Assembly: GCF_004296575.1 (NCBI RefSeq)
Contig: NZ_SAYT01000007.1
Span: forward strand, 62,001 to 126,000
Length of the DNA: 64,000 bases
Origin: Dyella amyloliquefaciens
GTDB lineage: Bacteria; Pseudomonadota; Gammaproteobacteria; Xanthomonadales; Rhodanobacteraceae
Direction: 5' to 3'
Position 1 is the first letter of the stretch; each line of letters opens with the position of its first letter. Below the pieces are notes generated by a model. That model was given only the letters and a program-made list of their open reading frames with translations. It was not told the DNA's origin and did not search any database. Positions 1-64,000 of the stretch are shown here, piece after piece. Both the position numbers and the translations under genes were made by a program.

Positions 1-119
1 GCGCCCCGGGCCTCGCAGCCTGTGATCCGAATCACCCGCAGACGCGTCCAGGACTCCGCTTGTCGGCCAAATCCCCCCGCTGATCGACTGCCATCTGGCG
101 GTGGGGATGGCTGCGAGTA

Positions 120-131
120 GATTGCGCAATC
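120..131. promoter_or_regulatory. Palindrome upstream of the pilus operon
   Basis: GATTGCGCAATC is a perfect 12-base palindrome 19 bases before the first pilin start codon. The rest of bases 1-150 holds no recognisable gene and no convincing -35/-10 pair. A perfect dyad this close to the start could be an operator or part of the leader RNA; its partner is unknown. Confidence 0.35.
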
Positions 132-150
132 GCAGTCACAGGGGGATTTC

Positions 151-756
151 ATGCGCGTTCCGTCGCAATCGCGGAGTATTCCGTCTACCGGCATGCCCTG
201 TCGTGTGCGCGGCTTCACCATGGTCGAGTTGATGATCACGCTCGCCGTGGCGGCGATCCTGACGATGATTGCCGTGCCGAGCTTCAGCAACATGATCAAC
301 GCCAACCGGCTCACGACGGCGACCAACGCGATGGTCGGCGCGCTCAACAGCGCGCGGATGGAGGCGATCAAGCGTAATGGCTCCGTGCAGTTCTGCAGCA
401 ATGTGGCCGCCACCAATACGGCGGGTGCGAGCGACGCGCTGGGCAATGCCTGTGCGACCAATGCGGGCGCCGTTCTCGCACTCACTGGTACCACCGTGAC
501 TCAGGTGCTGGCGGCTCCGTCGGCGTTGTCGATCCCCTCCATCCAGGTGCGCGGCACCATGGCGGCCATTCGCTACAACGGAACGGGTCTCGGTTATGCG
601 CCCGGTTCGACCACGCCCTTTGGCACGGGTGCCAACGGCAGTACGGTCGTGGAGCTCTGTTCGACGGCACTCAGCAGCAACAACGACATTCAGATCGATA
701 TGGCGACCGGCAGCATCATCACCTCGTCGCCCCCTTCCACGGTGACTTGCCCATGA
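151..756 (+). CDS. fimT: GspH/FimT family type IV minor pilin
   Basis: Minor pilin or pseudopilin expected to help prime type IV pilus assembly at the inner membrane. The 201-residue product has a type III (class A) prepilin leader: cleavage after Gly21, the processed end GFTMVELM with the conserved Glu at +5 (Glu26), then a single hydrophobic helix. Four cysteines lie in the globular part. The ATG is preceded by AGGGGG at good spacing. It is the first gene of a tightly packed pilus cluster and its stop overlaps the pilV start by four bases (ATGA). FimT and FimU are hard to tell apart from sequence alone, so the symbol is by position. Confidence 0.88.
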   Translation: MRVPSQSRSIPSTGMPCRVRGFTMVELMITLAVAAILTMIAVPSFSNMINANRLTTATNAMVGALNSARMEAIKRNGSVQFCSNVAATNTAGASDALGNACATNAGAVLALTGTTVTQVLAAPSALSIPSIQVRGTMAAIRYNGTGLGYAPGSTTPFGTGANGSTVVELCSTALSSNNDIQIDMATGSIITSSPPSTVTCP

Positions 757-1277
757 CCATGCGCATGCAATCCGCCCGCCTCGGGCGGCGCCCTGGTTTG
801 CTCCCCGGAGCGGTCCGCCAGGCCGGCGTCGGCCTTATTGAGGTTCTGATCGCTGTGCTGGTGCTGTCCATCGGCTTCATCGGCATGGCCGCGCTGCAGG
901 CGCGTTCGCTGTCCACCAACAACAGTGCGATGGCGCGCAGCATGGCCACGGTGGCGACCTATTCCATCCTCGATGCGATGCGCGCCGATCTCGTCAATGC
1001 GAAGAACGGGGCATATAACAGCAGCGCTACCGGTGCAGTCGTAGCGAATGCGTGTCCCGCTGCAGCGGGAACGCTGGTAAGCGTGCAGATCAACCAATGG
1101 TGCAAGACAGACCTGGCGCCACTGGGCGTCAGTGCCGATACCACCGGCACGATCACCTGCACTCCGGTTACCGGCACCAATACCGCGAACTGCACCATCA
1201 TCGTCCAGTTCAATGACAGTCGCGCCGCCCTGGGCGGTAGCCAGACGCAGCAAGTCGTCACGCAGGCCATGCTATGA
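753..1277 (+). CDS. pilV: Type IV pilus minor pilin PilV
   Basis: Minor pilin of the PilV family, a component of the priming complex at the pilus tip. The ATG at 753 overlaps the fimT stop and gives 174 residues; a TTG two codons upstream is also in frame but has no merit over the coupled ATG. The leader ends at Gly25 and the processed end starts VGLIEVLIAV with Glu at +5, followed by a hydrophobic helix and the family-typical GFIGMAALQARSL stretch. The stop is coupled to pilW by another ATGA overlap. Confidence 0.9.
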   Translation: MTMRMQSARLGRRPGLLPGAVRQAGVGLIEVLIAVLVLSIGFIGMAALQARSLSTNNSAMARSMATVATYSILDAMRADLVNAKNGAYNSSATGAVVANACPAAAGTLVSVQINQWCKTDLAPLGVSADTTGTITCTPVTGTNTANCTIIVQFNDSRAALGGSQTQQVVTQAML

Positions 1278-2305
1278 GCAGGAAGCGTATGAGCTATCGG
1301 CAACACCGAGGCTGTGGCGTATCCGCACGCGGCTTCACCCTGGTCGAGCTGATGATAGCGATGCTGCTCGGCCTGATCGTGATCGGCGGCGTCATAAGCG
1401 TCTTCCTCGCCGGCCAGCAGACGTATCGCGCCAACGAGGCATTGGGCGATGTGGAGGACGGTTCACGTACCGCCTTTGAAATGCTGACGCGTGATCTGCG
1501 CGACGTAGGCTTCACCGGTTGCGACAACACCAGCGGTCGCGTTGCGAATGTAATCAACACCAATACCACGCTTTGGTATGCCAACTGGGCGGTACCGTTG
1601 CAGGGCTACGACGACGCGAGCACCGATCCCGCTCTGTCTTCCCTCACTGGTGCCGGCGCTCCGCTGGTGGGCAGCAGCTCAGTGCGCATCCTCGGTACCG
1701 TCAGCTCGGACGTGTCCGTAGGCAGCGCATCCGGTAGCCCCACGAGTTTCAACATCAATGCGACGAGCACCCAGCTGGCTGCCGGCGACATCATCATGGT
1801 GTGTGACTTCGACCATGCCACGCTGATGCAGATCGGTACATACAGCGGCACGTCCGTCGGATTCACCAACGCCACCACGCCCACGCCCGGCAATTGCTCC
1901 ACGGGACTGGGCTATCCGACCATCTGCACCAGCACGGGCAACGCATACACCTTCCTGCCCAACGCTCGCATCAACATCCTGACCGCGGTCGACTGGTACA
2001 TCGGCACCAATGCGGCGGGCACGCACTCGTTGTACCGGTTGCCTGTGACTTACAGCGCAGCGGGCGCCTCGGTGGCGACACCTCAGGAGATGGTGCGCAA
2101 CGTCGACACCATGCAGATCAACTATCTGCAGTCGTCGGGGGCGACTTTTGGGAACGCTGCGGCCGTGGGTGCCAACTGGGGGGCGGTCAATGCCGCGCAG
2201 GTCACGCTTACCGTGAAGAGCACGAATGCACATGCCAGCGTCAACGCAGAGCCTCTCGCGCGGACCTTCACTTCCACCACCACCATGCGCAACCGGGTGC
2301 AATGA
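1274..2305 (+). CDS. pilW: Type IV pilus minor pilin PilW
   Basis: PilW-family minor pilin of 343 residues. The leader ends at Gly20 and processed residues FTLVELMIAMLLG carry Glu+5 (Glu25). The stretch just after the helix (QQTYRANEALGDVEDGSR, then a CDN-containing segment) is characteristic of PilW, which is longer than other minor pilins. Start codon overlaps the pilV stop, so translation is probably coupled. Function inferred from family: incorporation into, and priming of, the pilus together with PilV, PilX and PilY1. Confidence 0.9.
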   Translation: MSRKRMSYRQHRGCGVSARGFTLVELMIAMLLGLIVIGGVISVFLAGQQTYRANEALGDVEDGSRTAFEMLTRDLRDVGFTGCDNTSGRVANVINTNTTLWYANWAVPLQGYDDASTDPALSSLTGAGAPLVGSSSVRILGTVSSDVSVGSASGSPTSFNINATSTQLAAGDIIMVCDFDHATLMQIGTYSGTSVGFTNATTPTPGNCSTGLGYPTICTSTGNAYTFLPNARINILTAVDWYIGTNAAGTHSLYRLPVTYSAAGASVATPQEMVRNVDTMQINYLQSSGATFGNAAAVGANWGAVNAAQVTLTVKSTNAHASVNAEPLARTFTSTTTMRNRVQ

Positions 2306-2306
2306 G

Positions 2307-2906
2307 ATGACCGCGACGAATGTTTTCCATCGCGCCCAGCGGGTATCGTCCGGCGCCAGCGCGCAGCGTGGTGTTGCGCTGGTGGTGGCACTGATCCTGC
2401 TGGTGTTGATTACCCTGGTGGGATTGGCCGCGGTGCACGGCACCATCATGCAGCAGAAAATGACGGCCAATCAGTATGATCGTGAACAGGCGTTCCAGAG
2501 CGCCGAGGCCGCGGTGCGCGTGGCGTCCGCCATGATCCCGACTACGCCGAACCTCAGTTGGCACAATTGTCAGGCCGGTGGCATCACCTGTCTGCCCAAT
2601 CCGTTCAACGACCCGACGCTCACAACCGACGCTATTCATTCGGTGGCGCAAGGGACCGGGGCAGGCCAGTACACCGCCAGCGCGACGGCAGCCGGCCAGC
2701 CGCAGTTCGTGGTGGAGAACATGGGCAACTGGGTGGACCAGACCACCAATACCGGCTTTGGCCAGACCGGCAACTCGCGCAACTACGGCGTGCAGGGCAG
2801 CTCAGGTACGGCTGTGTTCTACCGCATCACCGCGCGTAGCGGCGACCCCGCCCTCGTGGGCGATCGCGCCGTGGTGGTCGTGCAGGCCATCGTCAAGCAA
2901 GGCTGA
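2307..2906 (+). CDS. pilX: Type IV pilus assembly protein PilX
   Basis: PilX-family minor pilin. The ATG at 2307 lies one base after the pilW stop and gives 199 residues; a longer in-frame reading from 2226 would overlap pilW and is unlikely. The N-terminus has the PilX pattern RGVALVVALILLVLITLVG: a basic residue, Gly, and a hydrophobic helix without Glu at +5, as in other PilX proteins. The product is expected to act with PilY1 at the pilus tip. The next gene starts 65 bases downstream. Confidence 0.88.
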   Translation: MTATNVFHRAQRVSSGASAQRGVALVVALILLVLITLVGLAAVHGTIMQQKMTANQYDREQAFQSAEAAVRVASAMIPTTPNLSWHNCQAGGITCLPNPFNDPTLTTDAIHSVAQGTGAGQYTASATAAGQPQFVVENMGNWVDQTTNTGFGQTGNSRNYGVQGSSGTAVFYRITARSGDPALVGDRAVVVVQAIVKQG

Positions 2907-2971
2907 TCCATTACCGCGCTCGCCGCCATGGTCGACGAGCGACAAACCGATCGAATCCAGGACACTCCTCG

Positions 2972-5900
2972 ATGAACACGAAGCCGCACGCACTGCGCCG
3001 CAGGAGCTCCGCCGCCATCAGGGCGATGGGCACCATGTTGGTCGTATGGATGCTGGGTTCCCTCTACACGCCTGCCGTGGCCGCAACGACCACGGTGACC
3101 GTGGATCAGCAACCGCTGACCGTGCAGCCGATGATTCCTCCGAACGTCGTGCTGATGCTCGATGACTCGGGATCGATGTCCGCCGACTACATGCCAGACC
3201 TGTCGTATCTGAACAACAACACGAACAACGATGCGCTCATCGATTCGAGCAACAACGGTCTCTACTACAACCCGACGGTGATCTATACGCCGCCGCCTTT
3301 GGTGAGTGGCGTAACCAATACCACGTACACCGATATGACCGCAGTGCCGCATGATGGCCTTGCTGCCACGCTCGTCAACGTCAATCTGTTTACATACAAC
3401 GGCTCATACGAATGCAGCGATACGCAAAGTTGCGGTACCGGTAAGGGTTCAATCGCGTTCAATACCTCGACCCAGCACGCTGTTCTTACCGGTGGAACGA
3501 CAAACTATAGCCAGACGGTGACTTCCTCGGGCTCTGGAGGTAGCACCATCTATGCTGATGCGGTGTGCCAGAACACTGCGAATACGTATACGGGCGTCAC
3601 CAATTATCAGTTCACGGGGACTACGAAAAATTCCGGCGGTAAATGGACGAAGGGTACCTGCACCTTTACTTACCAGAACACTACCCAGAAGACGGTCAAT
3701 TACTTCCAGTATTCAACCGGCCCCGCCGCTGGAACCTACACGGATTATTACGTCGCGCTAAATACCGGCGACTGCGCATATGCGCCGACACCGGCCAACT
3801 GCGTGTTGGTTGGTGACACAACCGGCGCTGCGGCGCCCGCCAAGGATGCATCTGGCAATCAGCTGACCGCCGGCCAGAACATTGCCAACTGGTTTGCCTA
3901 TTACCACACGCGCATCCTGATGGCGAAGAGCGGCCTGATGACCGTTTTTGCCTCGGTGGATCCGTCGTTTCGCGTGGGGTTCGGATCGATCAATGGCAGC
4001 GGAGCGAGCTGGATCAGTAGCAACATCAATAGTAACAAGTACTCGTTTTCCACTACGACGAATTCGAGCAACTATCTTGCTCAGGTATCGCCGTTTGGTG
4101 ATGGCAAGACGGGCGTCCAAAGGGCAAATTTCTGGAATTGGATCAGCCAGTTGAGCCCTGGCAACAGTACGCCGCTGCGCATGGCGCTGGCCGCTGTCGG
4201 CAGCTATTACAAAACGAGCCAGCCATGGTCGACGTTGTCGAGCGATCCCACTTACGGGACGGCCAATGCATCGACGAATATTGCTTGCCGTCAGTCCTAC
4301 ACGATCATGACCACGGACGGTTTCTGGAACGAGAGTTACAGTTCCACCACGATAGCCGGAGCCACTAATGCTGCGTGGGCAAGCGTCCCGGGACCCAACG
4401 GTCAGTCGTGGCCGACCCCGGCGGGAAGCAAGCCAGGCGTACCATTTGCCGGCGGCACCACGGGGACCACCGGAAACCCGTCGCTTGCCGACGTGGCCCT
4501 GTACTACTGGGAAAACGATTTGGCCGATGGCAAAGGCTCCGATCCCAACATCGCCAACGAAGTGCCGACCAGCAAGGATGACCCTGCGTTCTGGCAGCAC
4601 ATGGTCACGTTCACCATGGGCTTGGGCTTTACCCCGACGGGAATTTCCGGCACGGCATCGAATGGCGATTCGCCGCCAACCACCGACGATATTTTCAATG
4701 CGGTGAGCGGCAAGACGACGCTCAGCAATTTCAGCTGGCCGGTGCCCAGCGGAAGCAACAATGGCTCTATCAACAATATCGCTGACTTGGAGCACGCGGG
4801 CGTGAACGGTCACGGTGGCTTCTTTTCCGCGACCAGTCCGCAGACGTTTGTCAGTGGTCTGACCAATGCCTTGAACCGTGCATCGTCTCGCGTGGGTAGC
4901 GGCGCCAGCCTGGCGGCCAATTCCACCCAGCTCACCAATGGTACGGTGGCTTACCAGGCGCAATATCACACGGTGGAGTGGACCGGTGAACTGATGGCCC
5001 TGCCGATCAACTCGAGCACGGGAGCCATCAGCACGACGGCCAATTGGTCGGCGACGACGCAGTTGCTGAAGAGCGCCACGGTGACGGGTTCTGTGATCAC
5101 GTATCCGAGTCGGAAGATCTGGACCTACGTGCCACCGGCCTCGCCCACCAGCAGCGGCACTTTCGTGAGTTTCGCCAACAGCAGCTCTACCTCGCCCCCG
5201 TCCCTGTCCACCGCCGAACTGAATGCGCTGGGCAGCACGGCGACCGCGCAGGCGACGATGGTGAACTATCTGCGCGGCGATAACACCTCAGAACAGGGGA
5301 ATAGCGGCACGCTTCGTACCCGTACAACCCCGCTCGGGGACATCGTGGATTCGCAGCCGGTGTATTCCGGCGCACCCAACCCCAATGAGTTCGAGAACCA
5401 GCTGTTTACCGGTATGAGCAATACCGCGTCGACCGGTGACAACTCGTTCCAGGCCTTTTCGGTCGGCACCACCACGGCTGGCGTTACCACGCCCAGCGTC
5501 GCCTCCACCCGTGCGGGCTTGGTGTTCGTGGCGGCCAATGACGGCATGCTGCATGCGTTCGATGCCAGCACGGGTAATGAGGTTTACGCCTACTTGCCGG
5601 GTGCAGTCATCACGGCCGGAAACGTGATGCAGCTGTCGAATACCAGCTACGGTTCAACCACGAGCAGCACCGCGCCACACCAGTACTACAACGACGGTGA
5701 GCTGACCATCGCCGATGCGTTCTTCGGCTCTGCCTGGCACACGGTGCTGGTGGGCACGACGGGCCGCGGCTTGGCCAAGGCCGTGTATGCGTTGGATATC
5801 ACTGACCCCACCAAGATCACCCCGCTGTGGGAGCGTTCCGCAGGCGATGGTCTGCCCAACAGCAACTACATCGGCCAGATGGTGGGCAAGCCGGTGATCG

Positions 5901-7021
5901 CCAAGGTGCAGGATCTCGGCACCAGCGATGATTGGCAGGTGCTGATCGGCAATGGCTACAACAGCAGCATCGGGCAGGCAGCCCTGCTGGAGTTCAATCT
6001 CGCTACCGGTGCGCTCAGCGTACACACCACGGATTCGACTACGGCCAACGGTCTCGCGGCGCCGGTAACGTGGATGGACAACCCGGCCAATGGCATCAGC
6101 ATGGAAGCCTATGCGGGCGATCTGGGCGGGCGCGTGTGGCTGTTCCCGTTGGACACCGCGACCACCAAAACCTCCGGCACGACCACGACGACGACCTATG
6201 CCGCCGATCTCAGTACGGGAGGCACCAAGGAGTTTAGTGCCACCGATCCCAGCGGTACTGCACAACCCATCACCGCCGGCATGCTCGCGGGCCGCGATCC
6301 GGTGACGGGCTACGTATGGGTGTTCTTTGGCACGGGCCAATACTTGACCAGTGCCGACACCACCAACACCCAGGTGCAGAGCTGGTACGGCGTGATTGTC
6401 CAGCCCGCCTCGAACGCGTCGCCCTTGCCGGACCTGCCCGCAAAGACGTCGGACAGCAGCATGGTGCAGCGCTACATTACCTACGAGCAGGACGGCGATC
6501 CCACTGCCACGCCGCCTACGCTGGGCGTGCGGACAGTGACCACGCTTCCCGTGCCGAGCGACATGGCAGGCAAGCGCGGTTGGTACATGAACTTGCAGCA
6601 GCCCGCCATTAGTCCCACAGGCAGCGTGAGCTACAACAAGCAGGGCGAACGCATGGTTTCGCCCAACCAGTTCCAGGGCAACCTGTTGCTGGGTACCACG
6701 CGCATTCCCCAAGGGGCATCCAGTTCCGATATTTGCAACCCGTCGGGCAGTGGCTGGGTCATGGCGGTCGATCCGTTCACCGGCACCAACCCGAGTGGTA
6801 ATTTCTTCATGGTCAACGGCACCGCCGGGTCCGTGACTCTGCCCAATGGAAGCGTGGTGGCCGCCGCTGGTGTGGGCTTCAGCTCGCTGCCCAACAACCC
6901 CATCTTCGTAGGCGGAGACATGTTGATGAGCTTCGACAACGGCACGACGTCCAGCCTGAGTACCTCGGGTGCGGCGGGCTTCCCCCAGCGCGTTTCCTGG
7001 AAGGAACTGGTGAACCCATGA
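2972..7021 (+). CDS. pilY1: PilY1 family pilus tip adhesin
   Basis: Large exported pilus-associated protein (1349 residues), expected at the pilus tip in adhesion, surface sensing and control of retraction. A signal peptide covers about residues 1-38. A von Willebrand A-type domain begins near residue 58 with the MIDAS motif DDSGSMS (64-70). The C-terminal PilC/PilY1 beta-propeller starts around DIVDSQP (about 790) and includes the family block VFVAANDGMLHAFDA (about 849) and YAGDLGGRVW (about 1047). An RGD tripeptide sits in YLRGDNTSE near residue 768. The loop before YAGD, where Pseudomonas PilY1 binds calcium, looks degenerate. The stop overlaps pilE by four bases. Confidence 0.93.
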   Translation: MNTKPHALRRRSSAAIRAMGTMLVVWMLGSLYTPAVAATTTVTVDQQPLTVQPMIPPNVVLMLDDSGSMSADYMPDLSYLNNNTNNDALIDSSNNGLYYNPTVIYTPPPLVSGVTNTTYTDMTAVPHDGLAATLVNVNLFTYNGSYECSDTQSCGTGKGSIAFNTSTQHAVLTGGTTNYSQTVTSSGSGGSTIYADAVCQNTANTYTGVTNYQFTGTTKNSGGKWTKGTCTFTYQNTTQKTVNYFQYSTGPAAGTYTDYYVALNTGDCAYAPTPANCVLVGDTTGAAAPAKDASGNQLTAGQNIANWFAYYHTRILMAKSGLMTVFASVDPSFRVGFGSINGSGASWISSNINSNKYSFSTTTNSSNYLAQVSPFGDGKTGVQRANFWNWISQLSPGNSTPLRMALAAVGSYYKTSQPWSTLSSDPTYGTANASTNIACRQSYTIMTTDGFWNESYSSTTIAGATNAAWASVPGPNGQSWPTPAGSKPGVPFAGGTTGTTGNPSLADVALYYWENDLADGKGSDPNIANEVPTSKDDPAFWQHMVTFTMGLGFTPTGISGTASNGDSPPTTDDIFNAVSGKTTLSNFSWPVPSGSNNGSINNIADLEHAGVNGHGGFFSATSPQTFVSGLTNALNRASSRVGSGASLAANSTQLTNGTVAYQAQYHTVEWTGELMALPINSSTGAISTTANWSATTQLLKSATVTGSVITYPSRKIWTYVPPASPTSSGTFVSFANSSSTSPPSLSTAELNALGSTATAQATMVNYLRGDNTSEQGNSGTLRTRTTPLGDIVDSQPVYSGAPNPNEFENQLFTGMSNTASTGDNSFQAFSVGTTTAGVTTPSVASTRAGLVFVAANDGMLHAFDASTGNEVYAYLPGAVITAGNVMQLSNTSYGSTTSSTAPHQYYNDGELTIADAFFGSAWHTVLVGTTGRGLAKAVYALDITDPTKITPLWERSAGDGLPNSNYIGQMVGKPVIAKVQDLGTSDDWQVLIGNGYNSSIGQAALLEFNLATGALSVHTTDSTTANGLAAPVTWMDNPANGISMEAYAGDLGGRVWLFPLDTATTKTSGTTTTTTYAADLSTGGTKEFSATDPSGTAQPITAGMLAGRDPVTGYVWVFFGTGQYLTSADTTNTQVQSWYGVIVQPASNASPLPDLPAKTSDSSMVQRYITYEQDGDPTATPPTLGVRTVTTLPVPSDMAGKRGWYMNLQQPAISPTGSVSYNKQGERMVSPNQFQGNLLLGTTRIPQGASSSDICNPSGSGWVMAVDPFTGTNPSGNFFMVNGTAGSVTLPNGSVVAAAGVGFSSLPNNPIFVGGDMLMSFDNGTTSSLSTSGAAGFPQRVSWKELVNP

Positions 7022-7488
7022 GCAACGTCATCATGAATCGGTCTGAGAACGATGGCCGCTGGCAGCTGGGCTTCACCTTGGTCGAGCTGATGATCGTGGT
7101 GGCGATCATCGCGATCTTGGCGGCGATTGCTTACCCTTCGTACGTCAAGTCCATCACCAAGACGAACCGCGCAGCGGCCGAAGGATGCTTGTCGGAGTAC
7201 GCCAATTACATGGAGCGTTACTACACGACCAACCTCAGCTATTCGCAGGACACGTCCACCCCGGCAAACCCGAACGTGCTGCCAACGCTGGATTGCGCCA
7301 ATCAGACGGCCAGTAACTACAAGTATCAATTCGCAGCCGGCTCACCGGCACCTGCCACGTTTGTCGTACAGGCGGTGCCCCAGGGTGCACAGCTCGCCAG
7401 GGATACGCAGTGCGGCACGCTTACGCTGGACCAGACCGGCACTCGTCTGGACCTGGGGACAGACACGACCGTGAGCGATTGCTGGTAA
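7018..7488 (+). CDS. pilE: Type IV pilin PilE
   Basis: PilE-type pilin of 156 residues. Leader cleavage after Gly18 gives FTLVELMIVVAIIAILAAIA, the classic pilin helix with Glu+5 (Glu23). The globular domain carries the pattern RAAAEGCLSEYANYMERYYTTN found in PilE minor pilins of xanthomonads, and a C-terminal cysteine in SDCW suited to a disulfide loop. Its position at the end of the minor-pilin operon, translationally coupled to pilY1, argues for a minor pilin rather than the major subunit. Confidence 0.9.
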   Translation: MSNVIMNRSENDGRWQLGFTLVELMIVVAIIAILAAIAYPSYVKSITKTNRAAAEGCLSEYANYMERYYTTNLSYSQDTSTPANPNVLPTLDCANQTASNYKYQFAAGSPAPATFVVQAVPQGAQLARDTQCGTLTLDQTGTRLDLGTDTTVSDCW

Positions 7489-7555
7489 CGAGTTCGCCTG
7501 ACACATCTGCGCTTTCACGCTTAGGCTCGTCGGTTCCTCCTTCAATGCAACACCC

Positions 7556-7589
7556 ATCACGGGGCATGAGCTAGTCTCGGCCCCGTGAT
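7556..7589 (+). terminator. Inverted repeat between pilE and panE
   Basis: Perfect 10-base arms ATCACGGGGC and GCCCCGTGAT around a 14-base loop, followed by TTATTT. It begins 67 bases after the pilE stop and ends 18 bases before the next start codon. It could terminate the pilus operon, with a weak T tract, or be an operator or leader structure of the next gene. The sequence alone does not decide. Confidence 0.5.
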
Positions 7590-7607
7590 TTATTTGGAGG
7601 GTGTGGC

Positions 7608-8537
7608 ATGCGTATTCTGACCGTGGGTGCCGGAGCTACCGGCGGGTATTTTGGTGGGAGGCTGCTGCAGGCGGGGCAGGACGTCACCTTCCTGGTCAGG
7701 GCGCATCGTGCCTCTCAGCTGGCCCAGCATGGGCTGGTCATCCGCAGTGCGCTGGGCAACGTGGAGCTTCCGGCTCCTGCGACCGTGCAGGCCGGCAAGC
7801 TGGGCGAACCCTTCGACCTCATTCTGCTCAGCTGCAAGGCCTATCACCTGCCACAGGTGATCGAAGACATCGCACCTGCAGTCGGACCGCAAACGATGAT
7901 CGCGCCGCTGCTCAATGGCATGCGGCATCTCGAAGTGCTGGATGCACGATTCGGGGCGGAGCATGTACTCGGTGGGCAGTGCGTGATCGCGGCAACGCTG
8001 GACAAGCACGGCGTCGTGCATCACCTCAATCAGTCGCACTCGTTGACGTTCGGCGAGCGCGACGGTTCGCGATCGGAGCGTGTGGAACGCGTGCTCGCGG
8101 CGATGTCGCAGGCGCGGTTCGATCCGCGCCTGAGCACGACGATCCTGCAGGACATGTGGGACAAGTGGGTGTTCTTGGCTTCGTTGGCGGGTATTACTTG
8201 TCTGATGCGTGCGCCGGTGGGCGACATCATGGCGGCTGCCGGTGGCGAGGCCGCCACGCTGCAATTGCTGGAGGATTGCCGTAGCGTCGCTGCGCTCAAT
8301 CACCATGCGCCCGCCGATGCGGTGCTCGCGCGCGCGTGCAGTGTGCTCACCGAGAAAGGCTCGAAGCTGAGCGCGTCGATGATGCGCGACCTGGAACAGG
8401 GCGGTCAGATCGAGGCCGATCATGTGATTGGCGACATGCTGGCTCGCGCTGGTGCCGAAGCAGAGTCGCTGTCGATGCTGCGCACTGCATACGCGCACCT
8501 CAAGGCATACGAAGCCCGGCGCGACGGCAACGCTTGA
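7608..8537 (+). CDS. panE: 2-dehydropantoate 2-reductase family protein
   Basis: Ketopantoate reductase family (ApbA/PanE), NADPH-dependent reduction of ketopantoate to pantoate in coenzyme A synthesis. The 309-residue length is typical. The N-terminal Rossmann motif is VGAGATGGYFGG (6-17), LLNG (101-104) supplies the conserved Asn, and the catalytic-type Lys is Lys186 in WDKWVFLA. The start has GGAGG just upstream. Many genomes carry several paralogs of this family and pantothenate genes are not adjacent, so the physiological substrate is uncertain. It converges with the patatin gene, with only four bases between stops. Confidence 0.8.
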   Translation: MRILTVGAGATGGYFGGRLLQAGQDVTFLVRAHRASQLAQHGLVIRSALGNVELPAPATVQAGKLGEPFDLILLSCKAYHLPQVIEDIAPAVGPQTMIAPLLNGMRHLEVLDARFGAEHVLGGQCVIAATLDKHGVVHHLNQSHSLTFGERDGSRSERVERVLAAMSQARFDPRLSTTILQDMWDKWVFLASLAGITCLMRAPVGDIMAAAGGEAATLQLLEDCRSVAALNHHAPADAVLARACSVLTEKGSKLSASMMRDLEQGGQIEADHVIGDMLARAGAEAESLSMLRTAYAHLKAYEARRDGNA

Positions 8538-8541
8538 ATGT

Positions 8542-9864
8542 TCAGTGCCCCTGCGGCGTGATCGCCGGGTCTTCCGTCGGACAGGAGGGCGGCCCTTTCG
8601 GTGGTGTGCTGTGCGCCATCAGGTTGCGGCGCAGGCCTTGTTCGGGTGTCACCCATAGCTTGCCCTGTTCGGCGCAGTTGGCCGCGTAGTCGAACAGCGC
8701 GCGCATGTTCGCCGGATTGAAATCGATGAAGCTCGTCTCCGGATAGTCGACCGGGATCGATGTCATCAGGAAACGGATGCCCAGTTGCCGGCTGATCGCA
8801 ATGGTCTCGGCGATCGCCTCGCGCGTCTTGAAGGTGAGGCCCGCGCCGAAGCTGCTGATCAGCAGCGGTAGCGTCTTCACGGGTGTGGTCTTCGGGAAGC
8901 GATGGACCTGGCTGTTGACGATCATGTACAGGTTGGCGCCGTGCAGCATCGATAGCGTTTCCGGGTGCAGCTCGGCAATCAGTGGCGTGGTGAATACCGG
9001 TGTGGTCACGCTGCCGTCGACATGCAGTTCGTCATAATGGTGCTCGCCGTCCTGCACGTGGATCAGCACCGGTGGAAACATGCCGGGTACGCTGGCCGAA
9101 GCGACCAGCACGTCGCGGAAGGTGGCGCGTGCGACCTCACCGCCACGGGCGGCAATCGCGCCCATGTCCCACAGCACGGTTTCGCTCTTGTCGAGGTCCG
9201 TGGTGGCGACGACCAGCCGCCGCCCCTTGGCGTTCTCGCGCGCCACAGCTTCGACCATGGCCGGCGTCACGAAGTGGTCGACGAGCTGGTACAGCGAGCC
9301 ATGGTGATGGCCCATCGGTGAAATGAGTCGCGCAAGCAACGTACTTCGTGGCGAGCCGAGCAGGTGTGTCGTGGCGTCGCCACCGAAGGCCTGCTGCATG
9401 GCGTCGTCCCAGTCCGTTCCCAGATAGGCAAATGGCGCGAGCAAGGCGCCCACGCTGACGCCAGTCACCAGTTCGTACTGCGGATGCGTATGCGCACGGC
9501 TGAGGCCGGTGAGCGCGCCTACGCCAAAGGCACCGCCCGCACCGCCGCCGGAGAGCGCCAGGATGTCGATACTGCCGTCGGTCGAGGAGTCGCGGATGCC
9601 CTGGAAGAACTCGGGCGAGCGCTTGGCGAACTGCTCGACATCGGAGGCGAGCAGGCGCACGTGTTCCGTATAGCCTTCGGGTACAGCGCCAGAGATCAGG
9701 CGGGGCGGGGCAGGGCGGCGCGTCGGCGCGCTGCAGGCGGTGAGCAGCGCCAGGGCCATCAGCAGCGGCGCGGTTCGGTGCAAGGCCTTCCCCCAGGCAT
9801 GGATGCAGGGGCGATTGGGCCATGCGGGGTGTGCATCCTGTGTGTGGGCCTCGGGTGCGTGCAC
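8542..9864 (-). CDS. Patatin-like phospholipase lipoprotein
   Basis: Predicted lipid acyl hydrolase anchored to the envelope. The 440-residue reading starts at a GTG with AGGGA seven bases upstream. A hydrophobic segment ending in the lipobox LTAC (Cys44) implies lipidation. The patatin catalytic parts are all present: oxyanion loop SGGGAGGAFG (105-114), nucleophile elbow GVSVG with Ser137, and the dyad Asp283 in VDGSVTTP. The signal peptide is preceded by about 25 extra residues, so an internal start near residue 28 is possible. Substrate is unknown; family members are phospholipase A type enzymes. Confidence 0.85.
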   Translation of the reverse strand: MHAPEAHTQDAHPAWPNRPCIHAWGKALHRTAPLLMALALLTACSAPTRRPAPPRLISGAVPEGYTEHVRLLASDVEQFAKRSPEFFQGIRDSSTDGSIDILALSGGGAGGAFGVGALTGLSRAHTHPQYELVTGVSVGALLAPFAYLGTDWDDAMQQAFGGDATTHLLGSPRSTLLARLISPMGHHHGSLYQLVDHFVTPAMVEAVARENAKGRRLVVATTDLDKSETVLWDMGAIAARGGEVARATFRDVLVASASVPGMFPPVLIHVQDGEHHYDELHVDGSVTTPVFTTPLIAELHPETLSMLHGANLYMIVNSQVHRFPKTTPVKTLPLLISSFGAGLTFKTREAIAETIAISRQLGIRFLMTSIPVDYPETSFIDFNPANMRALFDYAANCAEQGKLWVTPEQGLRRNLMAHSTPPKGPPSCPTEDPAITPQGH

Positions 9865-9886
9865 GGTGTCGTCCCTGTATAGGTTG

Positions 9887-9912
9887 TTCGCGCACAGGGT
9901 GCGCTCCTACAA
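9887..9912 (-). repeat. GTAG-type extragenic palindrome, copy 1 (variant)
   Basis: A single unit on the minus strand: GTAGGA followed by a small hairpin with arms GCGCAC and GTGCGC. Its loop reads CCT where the other copies have CCA. It lies between the patatin and M13 peptidase genes, next to the peptidase terminator. Same family as the units at 17813, 32513, 37719 and 60126. Confidence 0.8.
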
Positions 9913-9931
9913 GAGACGGAGCGGGGCAAAG

Positions 9932-9960
9932 AAAAAGGCGCCGCGTTTGCACGCGGCGCC
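9932..9960 (-). terminator. Rho-independent terminator of the M13 peptidase gene
   Basis: On the minus strand, a perfect 9-base stem GGCGCCGCG / CGCGGCGCC with a six-base loop is followed by TTTTT. It starts 30 bases after the peptidase stop codon. This is a textbook intrinsic terminator. Confidence 0.92.
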
Positions 9961-9990
9961 TTCGGGTCGGTCACGCGGACCGGCTGGGAG

Positions 9991-12102
9991 TTACCAGATC
10001 TTCACCTGCTTGTCGCCCGAACGCACCATCGGATCGGTCGGCTTGCACTGGTACGCGGTAGCGAACGCTTCCATGTTGGACGGAGCGCCGATCGCACGCA
10101 GCGAAGCAGGAGCATGCGGGTCGGTGTTCAGACGCAGCAGTGCTTCCTTCTCGCGGATGTTGCCGCGCCACACGCGGGCCCAGTTGAGGAAGAAGCGCTG
10201 GTCCTGGGTGTAGCCGTCGATCTTCTCGCCGGCTTCCTGCGGGTTCTTCTTCAGCGCCATCTGCAGCGCGTCGTAGGCCGAGTTGAGGCCGCCGAGGTCA
10301 CCGATGTTCTCGCCCAGGGTCAGCTTGCCGTTGACGTGTGCGTCCGGCTTGTCCTGGATCGGCGTGTAGTCGTTGAACTGCTGCACCAACTTGTCGCTGC
10401 GCTCGTCGAACTTCTCGCGATCGGCCTTGGTCCACCAGTTGACGTTGTTGCCTTCGCCATCGAACTGGCTGCCTTCGTCATCGAAGCCATGGCTGGCTTC
10501 GTGGCCGATGACGGCACCGATACCGCCGTAGTTGATCGCGTCGTCGCCATTGGCATAGAAGAACGGCGGCTGCAGGATCGCGGCCGGGAAGTTGATGGTG
10601 TTGTCGGTCGGGTTGTAATAGGCGTTGACCGTCTGCGGGGTCATGCCCCACTCGAGGCGGTCGGTCGGCTTGCCGATCTTGTTGAGGTCGTACTGGTAGT
10701 TGAACTTGGCGGCGGCCATCACGTTGCCGTAGTAGTCGCCCTGCTTGACGTCCAGGCCCGACCAGTCACGCCACTTGTCCGGGTAGCCGATCTTCGGCAG
10801 GAAGGTGTTCCACTTGGCGATGGCCTTCTGCTTGGTCTCGTCGCTCATCCAGTCGAGGTTCTCGATGCGCGCCTTGAGGGCGTTGCGCACGTTGTCGACC
10901 AGCACCTGGGCACGCTCCTTGGCTTCGGGCGTGAACATCTTGGCCACGTACAGCTGGCCGAGCGCTTCACCCATCGACTCGTTCACGCCACCCAGCACGC
11001 GCTTCCAGCGCGGCTTCTGTTCCGGCTGGCCGGAGAGGGTCTTGCCGTAGAAGTCGAAGCGGTTGTCCTGGAATGCCTTGCTGAGGAAGGGCGAGGCATC
11101 GTTGATGGTGTGGAAGCGCAGGTAGGCCTGCCACTGGTCGACCGGTGCGCTGGCGAGCAGCTTGTCGACTTCGGCCATGAACTTCGGCTGCGACAGCGAG
11201 AAGCCCTTGTCGACGGTGACGCCCTGGGCCTTGAAGAAATCTTCCCAGCTGAAGTGCGGGGTGATCTTGTCCGCTTCCTTCACGGTGACGAAGTGGTACT
11301 GGTTGGCCGGGTCGCGCAGTTCAACCGGTGCCAGCGAGGCCTTGGCCAGTTCGGTCTCGAACGCGAGCACCTGGTCGGCCTGCTTCTTCGCATCGGCTTC
11401 GGACACGCCGGTCAGCTGCAACGCCTGGGCAATGTGTGCCACGTAGGCGTCGCGAATGTCCTTGTACTTGTCGTTGAGGTAGTAGTCCTTGGTCGGCAGA
11501 CCCAGGCCACTCTGGAAGACGACACCGATCTGCATCTTGGCGTTCTTGAAGTCGGCGCTGGAGCCGAACTGGAACACCTGCATGTCACCCTCGGCGAAGC
11601 TCTGGGTGAGGTAGTTGGCCACGTCCTTGCCGCTCTTGAGGGCGGCGATGGCGTCGAGCTTGGGCTTGATCGGGTCGAAGCCGGCCTTCTCGATGGCGGC
11701 GTCGTCCATGCCCGAGGCGTACAGGTAGCCGATCTTCTGCTCGATCGAACCGGCCTTGGCGTTGGCGGCGTCCTTGGCGGCGGCGTCGACGATGTCGTGC
11801 TGGGTGTTGAGGCTGTCCTCGGCCAGCTTGTCGAACGCGCCCCAGCGGGTGCGGTCGTTCGGGATCGGGTTGGCGGCGACCCACTTCGCGTTGACGAAAC
11901 CGTTGAAGTCCTGGCAGGCCTGGCCGTTGTCACCCAGCTCGGTCACGTCGAACACCTTCGGCGCGGGAGCCGCAGCCGGTGCGGTCGAAGCGGGGGCAGG
12001 GGCCTGGGCGGTCTGCTCGGCCTGCTCGTGCTTGCCGCAGGCGGTGAGCGACAGGGCCAGGCTGACGGCGAGCGCCAGGGGCTTCAGATACGGTTTGGTC
12101 AT
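9991..12102 (-). CDS. pepO: M13 family metallopeptidase (neprilysin/PepO type) lipoprotein
   Basis: Zinc endopeptidase of the M13 (neprilysin) family, 703 residues. An N-terminal lipobox LTAC (Cys22) after a short hydrophobic signal implies a periplasmic, membrane-anchored enzyme. Zinc-site motifs are HEASHGFDDEG (HExxH, about residue 534) and ENIGDLGG (third ligand Glu, about 597). I take the ATG at 12102, with GAGGGAA upstream and a proper signal peptide right after it, over the longer in-frame reading. A strong terminator follows. The family cleaves peptides of moderate size; the natural substrate is unknown. Confidence 0.93.
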   Translation of the reverse strand: MTKPYLKPLALAVSLALSLTACGKHEQAEQTAQAPAPASTAPAAAPAPKVFDVTELGDNGQACQDFNGFVNAKWVAANPIPNDRTRWGAFDKLAEDSLNTQHDIVDAAAKDAANAKAGSIEQKIGYLYASGMDDAAIEKAGFDPIKPKLDAIAALKSGKDVANYLTQSFAEGDMQVFQFGSSADFKNAKMQIGVVFQSGLGLPTKDYYLNDKYKDIRDAYVAHIAQALQLTGVSEADAKKQADQVLAFETELAKASLAPVELRDPANQYHFVTVKEADKITPHFSWEDFFKAQGVTVDKGFSLSQPKFMAEVDKLLASAPVDQWQAYLRFHTINDASPFLSKAFQDNRFDFYGKTLSGQPEQKPRWKRVLGGVNESMGEALGQLYVAKMFTPEAKERAQVLVDNVRNALKARIENLDWMSDETKQKAIAKWNTFLPKIGYPDKWRDWSGLDVKQGDYYGNVMAAAKFNYQYDLNKIGKPTDRLEWGMTPQTVNAYYNPTDNTINFPAAILQPPFFYANGDDAINYGGIGAVIGHEASHGFDDEGSQFDGEGNNVNWWTKADREKFDERSDKLVQQFNDYTPIQDKPDAHVNGKLTLGENIGDLGGLNSAYDALQMALKKNPQEAGEKIDGYTQDQRFFLNWARVWRGNIREKEALLRLNTDPHAPASLRAIGAPSNMEAFATAYQCKPTDPMVRSGDKQVKIW

Positions 12103-12225
12103 GGGATTCCCTCTCGTGGTTCGCCCAGCGGGCGCTAAGTGATGCCGGTGGCCACGCGCTGCGCAGCGACCGAGTCGGCAATCGTGACCCATCAGGCTAG
12201 GCCGGAGGTCACGGTGCAGACAGTG

Positions 12226-13110
12226 TCAAAGGTCAGGGGCGCGTCCTGCAACCAGGGCCAGCCAGGCCCGCGCGGCCGGGGACAGCGTCGCGTCCTGGCG
12301 CCAGGCCAGCACCATGTTCCAGCGCAGGTCGCTGGTAGCGAGCGGAAGGGGCACCAGGCCGCTGAGCGAGCGCCCTTCGACCACCAGGCGGGGTAGCAGG
12401 GCCACGCCGCCGCCCGCGGCGACCAGGGCCAGGATGAAGTCGACCTGCGCGCTGCGCACCGTTTCCTGCGGGGCCACGCCATGGCGGGCACAGGCCTCGC
12501 GGATCAGCCGGTTCAGGGCGAAACCTTCCTCGAACAGGATCAGCGGGGTTTCGGCGAGCCATTCGAGGCGGAACCGTTTCGCGCCTGCACGCGGGTGCGA
12601 TTGCGGCAGCAGGGCGAGCATGGGCTCGTCGCGCACGGGTTGGTGGGCGAGCCCTTCACCAACCGGTGTCAGCGTGGCGGCGACTTCGATCTCGCCGGCC
12701 AGCACGGCCTGCTCCAGCCGGCGGCTGCCATGCTCGAGCAACTGGATATCGATGTGCGGATGCTGCTGGCGGTAGCGCGCCAGCAGCGGCGCAAACAGCA
12801 CGCTGCTGCCCAGCGGAGGCAGGCCGAGCCGCAGCGTGCCCGCTTTCAGCCCGCGAAGCGCGTCGAGTTCTTCATGCAGTCGAGCAGCCTCGCCCAGCAT
12901 GGCCAGCGCATGCCGATGCACCACTTCGCCGGCCGAGGTGAGCCGCACGCCACCGCGGCCGCGTTCGAGCAAGCGTGCATCCAGTTCGTCTTCAAGCTGG
13001 GCGATGGCCTTGCTCAGCGTGGGCTGGCTCGCGTGGGCGTGCGTGCTGGCGCGGGCAAAGCCGCCGTGGCGCACCACTTCAATGAAGTAACGCAGGCTGC
13101 GCAGATCCAT
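12226..13110 (-). CDS. LysR family regulator, divergent from cidAB
   Basis: LysR-type transcriptional regulator of 294 residues starting at MDLRSLRYFIEV. It has an N-terminal winged helix (SQPTLSKAIAQLEDELDARLLERG) and a substrate-binding domain from about residue 85. An upstream start at 13146 would run through an operator-like dyad and is less likely. The gene faces cidA-cidB across 76 bases that contain two perfect dyads, the arrangement expected for a CidR-like regulator controlling cidAB and itself. The effector is unknown; in staphylococci CidR responds to carbon-overflow metabolism. Confidence 0.87.
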   Translation of the reverse strand: MDLRSLRYFIEVVRHGGFARASTHAHASQPTLSKAIAQLEDELDARLLERGRGGVRLTSAGEVVHRHALAMLGEAARLHEELDALRGLKAGTLRLGLPPLGSSVLFAPLLARYRQQHPHIDIQLLEHGSRRLEQAVLAGEIEVAATLTPVGEGLAHQPVRDEPMLALLPQSHPRAGAKRFRLEWLAETPLILFEEGFALNRLIREACARHGVAPQETVRSAQVDFILALVAAGGGVALLPRLVVEGRSLSGLVPLPLATSDLRWNMVLAWRQDATLSPAARAWLALVAGRAPDL

Positions 13111-13114
13111 GAAT

Positions 13115-13129
13115 ATTCCAATATGGAAT
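13115..13129. promoter_or_regulatory. Operator-like dyad A in the LysR/cid intergenic region
   Basis: ATTCC and GGAAT arms around AATAT, centred 12 bases before the LysR start codon. The T-N11-A pattern of LysR sites is present (TTCCAATATGGAA). The position fits autoregulation. Confidence 0.6.
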
Positions 13130-13134
13130 GCATG

Positions 13135-13159
13135 TGATGGAAACAATTCATTTCCATCA
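13135..13159. promoter_or_regulatory. Operator-like dyad B in the LysR/cid intergenic region
   Basis: Nine-base arms TGATGGAAA and TTTCCATCA, perfect, around CAATTCA. It ends 27 bases before the cidA start and five bases beyond dyad A. Both dyads contain GGAA/TTCC halves, so one LysR protein could bind both as a tetramer. Confidence 0.6.
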
Positions 13160-13186
13160 TAGATGGGGCGGGACTAGCCTGCATCC

Positions 13187-13597
13187 ATGAACTCCCTACA
13201 TGTCCGCATGCGCTGGCTCGCCTGGCGCCGGCCGCTCGTGGCGCGCTGGGCACAAGTGCTGCTGATCGTGCTGGTATGGCAGGCCTGCGATCAGCTGAGT
13301 CGCCACCTCCACCTGCCCATGCCGGGCAGCCTGCTCGCCATGGCCCTGCTGCTGGCGATGCTGCTTGCCGGCGCCGTGCCGGCGGCCAGCCTGCGCCGCG
13401 GTGCGGACTGGCTGCTGGCGGAAATGCTGCTGTTCTTCATTCCTGCGGTGATGGCGGTATGGGAACACCTGCCGCTGATGCGTCAGCAGGGCGCGCGCAT
13501 CCTCGTCGTGATCCTCGTGGGCACGATGCTGGTGATGGGCACGACGGCCTTGCTGGTCGACCTGATGTTCCGCTGGAGGCTGCGTCGTGCGCGCTGA
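13187..13597 (+). CDS. cidA: CidA/LrgA family holin-like membrane protein
   Basis: Small membrane protein (136 residues) of the CidA/LrgA family, with four predicted membrane helices. The family block QLSRHLHLPMPGSLLAMALLLAML is recognisable around residues 36-59 (PMPGSLL is the core). In Gram-positive bacteria the family modulates murein hydrolase activity and cell death. In proteobacteria CidAB/LrgAB-type pairs may also move small organic acids such as pyruvate or glycolate. The gene is followed immediately by cidB with an 11-base overlap and is probably controlled by the divergent LysR protein. Confidence 0.87.
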   Translation: MNSLHVRMRWLAWRRPLVARWAQVLLIVLVWQACDQLSRHLHLPMPGSLLAMALLLAMLLAGAVPAASLRRGADWLLAEMLLFFIPAVMAVWEHLPLMRQQGARILVVILVGTMLVMGTTALLVDLMFRWRLRRAR

Positions 13598-14276
13598 GTG
13601 GCTCTCGCTGCTGTGGCTGGCCGCCACGCTGGGTGGCTATTACGCGTTGAAGCCCCTGTATCGGCGCCATCCCTGTTGGTGGACATCGCCGCTGCTCACG
13701 GTGCCGCTGCTGCTCGCCTTGCTCGGGCTGCTGCTCGGCATGAACTACCCGGTGTACATCCGCGATACGCATTGGCTGGTGCTGATGCTGGGCCCGGCGA
13801 CGGCGGCGTTTGCGTTGCCGATCTTTCGTCATCGCGCGTTGATTCGTGCGCACTGGCCCGCCTTGCTGGTCGGTGTGCTGGGCGGCAGCACGATGGCGAT
13901 CGCCAGCGCGTGGGGGCTTGCCACGTGGTGTGGCCTCGACGATGAAGTGAGGCGCAGCCTGCTGGCGCGCTCCATCACCACGCCCTTGGCCATGCTGATG
14001 TCGGCCGATATCGGTGGCGTGCCGGAACTCACCGCGCTGTTCGTGGTGATCACCGGCGTCGCCGGCATCGCGCTTGGTGAACTGTTGCTGCGCTATCTGC
14101 CGTTGCGTTCTGCGCTGGCACGCGGCGCGCTGTTCGGCGTCGGCGCGCATGGCGCGGGTACGGCGAAGGCATATGACGTGGGCAAGGAAGAGGGCAGCGT
14201 GGCAAGTCTCGCCATGGTGCTTGCGGGCTTGCTCAATGTATTGCTCGCCCCGACGCTCGCGAGCCTGCTGCGGTGA
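13587..14276 (+). CDS. cidB: CidB/LrgB family membrane protein
   Basis: Partner of CidA, 229 residues, LrgB family, with about six to seven membrane helices. Recognisable blocks are LGMNYPVY, LGPATAAFALP and the C-terminal GAHGAGTAKAY (GxxxHxxGTAxA), which is strongly conserved in LrgB. It starts with GTG inside the end of cidA, so translation is likely coupled. Together the two genes form the holin-like or organic-acid transport unit. A stem with a short T-rich tail follows 20 bases after the stop. Confidence 0.9.
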   Translation: MRAEWLSLLWLAATLGGYYALKPLYRRHPCWWTSPLLTVPLLLALLGLLLGMNYPVYIRDTHWLVLMLGPATAAFALPIFRHRALIRAHWPALLVGVLGGSTMAIASAWGLATWCGLDDEVRRSLLARSITTPLAMLMSADIGGVPELTALFVVITGVAGIALGELLLRYLPLRSALARGALFGVGAHGAGTAKAYDVGKEEGSVASLAMVLAGLLNVLLAPTLASLLR

Positions 14277-14296
14277 TGCGCCAAGTGTAAAAATCG

Positions 14297-14324
14297 CAGG
14301 AAAATGCGTCGTTTTCCTGTTATT
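14297..14324 (+). terminator. Candidate terminator after cidB
   Basis: Perfect 8-base arms CAGGAAAA and TTTTCCTG with a seven-base loop, followed by TTATT, 20 bases after the cidB stop. The stem is AT-rich for this genome, so it could instead be a protein-binding dyad for the gene at 14431. Confidence 0.5.
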
Positions 14325-14430
14325 CGACTGTCACTTTCGCAGCCTATCGTTCGTCGAATCCAGCGCTTGGGATAGCCTGATACGGGGATCCCACAGGGGG
14401 GCGCTTCACCGCGACCGTAGGGAGCCTTCC

Positions 14431-16122
14431 ATGCGAAATCACCTCGCAGTCTGCATTGCCGCGTGTGTCCTCAGCCTGTCCGCTGTATCGCTAGCCCAGC
14501 TTCCCGTCCATGCCGAAGAAGCGTCGAACGCTTCGTGGCACCGTGACAAGGACGACCACACGTCCACGCCCATCAAGCATCTCGTGGTGATCTTCCAGGA
14601 GAACGTCTCCTTCGATCATTACTTCGGCACCTATCCTTATGCCGCCAATGCGCCGGGTGAACCGAGCTTCTATGCGCGTCCGTTCACGCCGAAGGCCAAT
14701 GGCCTGACCGCCAGCCTGCTCAACCACAATCCGAACCAGCAGAACAGCGCGAACGGCGCGAGTGCGATCAACCCGTTCCGTCTGTCGCGCGCCCAGGCGG
14801 CCACCGCCGACCAGGATCACGATTACGGTCCGGAACAGCAGGCGTTCCATGGTGGCGCCATGGACCTGTTCCCCAAGTACACCGGTTCGGGCGAAACCCT
14901 GCCCGGCGCGCCGGCTGACGAGAACGGCACCGGCCAGGTGATGGGTTACTACGACGGCAACACGGTCACCGCGTTGTGGAACTACGCGCAGTGGTTCTCG
15001 CTGAACGACAACAGCTACAACACCACGTTCGGTCCTTCCACGCCGGGCGCGCTGAACCTGATTTCCGGACAGACCAACGGCATCACGCAGACGCTCAACG
15101 GCACCGGCGAAGAGATCGACGACGGACAGGGTGGACTCACCCTGATCGGTGACGCGGATCCGGTCGGTGACGTGTGTTCGTCGCCCAGCGGCAACCAGGT
15201 GCAGATGAGCGGCCGCAACGTCGGCGACCTGCTGAACGATGCGCATGTCTCCTGGGGCTTCTTCGAAGGCGGCTTCGACCTCACGCAGGTCAACGCCAAC
15301 GGCACCACGGGCTGCAAGCGCACGACGGTGTCGGCAGTGACCCAGACCACCAAGGCGGATTACATCCCGCATCACCAGCCGTTCCAGTACTACGCCTCCA
15401 CCGCCAATCCGACGCACGTGCGCCCCACCTCGGCCTCGACGGTCGGCCACGAGGGTGATGCCGCCAACCACCAGTACGACCTGTCGGACTTCTACGCCGC
15501 GGTGCAAGCCGGCAATTTCCCGGCCGTGAGCTTCCTCAAGGCGCCGGGCTACCAGGACGGCCACGCCGGCTATTCCGATCCGCTCGACGAACAGCAGTTC
15601 ATCGTGCACGTGATCAACTTCCTGCAGCAGCAGCCTGAGTGGCGCGATACCGCCGTGGTCATTGCCTACGACGATTCCGACGGCTGGTACGACCATCAGG
15701 CGGCACCGCGGGCGAATGCCTCGGCTTCGGCGGCAGATGCGCTGGACGGCGCAGGCGTGTGCAATGCGCGCGGCACGCTGGCGGGCACCGACAGCAAGGG
15801 CAAGCCGGTGCAGGGTCGTTGCGGCTATGGTCCGCGCCTGCCGTTGCTGGTGATCTCGCCGTGGGCACGCAGCAACCATGTCGACCACACGCTGACCGAC
15901 CAGTCTTCCGTCACTCGTTTCATCGAGGACAACTGGTTGCATGGCAAGCGTCTCGGCGGCGGTTCGTTCGATGCCCAGGCCGGTTCGCTGGAGCACATGT
16001 TCGATTTCTTCCAGCCGTTCCCCGGTCATCGCAAGCTGGTGCTGGATGAGCAGACCGGCTTGCCTGTGCAGCAGCCCTCGCCCTGGCCGTGGGCGAGCGC
16101 ACCGCACGGACATCACGGCTGA
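14431..16122 (+). CDS. Phospholipase C / acid phosphatase family phosphoesterase
   Basis: Exported phosphoesterase (563 residues) of the family that includes bacterial phospholipases C and AcpA-type acid phosphatases. A signal peptide covers about residues 1-28. The first conserved motif is HLVVIFQENVSFDHYFGTYP (about 48-67), which contains the metal-binding Glu-Asn and the FDHYFG signature. Further blocks are QWFSLNDNSY with FGPSTPGALNLISG, VIAYDDSDGWYDHQ, and RLPLLVISPWAR. GGGAG lies upstream of the ATG. The protein is secreted or periplasmic; substrate choice between phospholipid and phosphomonoester cannot be read from sequence. A strong terminator follows. Confidence 0.88.
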   Translation: MRNHLAVCIAACVLSLSAVSLAQLPVHAEEASNASWHRDKDDHTSTPIKHLVVIFQENVSFDHYFGTYPYAANAPGEPSFYARPFTPKANGLTASLLNHNPNQQNSANGASAINPFRLSRAQAATADQDHDYGPEQQAFHGGAMDLFPKYTGSGETLPGAPADENGTGQVMGYYDGNTVTALWNYAQWFSLNDNSYNTTFGPSTPGALNLISGQTNGITQTLNGTGEEIDDGQGGLTLIGDADPVGDVCSSPSGNQVQMSGRNVGDLLNDAHVSWGFFEGGFDLTQVNANGTTGCKRTTVSAVTQTTKADYIPHHQPFQYYASTANPTHVRPTSASTVGHEGDAANHQYDLSDFYAAVQAGNFPAVSFLKAPGYQDGHAGYSDPLDEQQFIVHVINFLQQQPEWRDTAVVIAYDDSDGWYDHQAAPRANASASAADALDGAGVCNARGTLAGTDSKGKPVQGRCGYGPRLPLLVISPWARSNHVDHTLTDQSSVTRFIEDNWLHGKRLGGGSFDAQAGSLEHMFDFFQPFPGHRKLVLDEQTGLPVQQPSPWPWASAPHGHHG

Positions 16123-16140
16123 TTGATTGACGTGTCGTCA

Positions 16141-16175
16141 GCGCCCCGGCAGTGCCGGGGCGCTTCGTCGTTTCT
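16141..16175 (+). terminator. Rho-independent terminator of the phosphoesterase gene
   Basis: Ten-base perfect stem GCGCCCCGGC / GCCGGGGCGC with loop AGT, then TTCGTCGTTTCT, 18 bases after the phosphoesterase stop. It precedes the GTG chosen for the oxidase gene, which supports that later start over the one at 16127. Confidence 0.8.
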
Positions 16176-16195
16176 GCAAGCGGAGTTGCCCGAAC

Positions 16196-17803
16196 GTGCC
16201 ATCCTCGCGTCGCCGTTTCTTGCAAGGCGTCGGCCTGATCGCCGGCAGTGGAGTGCTGCGCGCCTGGGGGGCGCCGATGTCGATGGCCATGCCGAAGAAA
16301 AGCGGCGGCTTGTGCCAGCACGACATTGCCGAGCAGACGAACGTGCCCCGCCTGCTCGATCCTGCGCAGCTCACGCCGTATGTTGATCATCTGCCACTTC
16401 CACCCGTGTTGCGGCCATCGCATGGCGAGGTGTTGCGCATCGCCATGCGCGAGACCATGCAACGCCTGCATCGTGACCTTCCGCCGACACGCCTGTGGAC
16501 CTATGGCGGCTCGCTGCCCGGGCCGACCATCGAGGCGCGCAGCGGCACTGCGCTGAAGGTGGAGTGGATCAACCAGTTGCCGAAGAAGCATTTCCTGCCG
16601 GTGGATCACCATATCTGCGGTGCCGAGCCGGAGCTGCCGGAAGTACGCAGCGTCGTGCACGTGCATGGCGCGCGCGTGCCGGCGTCGGAGGACGGTTATC
16701 CCACCGACTGGTTCGTGCCCGGTCAGTCGCGTCGTCAGAACTATCCCAATGGCCAGGATGCCGCCACGCTGTGGTACCACGACCACACGATGGGCATCGA
16801 ACGGCTGAATCTCTACGCCGGCATGTTCGGCATGTACCTGCTGCGCGACGAACATGAGACCTCGCTGGGTTTGCCTTCCGGCGAGTTCGAGTGGCCGCTG
16901 GTGTTGAGCGATCGCCTGCTCACCGAGGATGGCCAGCTGTACTACCCGGTGTCAGGCGTGGCGGATGCGCCGTGGGTGCCGGAGGTGTTCGGCAACGTCA
17001 TGCTGGTCAATGGCGCGGTGTTGCCCAGGCTCGATGTGCGCGCCCGCCGTTATCGCTTTCGCGTGCTGAATGCGGCGAACGGCCGCTTCTTTCGGCTGAG
17101 CCTGCGCGGACAGCGGCCCTTCCTGCAGATTGGCAGCGATCAAGGTTTGCTGGCGGCTCCGGTCAGGCAACGCAGCTTGTTTCTCGGACCAGGCGAGCGC
17201 GCCGACCTCGTGATCGACTTTGCAGACATGGCCGGCAGCCAGGTCGAACTGATGAACGACAGCCTGCCAATGATGCGTTTCGATATCGCATCCACCAGTG
17301 AGCATGACACCAGCAACATTCCCGTGGTGCTGCGCGAGGTGTCGCGCATGGCGGAAAGTTGCGCCACGCAGACGCGGGTACTGAGTATCGACGAATACGC
17401 CGACTGCGTGGCCGAGCCCATGCTGATGCTGCTCGATGGCAAGCATTGGCACGACCCGGTAAGTGAAAAGCCTCGACTGGGCAGCACGGAAATATGGAGC
17501 CTGGTGAACCTGACGGGGGACACGCACCCGATCCACCTGCACCTGGTTCGCTTCCAGATCCTCGACCGTCGTCCGTTCGACGTGAATGCCTATCTGGATT
17601 CGAAAACGTTGCGCTATACCGGGCCTGCGCAACCGCCACCGCCGCACGAAGCCGGCTGGAAAGACACCGCGCAGGTCTACCCGGGCATGGTGACGCGCTA
17701 CATCATCAAGTTCGAAGGCTATACCGGCCGCTATGTGTGGCACTGCCACCTGCTGGAGCATGCGTCCAACGAGATGATGCGGCCGTTCGAAGTGGTGGCC
17801 TGA
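16196..17803 (+). CDS. Tat-exported multicopper oxidase
   Basis: Multicopper oxidase (bilirubin oxidase/CotA/laccase-like), 535 residues from a GTG with CGGAG upstream. The twin-arginine signal SSRRRFLQGVG begins at residue 3. Copper motifs are complete: HVHG (155-158), WYHDHTMG (193-200), HPIHLH near residue 445, and WHCHLLEHASNEMM near the C-terminus with the type 1 Cys-His-Met set. An in-frame TTG at 16127 would place the terminator hairpin inside the gene and push the Tat motif 24 residues inward, so I reject it. Likely role: oxidation of copper(I), phenols or similar substrates in the periplasm. Confidence 0.9.
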   Translation: MPSSRRRFLQGVGLIAGSGVLRAWGAPMSMAMPKKSGGLCQHDIAEQTNVPRLLDPAQLTPYVDHLPLPPVLRPSHGEVLRIAMRETMQRLHRDLPPTRLWTYGGSLPGPTIEARSGTALKVEWINQLPKKHFLPVDHHICGAEPELPEVRSVVHVHGARVPASEDGYPTDWFVPGQSRRQNYPNGQDAATLWYHDHTMGIERLNLYAGMFGMYLLRDEHETSLGLPSGEFEWPLVLSDRLLTEDGQLYYPVSGVADAPWVPEVFGNVMLVNGAVLPRLDVRARRYRFRVLNAANGRFFRLSLRGQRPFLQIGSDQGLLAAPVRQRSLFLGPGERADLVIDFADMAGSQVELMNDSLPMMRFDIASTSEHDTSNIPVVLREVSRMAESCATQTRVLSIDEYADCVAEPMLMLLDGKHWHDPVSEKPRLGSTEIWSLVNLTGDTHPIHLHLVRFQILDRRPFDVNAYLDSKTLRYTGPAQPPPPHEAGWKDTAQVYPGMVTRYIIKFEGYTGRYVWHCHLLEHASNEMMRPFEVVA

Positions 17804-17812
17804 AGGAAGGGT

Positions 17813-17876
17813 GATCGCGCACTGGGTGCGCTCCTACAACAAGGCTTCGCTGTAGGAGCGCACCCAGTGCGCGATC
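17813..17876. repeat. GTAG-type palindromes, inverted pair (copies 2 and 3)
   Basis: Two units in head-to-head inversion, 17813-17838 and 17851-17876, with 26-base perfectly complementary arms and a 12-base loop. Each unit is GTAGGA plus the hairpin GCGCAC / CCA / GTGCGC. The pair fills the 86-base gap between two converging genes and would form a very stable hairpin in either transcript. Confidence 0.88.
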
Positions 17877-17889
17877 GCAACGTACCGGA

Positions 17890-19677
17890 TTACTGCTGCA
17901 CCTGCTTCAACGCCGCCGCGTCCAGCTTCACGATCGGATACGCGCCCACGTCCTGTGCGGTGTACCACGGCGAGCGCTCGAAGAAGAACATCAGTCGCGC
18001 CATGGGGCTGGCCGCGAAGGTGGCATCGCTCTTCAATTTCTGCTCGAACTCCGCCTTCAGGGCCGGGTCCTTTGCCATCATGTCGCGCGCGAGCTTCTCC
18101 AGCACGCGCGGCTCGCCGTACTCCTTGGGCTCGAAGATGGCGTTGAGGAAGCCCCAGCGCAGCAGCGAATCAGCGGCCTGCGGCTCCAGCAGATTGATCG
18201 CCACGTTCGCACCGCGCTGGTTCATCGGCACGATCACCGAGCCGGCCGGCAGTTCCACTTCGTGCGTTGCTTCGCTCAGCTTGAAGTCGTGCAACATCAG
18301 GTGGCTTTCGAACGGCTTGCTTGCCCACTGCGGCTGATCAAGCTGATATGTCGTTGCCTTGACCTTCATCGGCCTGGCGAGACGCTGGTAAGCCACGCCG
18401 TGCGCGTCCAGCCTGGCGATGACCTCGGTCCACTGCACCGGAACGGCATAAGCCGCTGGCGGCGTGATCGAGATGTCGGGCAGCAGGCCATTCCAGTCAG
18501 GAATGGTGTAGGTCTGCTTGTGGGTGGGGTCGTACTGGATCCAGTCGCTGTTGGAGACGTCGCTGTGCGTGATGCTGAACCGGTAACCTTTCAGCTCGTA
18601 CATCGTCGAGTTCGGATCGCCCTTGAAGGTCACCGGCACGCTGGCGTGGGCGTCCGCGACGCGCGCGATCACGTTGGCGTCCGCCTTGCGATTGAGGGCG
18701 ATCAGCGCAGCGGCATCCCTGGCGACCTGTTCCAGCGTCAGATCGACCAGATCGTAGGTGGCGCGCACACGGACTTCATAAGACTTGAGCATGTGCGTCT
18801 CGACCAGCAGCGCGGGGCGGTTCTGCAACGCAACGTAGCCGGTCGAAAAGCGCTGGCCGGAACCGAAATTCTCGATGCCCTTGCGCGGATCGCGGCCGTC
18901 CTTGAATTCGAGATAGCTCGACTGCAGATGACCGCGCCTGTCGTAGGCAGGCATCACCTTGTTGACGAAGAAATCCTGCTGCCACGCGCTGGTCGCCGGG
19001 TCGAGCTTGTGGGGATCCTCCAGGTACCAGGTCAGGTCGTACTGGTAGTCGGCACCGTCGGTGGTGTGGATGTCCATGAACAGGTCGGGCAGCCAGCGCT
19101 GCCACAGCTTCAGCCAGTCGCGCATCTCCGGCGCGTCGGCCTTGACGTAGTCGCGGTTGAGGTTGAGGTACTGCGACTGGCCGCGGAAGCCCATGCTCCC
19201 CGGACCGTTCTGGTTGATGCGGTGATACGGCGAGGAGTTTTCGTGGCCATCCACGCTGAACACGGGGATGTAGACCAGCACCACGTTGTCGAGCAGGTGC
19301 GGGAGCTTGCCGGTGGCAGCGAAGTCGCGCAGCAGCATCAGGCCCGCGTCCTTGCCCTCGATCTCGCCCGGATGGATGCCGGCCTGCACCAGCACCACGG
19401 GCCTGCCTTTGGCATGGGCCGCCGCGGGATCGAACGTGCCGTCGCCGCTGGCGATCACCACCGTCATCGGCCGTCCCTGCGGCGAGGTGCCGTAGGACTC
19501 GATCCTGATCTTGCCCGGCGCAGCGGCCGCCAGGCGCTGCAGGTACGACAGCGTGTCGGCGTAGCTTGGCGTGGTGCGGAAGTGCGAGGCCTCGGCGGGC
19601 GTGGTCCAGTCGGTGGCTTGCGCGGTGAGCGTGGCGAGGCTCAGCAGCGTCAAACCAAGCAGGCGAGGTGGCTTCAT
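17890..19677 (-). CDS. M14 family zinc carboxypeptidase
   Basis: Exported metallopeptidase of the M14 family, 595 residues with a signal peptide at about 1-21. Zinc ligands are His102 and Glu105 in AGIHPGEIEGKD and His204 in MDIHTTDG; Glu293 in LLVETH is a candidate catalytic residue. The C-terminal 250 residues beyond the peptidase domain are typical of the bacterial group. The ATG overlaps the stop of the upstream DUF502 gene by four bases. Substrate is unknown; the family removes C-terminal residues or trims cell-wall peptides. Confidence 0.9.
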   Translation of the reverse strand: MKPPRLLGLTLLSLATLTAQATDWTTPAEASHFRTTPSYADTLSYLQRLAAAAPGKIRIESYGTSPQGRPMTVVIASGDGTFDPAAAHAKGRPVVLVQAGIHPGEIEGKDAGLMLLRDFAATGKLPHLLDNVVLVYIPVFSVDGHENSSPYHRINQNGPGSMGFRGQSQYLNLNRDYVKADAPEMRDWLKLWQRWLPDLFMDIHTTDGADYQYDLTWYLEDPHKLDPATSAWQQDFFVNKVMPAYDRRGHLQSSYLEFKDGRDPRKGIENFGSGQRFSTGYVALQNRPALLVETHMLKSYEVRVRATYDLVDLTLEQVARDAAALIALNRKADANVIARVADAHASVPVTFKGDPNSTMYELKGYRFSITHSDVSNSDWIQYDPTHKQTYTIPDWNGLLPDISITPPAAYAVPVQWTEVIARLDAHGVAYQRLARPMKVKATTYQLDQPQWASKPFESHLMLHDFKLSEATHEVELPAGSVIVPMNQRGANVAINLLEPQAADSLLRWGFLNAIFEPKEYGEPRVLEKLARDMMAKDPALKAEFEQKLKSDATFAASPMARLMFFFERSPWYTAQDVGAYPIVKLDAAALKQVQQ

Positions 19678-20348
19678 GCGGAGTCCTGATGATCGTCGCG
19701 CAGCGACACGGGGGATGCTGGCAAGGTATCGGGGGCAACCGCGCCGCCGGAAATGATGAACGCCATGGCCTGGTCCATGGTCCAGTCGGTGGGTGTGAGT
19801 TCGTCCACCGCCACGACCTCGAGATAGCCGCCGGTTGGATTGGGCGTGGTGGGGATATAGACGGCGGCCATCTCGCGGCCGGTGCCTTCCTCCGTCATCA
19901 CGCGCGTGACGAAGCCCACCACTTTCATGCCCCTGCGCGGAAAGTCGATCAGCACGACGCGCTGTACACCCGACGGCTTCTGCTGCAGCACGGCCATCAG
20001 CTTCTTGGTGCCGCCGTAGATCGTCTGCACCAGCGGAATGCGTGCCAGCACGGCGTCAAAGCCATCGATCAGGCGCTGGCCGATGACGCGGTTGGCGAGC
20101 CAGCCGATCAGGTAGAGCACCAGCAGGGTGAGCAGCAGGGCAAGCACGAACAGGACGGTGTCGCTGTTGAGCGCGGCCTCGGCTTTCGACGAATGCGGCG
20201 AGAACGAGCCGAGCAGGGTCGTGACCAACGGGGCGCCGATACCGGCGAGCAGGCTCAGCACGAACTTGAACACCACCCACGTCACCCACAGCGGGATGAC
20301 GGTAAGCAGGCCGGTGATCAGATAACGTTTGACGCGTAGACGCTTCAT
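19674..20348 (-). CDS. DUF502 family membrane protein
   Basis: Inner-membrane protein of the DUF502 family (224 residues from MKRLRVKRY). Two strong membrane helices (about residues 8-40 and 62-85) precede a soluble domain with the family blocks IPLVQTIYGGTKKLM and VYIPTTPNPTGGYLEVV. Function is unknown; in other bacteria members lie near membrane or translation genes. A GTG 27 bases upstream is an alternative start, but family members usually begin at this basic segment. It is coupled to the downstream M14 peptidase gene by an ATGA overlap, so the two are co-transcribed. Confidence 0.87.
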   Translation of the reverse strand: MKRLRVKRYLITGLLTVIPLWVTWVVFKFVLSLLAGIGAPLVTTLLGSFSPHSSKAEAALNSDTVLFVLALLLTLLVLYLIGWLANRVIGQRLIDGFDAVLARIPLVQTIYGGTKKLMAVLQQKPSGVQRVVLIDFPRRGMKVVGFVTRVMTEEGTGREMAAVYIPTTPNPTGGYLEVVAVDELTPTDWTMDQAMAFIISGGAVAPDTLPASPVSLRDDHQDSA

Positions 20349-20440
20349 GGGCAATGCCGTGAACCAAGGGGACACGGCATTCTCACACGGGGACTAGCTT
20401 TGCGCCGAAGGGGAGATGTCGCTCCGGTCGCAGCTGCGCT

Positions 20441-20929
20441 TCACTCGCAGGTAGCGCAAGTCTCCGCCGGTGCTTCGGCGCGGGCCTTGGGCTTCAGTCG
20501 CACATAGAGCTGCTTGCGAACCCGGGCCACGACTTCGCCGCTGGCGGTGGTAACCGGCACGTCGAACCAGCGCAACACTTTTTCTCCGTTCGCTGCGGCG
20601 ATCCGCAGTTCATCCACCATCGACGCGCTCAGCCGGAAATGTGCGTAGACGTCCTCGCGTCCCGGAGCAACGAAGTCGATGGCGCCGGCCTTGTCCCACA
20701 CGTAGTAGTCGTCGCCAAGCTGGTGCATGGCCAGCAGCATCCAGAACGGATCAGTCATCGCGAACAGGTTGCCGCCGAACTGGGTGCGCACGTAGTTGCG
20801 GTTCCAGGGGCGTAGCCGCAGCACTACCTTCAGCTCCGACCAGTCCTCGGCGACGTGCTGGACGCGGATGCTGTTGAAGAGGAAGGGTGGCCACAGGTTC
20901 ATCAGGCGGCGAAAAGTGGAGGCACGCAT
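20441..20929 (-). CDS. DUF4442 family, thioesterase-like protein
   Basis: 162-residue protein matching the DUF4442 group of hot-dog fold proteins (relatives of the YiiD C-terminal domain), thought to act on acyl thioesters. Recognisable are the N-terminal pattern LMNLWPPFLFNSIRV and the core RPWNRNYVRTQFGGNLFAMTDP, where FGG-L-A is typical. The C-terminus ends in a short cysteine pair, CATCE, which is unusual for the fold. The start is ATG at 20929; 40 bases upstream lies a perfect TetR-like dyad, which suggests regulation by a TetR-type repressor encoded elsewhere. Confidence 0.8.
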   Translation of the reverse strand: MRASTFRRLMNLWPPFLFNSIRVQHVAEDWSELKVVLRLRPWNRNYVRTQFGGNLFAMTDPFWMLLAMHQLGDDYYVWDKAGAIDFVAPGREDVYAHFRLSASMVDELRIAAANGEKVLRWFDVPVTTASGEVVARVRKQLYVRLKPKARAEAPAETCATCE

Positions 20930-20968
20930 AAAGGGGCGGGTATCGGGGCGGGCCCCCTAAGATACCTC

Positions 20969-20990
20969 AAACATACGGATGCGTATGTTT
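20969..20990. promoter_or_regulatory. Perfect TetR-type operator dyad
   Basis: Nine-base arms AAACATACG and CGTATGTTT flank GATG, giving a 22-base perfect dyad 40 bases upstream of the DUF4442 start. Size, symmetry and AT-rich arms are typical of TetR-family repressor sites. No TetR gene is in this window. Confidence 0.65.
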
Positions 20991-21289
20991 TGCCGCCAAC
21001 CACCCGAACAGAGGGGGGGCGAAGTCCGGCACGCCCGATATCGTTCCGTTCGGCTTCGTGCCTGGCTTGCATCCACACGGGAGGGGAAAAGTGCGGGGCC
21101 GGACCAGCGATCGGGCTGGTGGTGCCTGCAGAACGGGAATGACTCCATACGCCATCACCGGCGATCGGCGATGGCCGGGCGGCTCATACCTTGGTCGAAT
21201 CTTCGCGCGCGACCGCGCCGGAATGGCTGCCAACGCTTGTGGTGGCGCGTTTCAGGGCCCGTCGGCGCAGGGTGAAGGCGCTGGCCTCG

Positions 21290-21319
21290 TTTGGGACTCG
21301 CTGGTGTGGGGCATTACAA
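21290..21319 (+). promoter_or_regulatory. Candidate sigma-70 promoter for acnD
   Basis: TTGGGA (4 of 6 matches to consensus), 18-base spacer, TACAAT (5 of 6). It lies about 235 bases before the acnD ATG and would leave a long leader. No better candidate is visible closer to the gene. Confidence 0.4.
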
Positions 21320-21555
21320 TGACGGGCTGAAGACGCGGATGGGTCATCGTGTCTTCTGTCATGGGTGAAATGTTCGCCTTCATCGCCGACGCACGGGGAT
21401 AGAACGGTCACTTCCATCCGCCCGGGCGTGCGCGGCATCGGTCCATGAGGCGAGCCGCACGCGCCGATCGAGCAGCGGCGCGCGCAGCCGGCGGGTGCGT
21501 GCCGTGTGTCGCGACCTGCGGTCCGCCGAACGTCACATCTAGGGTTCCCCACATC

Positions 21556-24150
21556 ATGAACAACGCCTACCGCCAATCCCTTCCCGGCACGTCGCTGGAT
21601 TATTTCGATGCGCGCGCCGCCGTGGAGGCGATCCAGCCGGGTGCCTATGACGGGCTGCCGTATACCTCGCGCGTGCTCGCCGAGAACCTGGTGCGCCGCT
21701 GCGATCCCGCGATCCTCGCCGATTCGCTCAAGCAGATCATCGAGCGCAAGCGCGAACGCGATTTCCCGTGGTTCCCGGCACGCGTCGTGTGCCACGACAT
21801 CCTCGGCCAGACGGCGCTGGTGGACCTCGCCGGCCTGCGCGACGCGATCGCCGAGCGTGGTGGTGACCCGGCCAAGGTGAACCCGGTGGTGCCGGTGCAG
21901 CTGATCGTGGACCACTCGCTGGCGGTGGAGTGTGGTGGTTTTGATCCGAATGCGTTCGCCAAGAACCGCGCCATCGAGGATCGCCGCAACGAGGATCGCT
22001 TCCACTTCATCGAGTGGACCAAGAAGGCGTTCGAGAACGTCGACGTGATCCCGCCGGGCAACGGCATCATGCACCAGATCAATCTGGAGAAGATGTCGCC
22101 GGTGATCCAGGTGCAGGACGGCGTGGCTTATCCCGACACCTGCGTGGGCACCGACAGCCATACGCCGCACGTGGACGCACTCGGCGTCATCGCCATTGGC
22201 GTGGGCGGCCTGGAAGCTGAGAACGTGATGCTCGGCCGCGCCTCGTGGATGCGCCTGCCTGACATCATCGGCGTGGAGCTCACCGGCAAGCGCCAGCCCG
22301 GCATTACCGCCACCGATATCGTGCTCGCGCTCACCGAGTTCCTGCGCAAGGAAAAGGTGGTCGGTGCGTACCTCGAATTCCGCGGTGAAGGCGCATCCAG
22401 CCTGACCTTGGGCGATCGCGCGACCATTTCCAACATGGCACCGGAATACGGCGCCACCGCCGCGATGTTCTTCATCGACGGCCAGACCACCGACTACCTG
22501 CGCCTCACCGGTCGCAGCGACGAGCAGGTCAAGCTGGTGGAAACCTATGCCAAGGCCGCCGGCCTGTGGGCCGACACGCTGGCGAACGCGCAGTACGAAC
22601 GCACTCTGACGTTCGACCTCTCGTCGGTCGTGCGCAACATGGCTGGCCCGTCCAATCCGCACAAGCGCCTGCCGACGTCCGATCTCGCCGCGCGCGGCAT
22701 CGCGGGTGAATGGACCGAGCAGCCGGGCCAGATGCCCGATGGCGCGGTGATCATCGCCGCCATCACCAGCTGCACCAACACCAGCAATCCTCGCAACGTG
22801 ATTGCCGCCGCGCTGCTGGCGCGCAACGCCAATGCGCGCGGTCTCACGCGCAAGCCGTGGGTGAAGAGTTCGCTCGCACCCGGCTCCAAGGCGGTGCAGT
22901 TGTACCTGGAAGAAGCGAACCTGCTGCCGGATCTGGAAAAGCTCGGCTTCGGCATCGTCGCGTTCGCCTGCACCACCTGCAACGGCATGTCCGGCGCGCT
23001 CGATCCCAAGATCCAGCAGGAGATCATCGACCGCGACCTGTACGCCACCGCCGTTTTGTCGGGCAATCGCAACTTCGACGGTCGTATCCACCCGTACGCG
23101 AAGCAGGCCTTCCTGGCTTCGCCGCCGCTGGTGGTCGCCTACGCCATCGCCGGCACCATCCGCTTCGACATCGAGAAGGACGTGCTGGGCCACGATGCGA
23201 ACGGCCAGCCGGTAACGCTCAAGGACATCTGGCCCTCGGACGAGGAGATCGATGCGATCGTGTCGTCCAGCGTGAAGCCGGAGCAGTTCCGCAAGGTCTA
23301 CGAGCCCATGTTTGCTCGCACCGGTCACACCGGCACCAGCGCCGCACCGCTGTATGCCTGGCGCCCGCAGAGCACCTACATCCGCCGTCCGCCGTACTGG
23401 GAAGGTGCGCTTGCGGGTGAACGCACGCTCAGCGGCATGCGTCCGCTGGCCGTGCTCGGCGACAACATCACCACCGACCACCTGTCGCCGTCGAACGCGA
23501 TCATGCTCAACAGCGCCGCGGGCGAATACCTCGCCAAGATGGGCCTGCCGGAAGAGGACTTCAATTCGTACGCAACCCATCGCGGCGACCACCTCACCGC
23601 GCAGCGCGCCACTTTCGCCAACCCCACGTTGACCAACGAGATGGCCGTGGTCGATGGCGAAGTAAAGAAGGGTTCGCTGGCCCGCGTGGAGCCGGAAGGC
23701 AAGGTCATGCGCATGTGGGAAGCGATCGAAACCTACATGGAGCGCAAGCAGCCGCTGATCATCATCGCCGGTGCCGACTACGGCCAGGGTTCGTCGCGTG
23801 ACTGGGCGGCGAAGGGCGTGCGCCTCGCAGGCGTGGAGGCCATCGCGGCCGAAGGCTTCGAGCGCATCCACCGCACCAACCTGATCGGCATGGGCGTGCT
23901 GCCGCTGGAGTTCAAGCCGGGTACCAACCGCAAGACGCTGGATATCGATGGCACCGAAACGTTCGACGTGATGGGTGCGCGCACGCCGCGTGCGGACCTC
24001 GCCTTGGTCATCCATCGCAAGAATGGCGACCGCGTCGAAGTGCCGGTGACCTGTCGCCTGGATACCGCCGAGGAAGTGTCGATCTACGAGGCAGGCGGCG
24101 TGCTGCAGCGCTTCGCGCAGGACTTCATCGAGGCTTCGCAGGCTGCTTGA
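21556..24150 (+). CDS. acnD: Fe/S-dependent 2-methylisocitrate dehydratase AcnD
   Basis: Aconitase-family enzyme of 864 residues, converting 2-methylcitrate to 2-methyl-cis-aconitate in propionyl-CoA degradation. The [4Fe-4S] cysteines are Cys406 in TSCTNTSNP and Cys472/Cys475 in CTTCNGMSG. The swivel-domain motif GADYGQGSSRDWAAKG is present. The start MNNAYRQSLPGTSLDYFDAR matches AcnD in length; the in-frame upstream extension to 21445 is Arg/Ala-rich and implausible. The next gene is prpF, the accessory protein that distinguishes the AcnD pathway from PrpD. prpB and prpC are not adjacent. A GC-rich 227-base gap with a repeat separates it from prpF. Confidence 0.93.
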   Translation: MNNAYRQSLPGTSLDYFDARAAVEAIQPGAYDGLPYTSRVLAENLVRRCDPAILADSLKQIIERKRERDFPWFPARVVCHDILGQTALVDLAGLRDAIAERGGDPAKVNPVVPVQLIVDHSLAVECGGFDPNAFAKNRAIEDRRNEDRFHFIEWTKKAFENVDVIPPGNGIMHQINLEKMSPVIQVQDGVAYPDTCVGTDSHTPHVDALGVIAIGVGGLEAENVMLGRASWMRLPDIIGVELTGKRQPGITATDIVLALTEFLRKEKVVGAYLEFRGEGASSLTLGDRATISNMAPEYGATAAMFFIDGQTTDYLRLTGRSDEQVKLVETYAKAAGLWADTLANAQYERTLTFDLSSVVRNMAGPSNPHKRLPTSDLAARGIAGEWTEQPGQMPDGAVIIAAITSCTNTSNPRNVIAAALLARNANARGLTRKPWVKSSLAPGSKAVQLYLEEANLLPDLEKLGFGIVAFACTTCNGMSGALDPKIQQEIIDRDLYATAVLSGNRNFDGRIHPYAKQAFLASPPLVVAYAIAGTIRFDIEKDVLGHDANGQPVTLKDIWPSDEEIDAIVSSSVKPEQFRKVYEPMFARTGHTGTSAAPLYAWRPQSTYIRRPPYWEGALAGERTLSGMRPLAVLGDNITTDHLSPSNAIMLNSAAGEYLAKMGLPEEDFNSYATHRGDHLTAQRATFANPTLTNEMAVVDGEVKKGSLARVEPEGKVMRMWEAIETYMERKQPLIIIAGADYGQGSSRDWAAKGVRLAGVEAIAAEGFERIHRTNLIGMGVLPLEFKPGTNRKTLDIDGTETFDVMGARTPRADLALVIHRKNGDRVEVPVTCRLDTAEEVSIYEAGGVLQRFAQDFIEASQAA

Positions 24151-24180
24151 CCGCACGTCGCCGGGTTTCGCAGCCTTGTT

Positions 24181-24266
24181 CGTCATTCCTGCGAAAGCAG
24201 GAATCCAGCGCCTCTGCTTTTGGAAGGCAGGAAAGTCGCTGGATTCCCGCCTTCGCGGGAATGACG
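24181..24266. repeat. GTCATTCC-type repeat, inverted pair
   Basis: Two 30-base units face each other (24181-24210 and 24237-24266) with 26 bases between. Each begins CGTCATTCC, has a short internal hairpin (CCTGC/GCAGG in one, CCCGC/GCGGG in the other) and ends GGAATCCAGCG. The units differ at only three positions, and two of those are compensatory within the hairpin stem. It lies between acnD and prpF. Confidence 0.82.
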
Positions 24267-24377
24267 GATTCATTGCGGGGTTTATGAGTTATTAGAGGCG
24301 CCTGGCTGGCACCCCTCACATTGATGGCCCCGCTAACGCGTAGCGCGCGGAGTCCAGTCACTACAGGACAAAAAACG

Positions 24378-25568
24378 ATGGCACACGCTCCCCAGATCCG
24401 CATCCCCGCCACCTACCTTCGCGGCGGTACCAGCAAGGGCGTGTTTTTCCGCCTGCAGGACCTGCCGGAGTCGGCACAGGTGCCGGGCGCTGCGCGCGAT
24501 GCGCTGCTGCAGCGTGTGATCGGCAGCCCCGATCCGTATGGCAAGCAGATCGACGGCATGGGTGGCGCCACCTCAAGCACCAGCAAGACGGTGATCGTGT
24601 CCAAGAGCGGCCGGCCGGATCACGACGTGGACTACCTGTTCGGCCAGGTGGCGATCGACAAGGCGTTCGTCGACTGGAGCGGCAACTGCGGCAACCTCTC
24701 GGCGGCGGTCGGTCCGTTCGCCATCGCCGGCGGCCTGATGGATCCCGCGCACGTGCCGCATGACGGCGTCGCCATCGTACGCATCTGGCAGGCCAATATC
24801 GGCAAGACCATCATCGCGCATGTGCCGATCGCCAACGGCGCCGTGCAGGAAACCGGCGATTTCGAACTCGATGGCGTGACGTTCCCCGCCGCCGAAGTGC
24901 AACTGGAATTCATGGATCCGGCCGCCGAAGAAGAAGGTGCCGGTGGCGCGATGTTCCCGACGGGTCATCTCGTTGACGACCTGGAAGTTCCCGGGGTCGG
25001 TACGCTCAAGGCCACCATGATCAACGCCGGCATCCCGACGATCTTCGTCGAGGCCTCCGCGATCGGCTACACCGGTACCGAACTGCAGGATGCGATCAAC
25101 AGCGACGCCAAGGCGCTGGCGATGTTCGAGACCATTCGCGCGCACGGTGCGTTGCGCATGGGCCTGATCAAGTCGCTCGACGAGATCGCCACGCGCCAGC
25201 ACACGCCGAAGGTCGCCTTCGTTGCCAAGCCGGCCGACTATGTCGCGTCGAGCGGCAAGCCGGTGGCAGCGGGGGATATCGACCTGCTCGTGCGCGCCAT
25301 GTCGATGGGCAAGCTGCACCACGCGATGATGGGTACGGCGGCGGTGGCCATCGGTACGGCCGCTGCGATCCCGGGCACGCTGGTGAACCTCGCGGCCGGT
25401 GGAGGCGAGCGCCAGGCGGTCCGTTTCGGTCACCCCTCAGGCACGCTGCGCGTGGGTGCCGAAGCACAGCTGGTGGACGGTACCTGGGCTGTCACCAAGG
25501 CCATCATGAGCCGTAGTGCACGCGTGCTGATGGAAGGCTGGGTGCGCGTGCCAGGCGCTTCGTTCTGA
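24378..25568 (+). CDS. prpF: AcnD-accessory protein PrpF
   Basis: PrpF family, 396 residues, diaminopimelate epimerase-like fold. It isomerises trans- to cis-2-methylaconitate and is needed with AcnD for propionate catabolism. The N-terminus IRIPATYLRGGTSKGVFF and the block DWSGNCGNLSAAVGPFA are family hallmarks; Cys in SGNCGN occupies the position of the epimerase cysteine. Further support is the C-terminal GHPSGTLRVGA. The ATG at 24378 has AGGA upstream; the longer frame runs through noncoding sequence. Gene order acnD-prpF is conserved in proteobacteria. Confidence 0.93.
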   Translation: MAHAPQIRIPATYLRGGTSKGVFFRLQDLPESAQVPGAARDALLQRVIGSPDPYGKQIDGMGGATSSTSKTVIVSKSGRPDHDVDYLFGQVAIDKAFVDWSGNCGNLSAAVGPFAIAGGLMDPAHVPHDGVAIVRIWQANIGKTIIAHVPIANGAVQETGDFELDGVTFPAAEVQLEFMDPAAEEEGAGGAMFPTGHLVDDLEVPGVGTLKATMINAGIPTIFVEASAIGYTGTELQDAINSDAKALAMFETIRAHGALRMGLIKSLDEIATRQHTPKVAFVAKPADYVASSGKPVAAGDIDLLVRAMSMGKLHHAMMGTAAVAIGTAAAIPGTLVNLAAGGGERQAVRFGHPSGTLRVGAEAQLVDGTWAVTKAIMSRSARVLMEGWVRVPGASF

Positions 25569-25591
25569 GCTGAGTGGGCTCTTCATCGAGT

Positions 25592-25609
25592 GGGTGGCCT
25601 GGGCCACCC
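25592..25609 (+). terminator. Short hairpin after prpF
   Basis: GGGTGGCC and GGCCACCC form a compact stem 23 bases after the prpF stop. No T tract follows, so termination, if any, would be weak or Rho-assisted. The rest of the 236-base gap before the S9 peptidase shows a possible -10 box (TATACT, 25748-25753) without a matching -35. Confidence 0.35.
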
Positions 25610-25804
25610 CTCGTCGTGGGGGCCTGGTCGTGCCTCTCGCTGCATCGTGCAGAGCAACAAGTAAGGCCGTTCATCGGCTTCAATGGCCGAGCCCATGCCT
25701 ACGTCGCGCGGGGCTTCCCTCCCCCTATGAACTTGCGATCTGCTGCCTATACTGCGGGTTCAACGCGACTGTCTGGAGGCGGCGCGTAACCAGGGGGAGA
25801 ACGT

Positions 25805-27796
25805 ATGAAGAAGCTGCTCAAGCGCGCAGTTGTCTGCGCGCTTTGTCTGTTGTCGGGTACGGTGTTCGCGGAGAGCGTGTCTTTCGCCGATCTTGCGCGT
25901 CACGTGCAGTACGACAAGGTGAAGATTTCACCCGATGGGCATTACCTCGCTGCCACCACGGTGGTCAACGGCAAGCCGATGCTGGCGCTGGTGGACCTGG
26001 TCAAACAAAAGGGCACCATGGTGCGGCCTCGCGAAGGCAACCAGGTGGTCGACCTGTGGTGGGCCAACGATCATCGTGTGCTCTACACCGAAGGCACCAA
26101 GGTCGCCGGATGGGATCGTCCTTTCTCCACCGGTGAAATCTTCGCGATCAACGGTGACGGCTCGGGGTCGGAGCTGCTCTTCGGTTACCGCGCCGGCGGC
26201 CCGGTCAAGGCGACGCTTATCCAGCAGCGCCAGCCGGAGCGAGCCACCGGTGAAATCATCGACACCTTGCGTCATGACGACGACCACGTGCTGATCGGGG
26301 TCACGCCATGGGACAGCGGTGCGGACGGCGACTTCACCAAGGTCTACATGATGGACGTACGCGATGGCAGCAAGCATCCGATTGCGATCGCACCCGTGCG
26401 TAGCGCCGAGTTTGTCACTGACAACAAGGGCGTGGTCCGGTTTGCTTTTGGTTGGGATGCTCGCGCCCATATGCAGGTGTTCTATCGCGAAGGCGATGGC
26501 AAGCCGTGGACGCTGTTGTTCCAGGGCACCGATGAAAAAGACGTATCGGTGCCTTACACGTTCAGCCGGGACGACACCCGCGTATACATGTCATGCATCG
26601 TGCCCGGCACGGCCAGTGCGCTATGCCAGTGGGACGTGGCGACGCAGGCCATGCAGGAAAAGCCCGTATGGAGCAGCGCCGTTGCGGGCCTCGATGGTCT
26701 CGTCTACAGCCTGGATGGGCTGGATGTCGTCGGCGTGAACTCGATGCCGGGGATGCCGACCACCGAGGCGATCGTGGCCGGGTCCGATACGATGAAGGCG
26801 ATCATCGGCATGTCCAAGGAGTTCCCGGGCGAAAGCGTGCGCATCGTCTCGAGCACGGACGACGGCAGCAAGGCCGTCGCGCTGGCATCGTCGGATATGG
26901 ACCCCGGTACGTTCTATCTATGGGATGCGGCAACGGGCAAGGCATCAGTGCTCTTGCAGCGCGCGCCATGGATCAAGCCTGACCTGATGGCATCCATGGA
27001 GCCGGTGGAGTTCAAGGCGCGAGACGGCCTGACCCTGCATGGCTACCTGAGCACGCCACCGGGCAAGGAGAAGTCCAAGCACCAGCCGTTGGTGGTTTTT
27101 GTGCATGGCGGTCCTTTCGGTATCCGCGACGAGTGGGCTTACGATTCTTATGTCCAGGCGCTTGCCACGCACGGCTATGCGGTGTTGCAGGTCAATTACC
27201 GTGGGTCAGGCGGTTACGGCCATGCGTTCGTGAAGGCTGGCTATGGCCAATGGGGCGGCAAGATGCAGGATGACCTGACGGATGCGACGCAATGGGCGAT
27301 CCAGCAGGGCATCACGGATGCCGGGCGCATCTGCATCTTCGGCGGCAGCTACGGCGGCTATGCCGCGCTCGAAGGGGCGGTGAAGGAACCCGATCTTTAT
27401 CGCTGCGCCATCGGCTACGTTGGTGTGTACGACCTGACCCTGATGTATTCCAAGGGTGACGCGTCGGATCAGGTAGCCGGCAAGAGCTTCCTTCGTTACT
27501 CCCTTGGAAGCGATTCCGCCGCCCTGGCTGCACATTCACCGGTCAACCAGCTCGACAGCCTCAAGGCAAACGTGATGCTGGTCGTTGGCGGCCAGGACAC
27601 GCGCGTTCCGCCGCAGCATGGCGAAAGCCTGCATGCGGCGTTGCAGAAGCGTGGTATTGCCCATGAGTGGCTGTACAAGGGCGACGAGGGCCATGGCTTC
27701 TACGACGAGAAGAACGAGGCAGAGCTGTTCGAGCGGGTGACGCAGTTCCTCGATCGCAACCTGTCCGGCCAGTCAGCGGGCGCAGGTTCGCCTTGA
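25805..27796 (+). CDS. S9 family (prolyl oligopeptidase-like) peptidase
   Basis: Exported serine peptidase of 663 residues with a signal peptide (about 1-22). An N-terminal beta-propeller (roughly 30-400) precedes an alpha/beta hydrolase domain. The catalytic triad is Ser515 in GGSYGGY, Asp598 in VGGQDTRVPP and His630 in GDEGHGF. FVHGGPFG near residue 433 forms the oxyanion region. The family includes acylaminoacyl peptidases and dipeptidyl peptidases; specificity is not readable. The start is supported by GGGGGAG upstream. A long hairpin separates it from the converging thioredoxin gene. Confidence 0.92.
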   Translation: MKKLLKRAVVCALCLLSGTVFAESVSFADLARHVQYDKVKISPDGHYLAATTVVNGKPMLALVDLVKQKGTMVRPREGNQVVDLWWANDHRVLYTEGTKVAGWDRPFSTGEIFAINGDGSGSELLFGYRAGGPVKATLIQQRQPERATGEIIDTLRHDDDHVLIGVTPWDSGADGDFTKVYMMDVRDGSKHPIAIAPVRSAEFVTDNKGVVRFAFGWDARAHMQVFYREGDGKPWTLLFQGTDEKDVSVPYTFSRDDTRVYMSCIVPGTASALCQWDVATQAMQEKPVWSSAVAGLDGLVYSLDGLDVVGVNSMPGMPTTEAIVAGSDTMKAIIGMSKEFPGESVRIVSSTDDGSKAVALASSDMDPGTFYLWDAATGKASVLLQRAPWIKPDLMASMEPVEFKARDGLTLHGYLSTPPGKEKSKHQPLVVFVHGGPFGIRDEWAYDSYVQALATHGYAVLQVNYRGSGGYGHAFVKAGYGQWGGKMQDDLTDATQWAIQQGITDAGRICIFGGSYGGYAALEGAVKEPDLYRCAIGYVGVYDLTLMYSKGDASDQVAGKSFLRYSLGSDSAALAAHSPVNQLDSLKANVMLVVGGQDTRVPPQHGESLHAALQKRGIAHEWLYKGDEGHGFYDEKNEAELFERVTQFLDRNLSGQSAGAGSP

Positions 27797-27811
27797 GCGA
27801 AGCCACGGCTT

Positions 27812-27845
27812 CCACGACATTCCGGTCTGCACCGGAATGTCGTGG
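27812..27845. terminator. Hairpin between converging S9 peptidase and cnoX genes
   Basis: Perfect 15-base arms (27812-27826 and 27831-27845; outer bases CCACGACATT) with a four-base loop, in the 92-base gap between two converging stops. There is no T tract on either side, but the stem is strong enough to act as a bidirectional stop or RNA 3'-end stabiliser. Confidence 0.6.
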
Positions 27846-27888
27846 GGTCGACATCGGGAAGGGATGAGAAGCGACGCGAATGCGTCGC

Positions 27889-28755
27889 TCAGAACAGCAG
27901 CGAAGCCATCCGCCGGCGGTAGCGCCCGACGAGCTCGGCATCATCCAGCGTGGAGAAAGCAGCCAGCAGGCGCTTTTTGGCCTGGCCGTCGTTCCAGTCG
28001 CGGGCCTTTTCGAGCGTGGCGAGGAACTGATCCAGTCCTGCCGCTGCATCACCTTCCAACAGAAGCCGAACGCCCAGCAGGTCGCGAGCTTCCCAGTCTG
28101 CGCCGTTGCCCTGGACGCGCTGTTGCAGCTCGGGCAGTGACGGTGCGCCCTTCAATGCGCGCGCCAGGTCGAGCTGGCTACCCAGGCGCAAGGCGCGGGC
28201 ATCGTGGGCGAGGTTGGCGGGCAGGGCGGCGAGCTCGGCCTCTGCGGCGTCGGCGTGGCCGGCCTGCATCAGGGCCAGCGCCAGGTCGAGCTTCAGCTCC
28301 GTGCGCTCCGGCTCGGCGGCGATGGCCAGCTGGATGCGGTTGACGGCTTCCTCCGGCGATTCCGGAATCTCTGCTTCGGCGTCGTTGGCGGCGTCACCGT
28401 CCTGCGGCTGCACATGGCGCAACAGGAACTCGCGCAGCTGGCCTTCCGGCAGGGCGCCGGCGAAGCCGTCGACGATCTGGCCGTCCTTGACCAGCATCAC
28501 CGTGGGGATGCTACGGATGCCGAACATCCCAGCCAGCTGCTGGGACTTGTCCACGTCGATCTTGGCCAGCCGGAAGGCGCCATTGAACTCGCCGGCCAGC
28601 TTTTCCAGCATCGGGCCGAGGGTCTTGCACGGGCCGCACCAGGTCGCCCAAAAGTCCACCAGGATGGGCGTGGTCAGCGAGGCCTGCAGCACCTCGGCTT
28701 CGAAGTTGTCCTCGCGCACGTCGAAGACATGCGTATCGGCGGTCGTGGCACTCAC
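27889..28755 (-). CDS. cnoX: CnoX/YbbN-type thioredoxin co-chaperone
   Basis: Thioredoxin domain (about residues 8-115) followed by a TPR-like helical region, the CnoX (YbbN) layout; 288 residues. The active site is WCGPC (Cys40, Cys43), a true CXXC, unlike E. coli CnoX, which lacks it. So it can probably exchange disulfides as well as hold oxidised clients for GroEL. I take the GTG at 28755 because GGGAG lies seven bases upstream and the fold starts right after; a longer ATG reading adds ten residues without a ribosome site. Confidence 0.88.
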   Translation of the reverse strand: MSATTADTHVFDVREDNFEAEVLQASLTTPILVDFWATWCGPCKTLGPMLEKLAGEFNGAFRLAKIDVDKSQQLAGMFGIRSIPTVMLVKDGQIVDGFAGALPEGQLREFLLRHVQPQDGDAANDAEAEIPESPEEAVNRIQLAIAAEPERTELKLDLALALMQAGHADAAEAELAALPANLAHDARALRLGSQLDLARALKGAPSLPELQQRVQGNGADWEARDLLGVRLLLEGDAAAGLDQFLATLEKARDWNDGQAKKRLLAAFSTLDDAELVGRYRRRMASLLF

Positions 28756-28948
28756 TGGAAACTCCCGTTGACGAATGGCCCACACATCAGGGCAAAGCCC
28801 AGCATATCAAGGGTTAACGGCGGAGGACCCCCTTGTGGAATCGGTTCGGGCACCCATAAGGCGCTTACGGCCGCTTCAGGGTGGGGCGTGTAACAGGGTG
28901 TCCAAGGTCCTATCGGCGTTGGGCCGCGATATTTGCGAAAATCACGGA

Positions 28949-29590
28949 ATGACCATGCCAGCGCAAGGCATCAAACCCGGCATCGCGCCTCCCACGCTGT
29001 GGATCTGCGAGCACTGCGATACCGTCTATCGCCGGCGCGAGCTGGTGTGCGGCGAGGTGGCGCGCTGCACGCGTTGCGACGCGATCCTGGCGAGGCACCA
29101 CAGCCTGTCGGTGAACGCCATCCTGGCGCTGGTGGTCACGGCCATGATCGCCTTCATCCAGGCCAATATCTGGCCGATCGTCACCCTGGGGCTCAACGGG
29201 ACCCTGATCAGCACCACCTTGTGGGGCTGCATTGTGATGATGTGGGACGAGAGCGCACAGGTCGTGGCCGTGCTGGCGGCTGCCACGCTGTTCTTCTTCC
29301 CCATCATCAAGATGCTGCTGCTGGGCTGGGTGTCGCTGTATGCGCGGTCCGGCCGCCGCGCGCCCGGATTCCGCTGGGCCATGGTGACGCTGTACCGCAT
29401 CGGGCCGTGGACCATGACCGAAGTGTTTGTGCTCGGTGCGCTGGTGGCCATCGTCAAGGCGCACATGTATTTCGACGTGATCCCCAACCCTGGCATCTTC
29501 GGCTATGGCGTGCTGATGCTGATCATCACCGCGTTCTCCAGCATCGACGTGCGCCGCTTGTGGGACACCACCGAGGAAACTCCGGCATGA
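28949..29590 (+). CDS. pqiA: PqiA-like membrane protein, N-terminal half homolog
   Basis: Paraquat-inducible protein A family. This 213-residue protein matches one of the two repeats of E. coli PqiA. It begins with a rubredoxin-like zinc ribbon, CEHCDTVY and CTRCDAIL (CxxC twice), followed by four membrane helices with the family pattern ALVVTAMIAFIQANIWPIV. An ATG six bases further on (28955) is an alternative start. It overlaps the next PqiA-like gene by ATGA, so the usual single PqiA is split here into two coupled genes. The pqi system forms an envelope-spanning lipid transport path in which PqiB is the MCE tunnel. Confidence 0.87.
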   Translation: MTMPAQGIKPGIAPPTLWICEHCDTVYRRRELVCGEVARCTRCDAILARHHSLSVNAILALVVTAMIAFIQANIWPIVTLGLNGTLISTTLWGCIVMMWDESAQVVAVLAAATLFFFPIIKMLLLGWVSLYARSGRRAPGFRWAMVTLYRIGPWTMTEVFVLGALVAIVKAHMYFDVIPNPGIFGYGVLMLIITAFSSIDVRRLWDTTEETPA

Positions 29591-30210
29591 ACGGCCTGCC
29601 GCGCGCCAGCGACCTGGGCCTGATCGGTTGCCATGTGTGCGGCATGGTCTGCCGTGACGTCGAGGCAGACCATGCCGCCTGTCCGCGCTGTGGCTCTTCG
29701 CTGCACAAGCGCAAGGAGGCGAGCTATAGCCGTACCTGGGCGCTGCTGATCGCAGCCTTCATCTTCTACATACCCGCCAACGTGCTGCCGATCATGCGCA
29801 CGGTGAGCGTGGGCGACGTGGACGACAACACGATACTGAGCGGCATCATCGAGTTGTGGGTTAAAGGCTCGCCGGACCTTGCCGTCATCGTATTCACGGC
29901 CAGCATCGTGGTGCCGGTGCTGAAGTTCTTCGCCCTCAGCCTGCTGCTGGTCAGCGCGCAGCGGGGCAGCCTCTGGGCGCAGCGCCAGCGTTCGAAGCTG
30001 TATCGGCTGGTGGAGTTCATCGGCTACTGGTCGATGCTGGATGTGTTCGTGGTGGCGCTGCTGACCGCGTTGGTGCAGTTCGGTTTCTTCAGCCAGGTGG
30101 AGCCTTTGCCTGGCGTGGTGTATTTCGGCCTCACGGTAATCATTACCATGCTGGCCTCGATGACGTTCGACCCCCGACTGATCTGGGATGGCAGGGACTT
30201 CGATGACTGA
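29587..30210 (+). CDS. pqiA: PqiA-like membrane protein, C-terminal half homolog
   Basis: Second PqiA-type protein, 207 residues, with the same architecture as its neighbour: two CxxC motifs (CHVCGMVC and CPRCGSSL) then four membrane helices, including the family stretch IPANVLPIM. Together with the upstream gene it supplies both halves of a full PqiA. It starts in the stop of the first half and its own stop overlaps pqiB by eight bases, so all are one transcript. Predicted inner-membrane partner of PqiB. Confidence 0.87.
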   Translation: MNGLPRASDLGLIGCHVCGMVCRDVEADHAACPRCGSSLHKRKEASYSRTWALLIAAFIFYIPANVLPIMRTVSVGDVDDNTILSGIIELWVKGSPDLAVIVFTASIVVPVLKFFALSLLLVSAQRGSLWAQRQRSKLYRLVEFIGYWSMLDVFVVALLTALVQFGFFSQVEPLPGVVYFGLTVIITMLASMTFDPRLIWDGRDFDD

Positions 30211-31882
30211 CGACAAAAAGCCGATCACGGACGATCTCCCCGAACCGGTGGTGCGACGACCGCGCGTCAACGCGTCGATCGTGTGGCTGGTGCCCATCGT
30301 TGCCGCGCTGGTGGGCCTGTCGCTGGTGATCCATGCGTGGACCCAGGCGGGTCCCACCGTCAGCATCAGCTTCCTCAGCGCCGAAGGCCTCGACCCCGGC
30401 AAGACGCCGGTGAAGTTCAAGAACGTCATCATCGGGCGCGTGACTGCCGTGCGGCTCAGCGAGGATCGTTCGCGCATCATTGCCAAGGTGGCGCTGGAGA
30501 AGAGTGCGCAAGGCTTCGCCACGGCGGATACCCGCTACTGGGTGGTACGCCCGCGCATTGGCCTGGGCGGCGTCTCCGGCATTGACACGCTGCTGTCCGG
30601 CGCTTTCATTGGCGCGGATGTGGGCGAGTCCAGCGAGCCCAAGAGCGAATTCACCGGGCTGGAAAACCCTCCGCCGGTCACCCATGGCGCGCCGGGCAAG
30701 ACCTTCGACCTGCAATCGGATGACCTTGGGTCGCTCGATATCGGTTCGCCCGTGTACTACCGCCGCATCCAGGTCGGCCGCGTGTCGACCTATCACCTGG
30801 ACAAGGACGGCAAGGGCGTCACCCTGCAGATCTTCGTGGACGCGCCGAACGACCAGTTCGTTACCACCTCCTCGCGCTTCTGGAATGCCAGCGGCATCGA
30901 CGTGTCGCTGGGCGCGGATGGCCTGAAGGTGAACACGCAGTCGCTGGCCACGGTGCTGGCGGGCGGCGTGGCCTTCCAGGACCCTCCGGGTCCGCATGAC
31001 GCCACGCCGGCGCAGGAAGATACCGCCTATCGGCTGTTCAACGACCGCGCTACCGCGATGGCGCCGCCGGATGGCGAGCCCAAGTACATCCGCATGCGTT
31101 TCGACCAGTCCCTGCGCGGTCTGGCGGTGGATGCGCCGGTCGAATTCCTCGGCGTGCCGTTCGGCCGCGTGGTGTCGGTGAACCTCGATTTCGACGAGAA
31201 GACCCAGACCTTCCCGACCATCGTCGGCGCCGTGGTCTACCCGGCCCGCCTGGGCAAGGCGCACGACAAGCTGGTGGCGCTGGCCAAGGCGCGCGGCGAC
31301 GACGAGCAGATGTCCCAGATGATGGGTCGCCTCGTCGAGCATGGCCTGCGTGCGCAGGCGCGCACCGGCAACCTGCTCACCGGCCAGCTGTACATCGCCA
31401 TGGACTTCCTGCCGAAGGCGCCGAAGGTGGCCTTCGATGGCACGGCCAAGCCGCTGGAGATACCGACCGCGCCCGGCGACCTCGACAAGATCCAGCAGCA
31501 GCTGGCCGATATCGTGTCCAAGCTGCAGAAGGTGCCGTTCGACAGCATCGGCAAGAACCTCGACCAGTCGCTGGCCGAGCTCAACCGCACGCTCAAGCAG
31601 GTCAACGGCAGCGTGCTGCCGGAAGTGAAGAACACGCTGAAGGGCGCGCAGCAGACGCTGGGCACCGCCAACAGTGCCTTTGCGCCGGACGCCCCGCTGC
31701 AGCAGAACCTCGGCGGCACCCTGCAGGAACTGCAGCGCGCCGCGCGCTCGCTGCGCGTGCTTACCGATTACCTGGGTGATCATCCGGACGCGCTGCTGCG
31801 TGGACGCCGTGCCGACGACAAGCTGCAACAGACGCCGCCACCGCCACCGCCGGCCGCGCCGACACAAGGGAGCAAGCCATGA
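30203..31882 (+). CDS. pqiB: PqiB family MCE-domain protein
   Basis: MCE (MlaD) protein of 559 residues with one N-terminal membrane helix (about 26-46) and three MCE domains in series (about 50-140, 160-265, 285-400), followed by an amphipathic helical region rich in Gln and Leu and a proline-rich tail. This matches PqiB, whose stacked MCE rings and helical needle bridge the periplasm to carry lipids. The ATG at 30203 has AGGGA upstream and begins MTDDKKP; the ORF can be extended five codons but without merit. It overlaps the gene before and after. Confidence 0.92.
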   Translation: MTDDKKPITDDLPEPVVRRPRVNASIVWLVPIVAALVGLSLVIHAWTQAGPTVSISFLSAEGLDPGKTPVKFKNVIIGRVTAVRLSEDRSRIIAKVALEKSAQGFATADTRYWVVRPRIGLGGVSGIDTLLSGAFIGADVGESSEPKSEFTGLENPPPVTHGAPGKTFDLQSDDLGSLDIGSPVYYRRIQVGRVSTYHLDKDGKGVTLQIFVDAPNDQFVTTSSRFWNASGIDVSLGADGLKVNTQSLATVLAGGVAFQDPPGPHDATPAQEDTAYRLFNDRATAMAPPDGEPKYIRMRFDQSLRGLAVDAPVEFLGVPFGRVVSVNLDFDEKTQTFPTIVGAVVYPARLGKAHDKLVALAKARGDDEQMSQMMGRLVEHGLRAQARTGNLLTGQLYIAMDFLPKAPKVAFDGTAKPLEIPTAPGDLDKIQQQLADIVSKLQKVPFDSIGKNLDQSLAELNRTLKQVNGSVLPEVKNTLKGAQQTLGTANSAFAPDAPLQQNLGGTLQELQRAARSLRVLTDYLGDHPDALLRGRRADDKLQQTPPPPPPAAPTQGSKP

Positions 31883-32493
31883 TCCGTGCCCGAACCCTGA
31901 ACCTGGGCGTGGCCCTGCTCGCATTGGTGGTGGGCGCGTGCAGTTCGGTGCCGCCGGTGCGCTACTTCACCCTGGTGCCGGCTCCCGGTGGCGAAGCGAC
32001 CGGCGCGCCTTCGGCGCAGCCATTCCAGTTCGAACTGCTGCCGGTCACCGTACCGGCCCAGGTCGACCAGCCGCAGCTGGTGGTGCGCCAGGGCGGACAG
32101 GGCGTGGCGATGTTGCAGGGCCAGCGCTGGATCGCGCCGTTGGGCGACGAGGTGCGCGGGGCGCTGTCCGCCGACCTGACGCGGGACTTCCATGCGCAGG
32201 ACGTCACCAGCCTGCCGGCCCAAGGCAAGTCCACCGTGCGCATCAAGGTCGACGTGCGTCGCTTCGATTCGGTGCCGGCCAGCTACGCCTACCTCGATGC
32301 CGCCTGGAGCGTTCGTCCGCTCAAGGGTGGCGAGCCGCTGGCCTGCACCAGCCGGATCACCGAAACCGTGGGCGAGGGCTATGACGCCCTGGTGCAAGGT
32401 CACCAGCAGGCGATCGCTCGCCTGGCTGGCGAGATCGGGGCGGTTGCCGGCGCCCTGGCCAGCGGCCAGTCCGCCAGCTGCCCGACCACCTGA
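31879..32493 (+). CDS. pqiC: PqiC-like outer-membrane lipoprotein
   Basis: Lipoprotein of 204 residues with lipobox VGAC (Cys21). The segment RYFTLVPAP just after the lipidated cysteine and the later VRIKVDVRRFDS and ACTSRI blocks fit the PqiC/ABC-transport auxiliary lipoprotein family. PqiC is the outer-membrane partner of PqiB. The ATGA overlap with pqiB and the position at the operon end support the role. A single GTAG-type palindrome follows the stop. Confidence 0.88.
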   Translation: MIRARTLNLGVALLALVVGACSSVPPVRYFTLVPAPGGEATGAPSAQPFQFELLPVTVPAQVDQPQLVVRQGGQGVAMLQGQRWIAPLGDEVRGALSADLTRDFHAQDVTSLPAQGKSTVRIKVDVRRFDSVPASYAYLDAAWSVRPLKGGEPLACTSRITETVGEGYDALVQGHQQAIARLAGEIGAVAGALASGQSASCPTT

Positions 32494-32512
32494 TGCGTAC
32501 CCCTCGGCACCC

Positions 32513-32535
32513 GTAGGAGCGCACCCAGTGCGCGA
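32513..32535 (+). repeat. GTAG-type extragenic palindrome, copy 4
   Basis: Single unit in plus orientation, GTAGGA then the hairpin GCGCAC / CCA / GTGCGC, 19 bases after the pqiC stop. It lies between the pqi operon and leuS. Confidence 0.8.
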
Positions 32536-32647
32536 CCGCAGCGCTCCGGCGCACCCCAGTCCCGCATGGGCACAAACAGCCTCCGCGGGACGATTTGACG
32601 CCATTTCTGCTAGTCTGCCGCGTTCATCATCAGTCATTGCCGACTGA

Positions 32648-36000
<3,353 letters not shown>

Positions 36001-36006
36001 GCCGCC

Positions 36007-37017
36007 ATGCCGCTCAATGCCGCCCAATGGCAGAAGTCGCTGACGGCGGACCATCTGCGGTCGGTCTATCTGCTCGCCGGTGAAGAACTGCTCGTGCTGG
36101 AGGCGGCCGACGCCTTGCGTGCGCAGGCACGCAAGCTCGGTTACGCCGAGCGCGAAGTGCTGGACGTCGGCAACCATTTCGACTGGGATGACCTGGCGCG
36201 CTCCGCGGCCGGCATGTCGTTGTTCGCCACGCGTCGCCTGCTGGATTTGCGCCTGCCCACCGGTCGCCCCGGTACCGAGGGCGCCAAGGCGATCAACGAG
36301 TTTTGCGCCAATCCGCCGCCCGACGTCACGTTGCTGATTACCGCCACCGAGTGGAGCAACAAGCACGAAGGCGCGTGGACCAAGAACCTCGACGCCGCCG
36401 GCGCCCTGGTCGTGTTCAATGCGCCGCGCCCGAATGAATGGGCTTCATGGATTGGTGCGCGCCTCACCTCGCGCGGCCTGTCTGCCACACCTGATGCGGC
36501 TGCCTTGCTGGCCGAGCGCGTGGAAGGCAACCTGCTCGCCGCCGCGCAGGAGATCGACAAGCTGGTCGTGTTGCATGGCCAGGGCAAGATCGATGCGGCA
36601 AAGATGGAAAACCTCGTCGCCGACAGTGCCCGCTACGATGCCTTCAAACTCACCGATGCCGCCTTCGCAGGCGAGGGTGGGCGAGCGCTGCGCATCCTGC
36701 ATGGCCTGCATGCGGAAGGCGATGAACTGATCGCATTGATGGGCTGGCTGGTGAACCAGCTGCAGCTTGCCTTGCGCCTGGCGAATGCACGCGACTTTGC
36801 CGCGCAGGCGCGCACCGAGCGCCTGTGGCCCGCGCGCGAGCAGCTGTTCCGCAAGGCATTGCGCCGCGCACCGCGCGAACACTGGCTGCAGTGCCTAGCG
36901 CGCGCCGCGCGCATCGATCGCATGGCCAAGGGCCGCGAGCAGGGCGATCCCTGGCTCGAGGCGGAACGCCTCATCGCCGCCATCGCCGAGCCTCGGGCGG
37001 CGCAGGCGCTCGCATGA
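36007..37017 (+). CDS. holA: DNA polymerase III subunit delta
   Basis: Delta subunit of the clamp loader, 336 residues, which opens the beta sliding clamp. The N-terminus PLNAAQWQKSL...LRSVYLLAGEELLVLEAADALR is typical, followed by the RRLLDLRLP strand and the LLITATEWSNKHEGAWTKNLDAAG region of the AAA-like fold, then a helical collar domain. No Walker A motif is present, as expected for delta. It starts six bases after lptE. Confidence 0.94.
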   Translation: MPLNAAQWQKSLTADHLRSVYLLAGEELLVLEAADALRAQARKLGYAEREVLDVGNHFDWDDLARSAAGMSLFATRRLLDLRLPTGRPGTEGAKAINEFCANPPPDVTLLITATEWSNKHEGAWTKNLDAAGALVVFNAPRPNEWASWIGARLTSRGLSATPDAAALLAERVEGNLLAAAQEIDKLVVLHGQGKIDAAKMENLVADSARYDAFKLTDAAFAGEGGRALRILHGLHAEGDELIALMGWLVNQLQLALRLANARDFAAQARTERLWPAREQLFRKALRRAPREHWLQCLARAARIDRMAKGREQGDPWLEAERLIAAIAEPRAAQALA

Positions 37018-37034
37018 CAAGGCACGACACCTCT

Positions 37035-37055
37035 CCCTCTCCCGTGGGGAGAGGG
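37035..37055 (+). repeat. Short CCCTCTCCC inverted repeat between holA and nadD
   Basis: Arms CCCTCTCCC and GGGAGAGGG with a three-base loop GTG, in the 49-base gap between holA and nadD. No T tract follows and the genes appear co-transcribed, so it is more likely a small repeat or mRNA-processing hairpin than a full terminator. Confidence 0.5.
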
Positions 37056-37066
37056 GGCCAACGATC

Positions 37067-37705
37067 ATGATGCGTCCACTCGCCATCTTCGGCGGCACCT
37101 TCGATCCGATCCACCTGGGTCACCTCAGTGTTGCCTGGGAGGCATCCGAGCTGCTCGACGCCGACGTGCGCCTGATGCCGGCGAGCGTACCGCCACATCG
37201 TCCTTCGCCGCTGGCGAATGCTCAGCAGCGCGTGGCGATGTTGCGCGCTGCGCTGCAGAAGCAATCGCGCCTGACCTTGGATACGCGCGAACTGGAGCGC
37301 AGTGGTCCGTCCTACACGATCGACACGCTGGCCGAGCTGCGCAAGGAAGAAGGCGATCGTTCACTGGTGCTTTTGTTGGGTGCCGACGCTTTCGCCGGGC
37401 TGCCTTCGTGGCACCGCTGGCGTGAACTGTTCGATGTCGCGCACATTGGCGTGCTCAGCCGCCCCGGTGTGGAGATCACATGGTCCGATGCGTTGCTGGC
37501 CGAAATCGGGCCGCGGCTGATCGAAGATGCGGCTGTATTGCGCGCATTGCCAGCGGGCAAGGTGATCGAGCTCTCCGTCACGCCGCTGGAAATTTCAGCG
37601 ACGCGCATCCGAGAGTTGCTGGCCGAAGGCCGTGACCCGCGATACCTGCTGCCGTGCGGGTTGTTCGACGATGCGGGCATTCTTGCGCCCTACCGCAAGG
37701 GCTGA
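37067..37705 (+). CDS. nadD: Nicotinate-nucleotide adenylyltransferase
   Basis: NadD, joining nicotinate mononucleotide and ATP to deamido-NAD in NAD synthesis. The nucleotidyl-transferase motif GGTFDPIHLGH (9-19) and the second motif SATRIRELL are both present; 212 residues is usual. Also visible is LGADAFAGLPSWHRW, typical of NadD. Two consecutive ATG codons open the gene. In many gammaproteobacteria rsfS follows directly; here rsfS is 6.3 kb away, behind a stress-response block. Confidence 0.95.
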   Translation: MMRPLAIFGGTFDPIHLGHLSVAWEASELLDADVRLMPASVPPHRPSPLANAQQRVAMLRAALQKQSRLTLDTRELERSGPSYTIDTLAELRKEEGDRSLVLLLGADAFAGLPSWHRWRELFDVAHIGVLSRPGVEITWSDALLAEIGPRLIEDAAVLRALPAGKVIELSVTPLEISATRIRELLAEGRDPRYLLPCGLFDDAGILAPYRKG

Positions 37706-37718
37706 TGCCCGCCACACC

Positions 37719-37799
37719 GTAGGAGCGCACCCAGTGCGCGACCGCAGAGTCACGGTTTTGCCGCTTCGTAGGCTTTTCGCGCACTGGGTGCGCTCCTAC
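37719..37799. repeat. GTAG-type palindromes, inverted pair (copies 5 and 6)
   Basis: Units at 37719-37741 (plus) and 37777-37799 (minus), inverted, with 35 bases between. Both carry GTAGGA and the hairpin GCGCAC / CCA / GTGCGC. The pair sits between the converging nadD and msrB stops and marks the left edge of the block that separates nadD from rsfS. Confidence 0.87.
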
Positions 37800-37813
37800 A
37801 AAAAGCCGGTTTG

Positions 37814-38434
37814 TCACGACGTTCGCGGTACGAACCTCAACGCCACCGAGTTCATGCAGTAACGCAACCCGGTCGGTGGCGGCCCATCATCGAAAACGTG
37901 CCCGATATGACTGTCGCAACCTGCGCAGCTCACGGCCGTGCGTTCCCAGCCAAAGCTGCTGTCCCGCTTTTCGATGACGTTCTTCCTGGCGATCGGCTGC
38001 CAGAAGCTTGGCCACCCCGTGCCGGAATCGAACTGCGTGGCGGCGTCGAACAATGCCGTGTCGCATGCCGGGCATCGATAAAGGCCGGGCACTGGCGGCT
38101 TCTCGTGCTGGCCGCTGAAGGCGCGTTCGGTGCCTTCGCGACGCATGACGTAGTACGCGTCATCGGACAAGCGCTGATGCCACTGCGCATCGTTGAGAAC
38201 CAGCTTGCGCACGTGGCAGGGGCCCAGGTGATGTCCATCGTCGGCGAAGCACTCGAGCATCAGGTCTTCGCCCTGTGCCACGGGAGTCGCGGCCATGGCA
38301 TCTCCCGACGCTGCCCCGCGGCGGAGGAAATCAGGCAGCAGCCATGCTCCCGTCACGGCGATGGCGCCGCCGGTGAGTGCCGCACGCAGGAAGCGGCGGC
38401 GTTCCAGCATCACGATGTCTTTGGTGCGGGACAT
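37814..38434 (-). CDS. msrB: Tat-exported peptide-methionine (R)-S-oxide reductase MsrB
   Basis: MsrB reduces the R form of methionine sulfoxide in proteins. The 206-residue product has a twin-arginine signal (LERRRFLRAALTGG, 10-23), so it should act in the periplasm. Zinc cysteines are Cys121, Cys124, Cys170 and Cys173; the catalytic Cys193 is in RYCMNS. The ATG at 38434 has GGAGG five bases upstream; a GTG 15 bases earlier is less apt. The start lies 28 bases after the dipZ stop in the same orientation, so DipZ is the likely electron donor. A SigF-type promoter precedes dipZ. Confidence 0.93.
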   Translation of the reverse strand: MSRTKDIVMLERRRFLRAALTGGAIAVTGAWLLPDFLRRGAASGDAMAATPVAQGEDLMLECFADDGHHLGPCHVRKLVLNDAQWHQRLSDDAYYVMRREGTERAFSGQHEKPPVPGLYRCPACDTALFDAATQFDSGTGWPSFWQPIARKNVIEKRDSSFGWERTAVSCAGCDSHIGHVFDDGPPPTGLRYCMNSVALRFVPRTS

Positions 38435-38462
38435 GGTGGCCTCCACCACGCGAAGACGCGTA

Positions 38463-40184
38463 TCAGCCGAACGTAAAGGCGTAAGCCTGCACGCCGGGAT
38501 CGAGGAAGGTGATTTCGAAGGTGCGCTCGCCCGTGCCGGCCGCCTGGCGCACCAGTTGGTACAGGCGTTGCGATGTCACCGTGCCGTTGCCCTCGGCATC
38601 GGTGTCCATGCCGTGATCGGCGGACGGCGCCTTGCCGTCGATGGTCACGCGGAAGCGCACCGGCTTGCCGTCGGACGAGGGGCCAAGCACCAGGTGCAGA
38701 TCGCGCCCGCGGAAGCGATAGACGATGCGTCCATTGGCTTGGTCCAGTCGAGCGCTTTCCTCTCGCACGGTCCAGTGGCCATCCAATGCCCATTGATTGG
38801 CCATCAATGTAGACGGCACGCGGTAGTTCCACGCATCGTCATGCGCGACCTGGCCACCCGCAAAATTCTCGGCGCGTGCATAACCGACGTAGGTTTCCGG
38901 CGAGCGCTGCGCGTCGCCTGAACTCGCCGCTTCCGCACCCTGTGCCCCGGGCTGCACGTAGCCGCCGGGCAGGTTCTTCTGGCCGGCTTCGGTAAGCAGC
39001 TGACGGATCACGTCCTCGCTCTGGTCGTACTCGCCCTCACCAAAATGGTGATGGCGGATATGCCCCTGGGCGTCGATGAAGTAGTGCGCTGGCCAGTATT
39101 CGTTGTTGAAGCCTTTCCAGATCGAGTACTCGTTATCGAGCGCCACGGGGTAATCGACGCCGAGATCCTTCACCGCCTTGATGACGTTCTGCGGCTCCTT
39201 CTCGAACGCGAACTCCGGTGCGTGCACGCCGATGACGACCAGGCCATGGTCCTTGTACTTGTCGGCCCAGCCGCGCACGTAGGGCAGCGAGCGGATGCAG
39301 TTGATGCAGGAGTAGGTCCAGAAATCGACCAACACCACCTTTCCGCGCAGCGACTGGGCGCTAAGTGGTGCGCTGTTGAGCCATTGCGTCGCGCCCGCCA
39401 GCGAAGGCAACTCGCCCTCGATCGGCAGCGGATCGCCCGCCTTCACCGCAGGCTGTGGTGCTGGTGCGGGGCGCACGGCATCGATCAGCTTCTGTTCGAT
39501 ACTGCTGGTGCTGGCGAGCGACACACGCGTCAGCAGGCCGGTGTCCATGCCCAGTGCAATCGCGGCCACGCCTGCAAGCACCAGTACACCGAGCATGCGG
39601 CGCACCCATTCGCCCGCGCCCAACGAGCGCTTCATCAGAGAGAACACGCGACCACCCACGACAAGTGCCAGCGCGAGAGAGGTGGCCGCGCCTGCCGCAT
39701 AGGTGAGCAGCAGCAAGGTGGTCTGCACGCTGGCGCCATTGAGCGCCGCGCCCGTGAGCAGCAGACCGAGGATGGGGCCGGCGCACGGTGCCCACAGGAG
39801 ACCGGTAGCCACACCCAGGCCCGCCGCCGACCACACGGAGTCGCCTTCGGTATCCGAGCGCTGGGTCAGCTTGTTGCCCAGTGCCACGAACGGCCGGCTG
39901 ATCCACTCGGCGAGATGGCTCGACAGCAGGGTGAGCCCCAGCACCGCGAGCACGATCATGGCGACGATGCGGCCATATTGATTGGCGCGGATGGCCCAGC
40001 CACCACCGATCGCCGCCAGCGTCGCCACGAGTGCGAAGGTGAGCGCCATGCCGAGCAGCATCGGCAGGCCATTGCGCATGAAAGGACGGTCGGCGCGCGC
40101 AAACACAAAGGGCAGCACCGGCAGGATGCACGGGCTGAGTATGGTCAGCACGCCGCCGAGGTAGGCCAGGATCAGCACGAGCAT
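38463..40184 (-). CDS. dipZ: DipZ-type thiol-disulfide transporter (CcdA plus thioredoxin-like domain)
   Basis: Membrane protein of 573 residues that carries reducing power from cytoplasmic thioredoxin to the periplasm. The N-terminal CcdA/DsbD-type domain (1-215) has its redox cysteines Cys19 (SPCILPVLPF) and Cys134 (WAPCAGPILG). The central periplasmic thioredoxin/TlpA-like domain (about 250-400) has the active site SCINC (Cys293, Cys296). A C-terminal beta domain (about 430-573) is typical of DipZ proteins. It is transcribed with msrB, diverges from sigF, and is preceded by a SigF-type promoter (40243-40218). Confidence 0.92.
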   Translation of the reverse strand: MLVLILAYLGGVLTILSPCILPVLPFVFARADRPFMRNGLPMLLGMALTFALVATLAAIGGGWAIRANQYGRIVAMIVLAVLGLTLLSSHLAEWISRPFVALGNKLTQRSDTEGDSVWSAAGLGVATGLLWAPCAGPILGLLLTGAALNGASVQTTLLLLTYAAGAATSLALALVVGGRVFSLMKRSLGAGEWVRRMLGVLVLAGVAAIALGMDTGLLTRVSLASTSSIEQKLIDAVRPAPAPQPAVKAGDPLPIEGELPSLAGATQWLNSAPLSAQSLRGKVVLVDFWTYSCINCIRSLPYVRGWADKYKDHGLVVIGVHAPEFAFEKEPQNVIKAVKDLGVDYPVALDNEYSIWKGFNNEYWPAHYFIDAQGHIRHHHFGEGEYDQSEDVIRQLLTEAGQKNLPGGYVQPGAQGAEAASSGDAQRSPETYVGYARAENFAGGQVAHDDAWNYRVPSTLMANQWALDGHWTVREESARLDQANGRIVYRFRGRDLHLVLGPSSDGKPVRFRVTIDGKAPSADHGMDTDAEGNGTVTSQRLYQLVRQAAGTGERTFEITFLDPGVQAYAFTFG

Positions 40185-40217
40185 GTGGGCAGCATCCTTC
40201 AGAGAGTCTTATACGTA

Positions 40218-40243
40218 TTCGCCGGGTGTGGCCTTCCGGTTAC
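40218..40243 (-). promoter_or_regulatory. SigF-type promoter of dipZ-msrB
   Basis: On the minus strand GTAACC at 40243-40238, 16 bases, then CGAA at 40221-40218. Predicted transcription start about 27 bases before the dipZ ATG. It matches the GTAACC-N16-CGAA consensus known for Caulobacter SigF, and the same pattern precedes sigF and the gene at 41833. Confidence 0.78.
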
Positions 40244-40382
40244 CGCGATTCTTCTCGGGGCAGGAAGGGGCGGCGACCTGCTCGAAGCATCCTCCTGGCC
40301 GACGCCGCTGTCATTCCCGTGCGGGGCGAAGAGCCTGCCAGGCACGTGACCTGGATCCGGGCAAAGCCGGCATCTGCGCGAA

Positions 40383-40408
40383 GTAACGCGGCCCGCCGCG
40401 ACGTCGAA
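40383..40408 (+). promoter_or_regulatory. SigF-type promoter of sigF-nrsF (autoregulatory)
   Basis: GTAACG at 40383-40388, 16 bases, CGAA at 40405-40408, 28 bases before the sigF ATG. It differs from the dipZ site only at the last base of the -35 element. Self-activation of the sigma operon is the usual arrangement for this group. Confidence 0.75.
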
Positions 40409-40436
40409 TAAACAGAAGGCCCACTGACACCACTCC

Positions 40437-41096
40437 ATGACCCCTGCCTTGACCGCCACCCGTCCGATGGTTCTAGATAGCGTCCTTCCCCCATGGGCCA
40501 GGGCCGACTTTGCCGTGAGTGACGCCGCCGACAGCGCCATCGATTCGCCGGAACGGCGGCGGGCGGCATGGATGGCGGCGGCGCAAGCCGGTGACCGGCA
40601 GGCCTATGAGCGTGTGCTGGCCGACTCGGTGCCCCTGATTCGCGCCGCGGCCCGGCGCCAGGGTGTGGACGTGGACCTGCAGGACGATGTGGTGCAGGAG
40701 ACCCTGCTTACCGTGCATCGCGTGCGCCACACCTACGATCCGGGCCGCTCGTACGATGCGTGGCTGTCCGCCATCGCTGCGCGGCGTGCCATCGATGCAT
40801 TGCGCAGCCAGGGACGACGCGGGCATCGTGAGCTGCACGACGAGCGTGCCTACGACATGCATCCCGACGAGCACGACGCCACGGCGGCCACCGAGCGCGA
40901 GCAGGAAGCACATCGCCTGCACGAAGCCATTGCCTCGTTGCCACCGGGGCAGCGCGAAGCCGTCGAGCAGCTTGGTCTCAAGGAGCGCTCGCTGGCCGAG
41001 GCATCCGCACACACCGGTCGCCAGACGGGTGCGCTGAAAGTAAATCTGCACCGCGCGATGAAGGCGCTGCGTGCCCGTTTCCATGGAGAACCCTGA
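40437..41096 (+). CDS. sigF: ECF sigma factor of the SigF/NrsF type
   Basis: Extracytoplasmic-function sigma factor of 219 residues. Region 2 is around AAQAGDRQAYERVLADSV to DLQDDVVQETLLTVHRVRHTY, and region 4 is at LPPGQREAVEQLGLKERSLAEASAHTG. The N-terminal 35 residues are an extra extension; an internal ATG at 40467 is possible. The next gene, six bases downstream, is a DUF1109/NrsF anti-sigma, which places the factor in the ECF group of Caulobacter SigF. That factor responds to chromate, cadmium or oxidant stress, and the Azospira homolog responds to reactive chlorine. Matching promoters lie in front of this gene, dipZ-msrB and the gene at 41833. Confidence 0.88.
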   Translation: MTPALTATRPMVLDSVLPPWARADFAVSDAADSAIDSPERRRAAWMAAAQAGDRQAYERVLADSVPLIRAAARRQGVDVDLQDDVVQETLLTVHRVRHTYDPGRSYDAWLSAIAARRAIDALRSQGRRGHRELHDERAYDMHPDEHDATAATEREQEAHRLHEAIASLPPGQREAVEQLGLKERSLAEASAHTGRQTGALKVNLHRAMKALRARFHGEP

Positions 41097-41101
41097 GCAT
41101 C

Positions 41102-41761
41102 ATGTCCGAGTCGCGACTCCCCGAGTCACTGATCCAGTCGCTGGGCGTGCAGCTGACCCCGGTGCGGCGCCTGCCGCCGCCCTGGCTGCGCACGGTCAGC
41201 TGGCTGTTGGTGGTGGCGGTGATCGCACTGGGGTTGCTGTGGCACTACGGCGCCGAGCACATGATCCGCCGCTGGATCGCCGAGCCGGATATCGCCGTGG
41301 CGGGCGTCGGCGCAATCATCACCGCTGTATCCGCCGCCTGGGTGGCGTTCACGCTCGGCGTACCCGGGCGCTCCGCCTGGTGGGCGTGGCTGCCGGTGCC
41401 CGGTCTGCTGCTATGGGTAGGAGCCAGTGGATTGGGTTGTCTGCGTGGTGTCGTCATCCCGGGAGCGCAGGTGGCCACCGCGCATCAGTCCGGCGACTGT
41501 CTGGTGTTCATCATCAGCATCTCGATACCGTTGTCAGCGTTGCTGGTATGGCTGTTGCGTCGCGCTTGCCCGCTGCGCCCCGTGTTGACGGCGATCATGA
41601 TCGGCCTTGCCAGTGCGGCGGCTTCTGCTGCGCTGCTGGAGATCTGCCACGGCTTCGCCGTCGCCGTCACTGACCTGATCACGCACGCGATCGCCGTGGG
41701 GATTGTGGTGTTGGCCAATGCGCTGATGGGCGGCCGCCTGCTGCAGCCTGCATTGAAGTAA
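41102..41761 (+). CDS. nrsF: NrsF/DUF1109 family membrane anti-sigma factor
   Basis: Inner-membrane protein of 219 residues with about six membrane helices and a short cytoplasmic N-terminus (MSESRLPESLIQSLGVQLTPVRRLPPPWLRT). This is the layout of NrsF, the negative regulator of SigF. Helix pairs begin near residues 32, 60, 90, 135, 155 and 190. Conserved cysteines in helices are thought to sense metals or oxidants in Caulobacter NrsF; Cys residues here are in LGCLRGV, GDCLVF, RRACPL and LEICHGF. The stop codon overlaps the next SigF-type promoter. Confidence 0.87.
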   Translation: MSESRLPESLIQSLGVQLTPVRRLPPPWLRTVSWLLVVAVIALGLLWHYGAEHMIRRWIAEPDIAVAGVGAIITAVSAAWVAFTLGVPGRSAWWAWLPVPGLLLWVGASGLGCLRGVVIPGAQVATAHQSGDCLVFIISISIPLSALLVWLLRRACPLRPVLTAIMIGLASAAASAALLEICHGFAVAVTDLITHAIAVGIVVLANALMGGRLLQPALK

Positions 41762-41783
41762 CTCTCCTCTTCGTCGCAACGAA
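41758..41783 (+). promoter_or_regulatory. SigF-type promoter of the Met/Lys-repeat protein gene
   Basis: GTAACT at 41758-41763 (overlapping the nrsF stop), 16 bases, CGAA at 41780-41783; the gene starts 49 bases downstream with AGGAG in between. It is the third site in this block with the pattern GTAACN, 16 bases, CGAA. Confidence 0.72.
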
Positions 41784-41832
41784 GGAAGACATGCGGCATG
41801 TACCGCATCGTCCATCTTTCAGGAGAGTTCCC

Positions 41833-42108
41833 ATGAAGACTGTCATTTCGCTGGTTCTTGCAGCGTCGTTTGCCTGCGCGTCCGTCGCCTTCGCACAGGA
41901 TGCGATGCAGCCGGCGAGCGCCGGTTCCGCCATGAAGCAGGACGCGATGAAGAGCAGCGACACGATGATGAAGAAAGATGCTTCAGGCATGAAACACGAC
42001 AGCATGAAGAAGCATGACGCGAAGAAGGGTGATGCGATGCAGCACGGAGACGCGATGAAAAAGGATGCCGGCAGCACCGATGGCGGTGCCATGTCCGGTG
42101 GTCAGTGA
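41833..42108 (+). CDS. Exported pentapeptide MXKDX-type repeat protein, Met-rich
   Basis: Small secreted protein (91 residues) with a signal peptide cut at about AFA-QD (21/22). The mature part, about 70 residues, is a low-complexity run of DAMK/DAMQ/DSMKK units with ten methionines, many lysines and aspartates, some histidines and no cysteine. It matches the family annotated as pentapeptide MXKDX repeat proteins. Upstream sit AGGAG and a SigF-type promoter, so it is a likely SigF target. By analogy with the Met-rich MrpX peptide of Azospira, it could be an oxidant or metal sink whose methionine sulfoxides are repaired by the neighbouring MsrB. Metal binding is an alternative. Confidence 0.8.
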   Translation: MKTVISLVLAASFACASVAFAQDAMQPASAGSAMKQDAMKSSDTMMKKDASGMKHDSMKKHDAKKGDAMQHGDAMKKDAGSTDGGAMSGGQ

Positions 42109-42481
42109 TACGGGCCGTATGCCGCAAGAAAACGCGATTTCGCGGACGGCGTGAGCACCGCAGCAAACCGTCCTGAGTGCTTGTGGCCTGTCGATATTGA
42201 CGCTGAACAGAGATGTCGACAGGTCGCATTTCCGTGTCGTGCATGGGTATACCCTAAGCCCGTTCCGGGCGTATGCGACACGGGGGCGAGCCCGGTGGAC
42301 ATGGTTTCACGAACCAGGGACGGGGCGTTCGCATCGGGCAGGACCGCTGATGTGGCGTGGCCGGGATCGACGCAAGCCGGTGCCGGATCGTCGGAGTCGC
42401 TAGGGAAGAGCGACACCGGCAGTTCCATGGAAGTGCGGCGCGGCCGCACGGTTACTTCACCGCTCTCGGAGATACGTACCC
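42109..42481. other. 373-base gap with no recognisable gene
   Basis: Between the two repeat-protein genes. No reading frame here has a supported start or family resemblance. It contains the palindrome GGGTATACCC (42245-42254) and small GC-rich dyads, but neither the SigF pattern in the right orientation nor a clear sigma-70 promoter for the gene at 42482. Confidence 0.7.
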
Positions 42482-42763
42482 ATGAAAGTTTCCCGTTACG
42501 CCATCCTCGCCCTTGCCACTGCCGTCGCCCTCGGATTCGCCGTGTCGCCAGTCATGGCTCAGCAGAGCACGCCGACGCAGTCCGCACAGGACGCCAGCAA
42601 GGACGCGATGAAATCCAGCTCGGATGCCATGAAGTCCGGCTCGGACGACATGAAGTCCGCCAATGATTCGATGAAGAGCGACACCAAGAGCAGCTCGCAT
42701 CACAACAAGAAGCAGCACAAGAAGGGCAGCGAGCCTGCTTCTTCGTCGACCGCCGGTCACTGA
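42482..42763 (+). CDS. Second exported Lys/Met/Ser repeat protein
   Basis: Paralog-like small secreted protein (93 residues) with a signal peptide cut near VMA-QQ (26/27). The mature part has KDAMKSSSDAMKSGSDDMK units with four methionines, then a Lys/His/Ser-rich tail (SSSHHNKKQHKKGS). It is poorer in Met and richer in Ser and His than the upstream protein, so metal binding may matter more here. No SigF-type promoter is seen just upstream. A strong terminator follows. Confidence 0.78.
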   Translation: MKVSRYAILALATAVALGFAVSPVMAQQSTPTQSAQDASKDAMKSSSDAMKSGSDDMKSANDSMKSDTKSSSHHNKKQHKKGSEPASSSTAGH

Positions 42764-42783
42764 TACCACGCCTGACGGGCAAG

Positions 42784-42816
42784 CAAGGCTCCCCATGTGG
42801 GAGCCTTGTCTTTTTT
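42784..42816 (+). terminator. Rho-independent terminator
   Basis: Perfect 10-base stem CAAGGCTCCC / GGGAGCCTTG with a five-base loop, followed by TCTTTTTT. It closes the sigF-side transcription unit after the second repeat-protein gene. Confidence 0.93.
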
Positions 42817-42857
42817 GCGTGGTGTAATAGCCATGATCACGTGGCGGAGCACTCACC

Positions 42858-43925
42858 ATGGCAAGCCGTTTTCTGGAACGCCTGGGTATCGCCCAGCCTC
42901 TTGTTCTGGCTCCCATGTCCGGAGCATCCACGCCGGCGCTGGTGGCGGCGGTATCCAACGGCGGTGGGTTGGGATCCCACGGTGTGGGCTATCTCGAACC
43001 GCAGGCGATCCTCGATGAGGCGGCGAAGATCCGCGCGCTTACCGATCGCCCCTTCGCGCTGAATCTGTTTGTCTTGCCCGATGGTGTCCACGAAGACGAA
43101 GCCGCCATCGACCATGCTCGTGCCGCGCTCGATGCGCTGATGGAGCACGAGGGCCTGGCCGTGCGTACGACGCGGCCGGAACGCTGGGCGCCGCGCTTCT
43201 CCGACCAGTTCGCCGCGTTGTGCGAGGCGCGTCCGCCCGTGGCCAGCTTCACCTTCAACCTGCTGACGCCCCGCCAGATCGAAGAGCTCCAGCGCCGCGA
43301 CATCATCGTGATCGGCAGCGCGACTTCATTGGCCGAGGTACGGGCCTGGGCCGCACTGGGCGTGGATGCCATCAGCCTGCAAGGCGCCGAGGCTGGCGGC
43401 CACCGCGGCACCTTCCTGCATGCCCCGGAGGAGGCCGTGATCGGGCTGTTCGCCCTGATCCGGCTGGCGGCCCGCGCGGTGAACGTGCCGCTGATCGCGG
43501 GCGGCGGGATCATGGACGGGCGGGGCATGCTGGCTGCGGAAATGCTGGGGGCGGCGGTCAGCCAGCTCGGCACGGCGTTCCTGGGCTGTCCGGAATCGGC
43601 GGCGGCCGCGGCCTGGAAGCACGATCTGCCGGGAACGGACGACACCCGGGTCACCACGATACGCAGCTTCTCCGGGCGCGCGGCCCGCGGGCGGCGCAAC
43701 ACCTACGTAGACGCGATGGAAGCCCAGGCGGGACATTTTCCGGCCTATCCGGTGATGAACGCGCTGACCTCGCCGCTGCGCAAAGCCGCAGCAGCAGCGG
43801 GGCGGGGTGACCTAGTTTCGGAATGGTGCGGGCAGGCTGCGAGCCTGTCACGAGCCATGCCGGCGACGGATTTGGTCGCGATCTTGCTTGAGGAATATGC
43901 CCAGGCCCGGGCAAATCTCGCTTGA
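42858..43925 (+). CDS. Nitronate monooxygenase (2-nitropropane dioxygenase family)
   Basis: FMN-dependent enzyme of the nitronate monooxygenase family, 355 residues, oxidising toxic alkyl nitronates such as propionate-3-nitronate. Motifs: LAPMSGAS (17-24) for FMN contact, the catalytic His182 in QGAEAGGHRG, and LIAGGGIMDGRG for phosphate binding. The ATG has CGGAG ten bases upstream. It lies between the terminator of the SigF block and rsfS; its stop runs into the rsfS promoter region. Some family members are enoyl reductases, so the substrate is not certain. Confidence 0.88.
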   Translation: MASRFLERLGIAQPLVLAPMSGASTPALVAAVSNGGGLGSHGVGYLEPQAILDEAAKIRALTDRPFALNLFVLPDGVHEDEAAIDHARAALDALMEHEGLAVRTTRPERWAPRFSDQFAALCEARPPVASFTFNLLTPRQIEELQRRDIIVIGSATSLAEVRAWAALGVDAISLQGAEAGGHRGTFLHAPEEAVIGLFALIRLAARAVNVPLIAGGGIMDGRGMLAAEMLGAAVSQLGTAFLGCPESAAAAAWKHDLPGTDDTRVTTIRSFSGRAARGRRNTYVDAMEAQAGHFPAYPVMNALTSPLRKAAAAAGRGDLVSEWCGQAASLSRAMPATDLVAILLEEYAQARANLA

Positions 43926-44000
43926 CGTGGACTTCAGGGTGGGGCGGTATACTGGCGCCGCGCTATCCCGCGCATCGATCATGCATCGAGGCAACCGCAC

Positions 44001-44393
44001 TTGAGTCAGACGTCCCCTCGCAGCACCAAATCCGCCACCACGGCGGTCATTCGCCAGCAAGTCCTCGACGCGCTGGACGAACTGAAGGCCAAGGACATTC
44101 GTGAGATCGACGTCCGCGGCAAAACCTCCATCGCCGATCTGCTGGTCATTGCCTCCGGCACCTCCGCGCGCCATGTGAAATCCATCGCCGACGAAGTCGT
44201 CAAGTTCGCCAAGAAGGCGGGCGTGATGCCGCTCGGCGTGGAAGGCGAGCAGGAAGCCGAATGGGTACTGGTGGACCTGGGAGACGTGATCGTCCACGTC
44301 ATGCTCCCGCGCATCCGCGAGTTCTATGGCCTGGAGAGGCTGTGGACCGTGGGTGACCGCGAAGTCGACGCCGAAGTCGCCAGCGTGGGTTGA
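44001..44393 (+). CDS. rsfS: Ribosomal silencing factor RsfS
   Basis: RsfS (RsfA/YbeB) binds uL14 on the 50S subunit and blocks subunit joining in slow growth. The product has about 130 residues, with the block KAKDIREIDVRGKTSIADLLVIASGTSARHV split over residues 29-59 and the C-terminal WVLVDLGDVIVHVML and REFYGLERLW motifs. The best start is TTG at 44001 with GAGG upstream; no in-frame ATG lies before the conserved region. A TATACT box at 43948 could be its -10 element, with TTGACG 20 bases before it. It is separated from nadD, its usual neighbour. Confidence 0.94.
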   Translation: MSQTSPRSTKSATTAVIRQQVLDALDELKAKDIREIDVRGKTSIADLLVIASGTSARHVKSIADEVVKFAKKAGVMPLGVEGEQEAEWVLVDLGDVIVHVMLPRIREFYGLERLWTVGDREVDAEVASVG

Positions 44394-44478
44394 TGTCCCA
44401 CGCTCAGGCGGTCATCGCCGCGCGCCTCCCAACGCGCGTGGCAGTTCTTTTTGTTTCCCTGCTTTTCGGTGAATACGC

Positions 44479-44949
44479 ATGCGCGCGCGCCTGATTGCCG
44501 TCGGTGAACGCATGCCCGCCTGGGTGGCGGAAGGTTTCGCCGAATACCGCAAGCGGCTGTCGCATGACTTGCCACTCGAACTCATCGAGCTGAAGCCCGG
44601 CGTACGCGGCAAGGGCCGCGATGACGCGCGGGCGATCCAGGATGAAGGCGCCGCGATCCTCGCTGCCTTGCCGCGCGACATCCACGTCGTGGCATTGGAC
44701 GGTCGCGGCAAGACGTGGTCCAGCGAAGACCTGGCGGCGCAGCTTGAGAAATGGCGGATGTCCGGGCGCGATCTCGCGTTCCTGATCGGCGGGCCGGATG
44801 GCCATGCGCCGGACGTACTCGCGCGCGCTGATCAGAGCTGGTCGCTGGGGCCGCTTACGCTGCCGCACATGCTGGTTCGCCTGGTGCTCGCCGAGCAGCT
44901 TTATCGCGCCACCACGCTGCTTTCCGGCCACCCGTACCATCGCGCCTGA
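44479..44949 (+). CDS. rlmH: 23S rRNA (pseudouridine(1915)-N(3))-methyltransferase RlmH
   Basis: SPOUT-class methyltransferase acting on pseudouridine 1915 of 23S rRNA. It is 156 residues with the signature block FLIGGPDGHAPDV and the knot-forming SLGPLTLPHMLVRLVLAEQLYRA near the C-terminus. The usual partner rsfS lies 85 bases upstream. Confidence 0.96.
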   Translation: MRARLIAVGERMPAWVAEGFAEYRKRLSHDLPLELIELKPGVRGKGRDDARAIQDEGAAILAALPRDIHVVALDGRGKTWSSEDLAAQLEKWRMSGRDLAFLIGGPDGHAPDVLARADQSWSLGPLTLPHMLVRLVLAEQLYRATTLLSGHPYHRA

Positions 44950-45080
44950 TCGTCGTCGCCGCTCGCGGCTATGCGCCGGGGGTATGTGCCACCACGGCCA
45001 CTTTGCGTGGAAAAGTGGTCATATGCCGCCCCATCGAGCTGCCGCATACTGCGGTCACTTCAGCTTTCCGGGACCGGTTC

Positions 45081-45530
45081 ATGTCCTTCACGGTGCGTCA
45101 GGCCACCATCCACGACCTTGATCGTGTCGTGCCGTTGTTCGATGCGTACCGGCAGTTCTACGGCAAGCCGGCGAATCTCGAACTGGCACGGCGCTTTCTG
45201 CTTGAGCGGTTCCAGCATCACGAGTCGGTGATCCTGCTTGCAACGGATAGCGAAGGCCGGGGCGTGGGTTTCACCCAGCTCTATCCCTTGTTCTCATCGG
45301 TACGCGCGGCGCGCACCTATCTGCTCAACGATCTCTTTGTCGCAGCCGACGCACGCCGGAGTGGGGTGGCTGCGGCATTGCTACACGAGGCTGTCGATTA
45401 CGCACGGGCAGCCGGGGCGGTGGGCATGTCGCTCACCACGGCCCATACGAATGAGGCGGCGCAACGCTTGTATGAGTCCCTGGGGTGGAAAAGGGACCTC
45501 GAGTTTCGCGAATACAGCGTCGCTTTTTGA
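45081..45530 (+). CDS. GNAT family N-acetyltransferase
   Basis: Single-domain GNAT protein (149 residues). The acetyl-CoA binding motif is DARRSGVAAALLHEAVDYAR, with FVAADARR just before it. The C-terminal TNEAAQRLYESLGWKRD is the typical motif B end. The start at 45081 is chosen because MSFTVRQATIHDLD is the usual first strand; the longer frame has no support. Substrate is unknown. Confidence 0.87.
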   Translation: MSFTVRQATIHDLDRVVPLFDAYRQFYGKPANLELARRFLLERFQHHESVILLATDSEGRGVGFTQLYPLFSSVRAARTYLLNDLFVAADARRSGVAAALLHEAVDYARAAGAVGMSLTTAHTNEAAQRLYESLGWKRDLEFREYSVAF

Positions 45531-45623
45531 GCGGATTCCTACCTCAGACCATCGTCTAGCTTGCCAAGAGTTTGACGTGGCCGGGCGCTAACATGGGTGG
45601 ATTGCACTTCAGGAGCAACCCCC

Positions 45624-47135
45624 ATGGAACAGCGCATTCGCCACGCCGGACTCGCCAGCAAGGTCATGACCGCCGCCAAGGCGGCCGAGCTGATCGATCC
45701 CGGCATGACGATCGGCATGAGCGGCTTTACCGGCGCGGGATATCCCAAGGCCGTGCCGCAGGCGCTGGCTGCTCGCATGATGGCGACGCATGAGCGTGGC
45801 GAAGCGTTTCGCGTGCGCGTGCTCACAGGTGCATCGACCGCGCCCGAGCTGGACGGATCGCTGGCGCGTGCCGACGGCATCGACCTGCGCCTGCCTTACC
45901 AGTCCGATCCGGAGCTGCGCGCGCGCATCAACCGCGGCGAAATGGATTATCTGGACATCCACCTCAGCCACGTTGCGCAGTACGCCTGGTTCGGTTTCTT
46001 CGGCAAGCTCGACCTGGCGGTGGTCGAAGCCACGGCGATCATGCCGGATGGCCGGCTGCTGCCGTCATCGTCGGTGGGCAACAACAAGACCTGGCTGGAT
46101 CTCGCCGACAAGGTGATCGTCGAGGTCAACCACTGGCAGCCGATGGAAATGGAGGGCATGCACGATGTGTATTACGGCACGGCGCTGCCGCCGCATCGCA
46201 AGCCCATTCCGCTGCTGAAACCGGATGACCGTATCGGCGAGCCGTACCTGCGGCTCGATCCGGACAAGGTCATCGCCGTGGTGGAAACCAACGCGCCTGA
46301 CCGCAACAGCGCGTTCTCGCCGCCGGATGATTGCTCGCGCCAGATCGCCGGCCACCTGATCGATTTCTTCCGCCACGAGATCGCCAAGGGGCGTCTCTCG
46401 CCGCAGCTGCTGCCGTTGCAGTCGGGCGTGGGCAACATCGCCAACGCCGTGCTGGGTGGATTGCGCGATGGTGGATTCAAGGGACTCACTGCCTTCACTG
46501 AGGTGATCCAGGACGGCATGCTCGACCTGCTGGCCAACGACGTGCTCAGCGTCGCCTCGGCCACGTCGTTCTCGCTGAGTCCGGCGGGCATCGAGCGCTT
46601 TCTCGACAACATCGATTTCTTCCGCAAGCGCATCATCCTGCGCACGCAGGAAATCTCCAACCATCCGGAGCTGGTGCGCCGACTCGGCTGCATCGCCATG
46701 AACGGCATGGTGGAGGCGGATATCTACGGCAACATCAACTCCACGCATGTTGCCGGCACCAGCATCATCAACGGCATCGGCGGGTCGGGCGATTTCGCGC
46801 GCAACGGTTTCATGTCGTGCTTCCTTACGCCCAGCACGGCGAAGAACGGAGCGGTGTCGTGCATCGTGCCGATGGTGAGCCACGTGGATCACACCGAGCA
46901 TGATGTGGCGGTGGTGGTCACCGAGCAGGGCCTGGCCGACCTGCGCGGGCTGTCGCCGCGCCAGCGCGCCAAGGTCATCATCGAGCGTTGCGCGCATCCG
47001 GACTACCGTCCGCTGTTGCAGGACTATTTCAATCGCGCGATGCACGACAGCCGCGGCAAGCACACGCCGCACCTGCTGGGCGAGGCGCTGTCCTGGCACC
47101 AGCGTTTCCTCGAAACCGGCGATATGCGACCTTAA
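45624..47135 (+). CDS. Acetyl-CoA hydrolase / succinate CoA-transferase family protein
   Basis: Class I CoA-transferase of the acetyl-CoA hydrolase/Cat1/AarC family, 503 residues. N-terminal GMSGFTGAGYPKAVP and the catalytic Glu293 in FTEVIQDGMLDL match succinyl-CoA:acetate or propionyl-CoA:succinate CoA-transferases; GSGDFARNG and VVVTEQGLADLRGL are also family blocks. AGGAG lies eight bases before the ATG. In a strain with acnD-prpF, CoA transfer from propionyl-CoA or acetyl-CoA to succinate is plausible, but the acyl specificity cannot be read here. Confidence 0.9.
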   Translation: MEQRIRHAGLASKVMTAAKAAELIDPGMTIGMSGFTGAGYPKAVPQALAARMMATHERGEAFRVRVLTGASTAPELDGSLARADGIDLRLPYQSDPELRARINRGEMDYLDIHLSHVAQYAWFGFFGKLDLAVVEATAIMPDGRLLPSSSVGNNKTWLDLADKVIVEVNHWQPMEMEGMHDVYYGTALPPHRKPIPLLKPDDRIGEPYLRLDPDKVIAVVETNAPDRNSAFSPPDDCSRQIAGHLIDFFRHEIAKGRLSPQLLPLQSGVGNIANAVLGGLRDGGFKGLTAFTEVIQDGMLDLLANDVLSVASATSFSLSPAGIERFLDNIDFFRKRIILRTQEISNHPELVRRLGCIAMNGMVEADIYGNINSTHVAGTSIINGIGGSGDFARNGFMSCFLTPSTAKNGAVSCIVPMVSHVDHTEHDVAVVVTEQGLADLRGLSPRQRAKVIIERCAHPDYRPLLQDYFNRAMHDSRGKHTPHLLGEALSWHQRFLETGDMRP

Positions 47136-47166
47136 GGGTCCCTACGCCAACGGTCACGCGTCCGCC

Positions 47167-47736
47167 ATGCTCTATCTCGCCTCGCAGTCGCCTCGTCGCC
47201 GCCAGTTGCTGGAGCAGATCGGCGTGGAGTTCCGGGTGGTCGACGTCAACGTGCCGGAGCAACGCGCCCACGCGGAAGCGCCACGCGAATACGTCAGCCG
47301 CGTGGCGCGCGAAAAGGCGATCGCCGGGTTCGTGGCGTTGAACGATCCGCAAGCCGTCGTACTGGGCGCGGACACCGAGGTCGTGCTGGACGATGAGGTG
47401 TTCGGCAAACCGGCCGATGCTGCCGACGCCGCGGCGATGCTGCGCCGGCTATCGGCAAGAGTCCACGAGGTGATCTCCACCGTGTGGCTGGTAAGCCGCA
47501 AGGGCGAGTGGAGCGATACCAGCCTGTCGCGCGTGCGCATGCCCGAACTGGATGACGCCACCATTGCGGCCTACATCGCCACCGGCGAAGCCTTTGGCAA
47601 GGCGGGCGCCTATGCCATCCAGGGGCACGGCGCGAAGCTGATCGAGCACCTCGATGGCAGTCATTCCGGCGTGATGGGATTGCCGGTGTTCGAGACGGCG
47701 AGACTGCTGCGCGCGCATGGCGTGATCCGCGCCTGA
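47167..47736 (+). CDS. maf: Maf family nucleotide pyrophosphatase (YhdE type)
   Basis: Nucleoside triphosphate pyrophosphatase of the Maf family, 189 residues, removing UTP/dTTP or modified nucleotides. Signature elements: MLYLASQSPRRRQLL at the N-terminus, LGADTEVVLDDEVFGKP, and GAYAIQGHGA. The start is the ATG 31 bases after the preceding stop. Maf commonly follows rlmH in gammaproteobacteria; here two genes intervene. Confidence 0.92.
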   Translation: MLYLASQSPRRRQLLEQIGVEFRVVDVNVPEQRAHAEAPREYVSRVAREKAIAGFVALNDPQAVVLGADTEVVLDDEVFGKPADAADAAAMLRRLSARVHEVISTVWLVSRKGEWSDTSLSRVRMPELDDATIAAYIATGEAFGKAGAYAIQGHGAKLIEHLDGSHSGVMGLPVFETARLLRAHGVIRA

Positions 47737-47753
47737 AGCGTTGCAACCCGGTA

Positions 47754-48572
47754 TCAGTTGCCGGGCATCATCATGAACCAGGACACGACCGCGAGCAGGT
47801 TGTTCGCACCGTGCGCCAGCACGGACGGCCAGATCGAGCCGGATTGCACCCGCAACCAGCCGAGCACCAGTCCGAGCAGCGCGAGGTTCGGCAACGCGTA
47901 CCAGAGGAACGACAGGTCCGGCAGGTGTACGCAGGCAAACAGCACGGCGGTGATGGCGACGGCCCAGCCGTTGCCTACGTGTCGGCTGATCGATGACAGC
48001 AGCACGCCACGAAACAGCAGCTCTTCCACCAGCGGTCCCAGGCTCACCACCAGCAGCGCCAGCGGCAGGCGCAGCATCAGCGGAATGTGCGCGCCCAGCA
48101 TCTTGATGTCCTGGCTGACCTCGTGCCCCTGCGCCAGCCATTGCGTCAGCATGCCGCCCACAAAAGGCATGAGTACGCCCAGTGCAAGGGCAACGGCATA
48201 GAGGGCGGGTATGGGCGTCGCGGTGAATCCGAAGCCCGGCAGTTCGCCGAGCGTCCACAGCGAAGGCCACCGGCGCCGGACCAGGTGAATGATCAGCACC
48301 GCGGAAATCACCAGCGTGACCATGACCGCGACGGCACTGGCATCGGACTGGCCGAGCCACGCACGGGCCTGATGAATCAGGTCGGCTAGACCATCGCCGT
48401 GCCGCAGCACCGCGACCAGTCCGGCCACGAGGCCGATGCCGCCACCGATGGCGAGCTGCAGGGCGAAGTACAGCGCGATGAATCCAAGGGCATGCCAGAC
48501 GGAAGGTGCCGGCAACAGCAGTGGCAAGGATGGCGGCGAATCAGAGGCGTATTTCAATCGGTTCGCATCCAT
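47754..48572 (-). CDS. CPBP family intramembrane metalloprotease
   Basis: Membrane protease of the CPBP (CAAX protease and bacteriocin-processing) family, 272 residues from MDANRLKYASD. Motif 1 is EELLFRG (183-189), motif 2 is FACVHLPD (His216) and motif 3 is AHGANN (His254, Asn258), all within membrane helices. A longer in-frame reading to 48794 would overlap the divergent gene and is unlikely. Bacterial members are poorly characterised; roles include processing of peptides or immunity to bacteriocins. It converges on maf. Confidence 0.88.
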   Translation of the reverse strand: MDANRLKYASDSPPSLPLLLPAPSVWHALGFIALYFALQLAIGGGIGLVAGLVAVLRHGDGLADLIHQARAWLGQSDASAVAVMVTLVISAVLIIHLVRRRWPSLWTLGELPGFGFTATPIPALYAVALALGVLMPFVGGMLTQWLAQGHEVSQDIKMLGAHIPLMLRLPLALLVVSLGPLVEELLFRGVLLSSISRHVGNGWAVAITAVLFACVHLPDLSFLWYALPNLALLGLVLGWLRVQSGSIWPSVLAHGANNLLAVVSWFMMMPGN

Positions 48573-48784
48573 CGATGGCGAGTCCAGCAAACGCGCGTGC
48601 AAGTCGAGCTGCCGGGACGCAACGCGCTCGCTGCCCGGCAAGAACACGCTAGTCCCTGCCGCAGCGCGGGCGCAATCCTGTCCTTTGGCACGGTTGGCGG
48701 GATGGCTGGCGCCGTGTTCACGCGGTCGCCCTGTATAGTGGCGGGACGTTCCAAGGAGGAATACGGCGCGCCGAGCGCCGCCCC

Positions 48785-50341
48785 ATGTTCGCATTCGACT
48801 GGCTGGCCGACCCTACTGCGTGGGCAGGTCTCCTCACCCTGGTGGTGCTGGAGATCGTGCTTGGCATCGACAATCTCGTCTTCATCGCGATCCTCGCCGA
48901 CAAGCTTCCGGTGCGGAAGCGCGACCAGGCCCGCGTACTGGGCCTTTCGCTGGCGCTGGTCATGCGCCTGGCGTTGCTGGGAGCGATGTCCTGGCTGGTG
49001 AAACTCACGACGCCCATCCTTGTGTGGGGCGCCGTGTCGCTGTCATGGCGCGACATCATCCTGCTGCTGGGCGGCACCTTCCTGTTGTTCAAGGCCACGG
49101 TGGAACTGCACGAGCGGCTGGAGGCAGAAGACGACCACGACGCGGCCAAGCGTGCGCCCGCGCGATTCTGGCTGGTGGTGGCGCAGATCGTGGCGCTGGA
49201 TGCGGTGTTCTCGCTCGATTCGGTGATCACGGCCGTGGGCATGGTGGATCACCTGTCCGTGATGATGATTGCGGTGGTGGTGGCGATGATCCTGATGATC
49301 AGCGCCAGCAAGCCACTGACGAATTTCGTCAACGCACGACCGACGGTGGTGATCCTGTGCCTGTCGTTCCTGCTGATGATCGGCTTCAGCCTGGTGGCTG
49401 AAGGCTTCGGCTTCCATATCCCGAAGGGTTACCTGTACGCCGCGATCGGCTTCTCGATCATGATCGAGGCCTTCAACCAGACCATGCGACGCAACCGCCA
49501 GCGCAGCCTGCTGGGGAGTGCACGCTCGCTGCGCGATCGCACCGCGATGGCGGTGATCAATCTGCTCGGCGGCGCGGGCAAGGAAGAGGAAGAGGCGACG
49601 CCCCATCCCGCCGCCGCGAACGCGGACGGCAACGTGGCCGTGTTCGGCAAGGACGAGCTGGCGATGGTGCAAGGCGTGCTCGATCTTGCGCACCGACCCG
49701 TGCGCTCGATCATGACGCCGCGCCCGGAAATCAACTGGATCGATCCGCGCGAAAGCGTGGAGCAGCTGCGCGCGGAAGTGAGCGCCTCCAGCCACGCATG
49801 GCTGCCGGTGGCCGGCGACGATCTCGACCAGCTGGTCGGCGTGGCATCGTCACGCGACCTGCTGGAGAGCCTGCTCGAACACGGCCGCATCGAGGTGGAT
49901 CAGGTGGTGCGCAAGCCGCTGACCGTGCTCGAGTCGCTCAGCGTGCTGCGCCTCATCGAGGAGTTCCGCCGCTCGCCGCTGCAGGTGGCATTGGTGGTGG
50001 ATGAATACGGCAGCGTGTTGGGCCTGGTGACGCCTACCGATGTGCTCGAAGTGATTGCCGGTGAGTTTCCCGACGACCAGAGCGGCGATCCCGCTGCCGT
50101 GCAGGAAGTGGACGGCAGCTGGATGCTTGATGCCAGCCTGGACCTGCGTCGCGTCGAACACCTGCTCGGCCTCAAGCTGAGCGGCGATGACAGTTTCTCC
50201 ACGCTCGCAGGCTACGTGCTGCAACAGCTCGGGCGCTTGCCCAGTGTGGGCGACACCTTCACCAGCGAAGGGCTGAACTTCGAGGTGGTGGCGATGGACG
50301 GTGCGCGCATCGACCGGTTGAAGGTGACGCCGGAGGCGTGA
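48785..50341 (+). CDS. TerC family membrane protein with CBS and CorC/HlyC domains
   Basis: 518-residue fusion. An N-terminal TerC domain (about 1-240, seven helices, with [16 protein letters not shown] and [17 protein letters not shown] carrying the acidic residues) is followed by a CBS pair (about 295-410) and a C-terminal transporter-associated CorC/HlyC domain (about 430-515). This is the architecture of YegH/YoaE-type proteins. TerC members export manganese or take part in metal loading of exoenzymes. A TATAGT box at 48734 may be its -10. No manganese riboswitch is recognisable upstream. A hairpin spans the stop codon. Confidence 0.9.
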
Positions 50342-50348
50342 CGCCTCC
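50332..50348. terminator. Hairpin at the TerC-family stop codon
   Basis: GGAGGCG and CGCCTCC around TGA form a 7-base stem that spans the stop codon, in front of the converging MAPEG gene whose stop is 13 bases away. There is no T tract. It may separate the converging transcripts. Confidence 0.4.
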
Positions 50349-50354
50349 TTCGCC

Positions 50355-50750
50355 TCATCCCGCCATGAGCGCCCGCGCGAGGCCCACCACGCCCAGCAGC
50401 AGCGTGGCCAGCCAGCCGGCCGCCGACGCCATGTAGCCCGGTCCGCGCTTGGAGGCATCCTTCAGGTAGGCCACGGCATACCACACGCGTCCCAGCACCC
50501 AGACCAGCCCGGCCAGGCCGCCCCAGAGCGGCATGCCGTATTGAACGGCCAGCCACAGCGAAGGCAGGAACATCACGGTCGATTCCAGCGTGTTCATCTG
50601 TACGCGCAGGGCGCGCTCGAAGGCCGGATGGCCGGTGACGGCCGGTGCCTTGATCCCGTACTTGCTGCGCGCGTGGCCGGCCGCCCACATGGTGCCGAAC
50701 TGCAACAGGACGGTGAGCAGGACGATGATGGCGGGCAGGTGCTGGATCAT
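50355..50750 (-). CDS. MAPEG family membrane protein
   Basis: Small membrane protein (131 residues) with four predicted helices. The family pattern FERALRVQMNTLESTVMFLPSLWLA is clear around residues 44-68; ERA-R-QxNTLE is the MAPEG glutathione-binding-like signature. The ATG at 50750 is preferred to the GTG five codons upstream. Eukaryotic members act in eicosanoid and glutathione metabolism; the role of bacterial members is unsettled. Confidence 0.88.
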   Translation of the reverse strand: MIQHLPAIIVLLTVLLQFGTMWAAGHARSKYGIKAPAVTGHPAFERALRVQMNTLESTVMFLPSLWLAVQYGMPLWGGLAGLVWVLGRVWYAVAYLKDASKRGPGYMASAAGWLATLLLGVVGLARALMAG

Positions 50751-50859
50751 GACGGGCTCTCGCAAAAATGGAGGCCTACTCTAGCCATCGACGCTGGCCG
50801 GCGGGAGGGGGTATCGTGGACCGACGGCACCGCCACGGTGCACCAGCGAGGGACATCGC

Positions 50860-51726
50860 ATGGACTGGCAGAAGGGCGAGCGCAGTCAGAATGTCGTCGT
50901 CGACGATGGCAGCGGTGGTGGCGGTGGCCCGCGCTTCGGTGGCGGGCGCGGCATGGGGATCGGCGGCATCATCATCCTGGCCATTCTGGGGCTGGTGTTC
51001 TTCAAGGACCCCACTGCGCTGCTCAACCAGGCAAACACCGGTGGCCAGGTGGCGGCGCCGACCGGGCAGCCGACCGAGGTCGATCCGCAGACCAAGGATT
51101 TCATCAGCGCCGTGCTGGGCTCCACCGAGAAGACCTGGACGGACATTTTCGCTAGCCATGGTCGCCAGTACGTCGATCCGCAGCTGAAGATCTTCAGTGG
51201 CGGCGTGAACACGGCATGCGGCATGGCCTCCACCGCGGTGGGACCGTTCTATTGTCCCGGCGACCAACTGGTCTATCTGGACGTGGCGTTTTTCAAGGAA
51301 CTGGAAACCCGCTTCCACGCGACCGGGGATTTTGCCCGCGCCTACGTGATCGCCCACGAGGTGGGCCACCACGTGCAGAACCTGCTGGGCATCTTCGACC
51401 AGGTGGAGCAGGCCCGCCGCCGGGGTGCCCGCATGGAAGGCGCCGATGGCCTGTCCGTACGGCAGGAGCTTCAGGCCGACTGTTTCGCCGGTGTCTGGGC
51501 CAACCGCACCCAGCAGCGCCTGCAGTGGCTGCAGCCGGGCGACGTCGAATCCGCGCTCAATGCGGCCAGCAAGATCGGCGACGACGCCCTGCAACAGCAG
51601 GCACAGGGGCGGGTGGTACCTGATTCCTTCACCCATGGCACGTCCGCACAGCGCGTGAAATGGTTCCGTGCCGGCTTCGACAGCGGCGATATCGCCAGCT
51701 GCAACACCTTCGCCGGGGAACCCTGA
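50860..51726 (+). CDS. Neutral zinc metallopeptidase-like membrane protein (YpfJ/KPN_02809 family)
   Basis: 288-residue protein with a Gly-rich N-terminus, one membrane helix (about 33-48) and a zincin-like domain. HEVGHH (166-171) is the HExxH site and LQADCFAGVWA supplies a likely third ligand. The residues YCPGDQLVYLD just before the site are typical of YpfJ. It is predicted as an inner-membrane-anchored peptidase with a periplasmic domain. Function in proteobacteria is uncharacterised. Confidence 0.9.
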   Translation: MDWQKGERSQNVVVDDGSGGGGGPRFGGGRGMGIGGIIILAILGLVFFKDPTALLNQANTGGQVAAPTGQPTEVDPQTKDFISAVLGSTEKTWTDIFASHGRQYVDPQLKIFSGGVNTACGMASTAVGPFYCPGDQLVYLDVAFFKELETRFHATGDFARAYVIAHEVGHHVQNLLGIFDQVEQARRRGARMEGADGLSVRQELQADCFAGVWANRTQQRLQWLQPGDVESALNAASKIGDDALQQQAQGRVVPDSFTHGTSAQRVKWFRAGFDSGDIASCNTFAGEP

Positions 51727-51839
51727 GTCACCTCGATGGCGCATCGCAGGAGCGGCGTGCCGACAGCTGCACGACGCACCCCTGCGCGTTCTAGAATGCC
51801 GGCGCTGCGTGCCTTGGGGTGCGCCTCCGAACGACACCC

Positions 51840-52199
51840 ATGCATCCCTGCCTGCGTTGCGGCGCTTGCTGCGCCTATTTCCGTGTGGCCTTCCACTGGT
51901 CCGAGGCGGACGCATCCCTGGGAGGCGTGGTGCCCCCGGAACTCGCCGAGACACTCGATCCGCATCGCTTCGTCATGCGCGGCACCCAGGCGTCCAGGCC
52001 GCGTTGTGTCGCCTTGCACGGCACCGTGGGAGAAACCGCGCATTGCGGCATCTACGAGCAGCGGCCGTCGGTGTGCCGCGAAGTGGAGCCTGCGTGGGAA
52101 TCGGGGCGTCCCAGCCTGCAATGCGACAAGGCGCGCGTCGCCCACGGCATGTCGCCGCTGACACTTGCGGATTGGCAGGCGGTGCCACAGCACGCCTGA
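51840..52199 (+). CDS. YkgJ family cysteine cluster protein
   Basis: 119-residue protein of the YkgJ/UPF0153 cysteine-cluster group. The N-terminal CLRCGACC (4-11) and later cysteines in RPRCVAL, AHCGIYEQRPSVCREV and LQCDKARV are the spaced ligands for zinc or an iron-sulfur cluster. The ATG at 51840 begins right at the cluster; a seven-codon extension is possible. A TAGAAT box lies about 45 bases upstream. Function is unknown. It converges with the anti-sigma gene. Confidence 0.87.
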   Translation: MHPCLRCGACCAYFRVAFHWSEADASLGGVVPPELAETLDPHRFVMRGTQASRPRCVALHGTVGETAHCGIYEQRPSVCREVEPAWESGRPSLQCDKARVAHGMSPLTLADWQAVPQHA

Positions 52200-52206
52200 C
52201 GGCGAA

Positions 52207-52992
52207 CTACCTGGCGCCCGAGGTACTGCCGTCGTTCTGGAACGCCAGGGCGAACTGGCGGAGATCGCTCTCGCTGACGTCGGAAACCGCCACGTATTGC
52301 ATCCCGGCATCCGACCAGCGGATCACCGTATAGCCGTGTTCCTGCACCACTGTCTGGGGCGATGGCACGCCGGCTTCCACCGGCCATTGGTAGAGGTTGA
52401 TCACGTGCAGGCGGCGCTTGTACACCAGGGCCGCCACGCTGCGCCCGTCGACGGCATCCAGACGGCCGCCGATCAACGGGAAGCCTTCGTCGCCCAGGTC
52501 CTTCACCCGTGGTGCGAAATCCAGTCGCCCTTCGAACCAGGGCTTGACCGTGTGCTGGTCGGTCGACACCACGTCCATCAGGTGCTGTCCCTGCAGGGAA
52601 CGCACATGGCCGGAGATGACATCGGCCACGAGCTCATGGTTGACGCGCCCCGAGCGCATGAGCTGCAACCACGCCGGACCGGAAAGCAGCATCGCCGCAA
52701 CGAAACCCGCTGCCGCAGCAACGGAAAGCGGCATGCGCGCACGGCGCTGCCGGGGACGGACGATGGTCGCCGGTGCCTCCGCTGCGGTTGTCCAGCGCTG
52801 ACGCAGTGCGTCCGGCGCCTTCTCGTAAAGGCCGGGTTGCGCCAGTGCCTTGTGCAAGGTCGCGTAGGCGTCGTAACGCGCCGTGCAGGCAGGGCATTCG
52901 CGCATGTGGCCGGCGATGGCAGCGCTGTTGGCGGCGTCGAGTTCGTCGTCCAGGTAGGCGTGCAACAGCAGCCTTGCGTCATCGCACATCAT
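52207..52992 (-). CDS. Zinc-binding (ZAS) membrane anti-sigma factor
   Basis: Anti-sigma factor of 261 residues. The N-terminal zinc anti-sigma motif is His29-x3-Cys33-x2-Cys36 (HMRECPAC) in the cytoplasm, followed by one membrane helix (about 86-105) and a periplasmic domain of about 150 residues. Two successive ATGs open the gene; AGGAGGT lies nine bases before the first. It overlaps the end of the sigma gene by 14 bases, so the two are translated together. The periplasmic domain (GHVRSLQGQHLMDV, DLGDEGFPLIGGRLDAV) resembles those of RsiW-like or ChrR-type regulators only in layout. Confidence 0.87.
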   Translation of the reverse strand: MMCDDARLLLHAYLDDELDAANSAAIAGHMRECPACTARYDAYATLHKALAQPGLYEKAPDALRQRWTTAAEAPATIVRPRQRRARMPLSVAAAAGFVAAMLLSGPAWLQLMRSGRVNHELVADVISGHVRSLQGQHLMDVVSTDQHTVKPWFEGRLDFAPRVKDLGDEGFPLIGGRLDAVDGRSVAALVYKRRLHVINLYQWPVEAGVPSPQTVVQEHGYTVIRWSDAGMQYVAVSDVSESDLRQFALAFQNDGSTSGAR

Positions 52993-53551
52993 GGCGACGC
53001 ACCTCCTTCGGATGATGGCCCAGTTCCGCGCGCAGGCGCTCGCGCGCACGGGCGAGCCGCGACATCACGGTACCGATCCGCTGCTCGATGATGGCCGCGA
53101 TCTCCTTGTACGAGCACTCTTCGAGTTCGCGCAGCACGATCACCTCGCGCAGTGCCGGCGGCATGCGCTCCAACGCGGCGCGCAAAGCGCCCACGTCGAC
53201 GGCGAGCAGCGTGAGCGTTTCGGGCGAAGGGCCTTCATCCACCAGTGGATGGATGTCTTCGTCGAGTTCCGCGTGCAGGTCGTCCTGCCGGTTCTTGCTA
53301 CGCATCGTGTAGTAGGTATGGCGCACGATGGTGAGCAGCCATACGCGTGCATCGCCGCCGTGGAAACTGTCGAAGTAACGCAACGCGCGGAGCATCGCTT
53401 CCTGCACCACGTCCTGCGCATCGCCGGCGTCATGTGACAGCCATCGCGCCAGGTTGTAGGCCGCGTCCAGATACGGCAGCACCTGCTGTTCGAAGCGGGC
53501 GCTTCGCGCAGTGTCCTGGCCGGTCATAGGGGCTGGCGGATCGGTGGGCAT
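52979..53551 (-). CDS. ECF RNA polymerase sigma factor
   Basis: Sigma factor of the ECF family, 190 residues. Region 2 is DAAYNLARWLSHDAGDAQDVVQEAMLRALRYF (spread over about 28-60) and region 4 is PPALREVIVLRELEECSYKEIAAII. It is co-transcribed with the zinc anti-sigma gene. A promoter with the same pattern as that of the divergent metallophosphoesterase gene ends about eight bases before the first ATG. That makes a leaderless message or a start at the internal ATG (53527) likely. Probable regulon: itself, plus the metallophosphoesterase and cupredoxin genes. Confidence 0.88.
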   Translation of the reverse strand: MPTDPPAPMTGQDTARSARFEQQVLPYLDAAYNLARWLSHDAGDAQDVVQEAMLRALRYFDSFHGGDARVWLLTIVRHTYYTMRSKNRQDDLHAELDEDIHPLVDEGPSPETLTLLAVDVGALRAALERMPPALREVIVLRELEECSYKEIAAIIEQRIGTVMSRLARARERLRAELGHHPKEVRRHDVR

Positions 53552-53558
53552 GAAGGTT

Positions 53559-53587
53559 AAGACCTCGACAGCGCCGACTTTATTCCA
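53559..53587 (-). promoter_or_regulatory. ECF-type promoter of the sigma/anti-sigma operon
   Basis: Minus strand: TGGAATAA at 53587-53580, 16 bases, then GTCTT at 53563-53559. The identical -35 octamer faces the other way at 53623. Predicted start of transcription falls at or beside the sigma ATG. Confidence 0.65.
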
Positions 53588-53622
53588 GGTCTTGCCGCAG
53601 GTTGTGTGAAAGCGCCCAAGGG

Positions 53623-53651
53623 TGGAATAAGCGCGGTCCCGGGCCGGTAGT
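53623..53651 (+). promoter_or_regulatory. ECF-type promoter of the metallophosphoesterase-cupredoxin operon
   Basis: TGGAATAA at 53623-53630, 16 bases, then GTAGT at 53647-53651. It mirrors the site at 53587-53559 in sequence and spacing, which suggests that the ECF sigma factor drives both operons. Confidence 0.65.
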
Positions 53652-53696
53652 GGATAGGGCGGGGCGCACCCGTTTCCCTATCCGGAGAATCCGACC

Positions 53697-54638
53697 ATGC
53701 GAGACCTAGACGAAAACACGAGCAACAGCCGCCGCCAGTTTCTCCAGTGCATGGCATGGGCCGGGGCCGGCACCTTGTGGCTGATGCAGGGCGGCGTGCT
53801 GCGGGCGCAGGCGCTGAATGGACAAGGCGGTGCGAGTGCGGCCGATGCCAGCTTCGGCTTCGTGCAGATCAGCGATTCGCACATCGGCTTCCACAAGGCG
53901 CCGAACATGGATGTGGCCTCCACGTTGCGTGGCTCGCTGGCGATGGTGAATGCCCAGAAGGTACGACCGGATTTCCTGCTTCACACCGGCGACCTCACGC
54001 ACCTGTCTCGGCCCGACGAATTCGACACCCTCGCGGGCATCATGCAGGAGGCGCGGGTGGACAAGACGTTCTATGTGCCCGGCGAACACGATGTGATCGG
54101 CGACAACGGTGCGGAGTTCTTCCGCCGCTTCGGCGAAAAGCAGCAGGCCGGCGGCTGGTACAGCTTCGACCACCGCGGCGTGCACTTCGTCGGATTGATC
54201 AATGTGCTCAACCTCAAGGCGGGTGGCCTGGGCTCCCTGGGGGCGGACCAGCTGGCATGGCTGAAGAAGGATCTTGCACCGCTGTCGGCCTCGACGCCGC
54301 TCGTTGTTTTCGCGCACATGCCGTTGTGGTCGATCTATCCCGAATGGGGTTGGGGCACCGACGACAGCGCCGAGGCCATCGGCCTGCTGCGCCGCTTCGG
54401 TTCGGTGAGCGTGCTCAACGGCCATATCCACCAGATCCAGCAGAAGGTGGAAGGCAGCATCACGTTCTATACGGCGCGCTCCACGGCCTACCCGCAGCCG
54501 GCACCGGGCGCTGGTCCCGCGCCTGGCCCCATGAAAGACGTGCCGCCGGAAGCGCTGCATCGCTACCTCGGCATTCGCGAGGTGCGCCACGTCCGTGGCA
54601 CGCAAGCGCTCGCGCTCACCGACGAGGTGCTGTCATGA
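53697..54638 (+). CDS. Tat-exported metallophosphoesterase
   Basis: Calcineurin-like phosphoesterase of 313 residues with a twin-arginine signal (NSRRQFLQCMAWAG, 10-23). Metal-ligand motifs in order: DSH (Asp60, His62), GDLTH (Asp99), GEHD (129-132), AHMPL (His207), GHIHQ (His243, His245). The third motif has Glu130 where most relatives have the metal-binding Asn of GNHD/E, which may alter the metal pair. The start has CGGAG upstream. Its stop overlaps the cupredoxin start (ATGA). Likely periplasmic, induced by the divergent ECF factor. Substrate is unknown. Confidence 0.9.
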   Translation: MRDLDENTSNSRRQFLQCMAWAGAGTLWLMQGGVLRAQALNGQGGASAADASFGFVQISDSHIGFHKAPNMDVASTLRGSLAMVNAQKVRPDFLLHTGDLTHLSRPDEFDTLAGIMQEARVDKTFYVPGEHDVIGDNGAEFFRRFGEKQQAGGWYSFDHRGVHFVGLINVLNLKAGGLGSLGADQLAWLKKDLAPLSASTPLVVFAHMPLWSIYPEWGWGTDDSAEAIGLLRRFGSVSVLNGHIHQIQQKVEGSITFYTARSTAYPQPAPGAGPAPGPMKDVPPEALHRYLGIREVRHVRGTQALALTDEVLS

Positions 54639-54988
54639 AAGCGCTTAGGCACGCGGCGGCGATGTCGATGCTTTGCCTGTGCTGCGGCGTCGCCGTACCT
54701 GCGATGGCCGCCAAGTCGGACGCGCCGCCGAAAGCGGCGGCATCCCAGATCGAGATCCGCAACTTCGCCTTTGCGCCCAACAGCATGACCGTGCCCGTGG
54801 GCACGCGGGTGGTCTGGACGAACCGCGACGAGGAGCCCCACGTGATCACCAGCGCGGGCAAACAGTTCGCTACCTCGCCCGCGCTGGATACCAGCGACAC
54901 CTATGCGGTGACGTTCTCCAAGCCCGGGACCTACGCGTATTACTGCTCGATCCACCCGATGATGGTGGGCACCATCATCGTGCAGTGA
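54635..54988 (+). CDS. Exported cupredoxin (amicyanin/plastocyanin-like)
   Basis: Small blue-copper-type protein (117 residues) with a signal peptide (about 1-25). Type 1 copper ligands are His69 (PHVITSAG), Cys104, His107 and Met110 in the amicyanin-like C-xx-H-xx-M motif CSIHPMM. The fold begins at IEIRNFAFAPNSMTVPVGT. It is translationally coupled to the metallophosphoesterase, so it may carry copper or electrons for a shared function. It overlaps the converging dioxygenase gene by 14 bases. Confidence 0.9.
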   Translation: MKALRHAAAMSMLCLCCGVAVPAMAAKSDAPPKAAASQIEIRNFAFAPNSMTVPVGTRVVWTNRDEEPHVITSAGKQFATSPALDTSDTYAVTFSKPGTYAYYCSIHPMMVGTIIVQ

Positions 54989-55775
54989 CGGCGCCGTCGA
55001 AACGATAGATGTCCATCGCCAGCAAGCCGTATTCGATGCCCGCGTCGATGCGCGTGGCGTGGGCCTGCGGACCTGCCGCGCCCAATGCCACGAACAAGGG
55101 CAGCAGGTGTTCGTCGGTGGGATGGGCGCGCTCGGCGAACGGCGCCTGGCGGCGATAGTCGATCAACGCCTCGACGTCGCCCTCGCCCAGCTTGCGCTCG
55201 ATCCATTCGATGAAGGGGCGCACGTAGGGTGCTTCGCGCTCTTCGCTGTAGCCCGAGCGGAAGTCGTGCAGGTTGTGAGTGATGCTGCCCGAGCCGATCA
55301 CCAGCACGCCTTCCTCGCGCAGCGGCGCCAGCGCGCGGCCGACCGCATACTGGTGCGCCGGGCCCAGCTGGGGCTGGATCGACATCGGTACCACGGGAAT
55401 GTCGGCGTCGGGGTAGAGCAGGCGCAGCGGCACCCACGCACCGTGGTCGAGTCCCTGGGTGGGATCGAGCGTGGTCGGCAGGCCTGCCTTGTCCAGCAGT
55501 TCGGTGACTCGCGCGGCGAGCGCAGGCTCGCCCTTCGCCGGGTACTGGATGTCAAACAGCGCCTGCGGGAAGCCGTGGAAATCGTGGATGGTTTCGGGGC
55601 GTGCGGCACCGCCGACATGGGGCTGGCGGGCCAGCCAGTGCGCGGTGGCGATCACAATCGCCTTGGGGCGCGGCAAGGCCTTGGCCAGCTCGGCCAGACG
55701 CTCGCCCACGCGTCGCGGCTGGATCGCCGTCATCGGCGATCCGTGGGAGATATACAGGCTCGGCAGGGTGGTCAT
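54975..55775 (-). CDS. LigB/DODA-type extradiol dioxygenase family protein
   Basis: Class III extradiol dioxygenase family (YgiD/DODA type), 266 residues. Likely metal ligands are His11 (ISHGSP), His46 (ATAHW), His111 (LDHGAW) and a further pair around His167 (GSITHN) and His218/His223 (HPTDEHLLPL). YgiD-type members open catechols such as DOPA. The ATG at 55775 has GAGGT seven bases upstream; the longer reading is not supported. Its 3' end overlaps the cupredoxin gene tail to tail. Confidence 0.9.
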   Translation of the reverse strand: MTTLPSLYISHGSPMTAIQPRRVGERLAELAKALPRPKAIVIATAHWLARQPHVGGAARPETIHDFHGFPQALFDIQYPAKGEPALAARVTELLDKAGLPTTLDPTQGLDHGAWVPLRLLYPDADIPVVPMSIQPQLGPAHQYAVGRALAPLREEGVLVIGSGSITHNLHDFRSGYSEEREAPYVRPFIEWIERKLGEGDVEALIDYRRQAPFAERAHPTDEHLLPLFVALGAAGPQAHATRIDAGIEYGLLAMDIYRFDGAVTAR

Positions 55776-55878
55776 GGCGGTTACCTCGGGGATACCGCCA
55801 TAGGTTAGGGGCTGCAGCGAAAATTGCAGCGGGCGTGCGGTGAACAATCCGTCACGCCAGTGGAACGATCATCCTCGC

Positions 55879-55908
55879 GCGTCATTCCGGGCTGGGCCGG
55901 AATGACGC
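55879..55908 (-). terminator. GTCATTCC-type hairpin after the CsdA-type helicase
   Basis: Perfect 12-base arms GCGTCATTCCGG and CCGGAATGACGC around a six-base loop, 17 bases beyond the helicase stop (minus strand). No T tract. The outer arms match the ends of the repeat at 24181-24266, so it may be a reduced member of the same repeat family serving as a 3' hairpin. Confidence 0.55.
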
Positions 55909-55925
55909 CAGGAGGGAGCGTGCCC

Positions 55926-57788
<1,863 letters not shown>

Positions 57789-57907
57789 GGGGGAACCTCG
57801 ACATGGCATGCACGGCGGCATGCGGGAGAATGACGGTATTGTAACAGGCCGGCACGTCCAAACCGATGATTTTGTTGCGCCAAAGGCGCGATTCACGAGG
57901 AATATTC

Positions 57908-58657
57908 ATGTCAAAACCCCTTGAAGGCCGTGTAGCGCTGGTTACCGGCGCCTCTTCGGGCATCGGCGAGGCGACGGCGCTGGCGCTGGCCGAGGCCGGC
58001 GCCAAGGTCGCCATTGCCGCACGCCGTCGCGAGCGGCTCGAGGTATTGGCCGCGCAACTGGAGAAGCTGGGTGCCGCGCCAACCATACTGGTGGCCGATT
58101 TAGCTTCCGAGGTTGAAGCGCAACGCATCGTGAAGGAAGCCGAAGCGCACTACGGACGTCTGGACATCCTGGTGAACAACGCCGGCGTGATGTATCTGGA
58201 GCCCGTCGAAGATGCCGACCTCGGCCGCTGGCGGCACATGCTCGAGCTGAATGTGCTCAGCCTGATCGCTTCCACGCAGGCCGCGTTACCCGGCATGCGT
58301 GCGCGACGCGACGGTCATGTCGTGAACATCTCGTCGACGGCGGGGCGCGTGGCCAACCCGAACGCCGCCGCCTATTCGGCGACGAAGTTCGGCGTCGTGG
58401 CGTTTTCCGAAGCGCTGCGGCGCGAGGTGTACCAGCACAACATCCGTGTCACGGTGATCGAGCCGGGCGTGGTGGAGACGGAGCTGCGCGACCACATCGG
58501 CCATGCCGAAGTGAAGGCGAACCTCAATGCGTGGGCCGACAGCATGCGCCAGCTGCAGGGGCGCGATGTGGCTGACGCCATCGTGTTCTGCGTATCGCGT
58601 CCCTCGCACGTCAACATCAACGAAGTGCTGATGCGGCCCACCGACCAGGAGCGCTGA
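57908..58657 (+). CDS. SDR family oxidoreductase
   Basis: Classical short-chain dehydrogenase, 249 residues. Cofactor motif TGASSGIG (13-20), NNAG (90-93), Asn115, catalytic Ser143 and Tyr156-x3-Lys160 (YSATK) are all present. ARRRERLE after strand 2 suggests NADP(H) preference. It resembles YdfG/serine-dehydrogenase-type SDRs (PGVVETEL). GAGGA lies upstream of the ATG. Substrate not assignable. Confidence 0.9.
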   Translation: MSKPLEGRVALVTGASSGIGEATALALAEAGAKVAIAARRRERLEVLAAQLEKLGAAPTILVADLASEVEAQRIVKEAEAHYGRLDILVNNAGVMYLEPVEDADLGRWRHMLELNVLSLIASTQAALPGMRARRDGHVVNISSTAGRVANPNAAAYSATKFGVVAFSEALRREVYQHNIRVTVIEPGVVETELRDHIGHAEVKANLNAWADSMRQLQGRDVADAIVFCVSRPSHVNINEVLMRPTDQER

Positions 58658-58706
58658 GGCAAGCCGCACTATGATGGCGCGTTTGCGTCATTCACGGAGA
58701 ACAGCC

Positions 58707-59555
58707 ATGACCGAGATCGAGACGATCTCCGAGCAGCGTTGCCACGGCGGTGTGCAGGGTTTTTATCGGCATCATTCGGAAAGCTGCGGCGGGCCCATGC
58801 GCTTTGCGCTGTACCAGCCGCCGCAGGCAGCCACGGAAGTGTGCCCGGTGCTGTACTACCTGGCCGGCCTCACCTGCACCGATGAGACCGCCACCATCAA
58901 GGCGGGTGCGCAACGACTGGCGGCCGAACTGGGACTGATCCTGGTGATGCCCGACACCAGTCCGCGCAACACGGGCTTCGACGGCGCGACCGGTGACTGG
59001 GAGTTCGGCGAAGGGGCCGGTTTCTACGTGGATGCCACGCAGGCACCGTGGTCATCGCGTTTCCGCATGCACAGCTACGTGGTGGACGAATTGCCGGCAC
59101 TGGTTGCGCAGCATTTTCCGGTCGATCGCGAACGCAGCGGCATCATGGGGCACTCCATGGGCGGGCATGGTGCGCTGACCATCGCGCTTCGCCACCCGGG
59201 GCGGTATCGCTCGGTATCGGCATTCGCTCCCATTGTCGCGCCGACCCAGGTGCCGTGGGGCGAGAAGGCCTTTCCGCGCTATCTCGGTGACGACCCATCG
59301 ACGTGGGCCGAGTACGACGCGTGCGAGTTGGTGCGCCGCCATCCCTTCGGCGGCACCATCCTGATCGACCAGGGCGAGGCCGATGCATTCCTGTCCACCC
59401 AGCTGAAGCCCGAGCTGTTCGACCAGGCATGCGCGGAGGGCGGCCAGTCGCTGCTGCTGCGTCGCCATCCTGGCTACGACCACAGCTACTACTTCATCAG
59501 CACCTTCATCGACGATCACCTGCGCCATCACGCCAAGGCACTTGGCCGCCTGTGA
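58707..59555 (+). CDS. fghA: S-formylglutathione hydrolase
   Basis: Esterase D/FghA family, 282 residues, hydrolysing S-formylglutathione to formate and glutathione, the second step of glutathione-dependent formaldehyde detoxification. The family start GFYRHHSESCGGPMRFALYQPP, the block YLAGLTCTDE, nucleophile GHSMGGHG (Ser150), an Asp in DQGEADAFL and His in YDHSYYF are all present. CGGAG precedes the ATG. The usual partner, glutathione-dependent formaldehyde dehydrogenase, is not adjacent. The stop overlaps the next gene (GTGA). Confidence 0.93.
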   Translation: MTEIETISEQRCHGGVQGFYRHHSESCGGPMRFALYQPPQAATEVCPVLYYLAGLTCTDETATIKAGAQRLAAELGLILVMPDTSPRNTGFDGATGDWEFGEGAGFYVDATQAPWSSRFRMHSYVVDELPALVAQHFPVDRERSGIMGHSMGGHGALTIALRHPGRYRSVSAFAPIVAPTQVPWGEKAFPRYLGDDPSTWAEYDACELVRRHPFGGTILIDQGEADAFLSTQLKPELFDQACAEGGQSLLLRRHPGYDHSYYFISTFIDDHLRHHAKALGRL

Positions 59556-60103
59556 ACCTGCTCTATCCCATCCAGACGCCTCGCACGCTGGTGCGCGTGG
59601 TCGACGCAGGTGATGCGCAGCGCCTGCTGCGTTATCGCGTGCTGAATCGCGAGCACCTGGCGCCGTGGGAGCCCTTGCGTGAGTCGTCCTATTACACGCT
59701 GGACCATTGCATCCAGACGCTGGCCGACTCGCGCGAGGCCATGCGGCTGGATCGCGGCTATCCCTTCGTCGTGCTCGATCTGACCGGCAACGAAGTCATC
59801 GCGAGTTTCACCTTCGCCAACATCGTGCGCGGTGCGTTCCAGGCCTGCCACCTTGGCTACAGCATTGCCGCCAGCAGGCAGGGGCAGGGGGTGATGTACG
59901 AAGCGCTGTCGGCGGTGATGCCCTGGGTGTTCCGCGAACTGGACATGCATCGAGTGATGGCCAACTACATGCCGCGCAACGATCGCAGCGGCAAGTTGCT
60001 CGAACGTCTCGGCTTCGAGCGGGAAGGGTATGCGAAGCGGTATCTGCAGATCGCCGGCGTGTGGGAGGATCACGTCCTCACCTCGCGCATTCGCGAAGTC
60101 TGA
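59552..60103 (+). CDS. RimJ/RimL-type GNAT acetyltransferase
   Basis: GNAT family protein of 183 residues resembling ribosomal-protein N-terminal acetyltransferases. It begins with GTG overlapping the fghA stop. Motifs: TPRTLVRVVDAGDA at the N-terminus, LGYSIAASRQGQGVMYEAL for acetyl-CoA, and ANYMPRNDRSGKLLERLGFEREGYAK, the RimJ/L motif B. Target protein is unknown; RimJ acts on ribosomal protein S5. Inverted GTAG-type palindromes follow. Confidence 0.88.
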   Translation: MNLLYPIQTPRTLVRVVDAGDAQRLLRYRVLNREHLAPWEPLRESSYYTLDHCIQTLADSREAMRLDRGYPFVVLDLTGNEVIASFTFANIVRGAFQACHLGYSIAASRQGQGVMYEALSAVMPWVFRELDMHRVMANYMPRNDRSGKLLERLGFEREGYAKRYLQIAGVWEDHVLTSRIREV

Positions 60104-60125
60104 TCGCCGCAAGCTCGCTTTTTTT

Positions 60126-60206
60126 GTAGGAGCGCACCCAGTGCGCGAAAAGCCTACAGTGCGGTGATCTCGCAGCGCCGCGATCGCGCACTGGGTGCGC
60201 TCCTAC
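60126..60206. repeat. GTAG-type palindromes, inverted pair (copies 7 and 8)
   Basis: Units at 60126-60148 (plus) and 60184-60206 (minus) with 35 bases between, the same spacing as the pair at 37719-37799. A run of seven T precedes the first unit. They fill the gap between the converging acetyltransferase and DoxX-like genes. Confidence 0.87.
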
Positions 60207-60613
60207 AGTGATGCTCGGTTGCCGGCAGGCTGAAGCAGGGCACCAAGCGTCGCACGCTGCTGCCATGCCAGGACGAGATAGATGAGCAGCACGGCGAGGC
60301 CCGGCCCCAACAGGTGATCTTCCATCACCGAGTGATAGCCGAAGATCACGACGACGGGTGCGGCGAGCATCACCAGCGCCAGCGCAACGAAACGGTTGGT
60401 GAGCAGGAACAATCCACTCAACGTGTAGACCACGCCCAGCACGGGAAAGATGTAGCCGCTGCCTGCGAGGCCTTGCATGAACAACTGCGATTGCGGCGTT
60501 GCCGGTGCGGGCGGCTGCCAGAAGTGCAGCACGTCGTTGAGGCCCGCGAACACGAACCAGGCACCGAAGATGAGGCGAAGGGCGATCAGAAGCCAGTGGA
60601 TAACCGATTTCAT
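60203..60613 (-). CDS. DoxX-like small membrane protein
   Basis: Membrane protein of 136 residues with four predicted helices. The first helix and following loop (ALRLIFGAWFVFAGLNDVLHFW) and the GLFLLTNRFVALAL region resemble the DoxX/DoxD group. Some members work in quinone or copper-linked redox chains, but this one has no diagnostic residues. Weak family call; its last four bases run into the repeat pair. Confidence 0.65.
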   Translation of the reverse strand: MKSVIHWLLIALRLIFGAWFVFAGLNDVLHFWQPPAPATPQSQLFMQGLAGSGYIFPVLGVVYTLSGLFLLTNRFVALALVMLAAPVVVIFGYHSVMEDHLLGPGLAVLLIYLVLAWQQRATLGALLQPAGNRASL

Positions 60614-60687
60614 GCAGGGATTCCCGGATACGGAAGGCCCTGCATGATCGGAAGGCGAGCGACGCCGTTGTATTCCTCGTAACGCCT

Positions 60688-60717
60688 AGGCCCAACCGTC
60701 TAGGACAGTGGTTGGGC
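60688..60717 (-). terminator. Hairpin after rhlE
   Basis: Perfect 9-base arms GGCCCAACC and GGTTGGGCC with a 12-base loop, 16 bases after the rhlE stop on the minus strand. No T tract, so a Rho-assisted stop or 3' stabilising hairpin is possible. Confidence 0.55.
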
Positions 60718-60733
60718 CATGCGCGGGCCGGAA

Positions 60734-62050
60734 TTACGCCTTGGCGGCGGGCCGGCCGGGACGGCGACGCTTGCGGTTCCCTTCGGCGGGACGCTCGCTG
60801 CCCTTGCCATACCCGTTGTTGCCGTGCGGACGATGCGAACCCTGCTGCGGACGCGCCTGACGCGGCTGACGCTGGCCCTGCACCGGCTTCGGTGCAGCAG
60901 CGTCGGTACGCAGCGGATGCGACAGCTCGAAGCCGGGCACTTCGCTCACCGCGATTTCCTGCTTGAGCAGCTTGCGGATGTCTCGCAGCAGGCCGGCTTC
61001 CTCATGGCTCACCAGCGATACGGCCATGCCATCGGCGCCGGCGCGACCGGTACGGCCGATGCGGTGCACGTAGTCTTCGGCAACCATCGGCAGATCGAAG
61101 TTGATCACGATCGGCAGCTGGTCGATGTCGATGCCGCGCGCGGCGATATCGGTCGCCACCAGCACGGTGATGCGGCCGCTCTTGAAGTCGCTGAGCGCAC
61201 GGGTGCGCGCATTCTGGCTCTTGTTGCCGTGGATGGCGGCGGCGCGCAGGCCGGCCATTTCCAGCTGCTTCACCAGCTTGTCGGCGCCATGCTTGGTGCG
61301 GCTGAACACCAGCGTCTGGCGACGGCTGTCCTGCGCCAGCACGTGCAGCAGCAGGTCGCGCTTCTTGGCGGCATCGACCGGATGCACGTGGTGCGTGACC
61401 GTGGTGGCCACCGAGTTGACGGGGGTCACCGACACTTCGCGCGGCTGATGCATGAACTGCATCGCCAGCGCCTTGATCGGCGGTGCGAAGGTAGCCGAGA
61501 ACAGCAGCGTCTGGCGCTGGCGCGGCACGGCGGACAGGATGCGCTTGAGCGCCGGCAGGAAGCCCATGTCGAGCATGCGGTCGGCTTCGTCCAGGATCAG
61601 CACTTCGACGCCGGAAAGGTCGACCGAGCGCTGCTGCATATGGTCGATCAAACGACCCGGCGTGGCGATCACGATATCGACGCCGCGACGCAGCGCCTGC
61701 ATCTGCGGGCCCATGCTCACGCCACCGAAGATGGTGGTGCTGCTGACGCGCATGTGCTTGCCGTAGTCGCGCAGGTTGTCATGCACCTGGGCGGCCAGCT
61801 CGCGGGTCGGGGTCAGCACCAGCGCGCGCGGACGACGCGTCTGCGTGGCGCCGGCGGTGGAAAGATGCTGCAGCAACGGCAGCGAGAACGCGGCGGTCTT
61901 GCCGGTGCCGGTCTGGGCAGCGGCGAGCAGGTCGCCACCTTCAAGAACAACCGGAATGGCGGCAGCCTGGATCGGGGTGGGTTCTGCGTAGCCTTGTTCG
62001 GCAAGCGCACGCAACAACGCGGGCGCGAGGCCCAGCGATTCGAAAGACAT
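60734..62050 (-). CDS. rhlE: DEAD-box RNA helicase (RhlE type)
   Basis: ATP-dependent RNA helicase of 438 residues. Core motifs: MSFESLGL start, Q motif [41 protein letters not shown] and [10 protein letters not shown]. The short basic C-terminal tail ([11 protein letters not shown]) follows RhlE usage rather than CsdA, since no DbpA-like RNA-binding domain is present. Likely role in rRNA maturation and RNA turnover. It is the second DEAD-box helicase within 5 kb. Confidence 0.93.
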
Positions 62051-62218
62051 GGAAGCTCCAGAGCAACTCGGAGCGTTCTAACGAACCGCGTTGCAGTATT
62101 CAAAAGAGGGGAGGGAGGCGGTAGGCCTCGCCGCCAAGTATAGCTGAAAAACGCGGCGCCCGGGCGTGGGCAGCTGAACGAGCGGAGAAAAACACGCCTA
62201 AACGGTGCTTTTTCGCGC

Positions 62219-62884
62219 TCAGACGGGCTTTTCACCCACGATCAGGTAGCAATCGAACGGCGTGCGGCCATGCAACGAGCGAATGGTGACATGCAGGCCG
62301 GCGGCCTCCAGCAGTGCGCGAAGTTCGTCGGCGCTCGGGTAGTGCTGGGCGCCGATGCGCATCCAGCCGCTGGTACTGAGGAAGAACTCCGAGACGCGTG
62401 TCGCCGCATAGCGCCAGCTGCGTTCGCGCAGCACGTTGCGCACGATCAGCATCCCACCCGGTGCGAGATGGGCCGCGGCATTCGCGAGCAGTTCGCGCTG
62501 GCGTTCGGCGGAGAGGTAGTGCAGCACATCGAGGATGGCGACATGCCCGCGCAGCGGATACGCGGTGGCGCCGTCGGCCAGTCGCAGCGGCAGGGTGGTC
62601 TCCAGCCCGGCCAGCCGCATGGCACGCCGCCCGGCGTCGATCTTGCGTGCGTCGTGGTCCACGCCCAGGTATTGCGGGAGCACTCCGCGCGCATGCAGGT
62701 ATTGCCCGAGCAGACCGATGCCGCAGCCGATGTCCAGCAAGGGCATCGGGCGGAGCGCCATGAGATCGGCCACCGCGGCGTAGGCCGGATCGGTGGCCAG
62801 CTTGCCCTGGACGTAACGACGCTGGAACCAGTGATCGTAGGACTCGGCGATGCGGTAAAGGGCGGTGGCATCCATGGCGGACAT
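62219..62884 (-). CDS. Class I SAM-dependent methyltransferase
   Basis: Methyltransferase of 221 residues starting at MSAMDATALYRIAESYDHWFQ. The SAM motif I is LLDIGCGIGLLGQYL, followed by VDHDARKI (motif II acidic end) and VAILDVLHYL. The ATG at 62884 has CGGAG about nine bases upstream; the longer in-frame reading is Arg-rich and lacks a fold. No substrate domain is recognisable. It diverges from the transporter at 63043. Confidence 0.84.
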   Translation of the reverse strand: MSAMDATALYRIAESYDHWFQRRYVQGKLATDPAYAAVADLMALRPMPLLDIGCGIGLLGQYLHARGVLPQYLGVDHDARKIDAGRRAMRLAGLETTLPLRLADGATAYPLRGHVAILDVLHYLSAERQRELLANAAAHLAPGGMLIVRNVLRERSWRYAATRVSEFFLSTSGWMRIGAQHYPSADELRALLEAAGLHVTIRSLHGRTPFDCYLIVGEKPV

Positions 62885-63042
62885 GTCAGCCGACTCCGTG
62901 ACTGTATGGCGTGAAGAGAGTGTGCGCTGGCCTTGCGCCGGGCGCCACCAATCACGGGATGGTCTTGCACAGCGGCGGCCATGATGGTTCGCTTGGCGCC
63001 CTGTGTGCCGCCGTGCGGGCACGACCACGACGGAGCCACTGC

Positions 63043-64000
63043 ATGTCGCCGTTCGCACCACTGCGGGAGTTGAACACCACCCAGCGCCACACCGTGCTGG
63101 CCAGTTTCCTGGGTTGGACGCTGGATGCCTTCGACTATTTCCTGCTCACCTTCGTGATCGTGAGCGTGGCGCAGGAGTTCCACGTCGGCAAGGAGCATGT
63201 CACCTACGGCCTGTTCCTTACCCTCGCGGCGCGTCCGCTGGGCGCGTTGCTGTTTGGACGTCTGGCCGACCGTTATGGGCGGCGTCCGATCCTGATGCTC
63301 GACGTGATCCTGTTTTCGGTGTTCGAGCTGGCTACCGCGTTCGCCAATTCGCTCACCGCGTTGCTGGTGCTCCGTTTCCTGTTCGGCATAGCGATGGGCG
63401 GTGAGTGGGGCATTGGCGCGTCGCTGGCGATGGAGTCGATTCCGGCGAAGGCGCGCGGTGTGGTGTCGGGCCTGCTGCAAAGCGGCTATCCCGTGGGCTT
63501 CTTCCTGGGTGCACTGGTGAACTGGCTGCTGGTGGACCACATCGGCTGGCGTGGCCTGTTCGTGGTCGGCGCGGCGCCGGCGCTGCTGGTGCTCTACATC
63601 CGTCGCACGGTGCCCGAGTCGGAGGTGTGGCGGCAGGGCCAGGCGACGCAGCCGAAGCGGGGCCTGCTGGAATCGATGCGCGGGCATTGGAAGCTCGCCA
63701 TCTACCTGATGCTGCTGATGATGGCGTTCAACATGTTCAGCCACGGCTCGCAGGACCTGTACCACACGTTCGAGGAGGAGAGCCTGCATCTGCCGACCGG
63801 CTCGGGTGCTGCCTTCATGCTGGTGGCGATGCTCAATCTCGGCGCGCTGGTCGGTGGCCTGTTCTTCGGCGCGCTGTCCGAGCGCTTCGGGCGGCGGCGG
63901 ACGATCATCCTGGCGGCCCTGCTCGCCATCCCGATCATCCCGTTGTGGATGCACGGCGGTTCGCTACCCCTGCTCGCGGCAGGCGCCTTCCTGATCCAGG
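63043..64000 (+). CDS. MFS carboxylate transporter of the SHS/JEN type, 3' end cut by window edge
   Basis: Major facilitator superfamily protein, 319 residues visible, no stop before the window ends. It starts MSPFAPLRELNTTQRHTVLA with CGGAG upstream. The segment LGWTLDAFDYFLLTFV is typical of the sialate/lactate symporter group; motif A is GRLADRYGRRP and GGEWGIGASLAMES follows. The loop NMFSHGSQDLYHT fits the yeast Jen1 substrate motif N-xx-[ST]-H-x-[ST]-Q-D-xxx-T exactly. I infer a proton-coupled lactate, pyruvate or short-chain carboxylate permease. The 158-base divergent region shows no clear operator. Confidence 0.88.
   Translation, partial: MSPFAPLRELNTTQRHTVLASFLGWTLDAFDYFLLTFVIVSVAQEFHVGKEHVTYGLFLTLAARPLGALLFGRLADRYGRRPILMLDVILFSVFELATAFANSLTALLVLRFLFGIAMGGEWGIGASLAMESIPAKARGVVSGLLQSGYPVGFFLGALVNWLLVDHIGWRGLFVVGAAPALLVLYIRRTVPESEVWRQGQATQPKRGLLESMRGHWKLAIYLMLLMMAFNMFSHGSQDLYHTFEEESLHLPTGSGAAFMLVAMLNLGALVGGLFFGALSERFGRRRTIILAALLAIPIIPLWMHGGSLPLLAAGAFLIQ

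Follow-up and report, generated by a model that had tools for sequence, protein, structure and literature searches.

Closest described systems

In Azospira suillum, SigF/NrsF reportedly (in work by Melnyk from 2015) controls a hypochlorite-scavenging cycle composed of the periplasmic Met-rich peptide MrpX and the YedYZ methionine sulfoxide (MetO) reductase. By analogy, the Dyella amyloliquefaciens locus analyzed here resembles that system in its SigF/NrsF control, in an exported Met-rich peptide whose gene follows a SigF-type promoter and in having a MetO reductase, but the Azospira enzyme depends on molybdenum and draws its electrons from the respiratory chain, whereas in Dyella thiol-dependent MsrA and MsrB with DipZ are predicted, and the molybdenum MetO reductase of the MrpX/YedY system (YedY/MsrP) was not found in the Dyella regulon. 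The Brucella BcrS/AbcS-BcrXQP system consists of an ECF16 pair and an MXKDX protein with a TGTAAC...CGAA promoter, and both its induction by HOCl and its role in HOCl resistance have been shown (PMC8315932). It shares with Dyella the ECF16 pair and an MXKDX repeat protein under a GTAAC...CGAA-type promoter, and differs in having the MsrQP reductase rather than MsrA/MsrB-DipZ (PMC8315932).

In Bradyrhizobium japonicum, EcfF/OsrA is an ECF16 sigma factor with a DUF1109 anti-sigma factor and GTAAC-type promoters; its regulon includes three MetO reductases, one of which (Blr7043) is predicted to be periplasmic, the DsbD-like protein Bll1027 and the membrane-anchored thioredoxin Bll1026, and the authors speculate that the latter two supply Blr7043 with electrons (PMC3420878). 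Feeding of a periplasmic Msr by a DsbD-like protein and a thioredoxin under an ECF16 sigma factor is thus a prior proposal, which the first-pass annotation of the Dyella DNA did not credit (PMC3420878). The likeness extends to the ECF16/DUF1109 pair, the combination of MetO reductases with a transmembrane thiol donor and the GTAAC-type promoters, but in EcfF/OsrA the DsbD-like and thioredoxin proteins are separate, unlike Dyella DipZ, the motif is GTAAC(g,a)-N14-15-(c,t)CG(t,a) as opposed to CGAA in Dyella, and the cited passages mention no Met-rich sink (PMC3420878).

Two further systems share parts of this design. In the perchlorate reduction islands of P. militaris and D. hydrogenophilus, msrA and msrB, both predicted to be exported, accompany stress genes that include sigF/nrsF, yedYZ and mrpX (PMC4623255). 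The predicted-exported msrA and msrB beside sigF/nrsF stress genes recall Dyella, but in the islands they are described as additional to the sigF/nrsF-yedYZ-mrpX set, and the paper nowhere uses the word DsbD (PMC4623255). Haemophilus influenzae RpoE2-MsrAB, which is HOCl-responsive, resembles Dyella in that an ECF sigma factor controls a periplasmic thiol Msr; it differs in its 67-aa cytoplasmic anti-sigma factor and its fused MsrAB, and the term 'methionine-rich' is absent from the paper (PMC7907618). With Bradyrhizobium EcfF/OsrA, Brucella BcrX and the perchlorate islands as precedents, the regulon described here is partly proposed already. What seems to be new is the predicted coupling through DipZ, the seeming replacement of MsrP, and, in an exported MsrB, an apparent shift of the resolving cysteine to an N-terminal pair.

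The SigF/NrsF pair and its promoters

All coordinates are positions in the window, the 64-kb stretch of D. amyloliquefaciens DNA that was analyzed (NZ_SAYT01000007.1). The first-pass annotation had described an ECF sigma and DUF1109 anti-sigma pair, a divergent dipZ-msrB, and GTAACN-16-CGAA promoters before sigF, dipZ and a small gene, and these claims held. The sigF gene (40437..41096, + strand) encodes an ECF sigma factor with Sigma70_r2 and Sigma70_r4_2 domains, and nrsF (41102..41761, + strand) encodes a multi-pass membrane anti-sigma factor that scored 65.6 bits against PF06532 (DUF1109/NrsF; cut-off 26.8). This NrsF matched no NCBIfam family at E 0.01, the AntiSigF_NrsF equivalog (NF042994) included, and we therefore consider it divergent. 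The label ECF16-type is used here on the basis of a PF06532 anti-sigma gene beside an ECF sigma gene together with the form of the promoter. A sigma gene lies upstream of nrsF at 89/89 family loci, and in the 89 family proteins Cys113 and Cys133 of NrsF are invariant, with Cys182 present in 78/89 and absent in 11/89. Of the two conserved cysteines expected of NrsF (at about 129-131 and 179-181), the first was Cys in 41/41 proteins of a phylum-wide alignment, and the second fell in a column that is Cys in 31/41 and from which Cys182 of the window's protein is one column off.

Exactly three matches to GTAACN, 15 or 16 nucleotides and CGAA occur in the window (0.28 expected; three or more in 0/100 shuffles), and they precede dipZ, sigF and the Met-rich gene; with one mismatch tolerated, the window holds 11 matches versus 5.8 expected. 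Based on the pattern match and conservation, these were assigned as SigF-type promoters of dipZ-msrB (GTAACC-N16-CGAA; 40218..40243, - strand), of sigF-nrsF (40383..40408, + strand) and of the Met-rich gene (41758..41783, + strand, overlapping the nrsF stop codon). They end 33, 28 and 49 nt before the start codons of dipZ, sigF and the gene at 41833, respectively, and the sigF promoter conforms to the published consensus tGTAACc-N16-CGAA (PMC3420878). Across the whole genome the pattern is not enriched (28 matches versus 61 for the reversed control), and the argument therefore rests on position and conservation, not on count. The dipZ promoter (or that of msrB where dipZ is absent) was kept in 86/86 family loci whose fetched sequence included dipZ or msrB, and the sigF promoter in 88/89, the remaining locus being cut by a contig end. 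In relatives in which dipZ and sigF are ~1-2.5 kb apart, a separate motif is retained before each. The conserved promoters support the idea, put forward in the initial annotation, of a single SigF/NrsF regulon holding dipZ-msrB and the Met-rich gene. We regard the locus as the likely control point of a regulon of ECF16 type (SigF/NrsF) that deals with envelope oxidation, a judgment that applies to the whole of our best explanation jointly.

DipZ, MsrB and an unlinked MsrA

Both dipZ (38463..40184) and msrB (37814..38449) are on the - strand opposite sigF, with dipZ upstream of msrB and a 13-nt gap between them, and profile scores confirmed both families. DipZ (DsbD_TM, Redoxin/AhpC-TSA and Thioredoxin_10) consists of a CcdA/DsbD-type membrane domain with Cys19 and Cys134, a thioredoxin-like domain with the motif CINC and a C-terminal Thioredoxin_10 domain. 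These two cysteines and both cysteines of CINC are kept in 80/80 family proteins, the domain order matches that of DipZ, and the closest solved chains, over residues 256-505, are of Protein DipZ (5cyy and 2hyx). Since msrB occurs without dipZ at six family loci, from two genera, DipZ cannot be the sole donor; DsbD, whose gene is preceded by the promoter in 8/30 cases, could be a further electron feeder of the Msr enzymes.

MsrB is a predicted-exported peptide-methionine (R)-S-oxide reductase (SelR, 150.5 bits; TIGR00357, 160 bits), with its start at either GTG 38449 or ATG 38434. Its Tat-type signal contains the twin-arginine motif RRRFLRA, identified by eye, and in an automated scan 82/83 family MsrBs had a Tat-like motif. 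The proximal resolving Cys is replaced by Thr (SGTGWPSF), as in 83/83 family proteins, and a CX10C pair follows the signal. Both cysteines of this pair are present in 59 of the 83, both are absent in 23 (20 of which belong to loci with dipZ) and a single one remains in 1. In the 59 proteins, the resolving function is probably located on the N-terminal pair and not beside the active site. Human MsrB3 likewise has no resolving Cys at the proximal position and carries a Cys pair close behind its signal peptide, a likeness that includes export, but its pair is CX5C and it resides in the endoplasmic reticulum, as opposed to CX10C and a predicted periplasmic location for the bacterial protein (PMC7475093). 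We suggest the bacterial MsrB for studying a putative shuttle disulfide outside the endoplasmic reticulum.

The cycle had been envisaged as R-isomer-specific, which is contradicted by an unlinked lipoprotein msrA that is preceded by a SigF-type promoter in 32/32 NrsF-positive family genomes examined and in 0/8 NrsF-negative ones. An exported Msr with a transmembrane thiol donor under an ECF16 sigma factor, an arrangement of the EcfF/OsrA kind, is therefore present here in the form of conserved promoters. The proposed replacement of molybdenum YedY found support in the host genome, where MsrP is absent and the sole Oxidored_molyb protein, which also gives the best MsrP score (40.6 bits in the genome-wide search and 47 on the protein itself; cut-off 207), is SorA-like (597.5 bits; cut-off 600). 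The search of relatives that the first-pass annotation called for showed mutual exclusion within the family sample, with MsrP above cut-off in 0/90 genomes with a close NrsF versus 43/107 others, although this exclusion runs along genus lines. The thiol enzymes thus apparently stand in for molybdenum MsrPQ in this lineage, and we suggest MsrPQ and exported MsrA/MsrB-DipZ as alternative modules in one lineage; if so, close relatives would allow the two ways of supplying electrons to methionine repair in the envelope to be compared.

The Met-rich MXKDX protein

The gene at 41833..42108 (+ strand) encodes an exported protein of the pentapeptide MXKDX repeat family (TIGR02953 penta_MxKDx, 51.1 bits; cut-off 41). 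As first described (ten Met in about 70 residues), its mature part of about 72 residues contains 10 Met and lacks Cys, Trp and Tyr. The regulon had also been said to be built around Met-rich repeat proteins, which is an overstatement: downstream of nrsF, the motif was found in 24/89 family loci and a Met-rich ORF was recognized alongside it in 20, both being lower bounds because the search covered only +560 to +900. As such, the Met-rich gene is an optional candidate member, absent beside most family loci. The second repeat gene, which encodes an exported DAMKSSS-repeat protein (42482..42763, + strand), had been included as well, but it has no SigF-type promoter (best site 3 mismatches) and was therefore left outside the regulon; its counterparts in relatives from Dyella also lack the promoter, and its product is not among the TIGR02953 matches.

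At the 29 MXKDX-family loci fetched from family genomes, the motif was present in 23/27 NrsF-positive and 0/2 NrsF-negative cases, the four without it being MXKDX genes of one NrsF-positive genus (one ORF badly delimited). In the phylum sample, NrsF occurs in 26/39 MXKDX genomes versus 57/358 others, and an ECF16-type promoter precedes the MXKDX gene in 18/21 NrsF-positive and 0/8 NrsF-negative genomes, against a chance of about 4% per search interval. MXKDX, a common unexplained small-protein family, thereby gains a likely regulatory context and therefore a likely function. One genus in the phylum sample, with genomes of 6-9 Mb and possibly Bradyrhizobium, has MXKDX genes with a GTAAC...CGTC site.

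Proposed mechanism and alternative explanations

Judging from orthologues, an oxidant or thiol-reactive metal may alter NrsF and release SigF, which, as the conserved promoters suggest, would transcribe its own operon, dipZ-msrB, the unlinked lipoprotein msrA and, where present, the MXKDX gene. Domains and gene order are consistent with DipZ passing electrons from cytoplasmic thioredoxin across the membrane to its own periplasmic CXXC domain, which would re-reduce MsrB and probably MsrA too. Given the specificity of their families, exported MsrA and MsrB would jointly mend both sulfoxide isomers of envelope proteins, and the MXKDX protein, by analogy with MrpX/BcrX, would serve this Msr cycle as a Met sink that is renewable but optional. 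What was a single-locus guess is now a regulon open to testing, whose members are named and for which particular absences are predicted. It is important to note that SigF-dependent genes of Caulobacter are not induced by reactive-oxygen-generating agents (PMC3511200) and that S. meliloti RpoE7 and its target do not rise with H2O2, cadmium or chromate (PMC6180224); the inducer at the Dyella locus therefore cannot be assumed.

The sink could be dispensed with if MsrA, MsrB and DipZ simply maintained ordinary envelope proteins and MXKDX were otherwise employed, for example as an acid-shock or structural protein. This fits the near-constancy of dipZ-msrB and msrA in the family regulon against the patchiness of MXKDX, as well as the weak score of the Met-rich protein against Asr, the acid-shock protein (31.5 bits; cut-off 50). 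We nevertheless consider it unlikely, though deserving of serious attention, given that the ECF16-type promoter is found at MXKDX in cis, in trans and phylum-wide with NrsF, and not in the few NrsF-negative genomes examined. Met is also nearly the sole easily oxidized residue of MXKDX (39 distinct family proteins have 9-22% Met, no Cys and almost no Trp or Tyr), and in Brucella the operon bcrXQP, which begins with the gene for an MXKDX protein, contributes to HOCl resistance, as judged from a triple deletion that leaves its parts unseparated (PMC8315932).

A metal-stress regulon, in which MXKDX would buffer Cu/Ag through Met/His sites, the Msr and thiol enzymes would mend copper damage to Cys and Met, and oxidant scavenging would be secondary, draws on Caulobacter, in which mutation of sigF causes copper sensitivity and copper induces SigF together with the DUF2282/DUF692 operons and MsrPQ of its regulon (PMC8224329), and where chromium and cadmium, not reactive-oxygen agents, are inducers (PMC3511200). 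Buf1 bufferin clusters contain sigma and NrsF genes (PMC12452194), and 5-9 HXXM motifs occur in several of the family's MXKDX proteins. However, the window's protein has a single HXXM, a single MXXH and two MXH, His in the 39 family proteins ranges from 0 to 12% against 9-22% Met, with Cys absent, MetO reductases are the near-constant part of the family regulon, and the systems described in Bradyrhizobium and Brucella are responsive to H2O2 and HOCl (PMC3420878, PMC8315932), which makes this explanation improbable. That the promoters are chance matches, with SigF controlling only itself amid a neighbourhood of unrelated redox genes, would suit the lack of genome-wide enrichment but is scarcely credible, and already disfavoured by the sequence comparisons, in light of fixed-place conservation in 86/86, 88/89 and 32/32 relatives versus 0/8 NrsF-negative genomes and the motif kept by each of dipZ and sigF when they are apart.

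Within the preferred reading of an envelope-oxidation regulon, we speculate, with slightly more doubt than confidence, that one ECF16 regulon underwent a wholesale swap of electron source, from molybdenum/quinol MsrPQ to a thiol relay of cytoplasmic thioredoxin, DipZ, exported MsrA and an MsrB with an N-terminal shuttle disulfide like that of MsrB3, that it retained the same MXKDX as an exchangeable substrate or sink, and that MXKDX proteins would be phylum-wide ECF16 effectors serving either reductase. Outside the family, 31/40 of the NrsF neighbourhoods had no MsrA, MsrB, MsrP-like, DipZ-like or MXKDX genes nearby. In a second family of the same class, motif-msrB-dipZ-msrA and motif-MXKDX adjoin sigF.

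Conservation of the SigF/NrsF locus and its promoters

The SigF/NrsF locus of the window (G000:C15:62001-126000 of the 4.83 Mb host genome), a proposed methionine-repair system, is real and well conserved. On the minus strand lie msrB (37814-38449) and dipZ (38463-40184), and on the plus strand sigF (40437-41096) and nrsF (41102-41761), all four names being supported by family scans. They are followed on the plus strand by a gene for a Met-rich exported protein (41833-42108), which matched the pentapeptide MXKDX repeat protein family TIGR02953 (51.1 bits; cut-off 41), and by a second small exported repeat protein gene (42482-42763) that received no name support from family scans. The window NrsF is 90-91% identical to those of its closest named relatives, Dyella sp. 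EPa41 and D. jiangningensis SBZ 3-12.

The first-pass annotation had claimed SigF-type promoters before sigF, dipZ and the Met-rich gene, and these were indeed the three matches to GTAACN, a spacer of 15 or 16 nt and CGAA found in the window, where 0.28 was expected by chance. Across the whole genome, however, the pattern occurred 28 times versus 61 for a reversed control; since it was thus little proof on its own, its conservation was tested in relatives. NrsF was matched in 92 of the 197 sampled genomes related to that of the window (the family), closely in 90 and distantly in G006 and G152. Ninety-one stretches around NrsF were fetched, leaving out G180, where NrsF is split across two contigs, and the conservation set comprised the 89 loci, our own included, with NrsF at least 50% identical. 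In the fetched stretches all 89 of these loci contain sigF, 80 contain dipZ and 84 contain msrB. The motif was found upstream of dipZ, or of msrB where dipZ was absent, in all 86 loci with either gene and upstream of sigF in 88 of 89, the remaining locus being truncated by a contig end; by comparison, random 300-nt windows of family loci contained the motif in 4% of cases (true promoters counted in) and the reversed pattern in ~1%. In some relatives dipZ and sigF are ~1-2.5 kb apart and each retains a separate motif. Downstream of nrsF (+560 to +900 scanned), the motif was present in 24 of the 89 loci, with a Met-rich ORF starting 42-87 nt past the motif start in 20 of them.

The gene at 42482, encoding DAMKSSS repeats, had also been placed in the regulon, an assignment that we reject for Dyella because the gene has no SigF-type promoter there; among the fetched loci, the exact motif preceded a gene of this type in only one relative (G019). 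Genes for DAMKSSS-repeat exported proteins occur behind nrsF in many Dyella relatives (loci L065, L070-L080 and L286-L291), and no SigF-type promoter was found for them when looked for in those relatives.

The regulon beyond the locus

In our own genome both msrA genes have the motif upstream, so that both sulfoxide isomers are covered, and the R-isomer-specific cycle originally proposed fails. One of these genes (G000:C10:512222-512923) encodes a lipoprotein, its lipobox read by eye. When lipoprotein MsrA was traced in 42 chosen genomes (32 with NrsF and 10 without), the motif was upstream of the gene in 32/32 NrsF-bearing genomes versus 0/8 of those lacking NrsF, the latter comprising three proteins that share ~63% identity with the query and five that share only 46-55%, with two further genomes that had a weaker MsrA paralogue alone left out. 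Cytosolic MsrA was rejected as a core member of the regulon, as the motif was present in our own genome and in two of the six relatives examined (G064 and G188); loci L252-L255 carry a different MsrA type, and two of these four have a site ~280 nt upstream. DsbD (L229) is a variable member, with the motif in 8 of the 30 NrsF-bearing genomes examined, our own included. The genome-wide motif scan gave no match near the two other MsrB genes of our own genome. SigF-type motifs were also observed there upstream of an exported peroxiredoxin-like gene (L001, 1590-2420), a catalase-family gene (L014, 1561-2634; spacer one base shorter) and a gene for a small membrane protein that matches no Pfam family (L003, 929-1420).

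A mobile methionine-rich gene

The Met-rich gene changes place and mostly retains its promoter. TIGR02953 was above cut-off in 26 of the 197 family genomes and gave matches in 43 at E 0.001, and in several of the family genomes the MXKDX gene lies away from nrsF. Among 29 family loci, our own excluded, the exact motif was upstream of the gene in 23 of 27 from NrsF-bearing genomes (one of the 23, L191, encoding a protein of the type found at 42482) and in neither of the two from genomes without NrsF. The four NrsF-bearing exceptions belong to one genus, and in one of them, L184, the ORF has an internal stop and is poorly delimited.

In a set of 397 genomes from the phylum, NrsF was identified in 83 (E 1e-10) and MXKDX was above cut-off in 39; NrsF was present in 26 of these 39 versus 57 of the 358 others (Fisher 6e-11, kinship ignored). 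The exact CGAA pattern was upstream of 8/22 phylum MXKDX genes from NrsF-bearing genomes and 0/7 from the remainder (own locus included). After seeing this result we adopted a wider pattern for ECF16, the sigma-factor group of SigF/NrsF pairs, following the published EcfF consensus (PMC3420878). This site, GTAAC-N14..18-CG[AT]N at 44-134 nt upstream, was found in 18/21 and 0/8 of the 29 best phylum MXKDX loci (own excluded; one of the eight, L357, is a wrong ORF), with a chance rate of ~4% per window.

The 39 distinct MXKDX proteins of the family have a mean Met content of 17%, His of 0-12%, no Cys, one Trp and one Tyr, a composition more in keeping with a Met sink than with a metal site built on His. 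A role of the MXKDX protein in buffering copper is nevertheless a live rival explanation; Caulobacter SigF genes are reported to be copper responsive (PMC8224329). In one relative (L233, G188:C95, 1981-3118) a cytochrome b561 comes after an MXKDX gene that has the motif, and a weak YedY-like match (49.3 bits) lies at the contig end; since this genome is listed as 4% contaminated, the stretch may be foreign.

Thiol enzymes and molybdenum MsrP

The first-pass annotation had proposed that MsrB and DipZ stand in place of the molybdenum reductase YedY (MsrP), and no MsrP was found in our own genome. Its sole Oxidored_molyb (PF00174) protein, and hence the single candidate for a YedY elsewhere, scored 47 bits against the MsrP cut-off of 207 and is SorA-like (597.5 bits; cut-off 600), adjoining a SorB-like cytochrome (67.6 bits; cut-off 93). 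The pairing of the locus with a lack of MsrP extends to relatives: MsrP was above cut-off in 43 of the 197 family genomes, including distant-NrsF G006, and was present in none of the 90 close-NrsF genomes versus 43 of the 107 others (Fisher 4e-14), although the split follows genera and few events may therefore lie behind the exclusion. Genus g24 has both kinds, in separate genomes, the one with MsrP being 89% complete.

Outside the family, none of the genes sought (MsrA, MsrB, MsrP-like, DipZ-like and MXKDX) was nearby in 31 of 40 NrsF neighbourhoods, and a Met-rich or MXKDX gene was nearby in six. This count leaves out L304, L310, L311 and L314, with antisense or unrelated ORFs, and L292 and L325, with Cys-containing DUF2282-like proteins. 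A YedY-like protein 25-31% identical to MsrP is encoded as well in four of the six (L293, L294, L306 and L326), L299 has msrB-dipZ-msrA, L309 has neither reductase type, and the two types occur together in none of the six. L299 comes from a different family within the class and holds the whole module together, with motif-msrB-dipZ-msrA and motif-MXKDX divergent from sigF-nrsF. The small Cys-containing proteins at the NrsF loci L292 and L325 are of a MEKCYGVA type, and presumably resemble DUF2282 bufferins.

Redox cysteines and the proposed mechanism

Judging from orthologues and domains, sensing would occur through NrsF cysteines, electrons would pass from DipZ to MsrA/B, and the MXKDX protein would act as the sink. 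The four redox Cys of DipZ are invariant in 80/80 family proteins, and the closest solved chains to its periplasmic part are DipZ, with weak matches to the MsrA/MsrB thioredoxin domain (E ~2e-5). In MsrB, the catalytic Cys was kept in 82/82 aligned proteins and the zinc Cys in 83/83, while the proximal resolving position was Thr in 83/83. Past the Tat signal there is a Cys pair (CX10C in the window), of which both residues were present in 59 of 83 proteins, neither in 23 and a single one in 1. Human MsrB3 likewise has no proximal Cys, and its N-terminal pair, CX5C rather than CX10C, hands oxidising equivalents to the surface (PMC7475093). By analogy with MsrB3, the bacterial pair may be a shuttle to DipZ. 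The 23 MsrBs without it, 20 of which stem from dipZ-bearing loci, require another route. A tie between the pair and a DipZ membrane Cys was rejected, the correlation being loose. In NrsF, Cys113 and Cys133 are invariant. Phe, Ile or Val takes the place of Cys182 in 11 of the 89 proteins of the family; Cys182 corresponds in position to the OsrA cysteine reported to be necessary for H2O2 signalling.

Several elements have precedents. The MrpX peptide of Azospira is reportedly under ECF16 control. Open PMC papers were searched for DipZ together with methionine sulfoxide and for Dyella together with the reductases of methionine sulfoxide, and no paper on this system was found. PMC3420878 describes Msr genes under ECF16 control and speculates, in 2012 and for Bradyrhizobium, that a DsbD/thioredoxin donor serves a periplasmic Msr under ECF16; PMC8315932 places an MXKDX peptide of Brucella under ECF16 control. 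As for the inducer, the Bradyrhizobium and Brucella members are given in the same two papers as responsive to H2O2 and HOCl. Caulobacter SigF genes are described as responsive to chromium and cadmium, with reactive-oxygen agents having no effect (PMC3511200), while neither H2O2 nor cadmium nor chromate elicited a response from S. meliloti RpoE7 and its target (PMC6180224).

A near-perfect palindromic repeat (GTAGGAGCGCACCCAGTGCGCGAC...) occurs at five places in the window (37719-37799, 17814-17875, 60126-60206, 32513 and 9887), with 8 half-sites versus 0 expected. It looks like a REP-type element and could have a terminator role too; the copy behind msrB had a fold z of -7.8. A similar palindrome was seen by eye after the lipoprotein msrA gene (L155).
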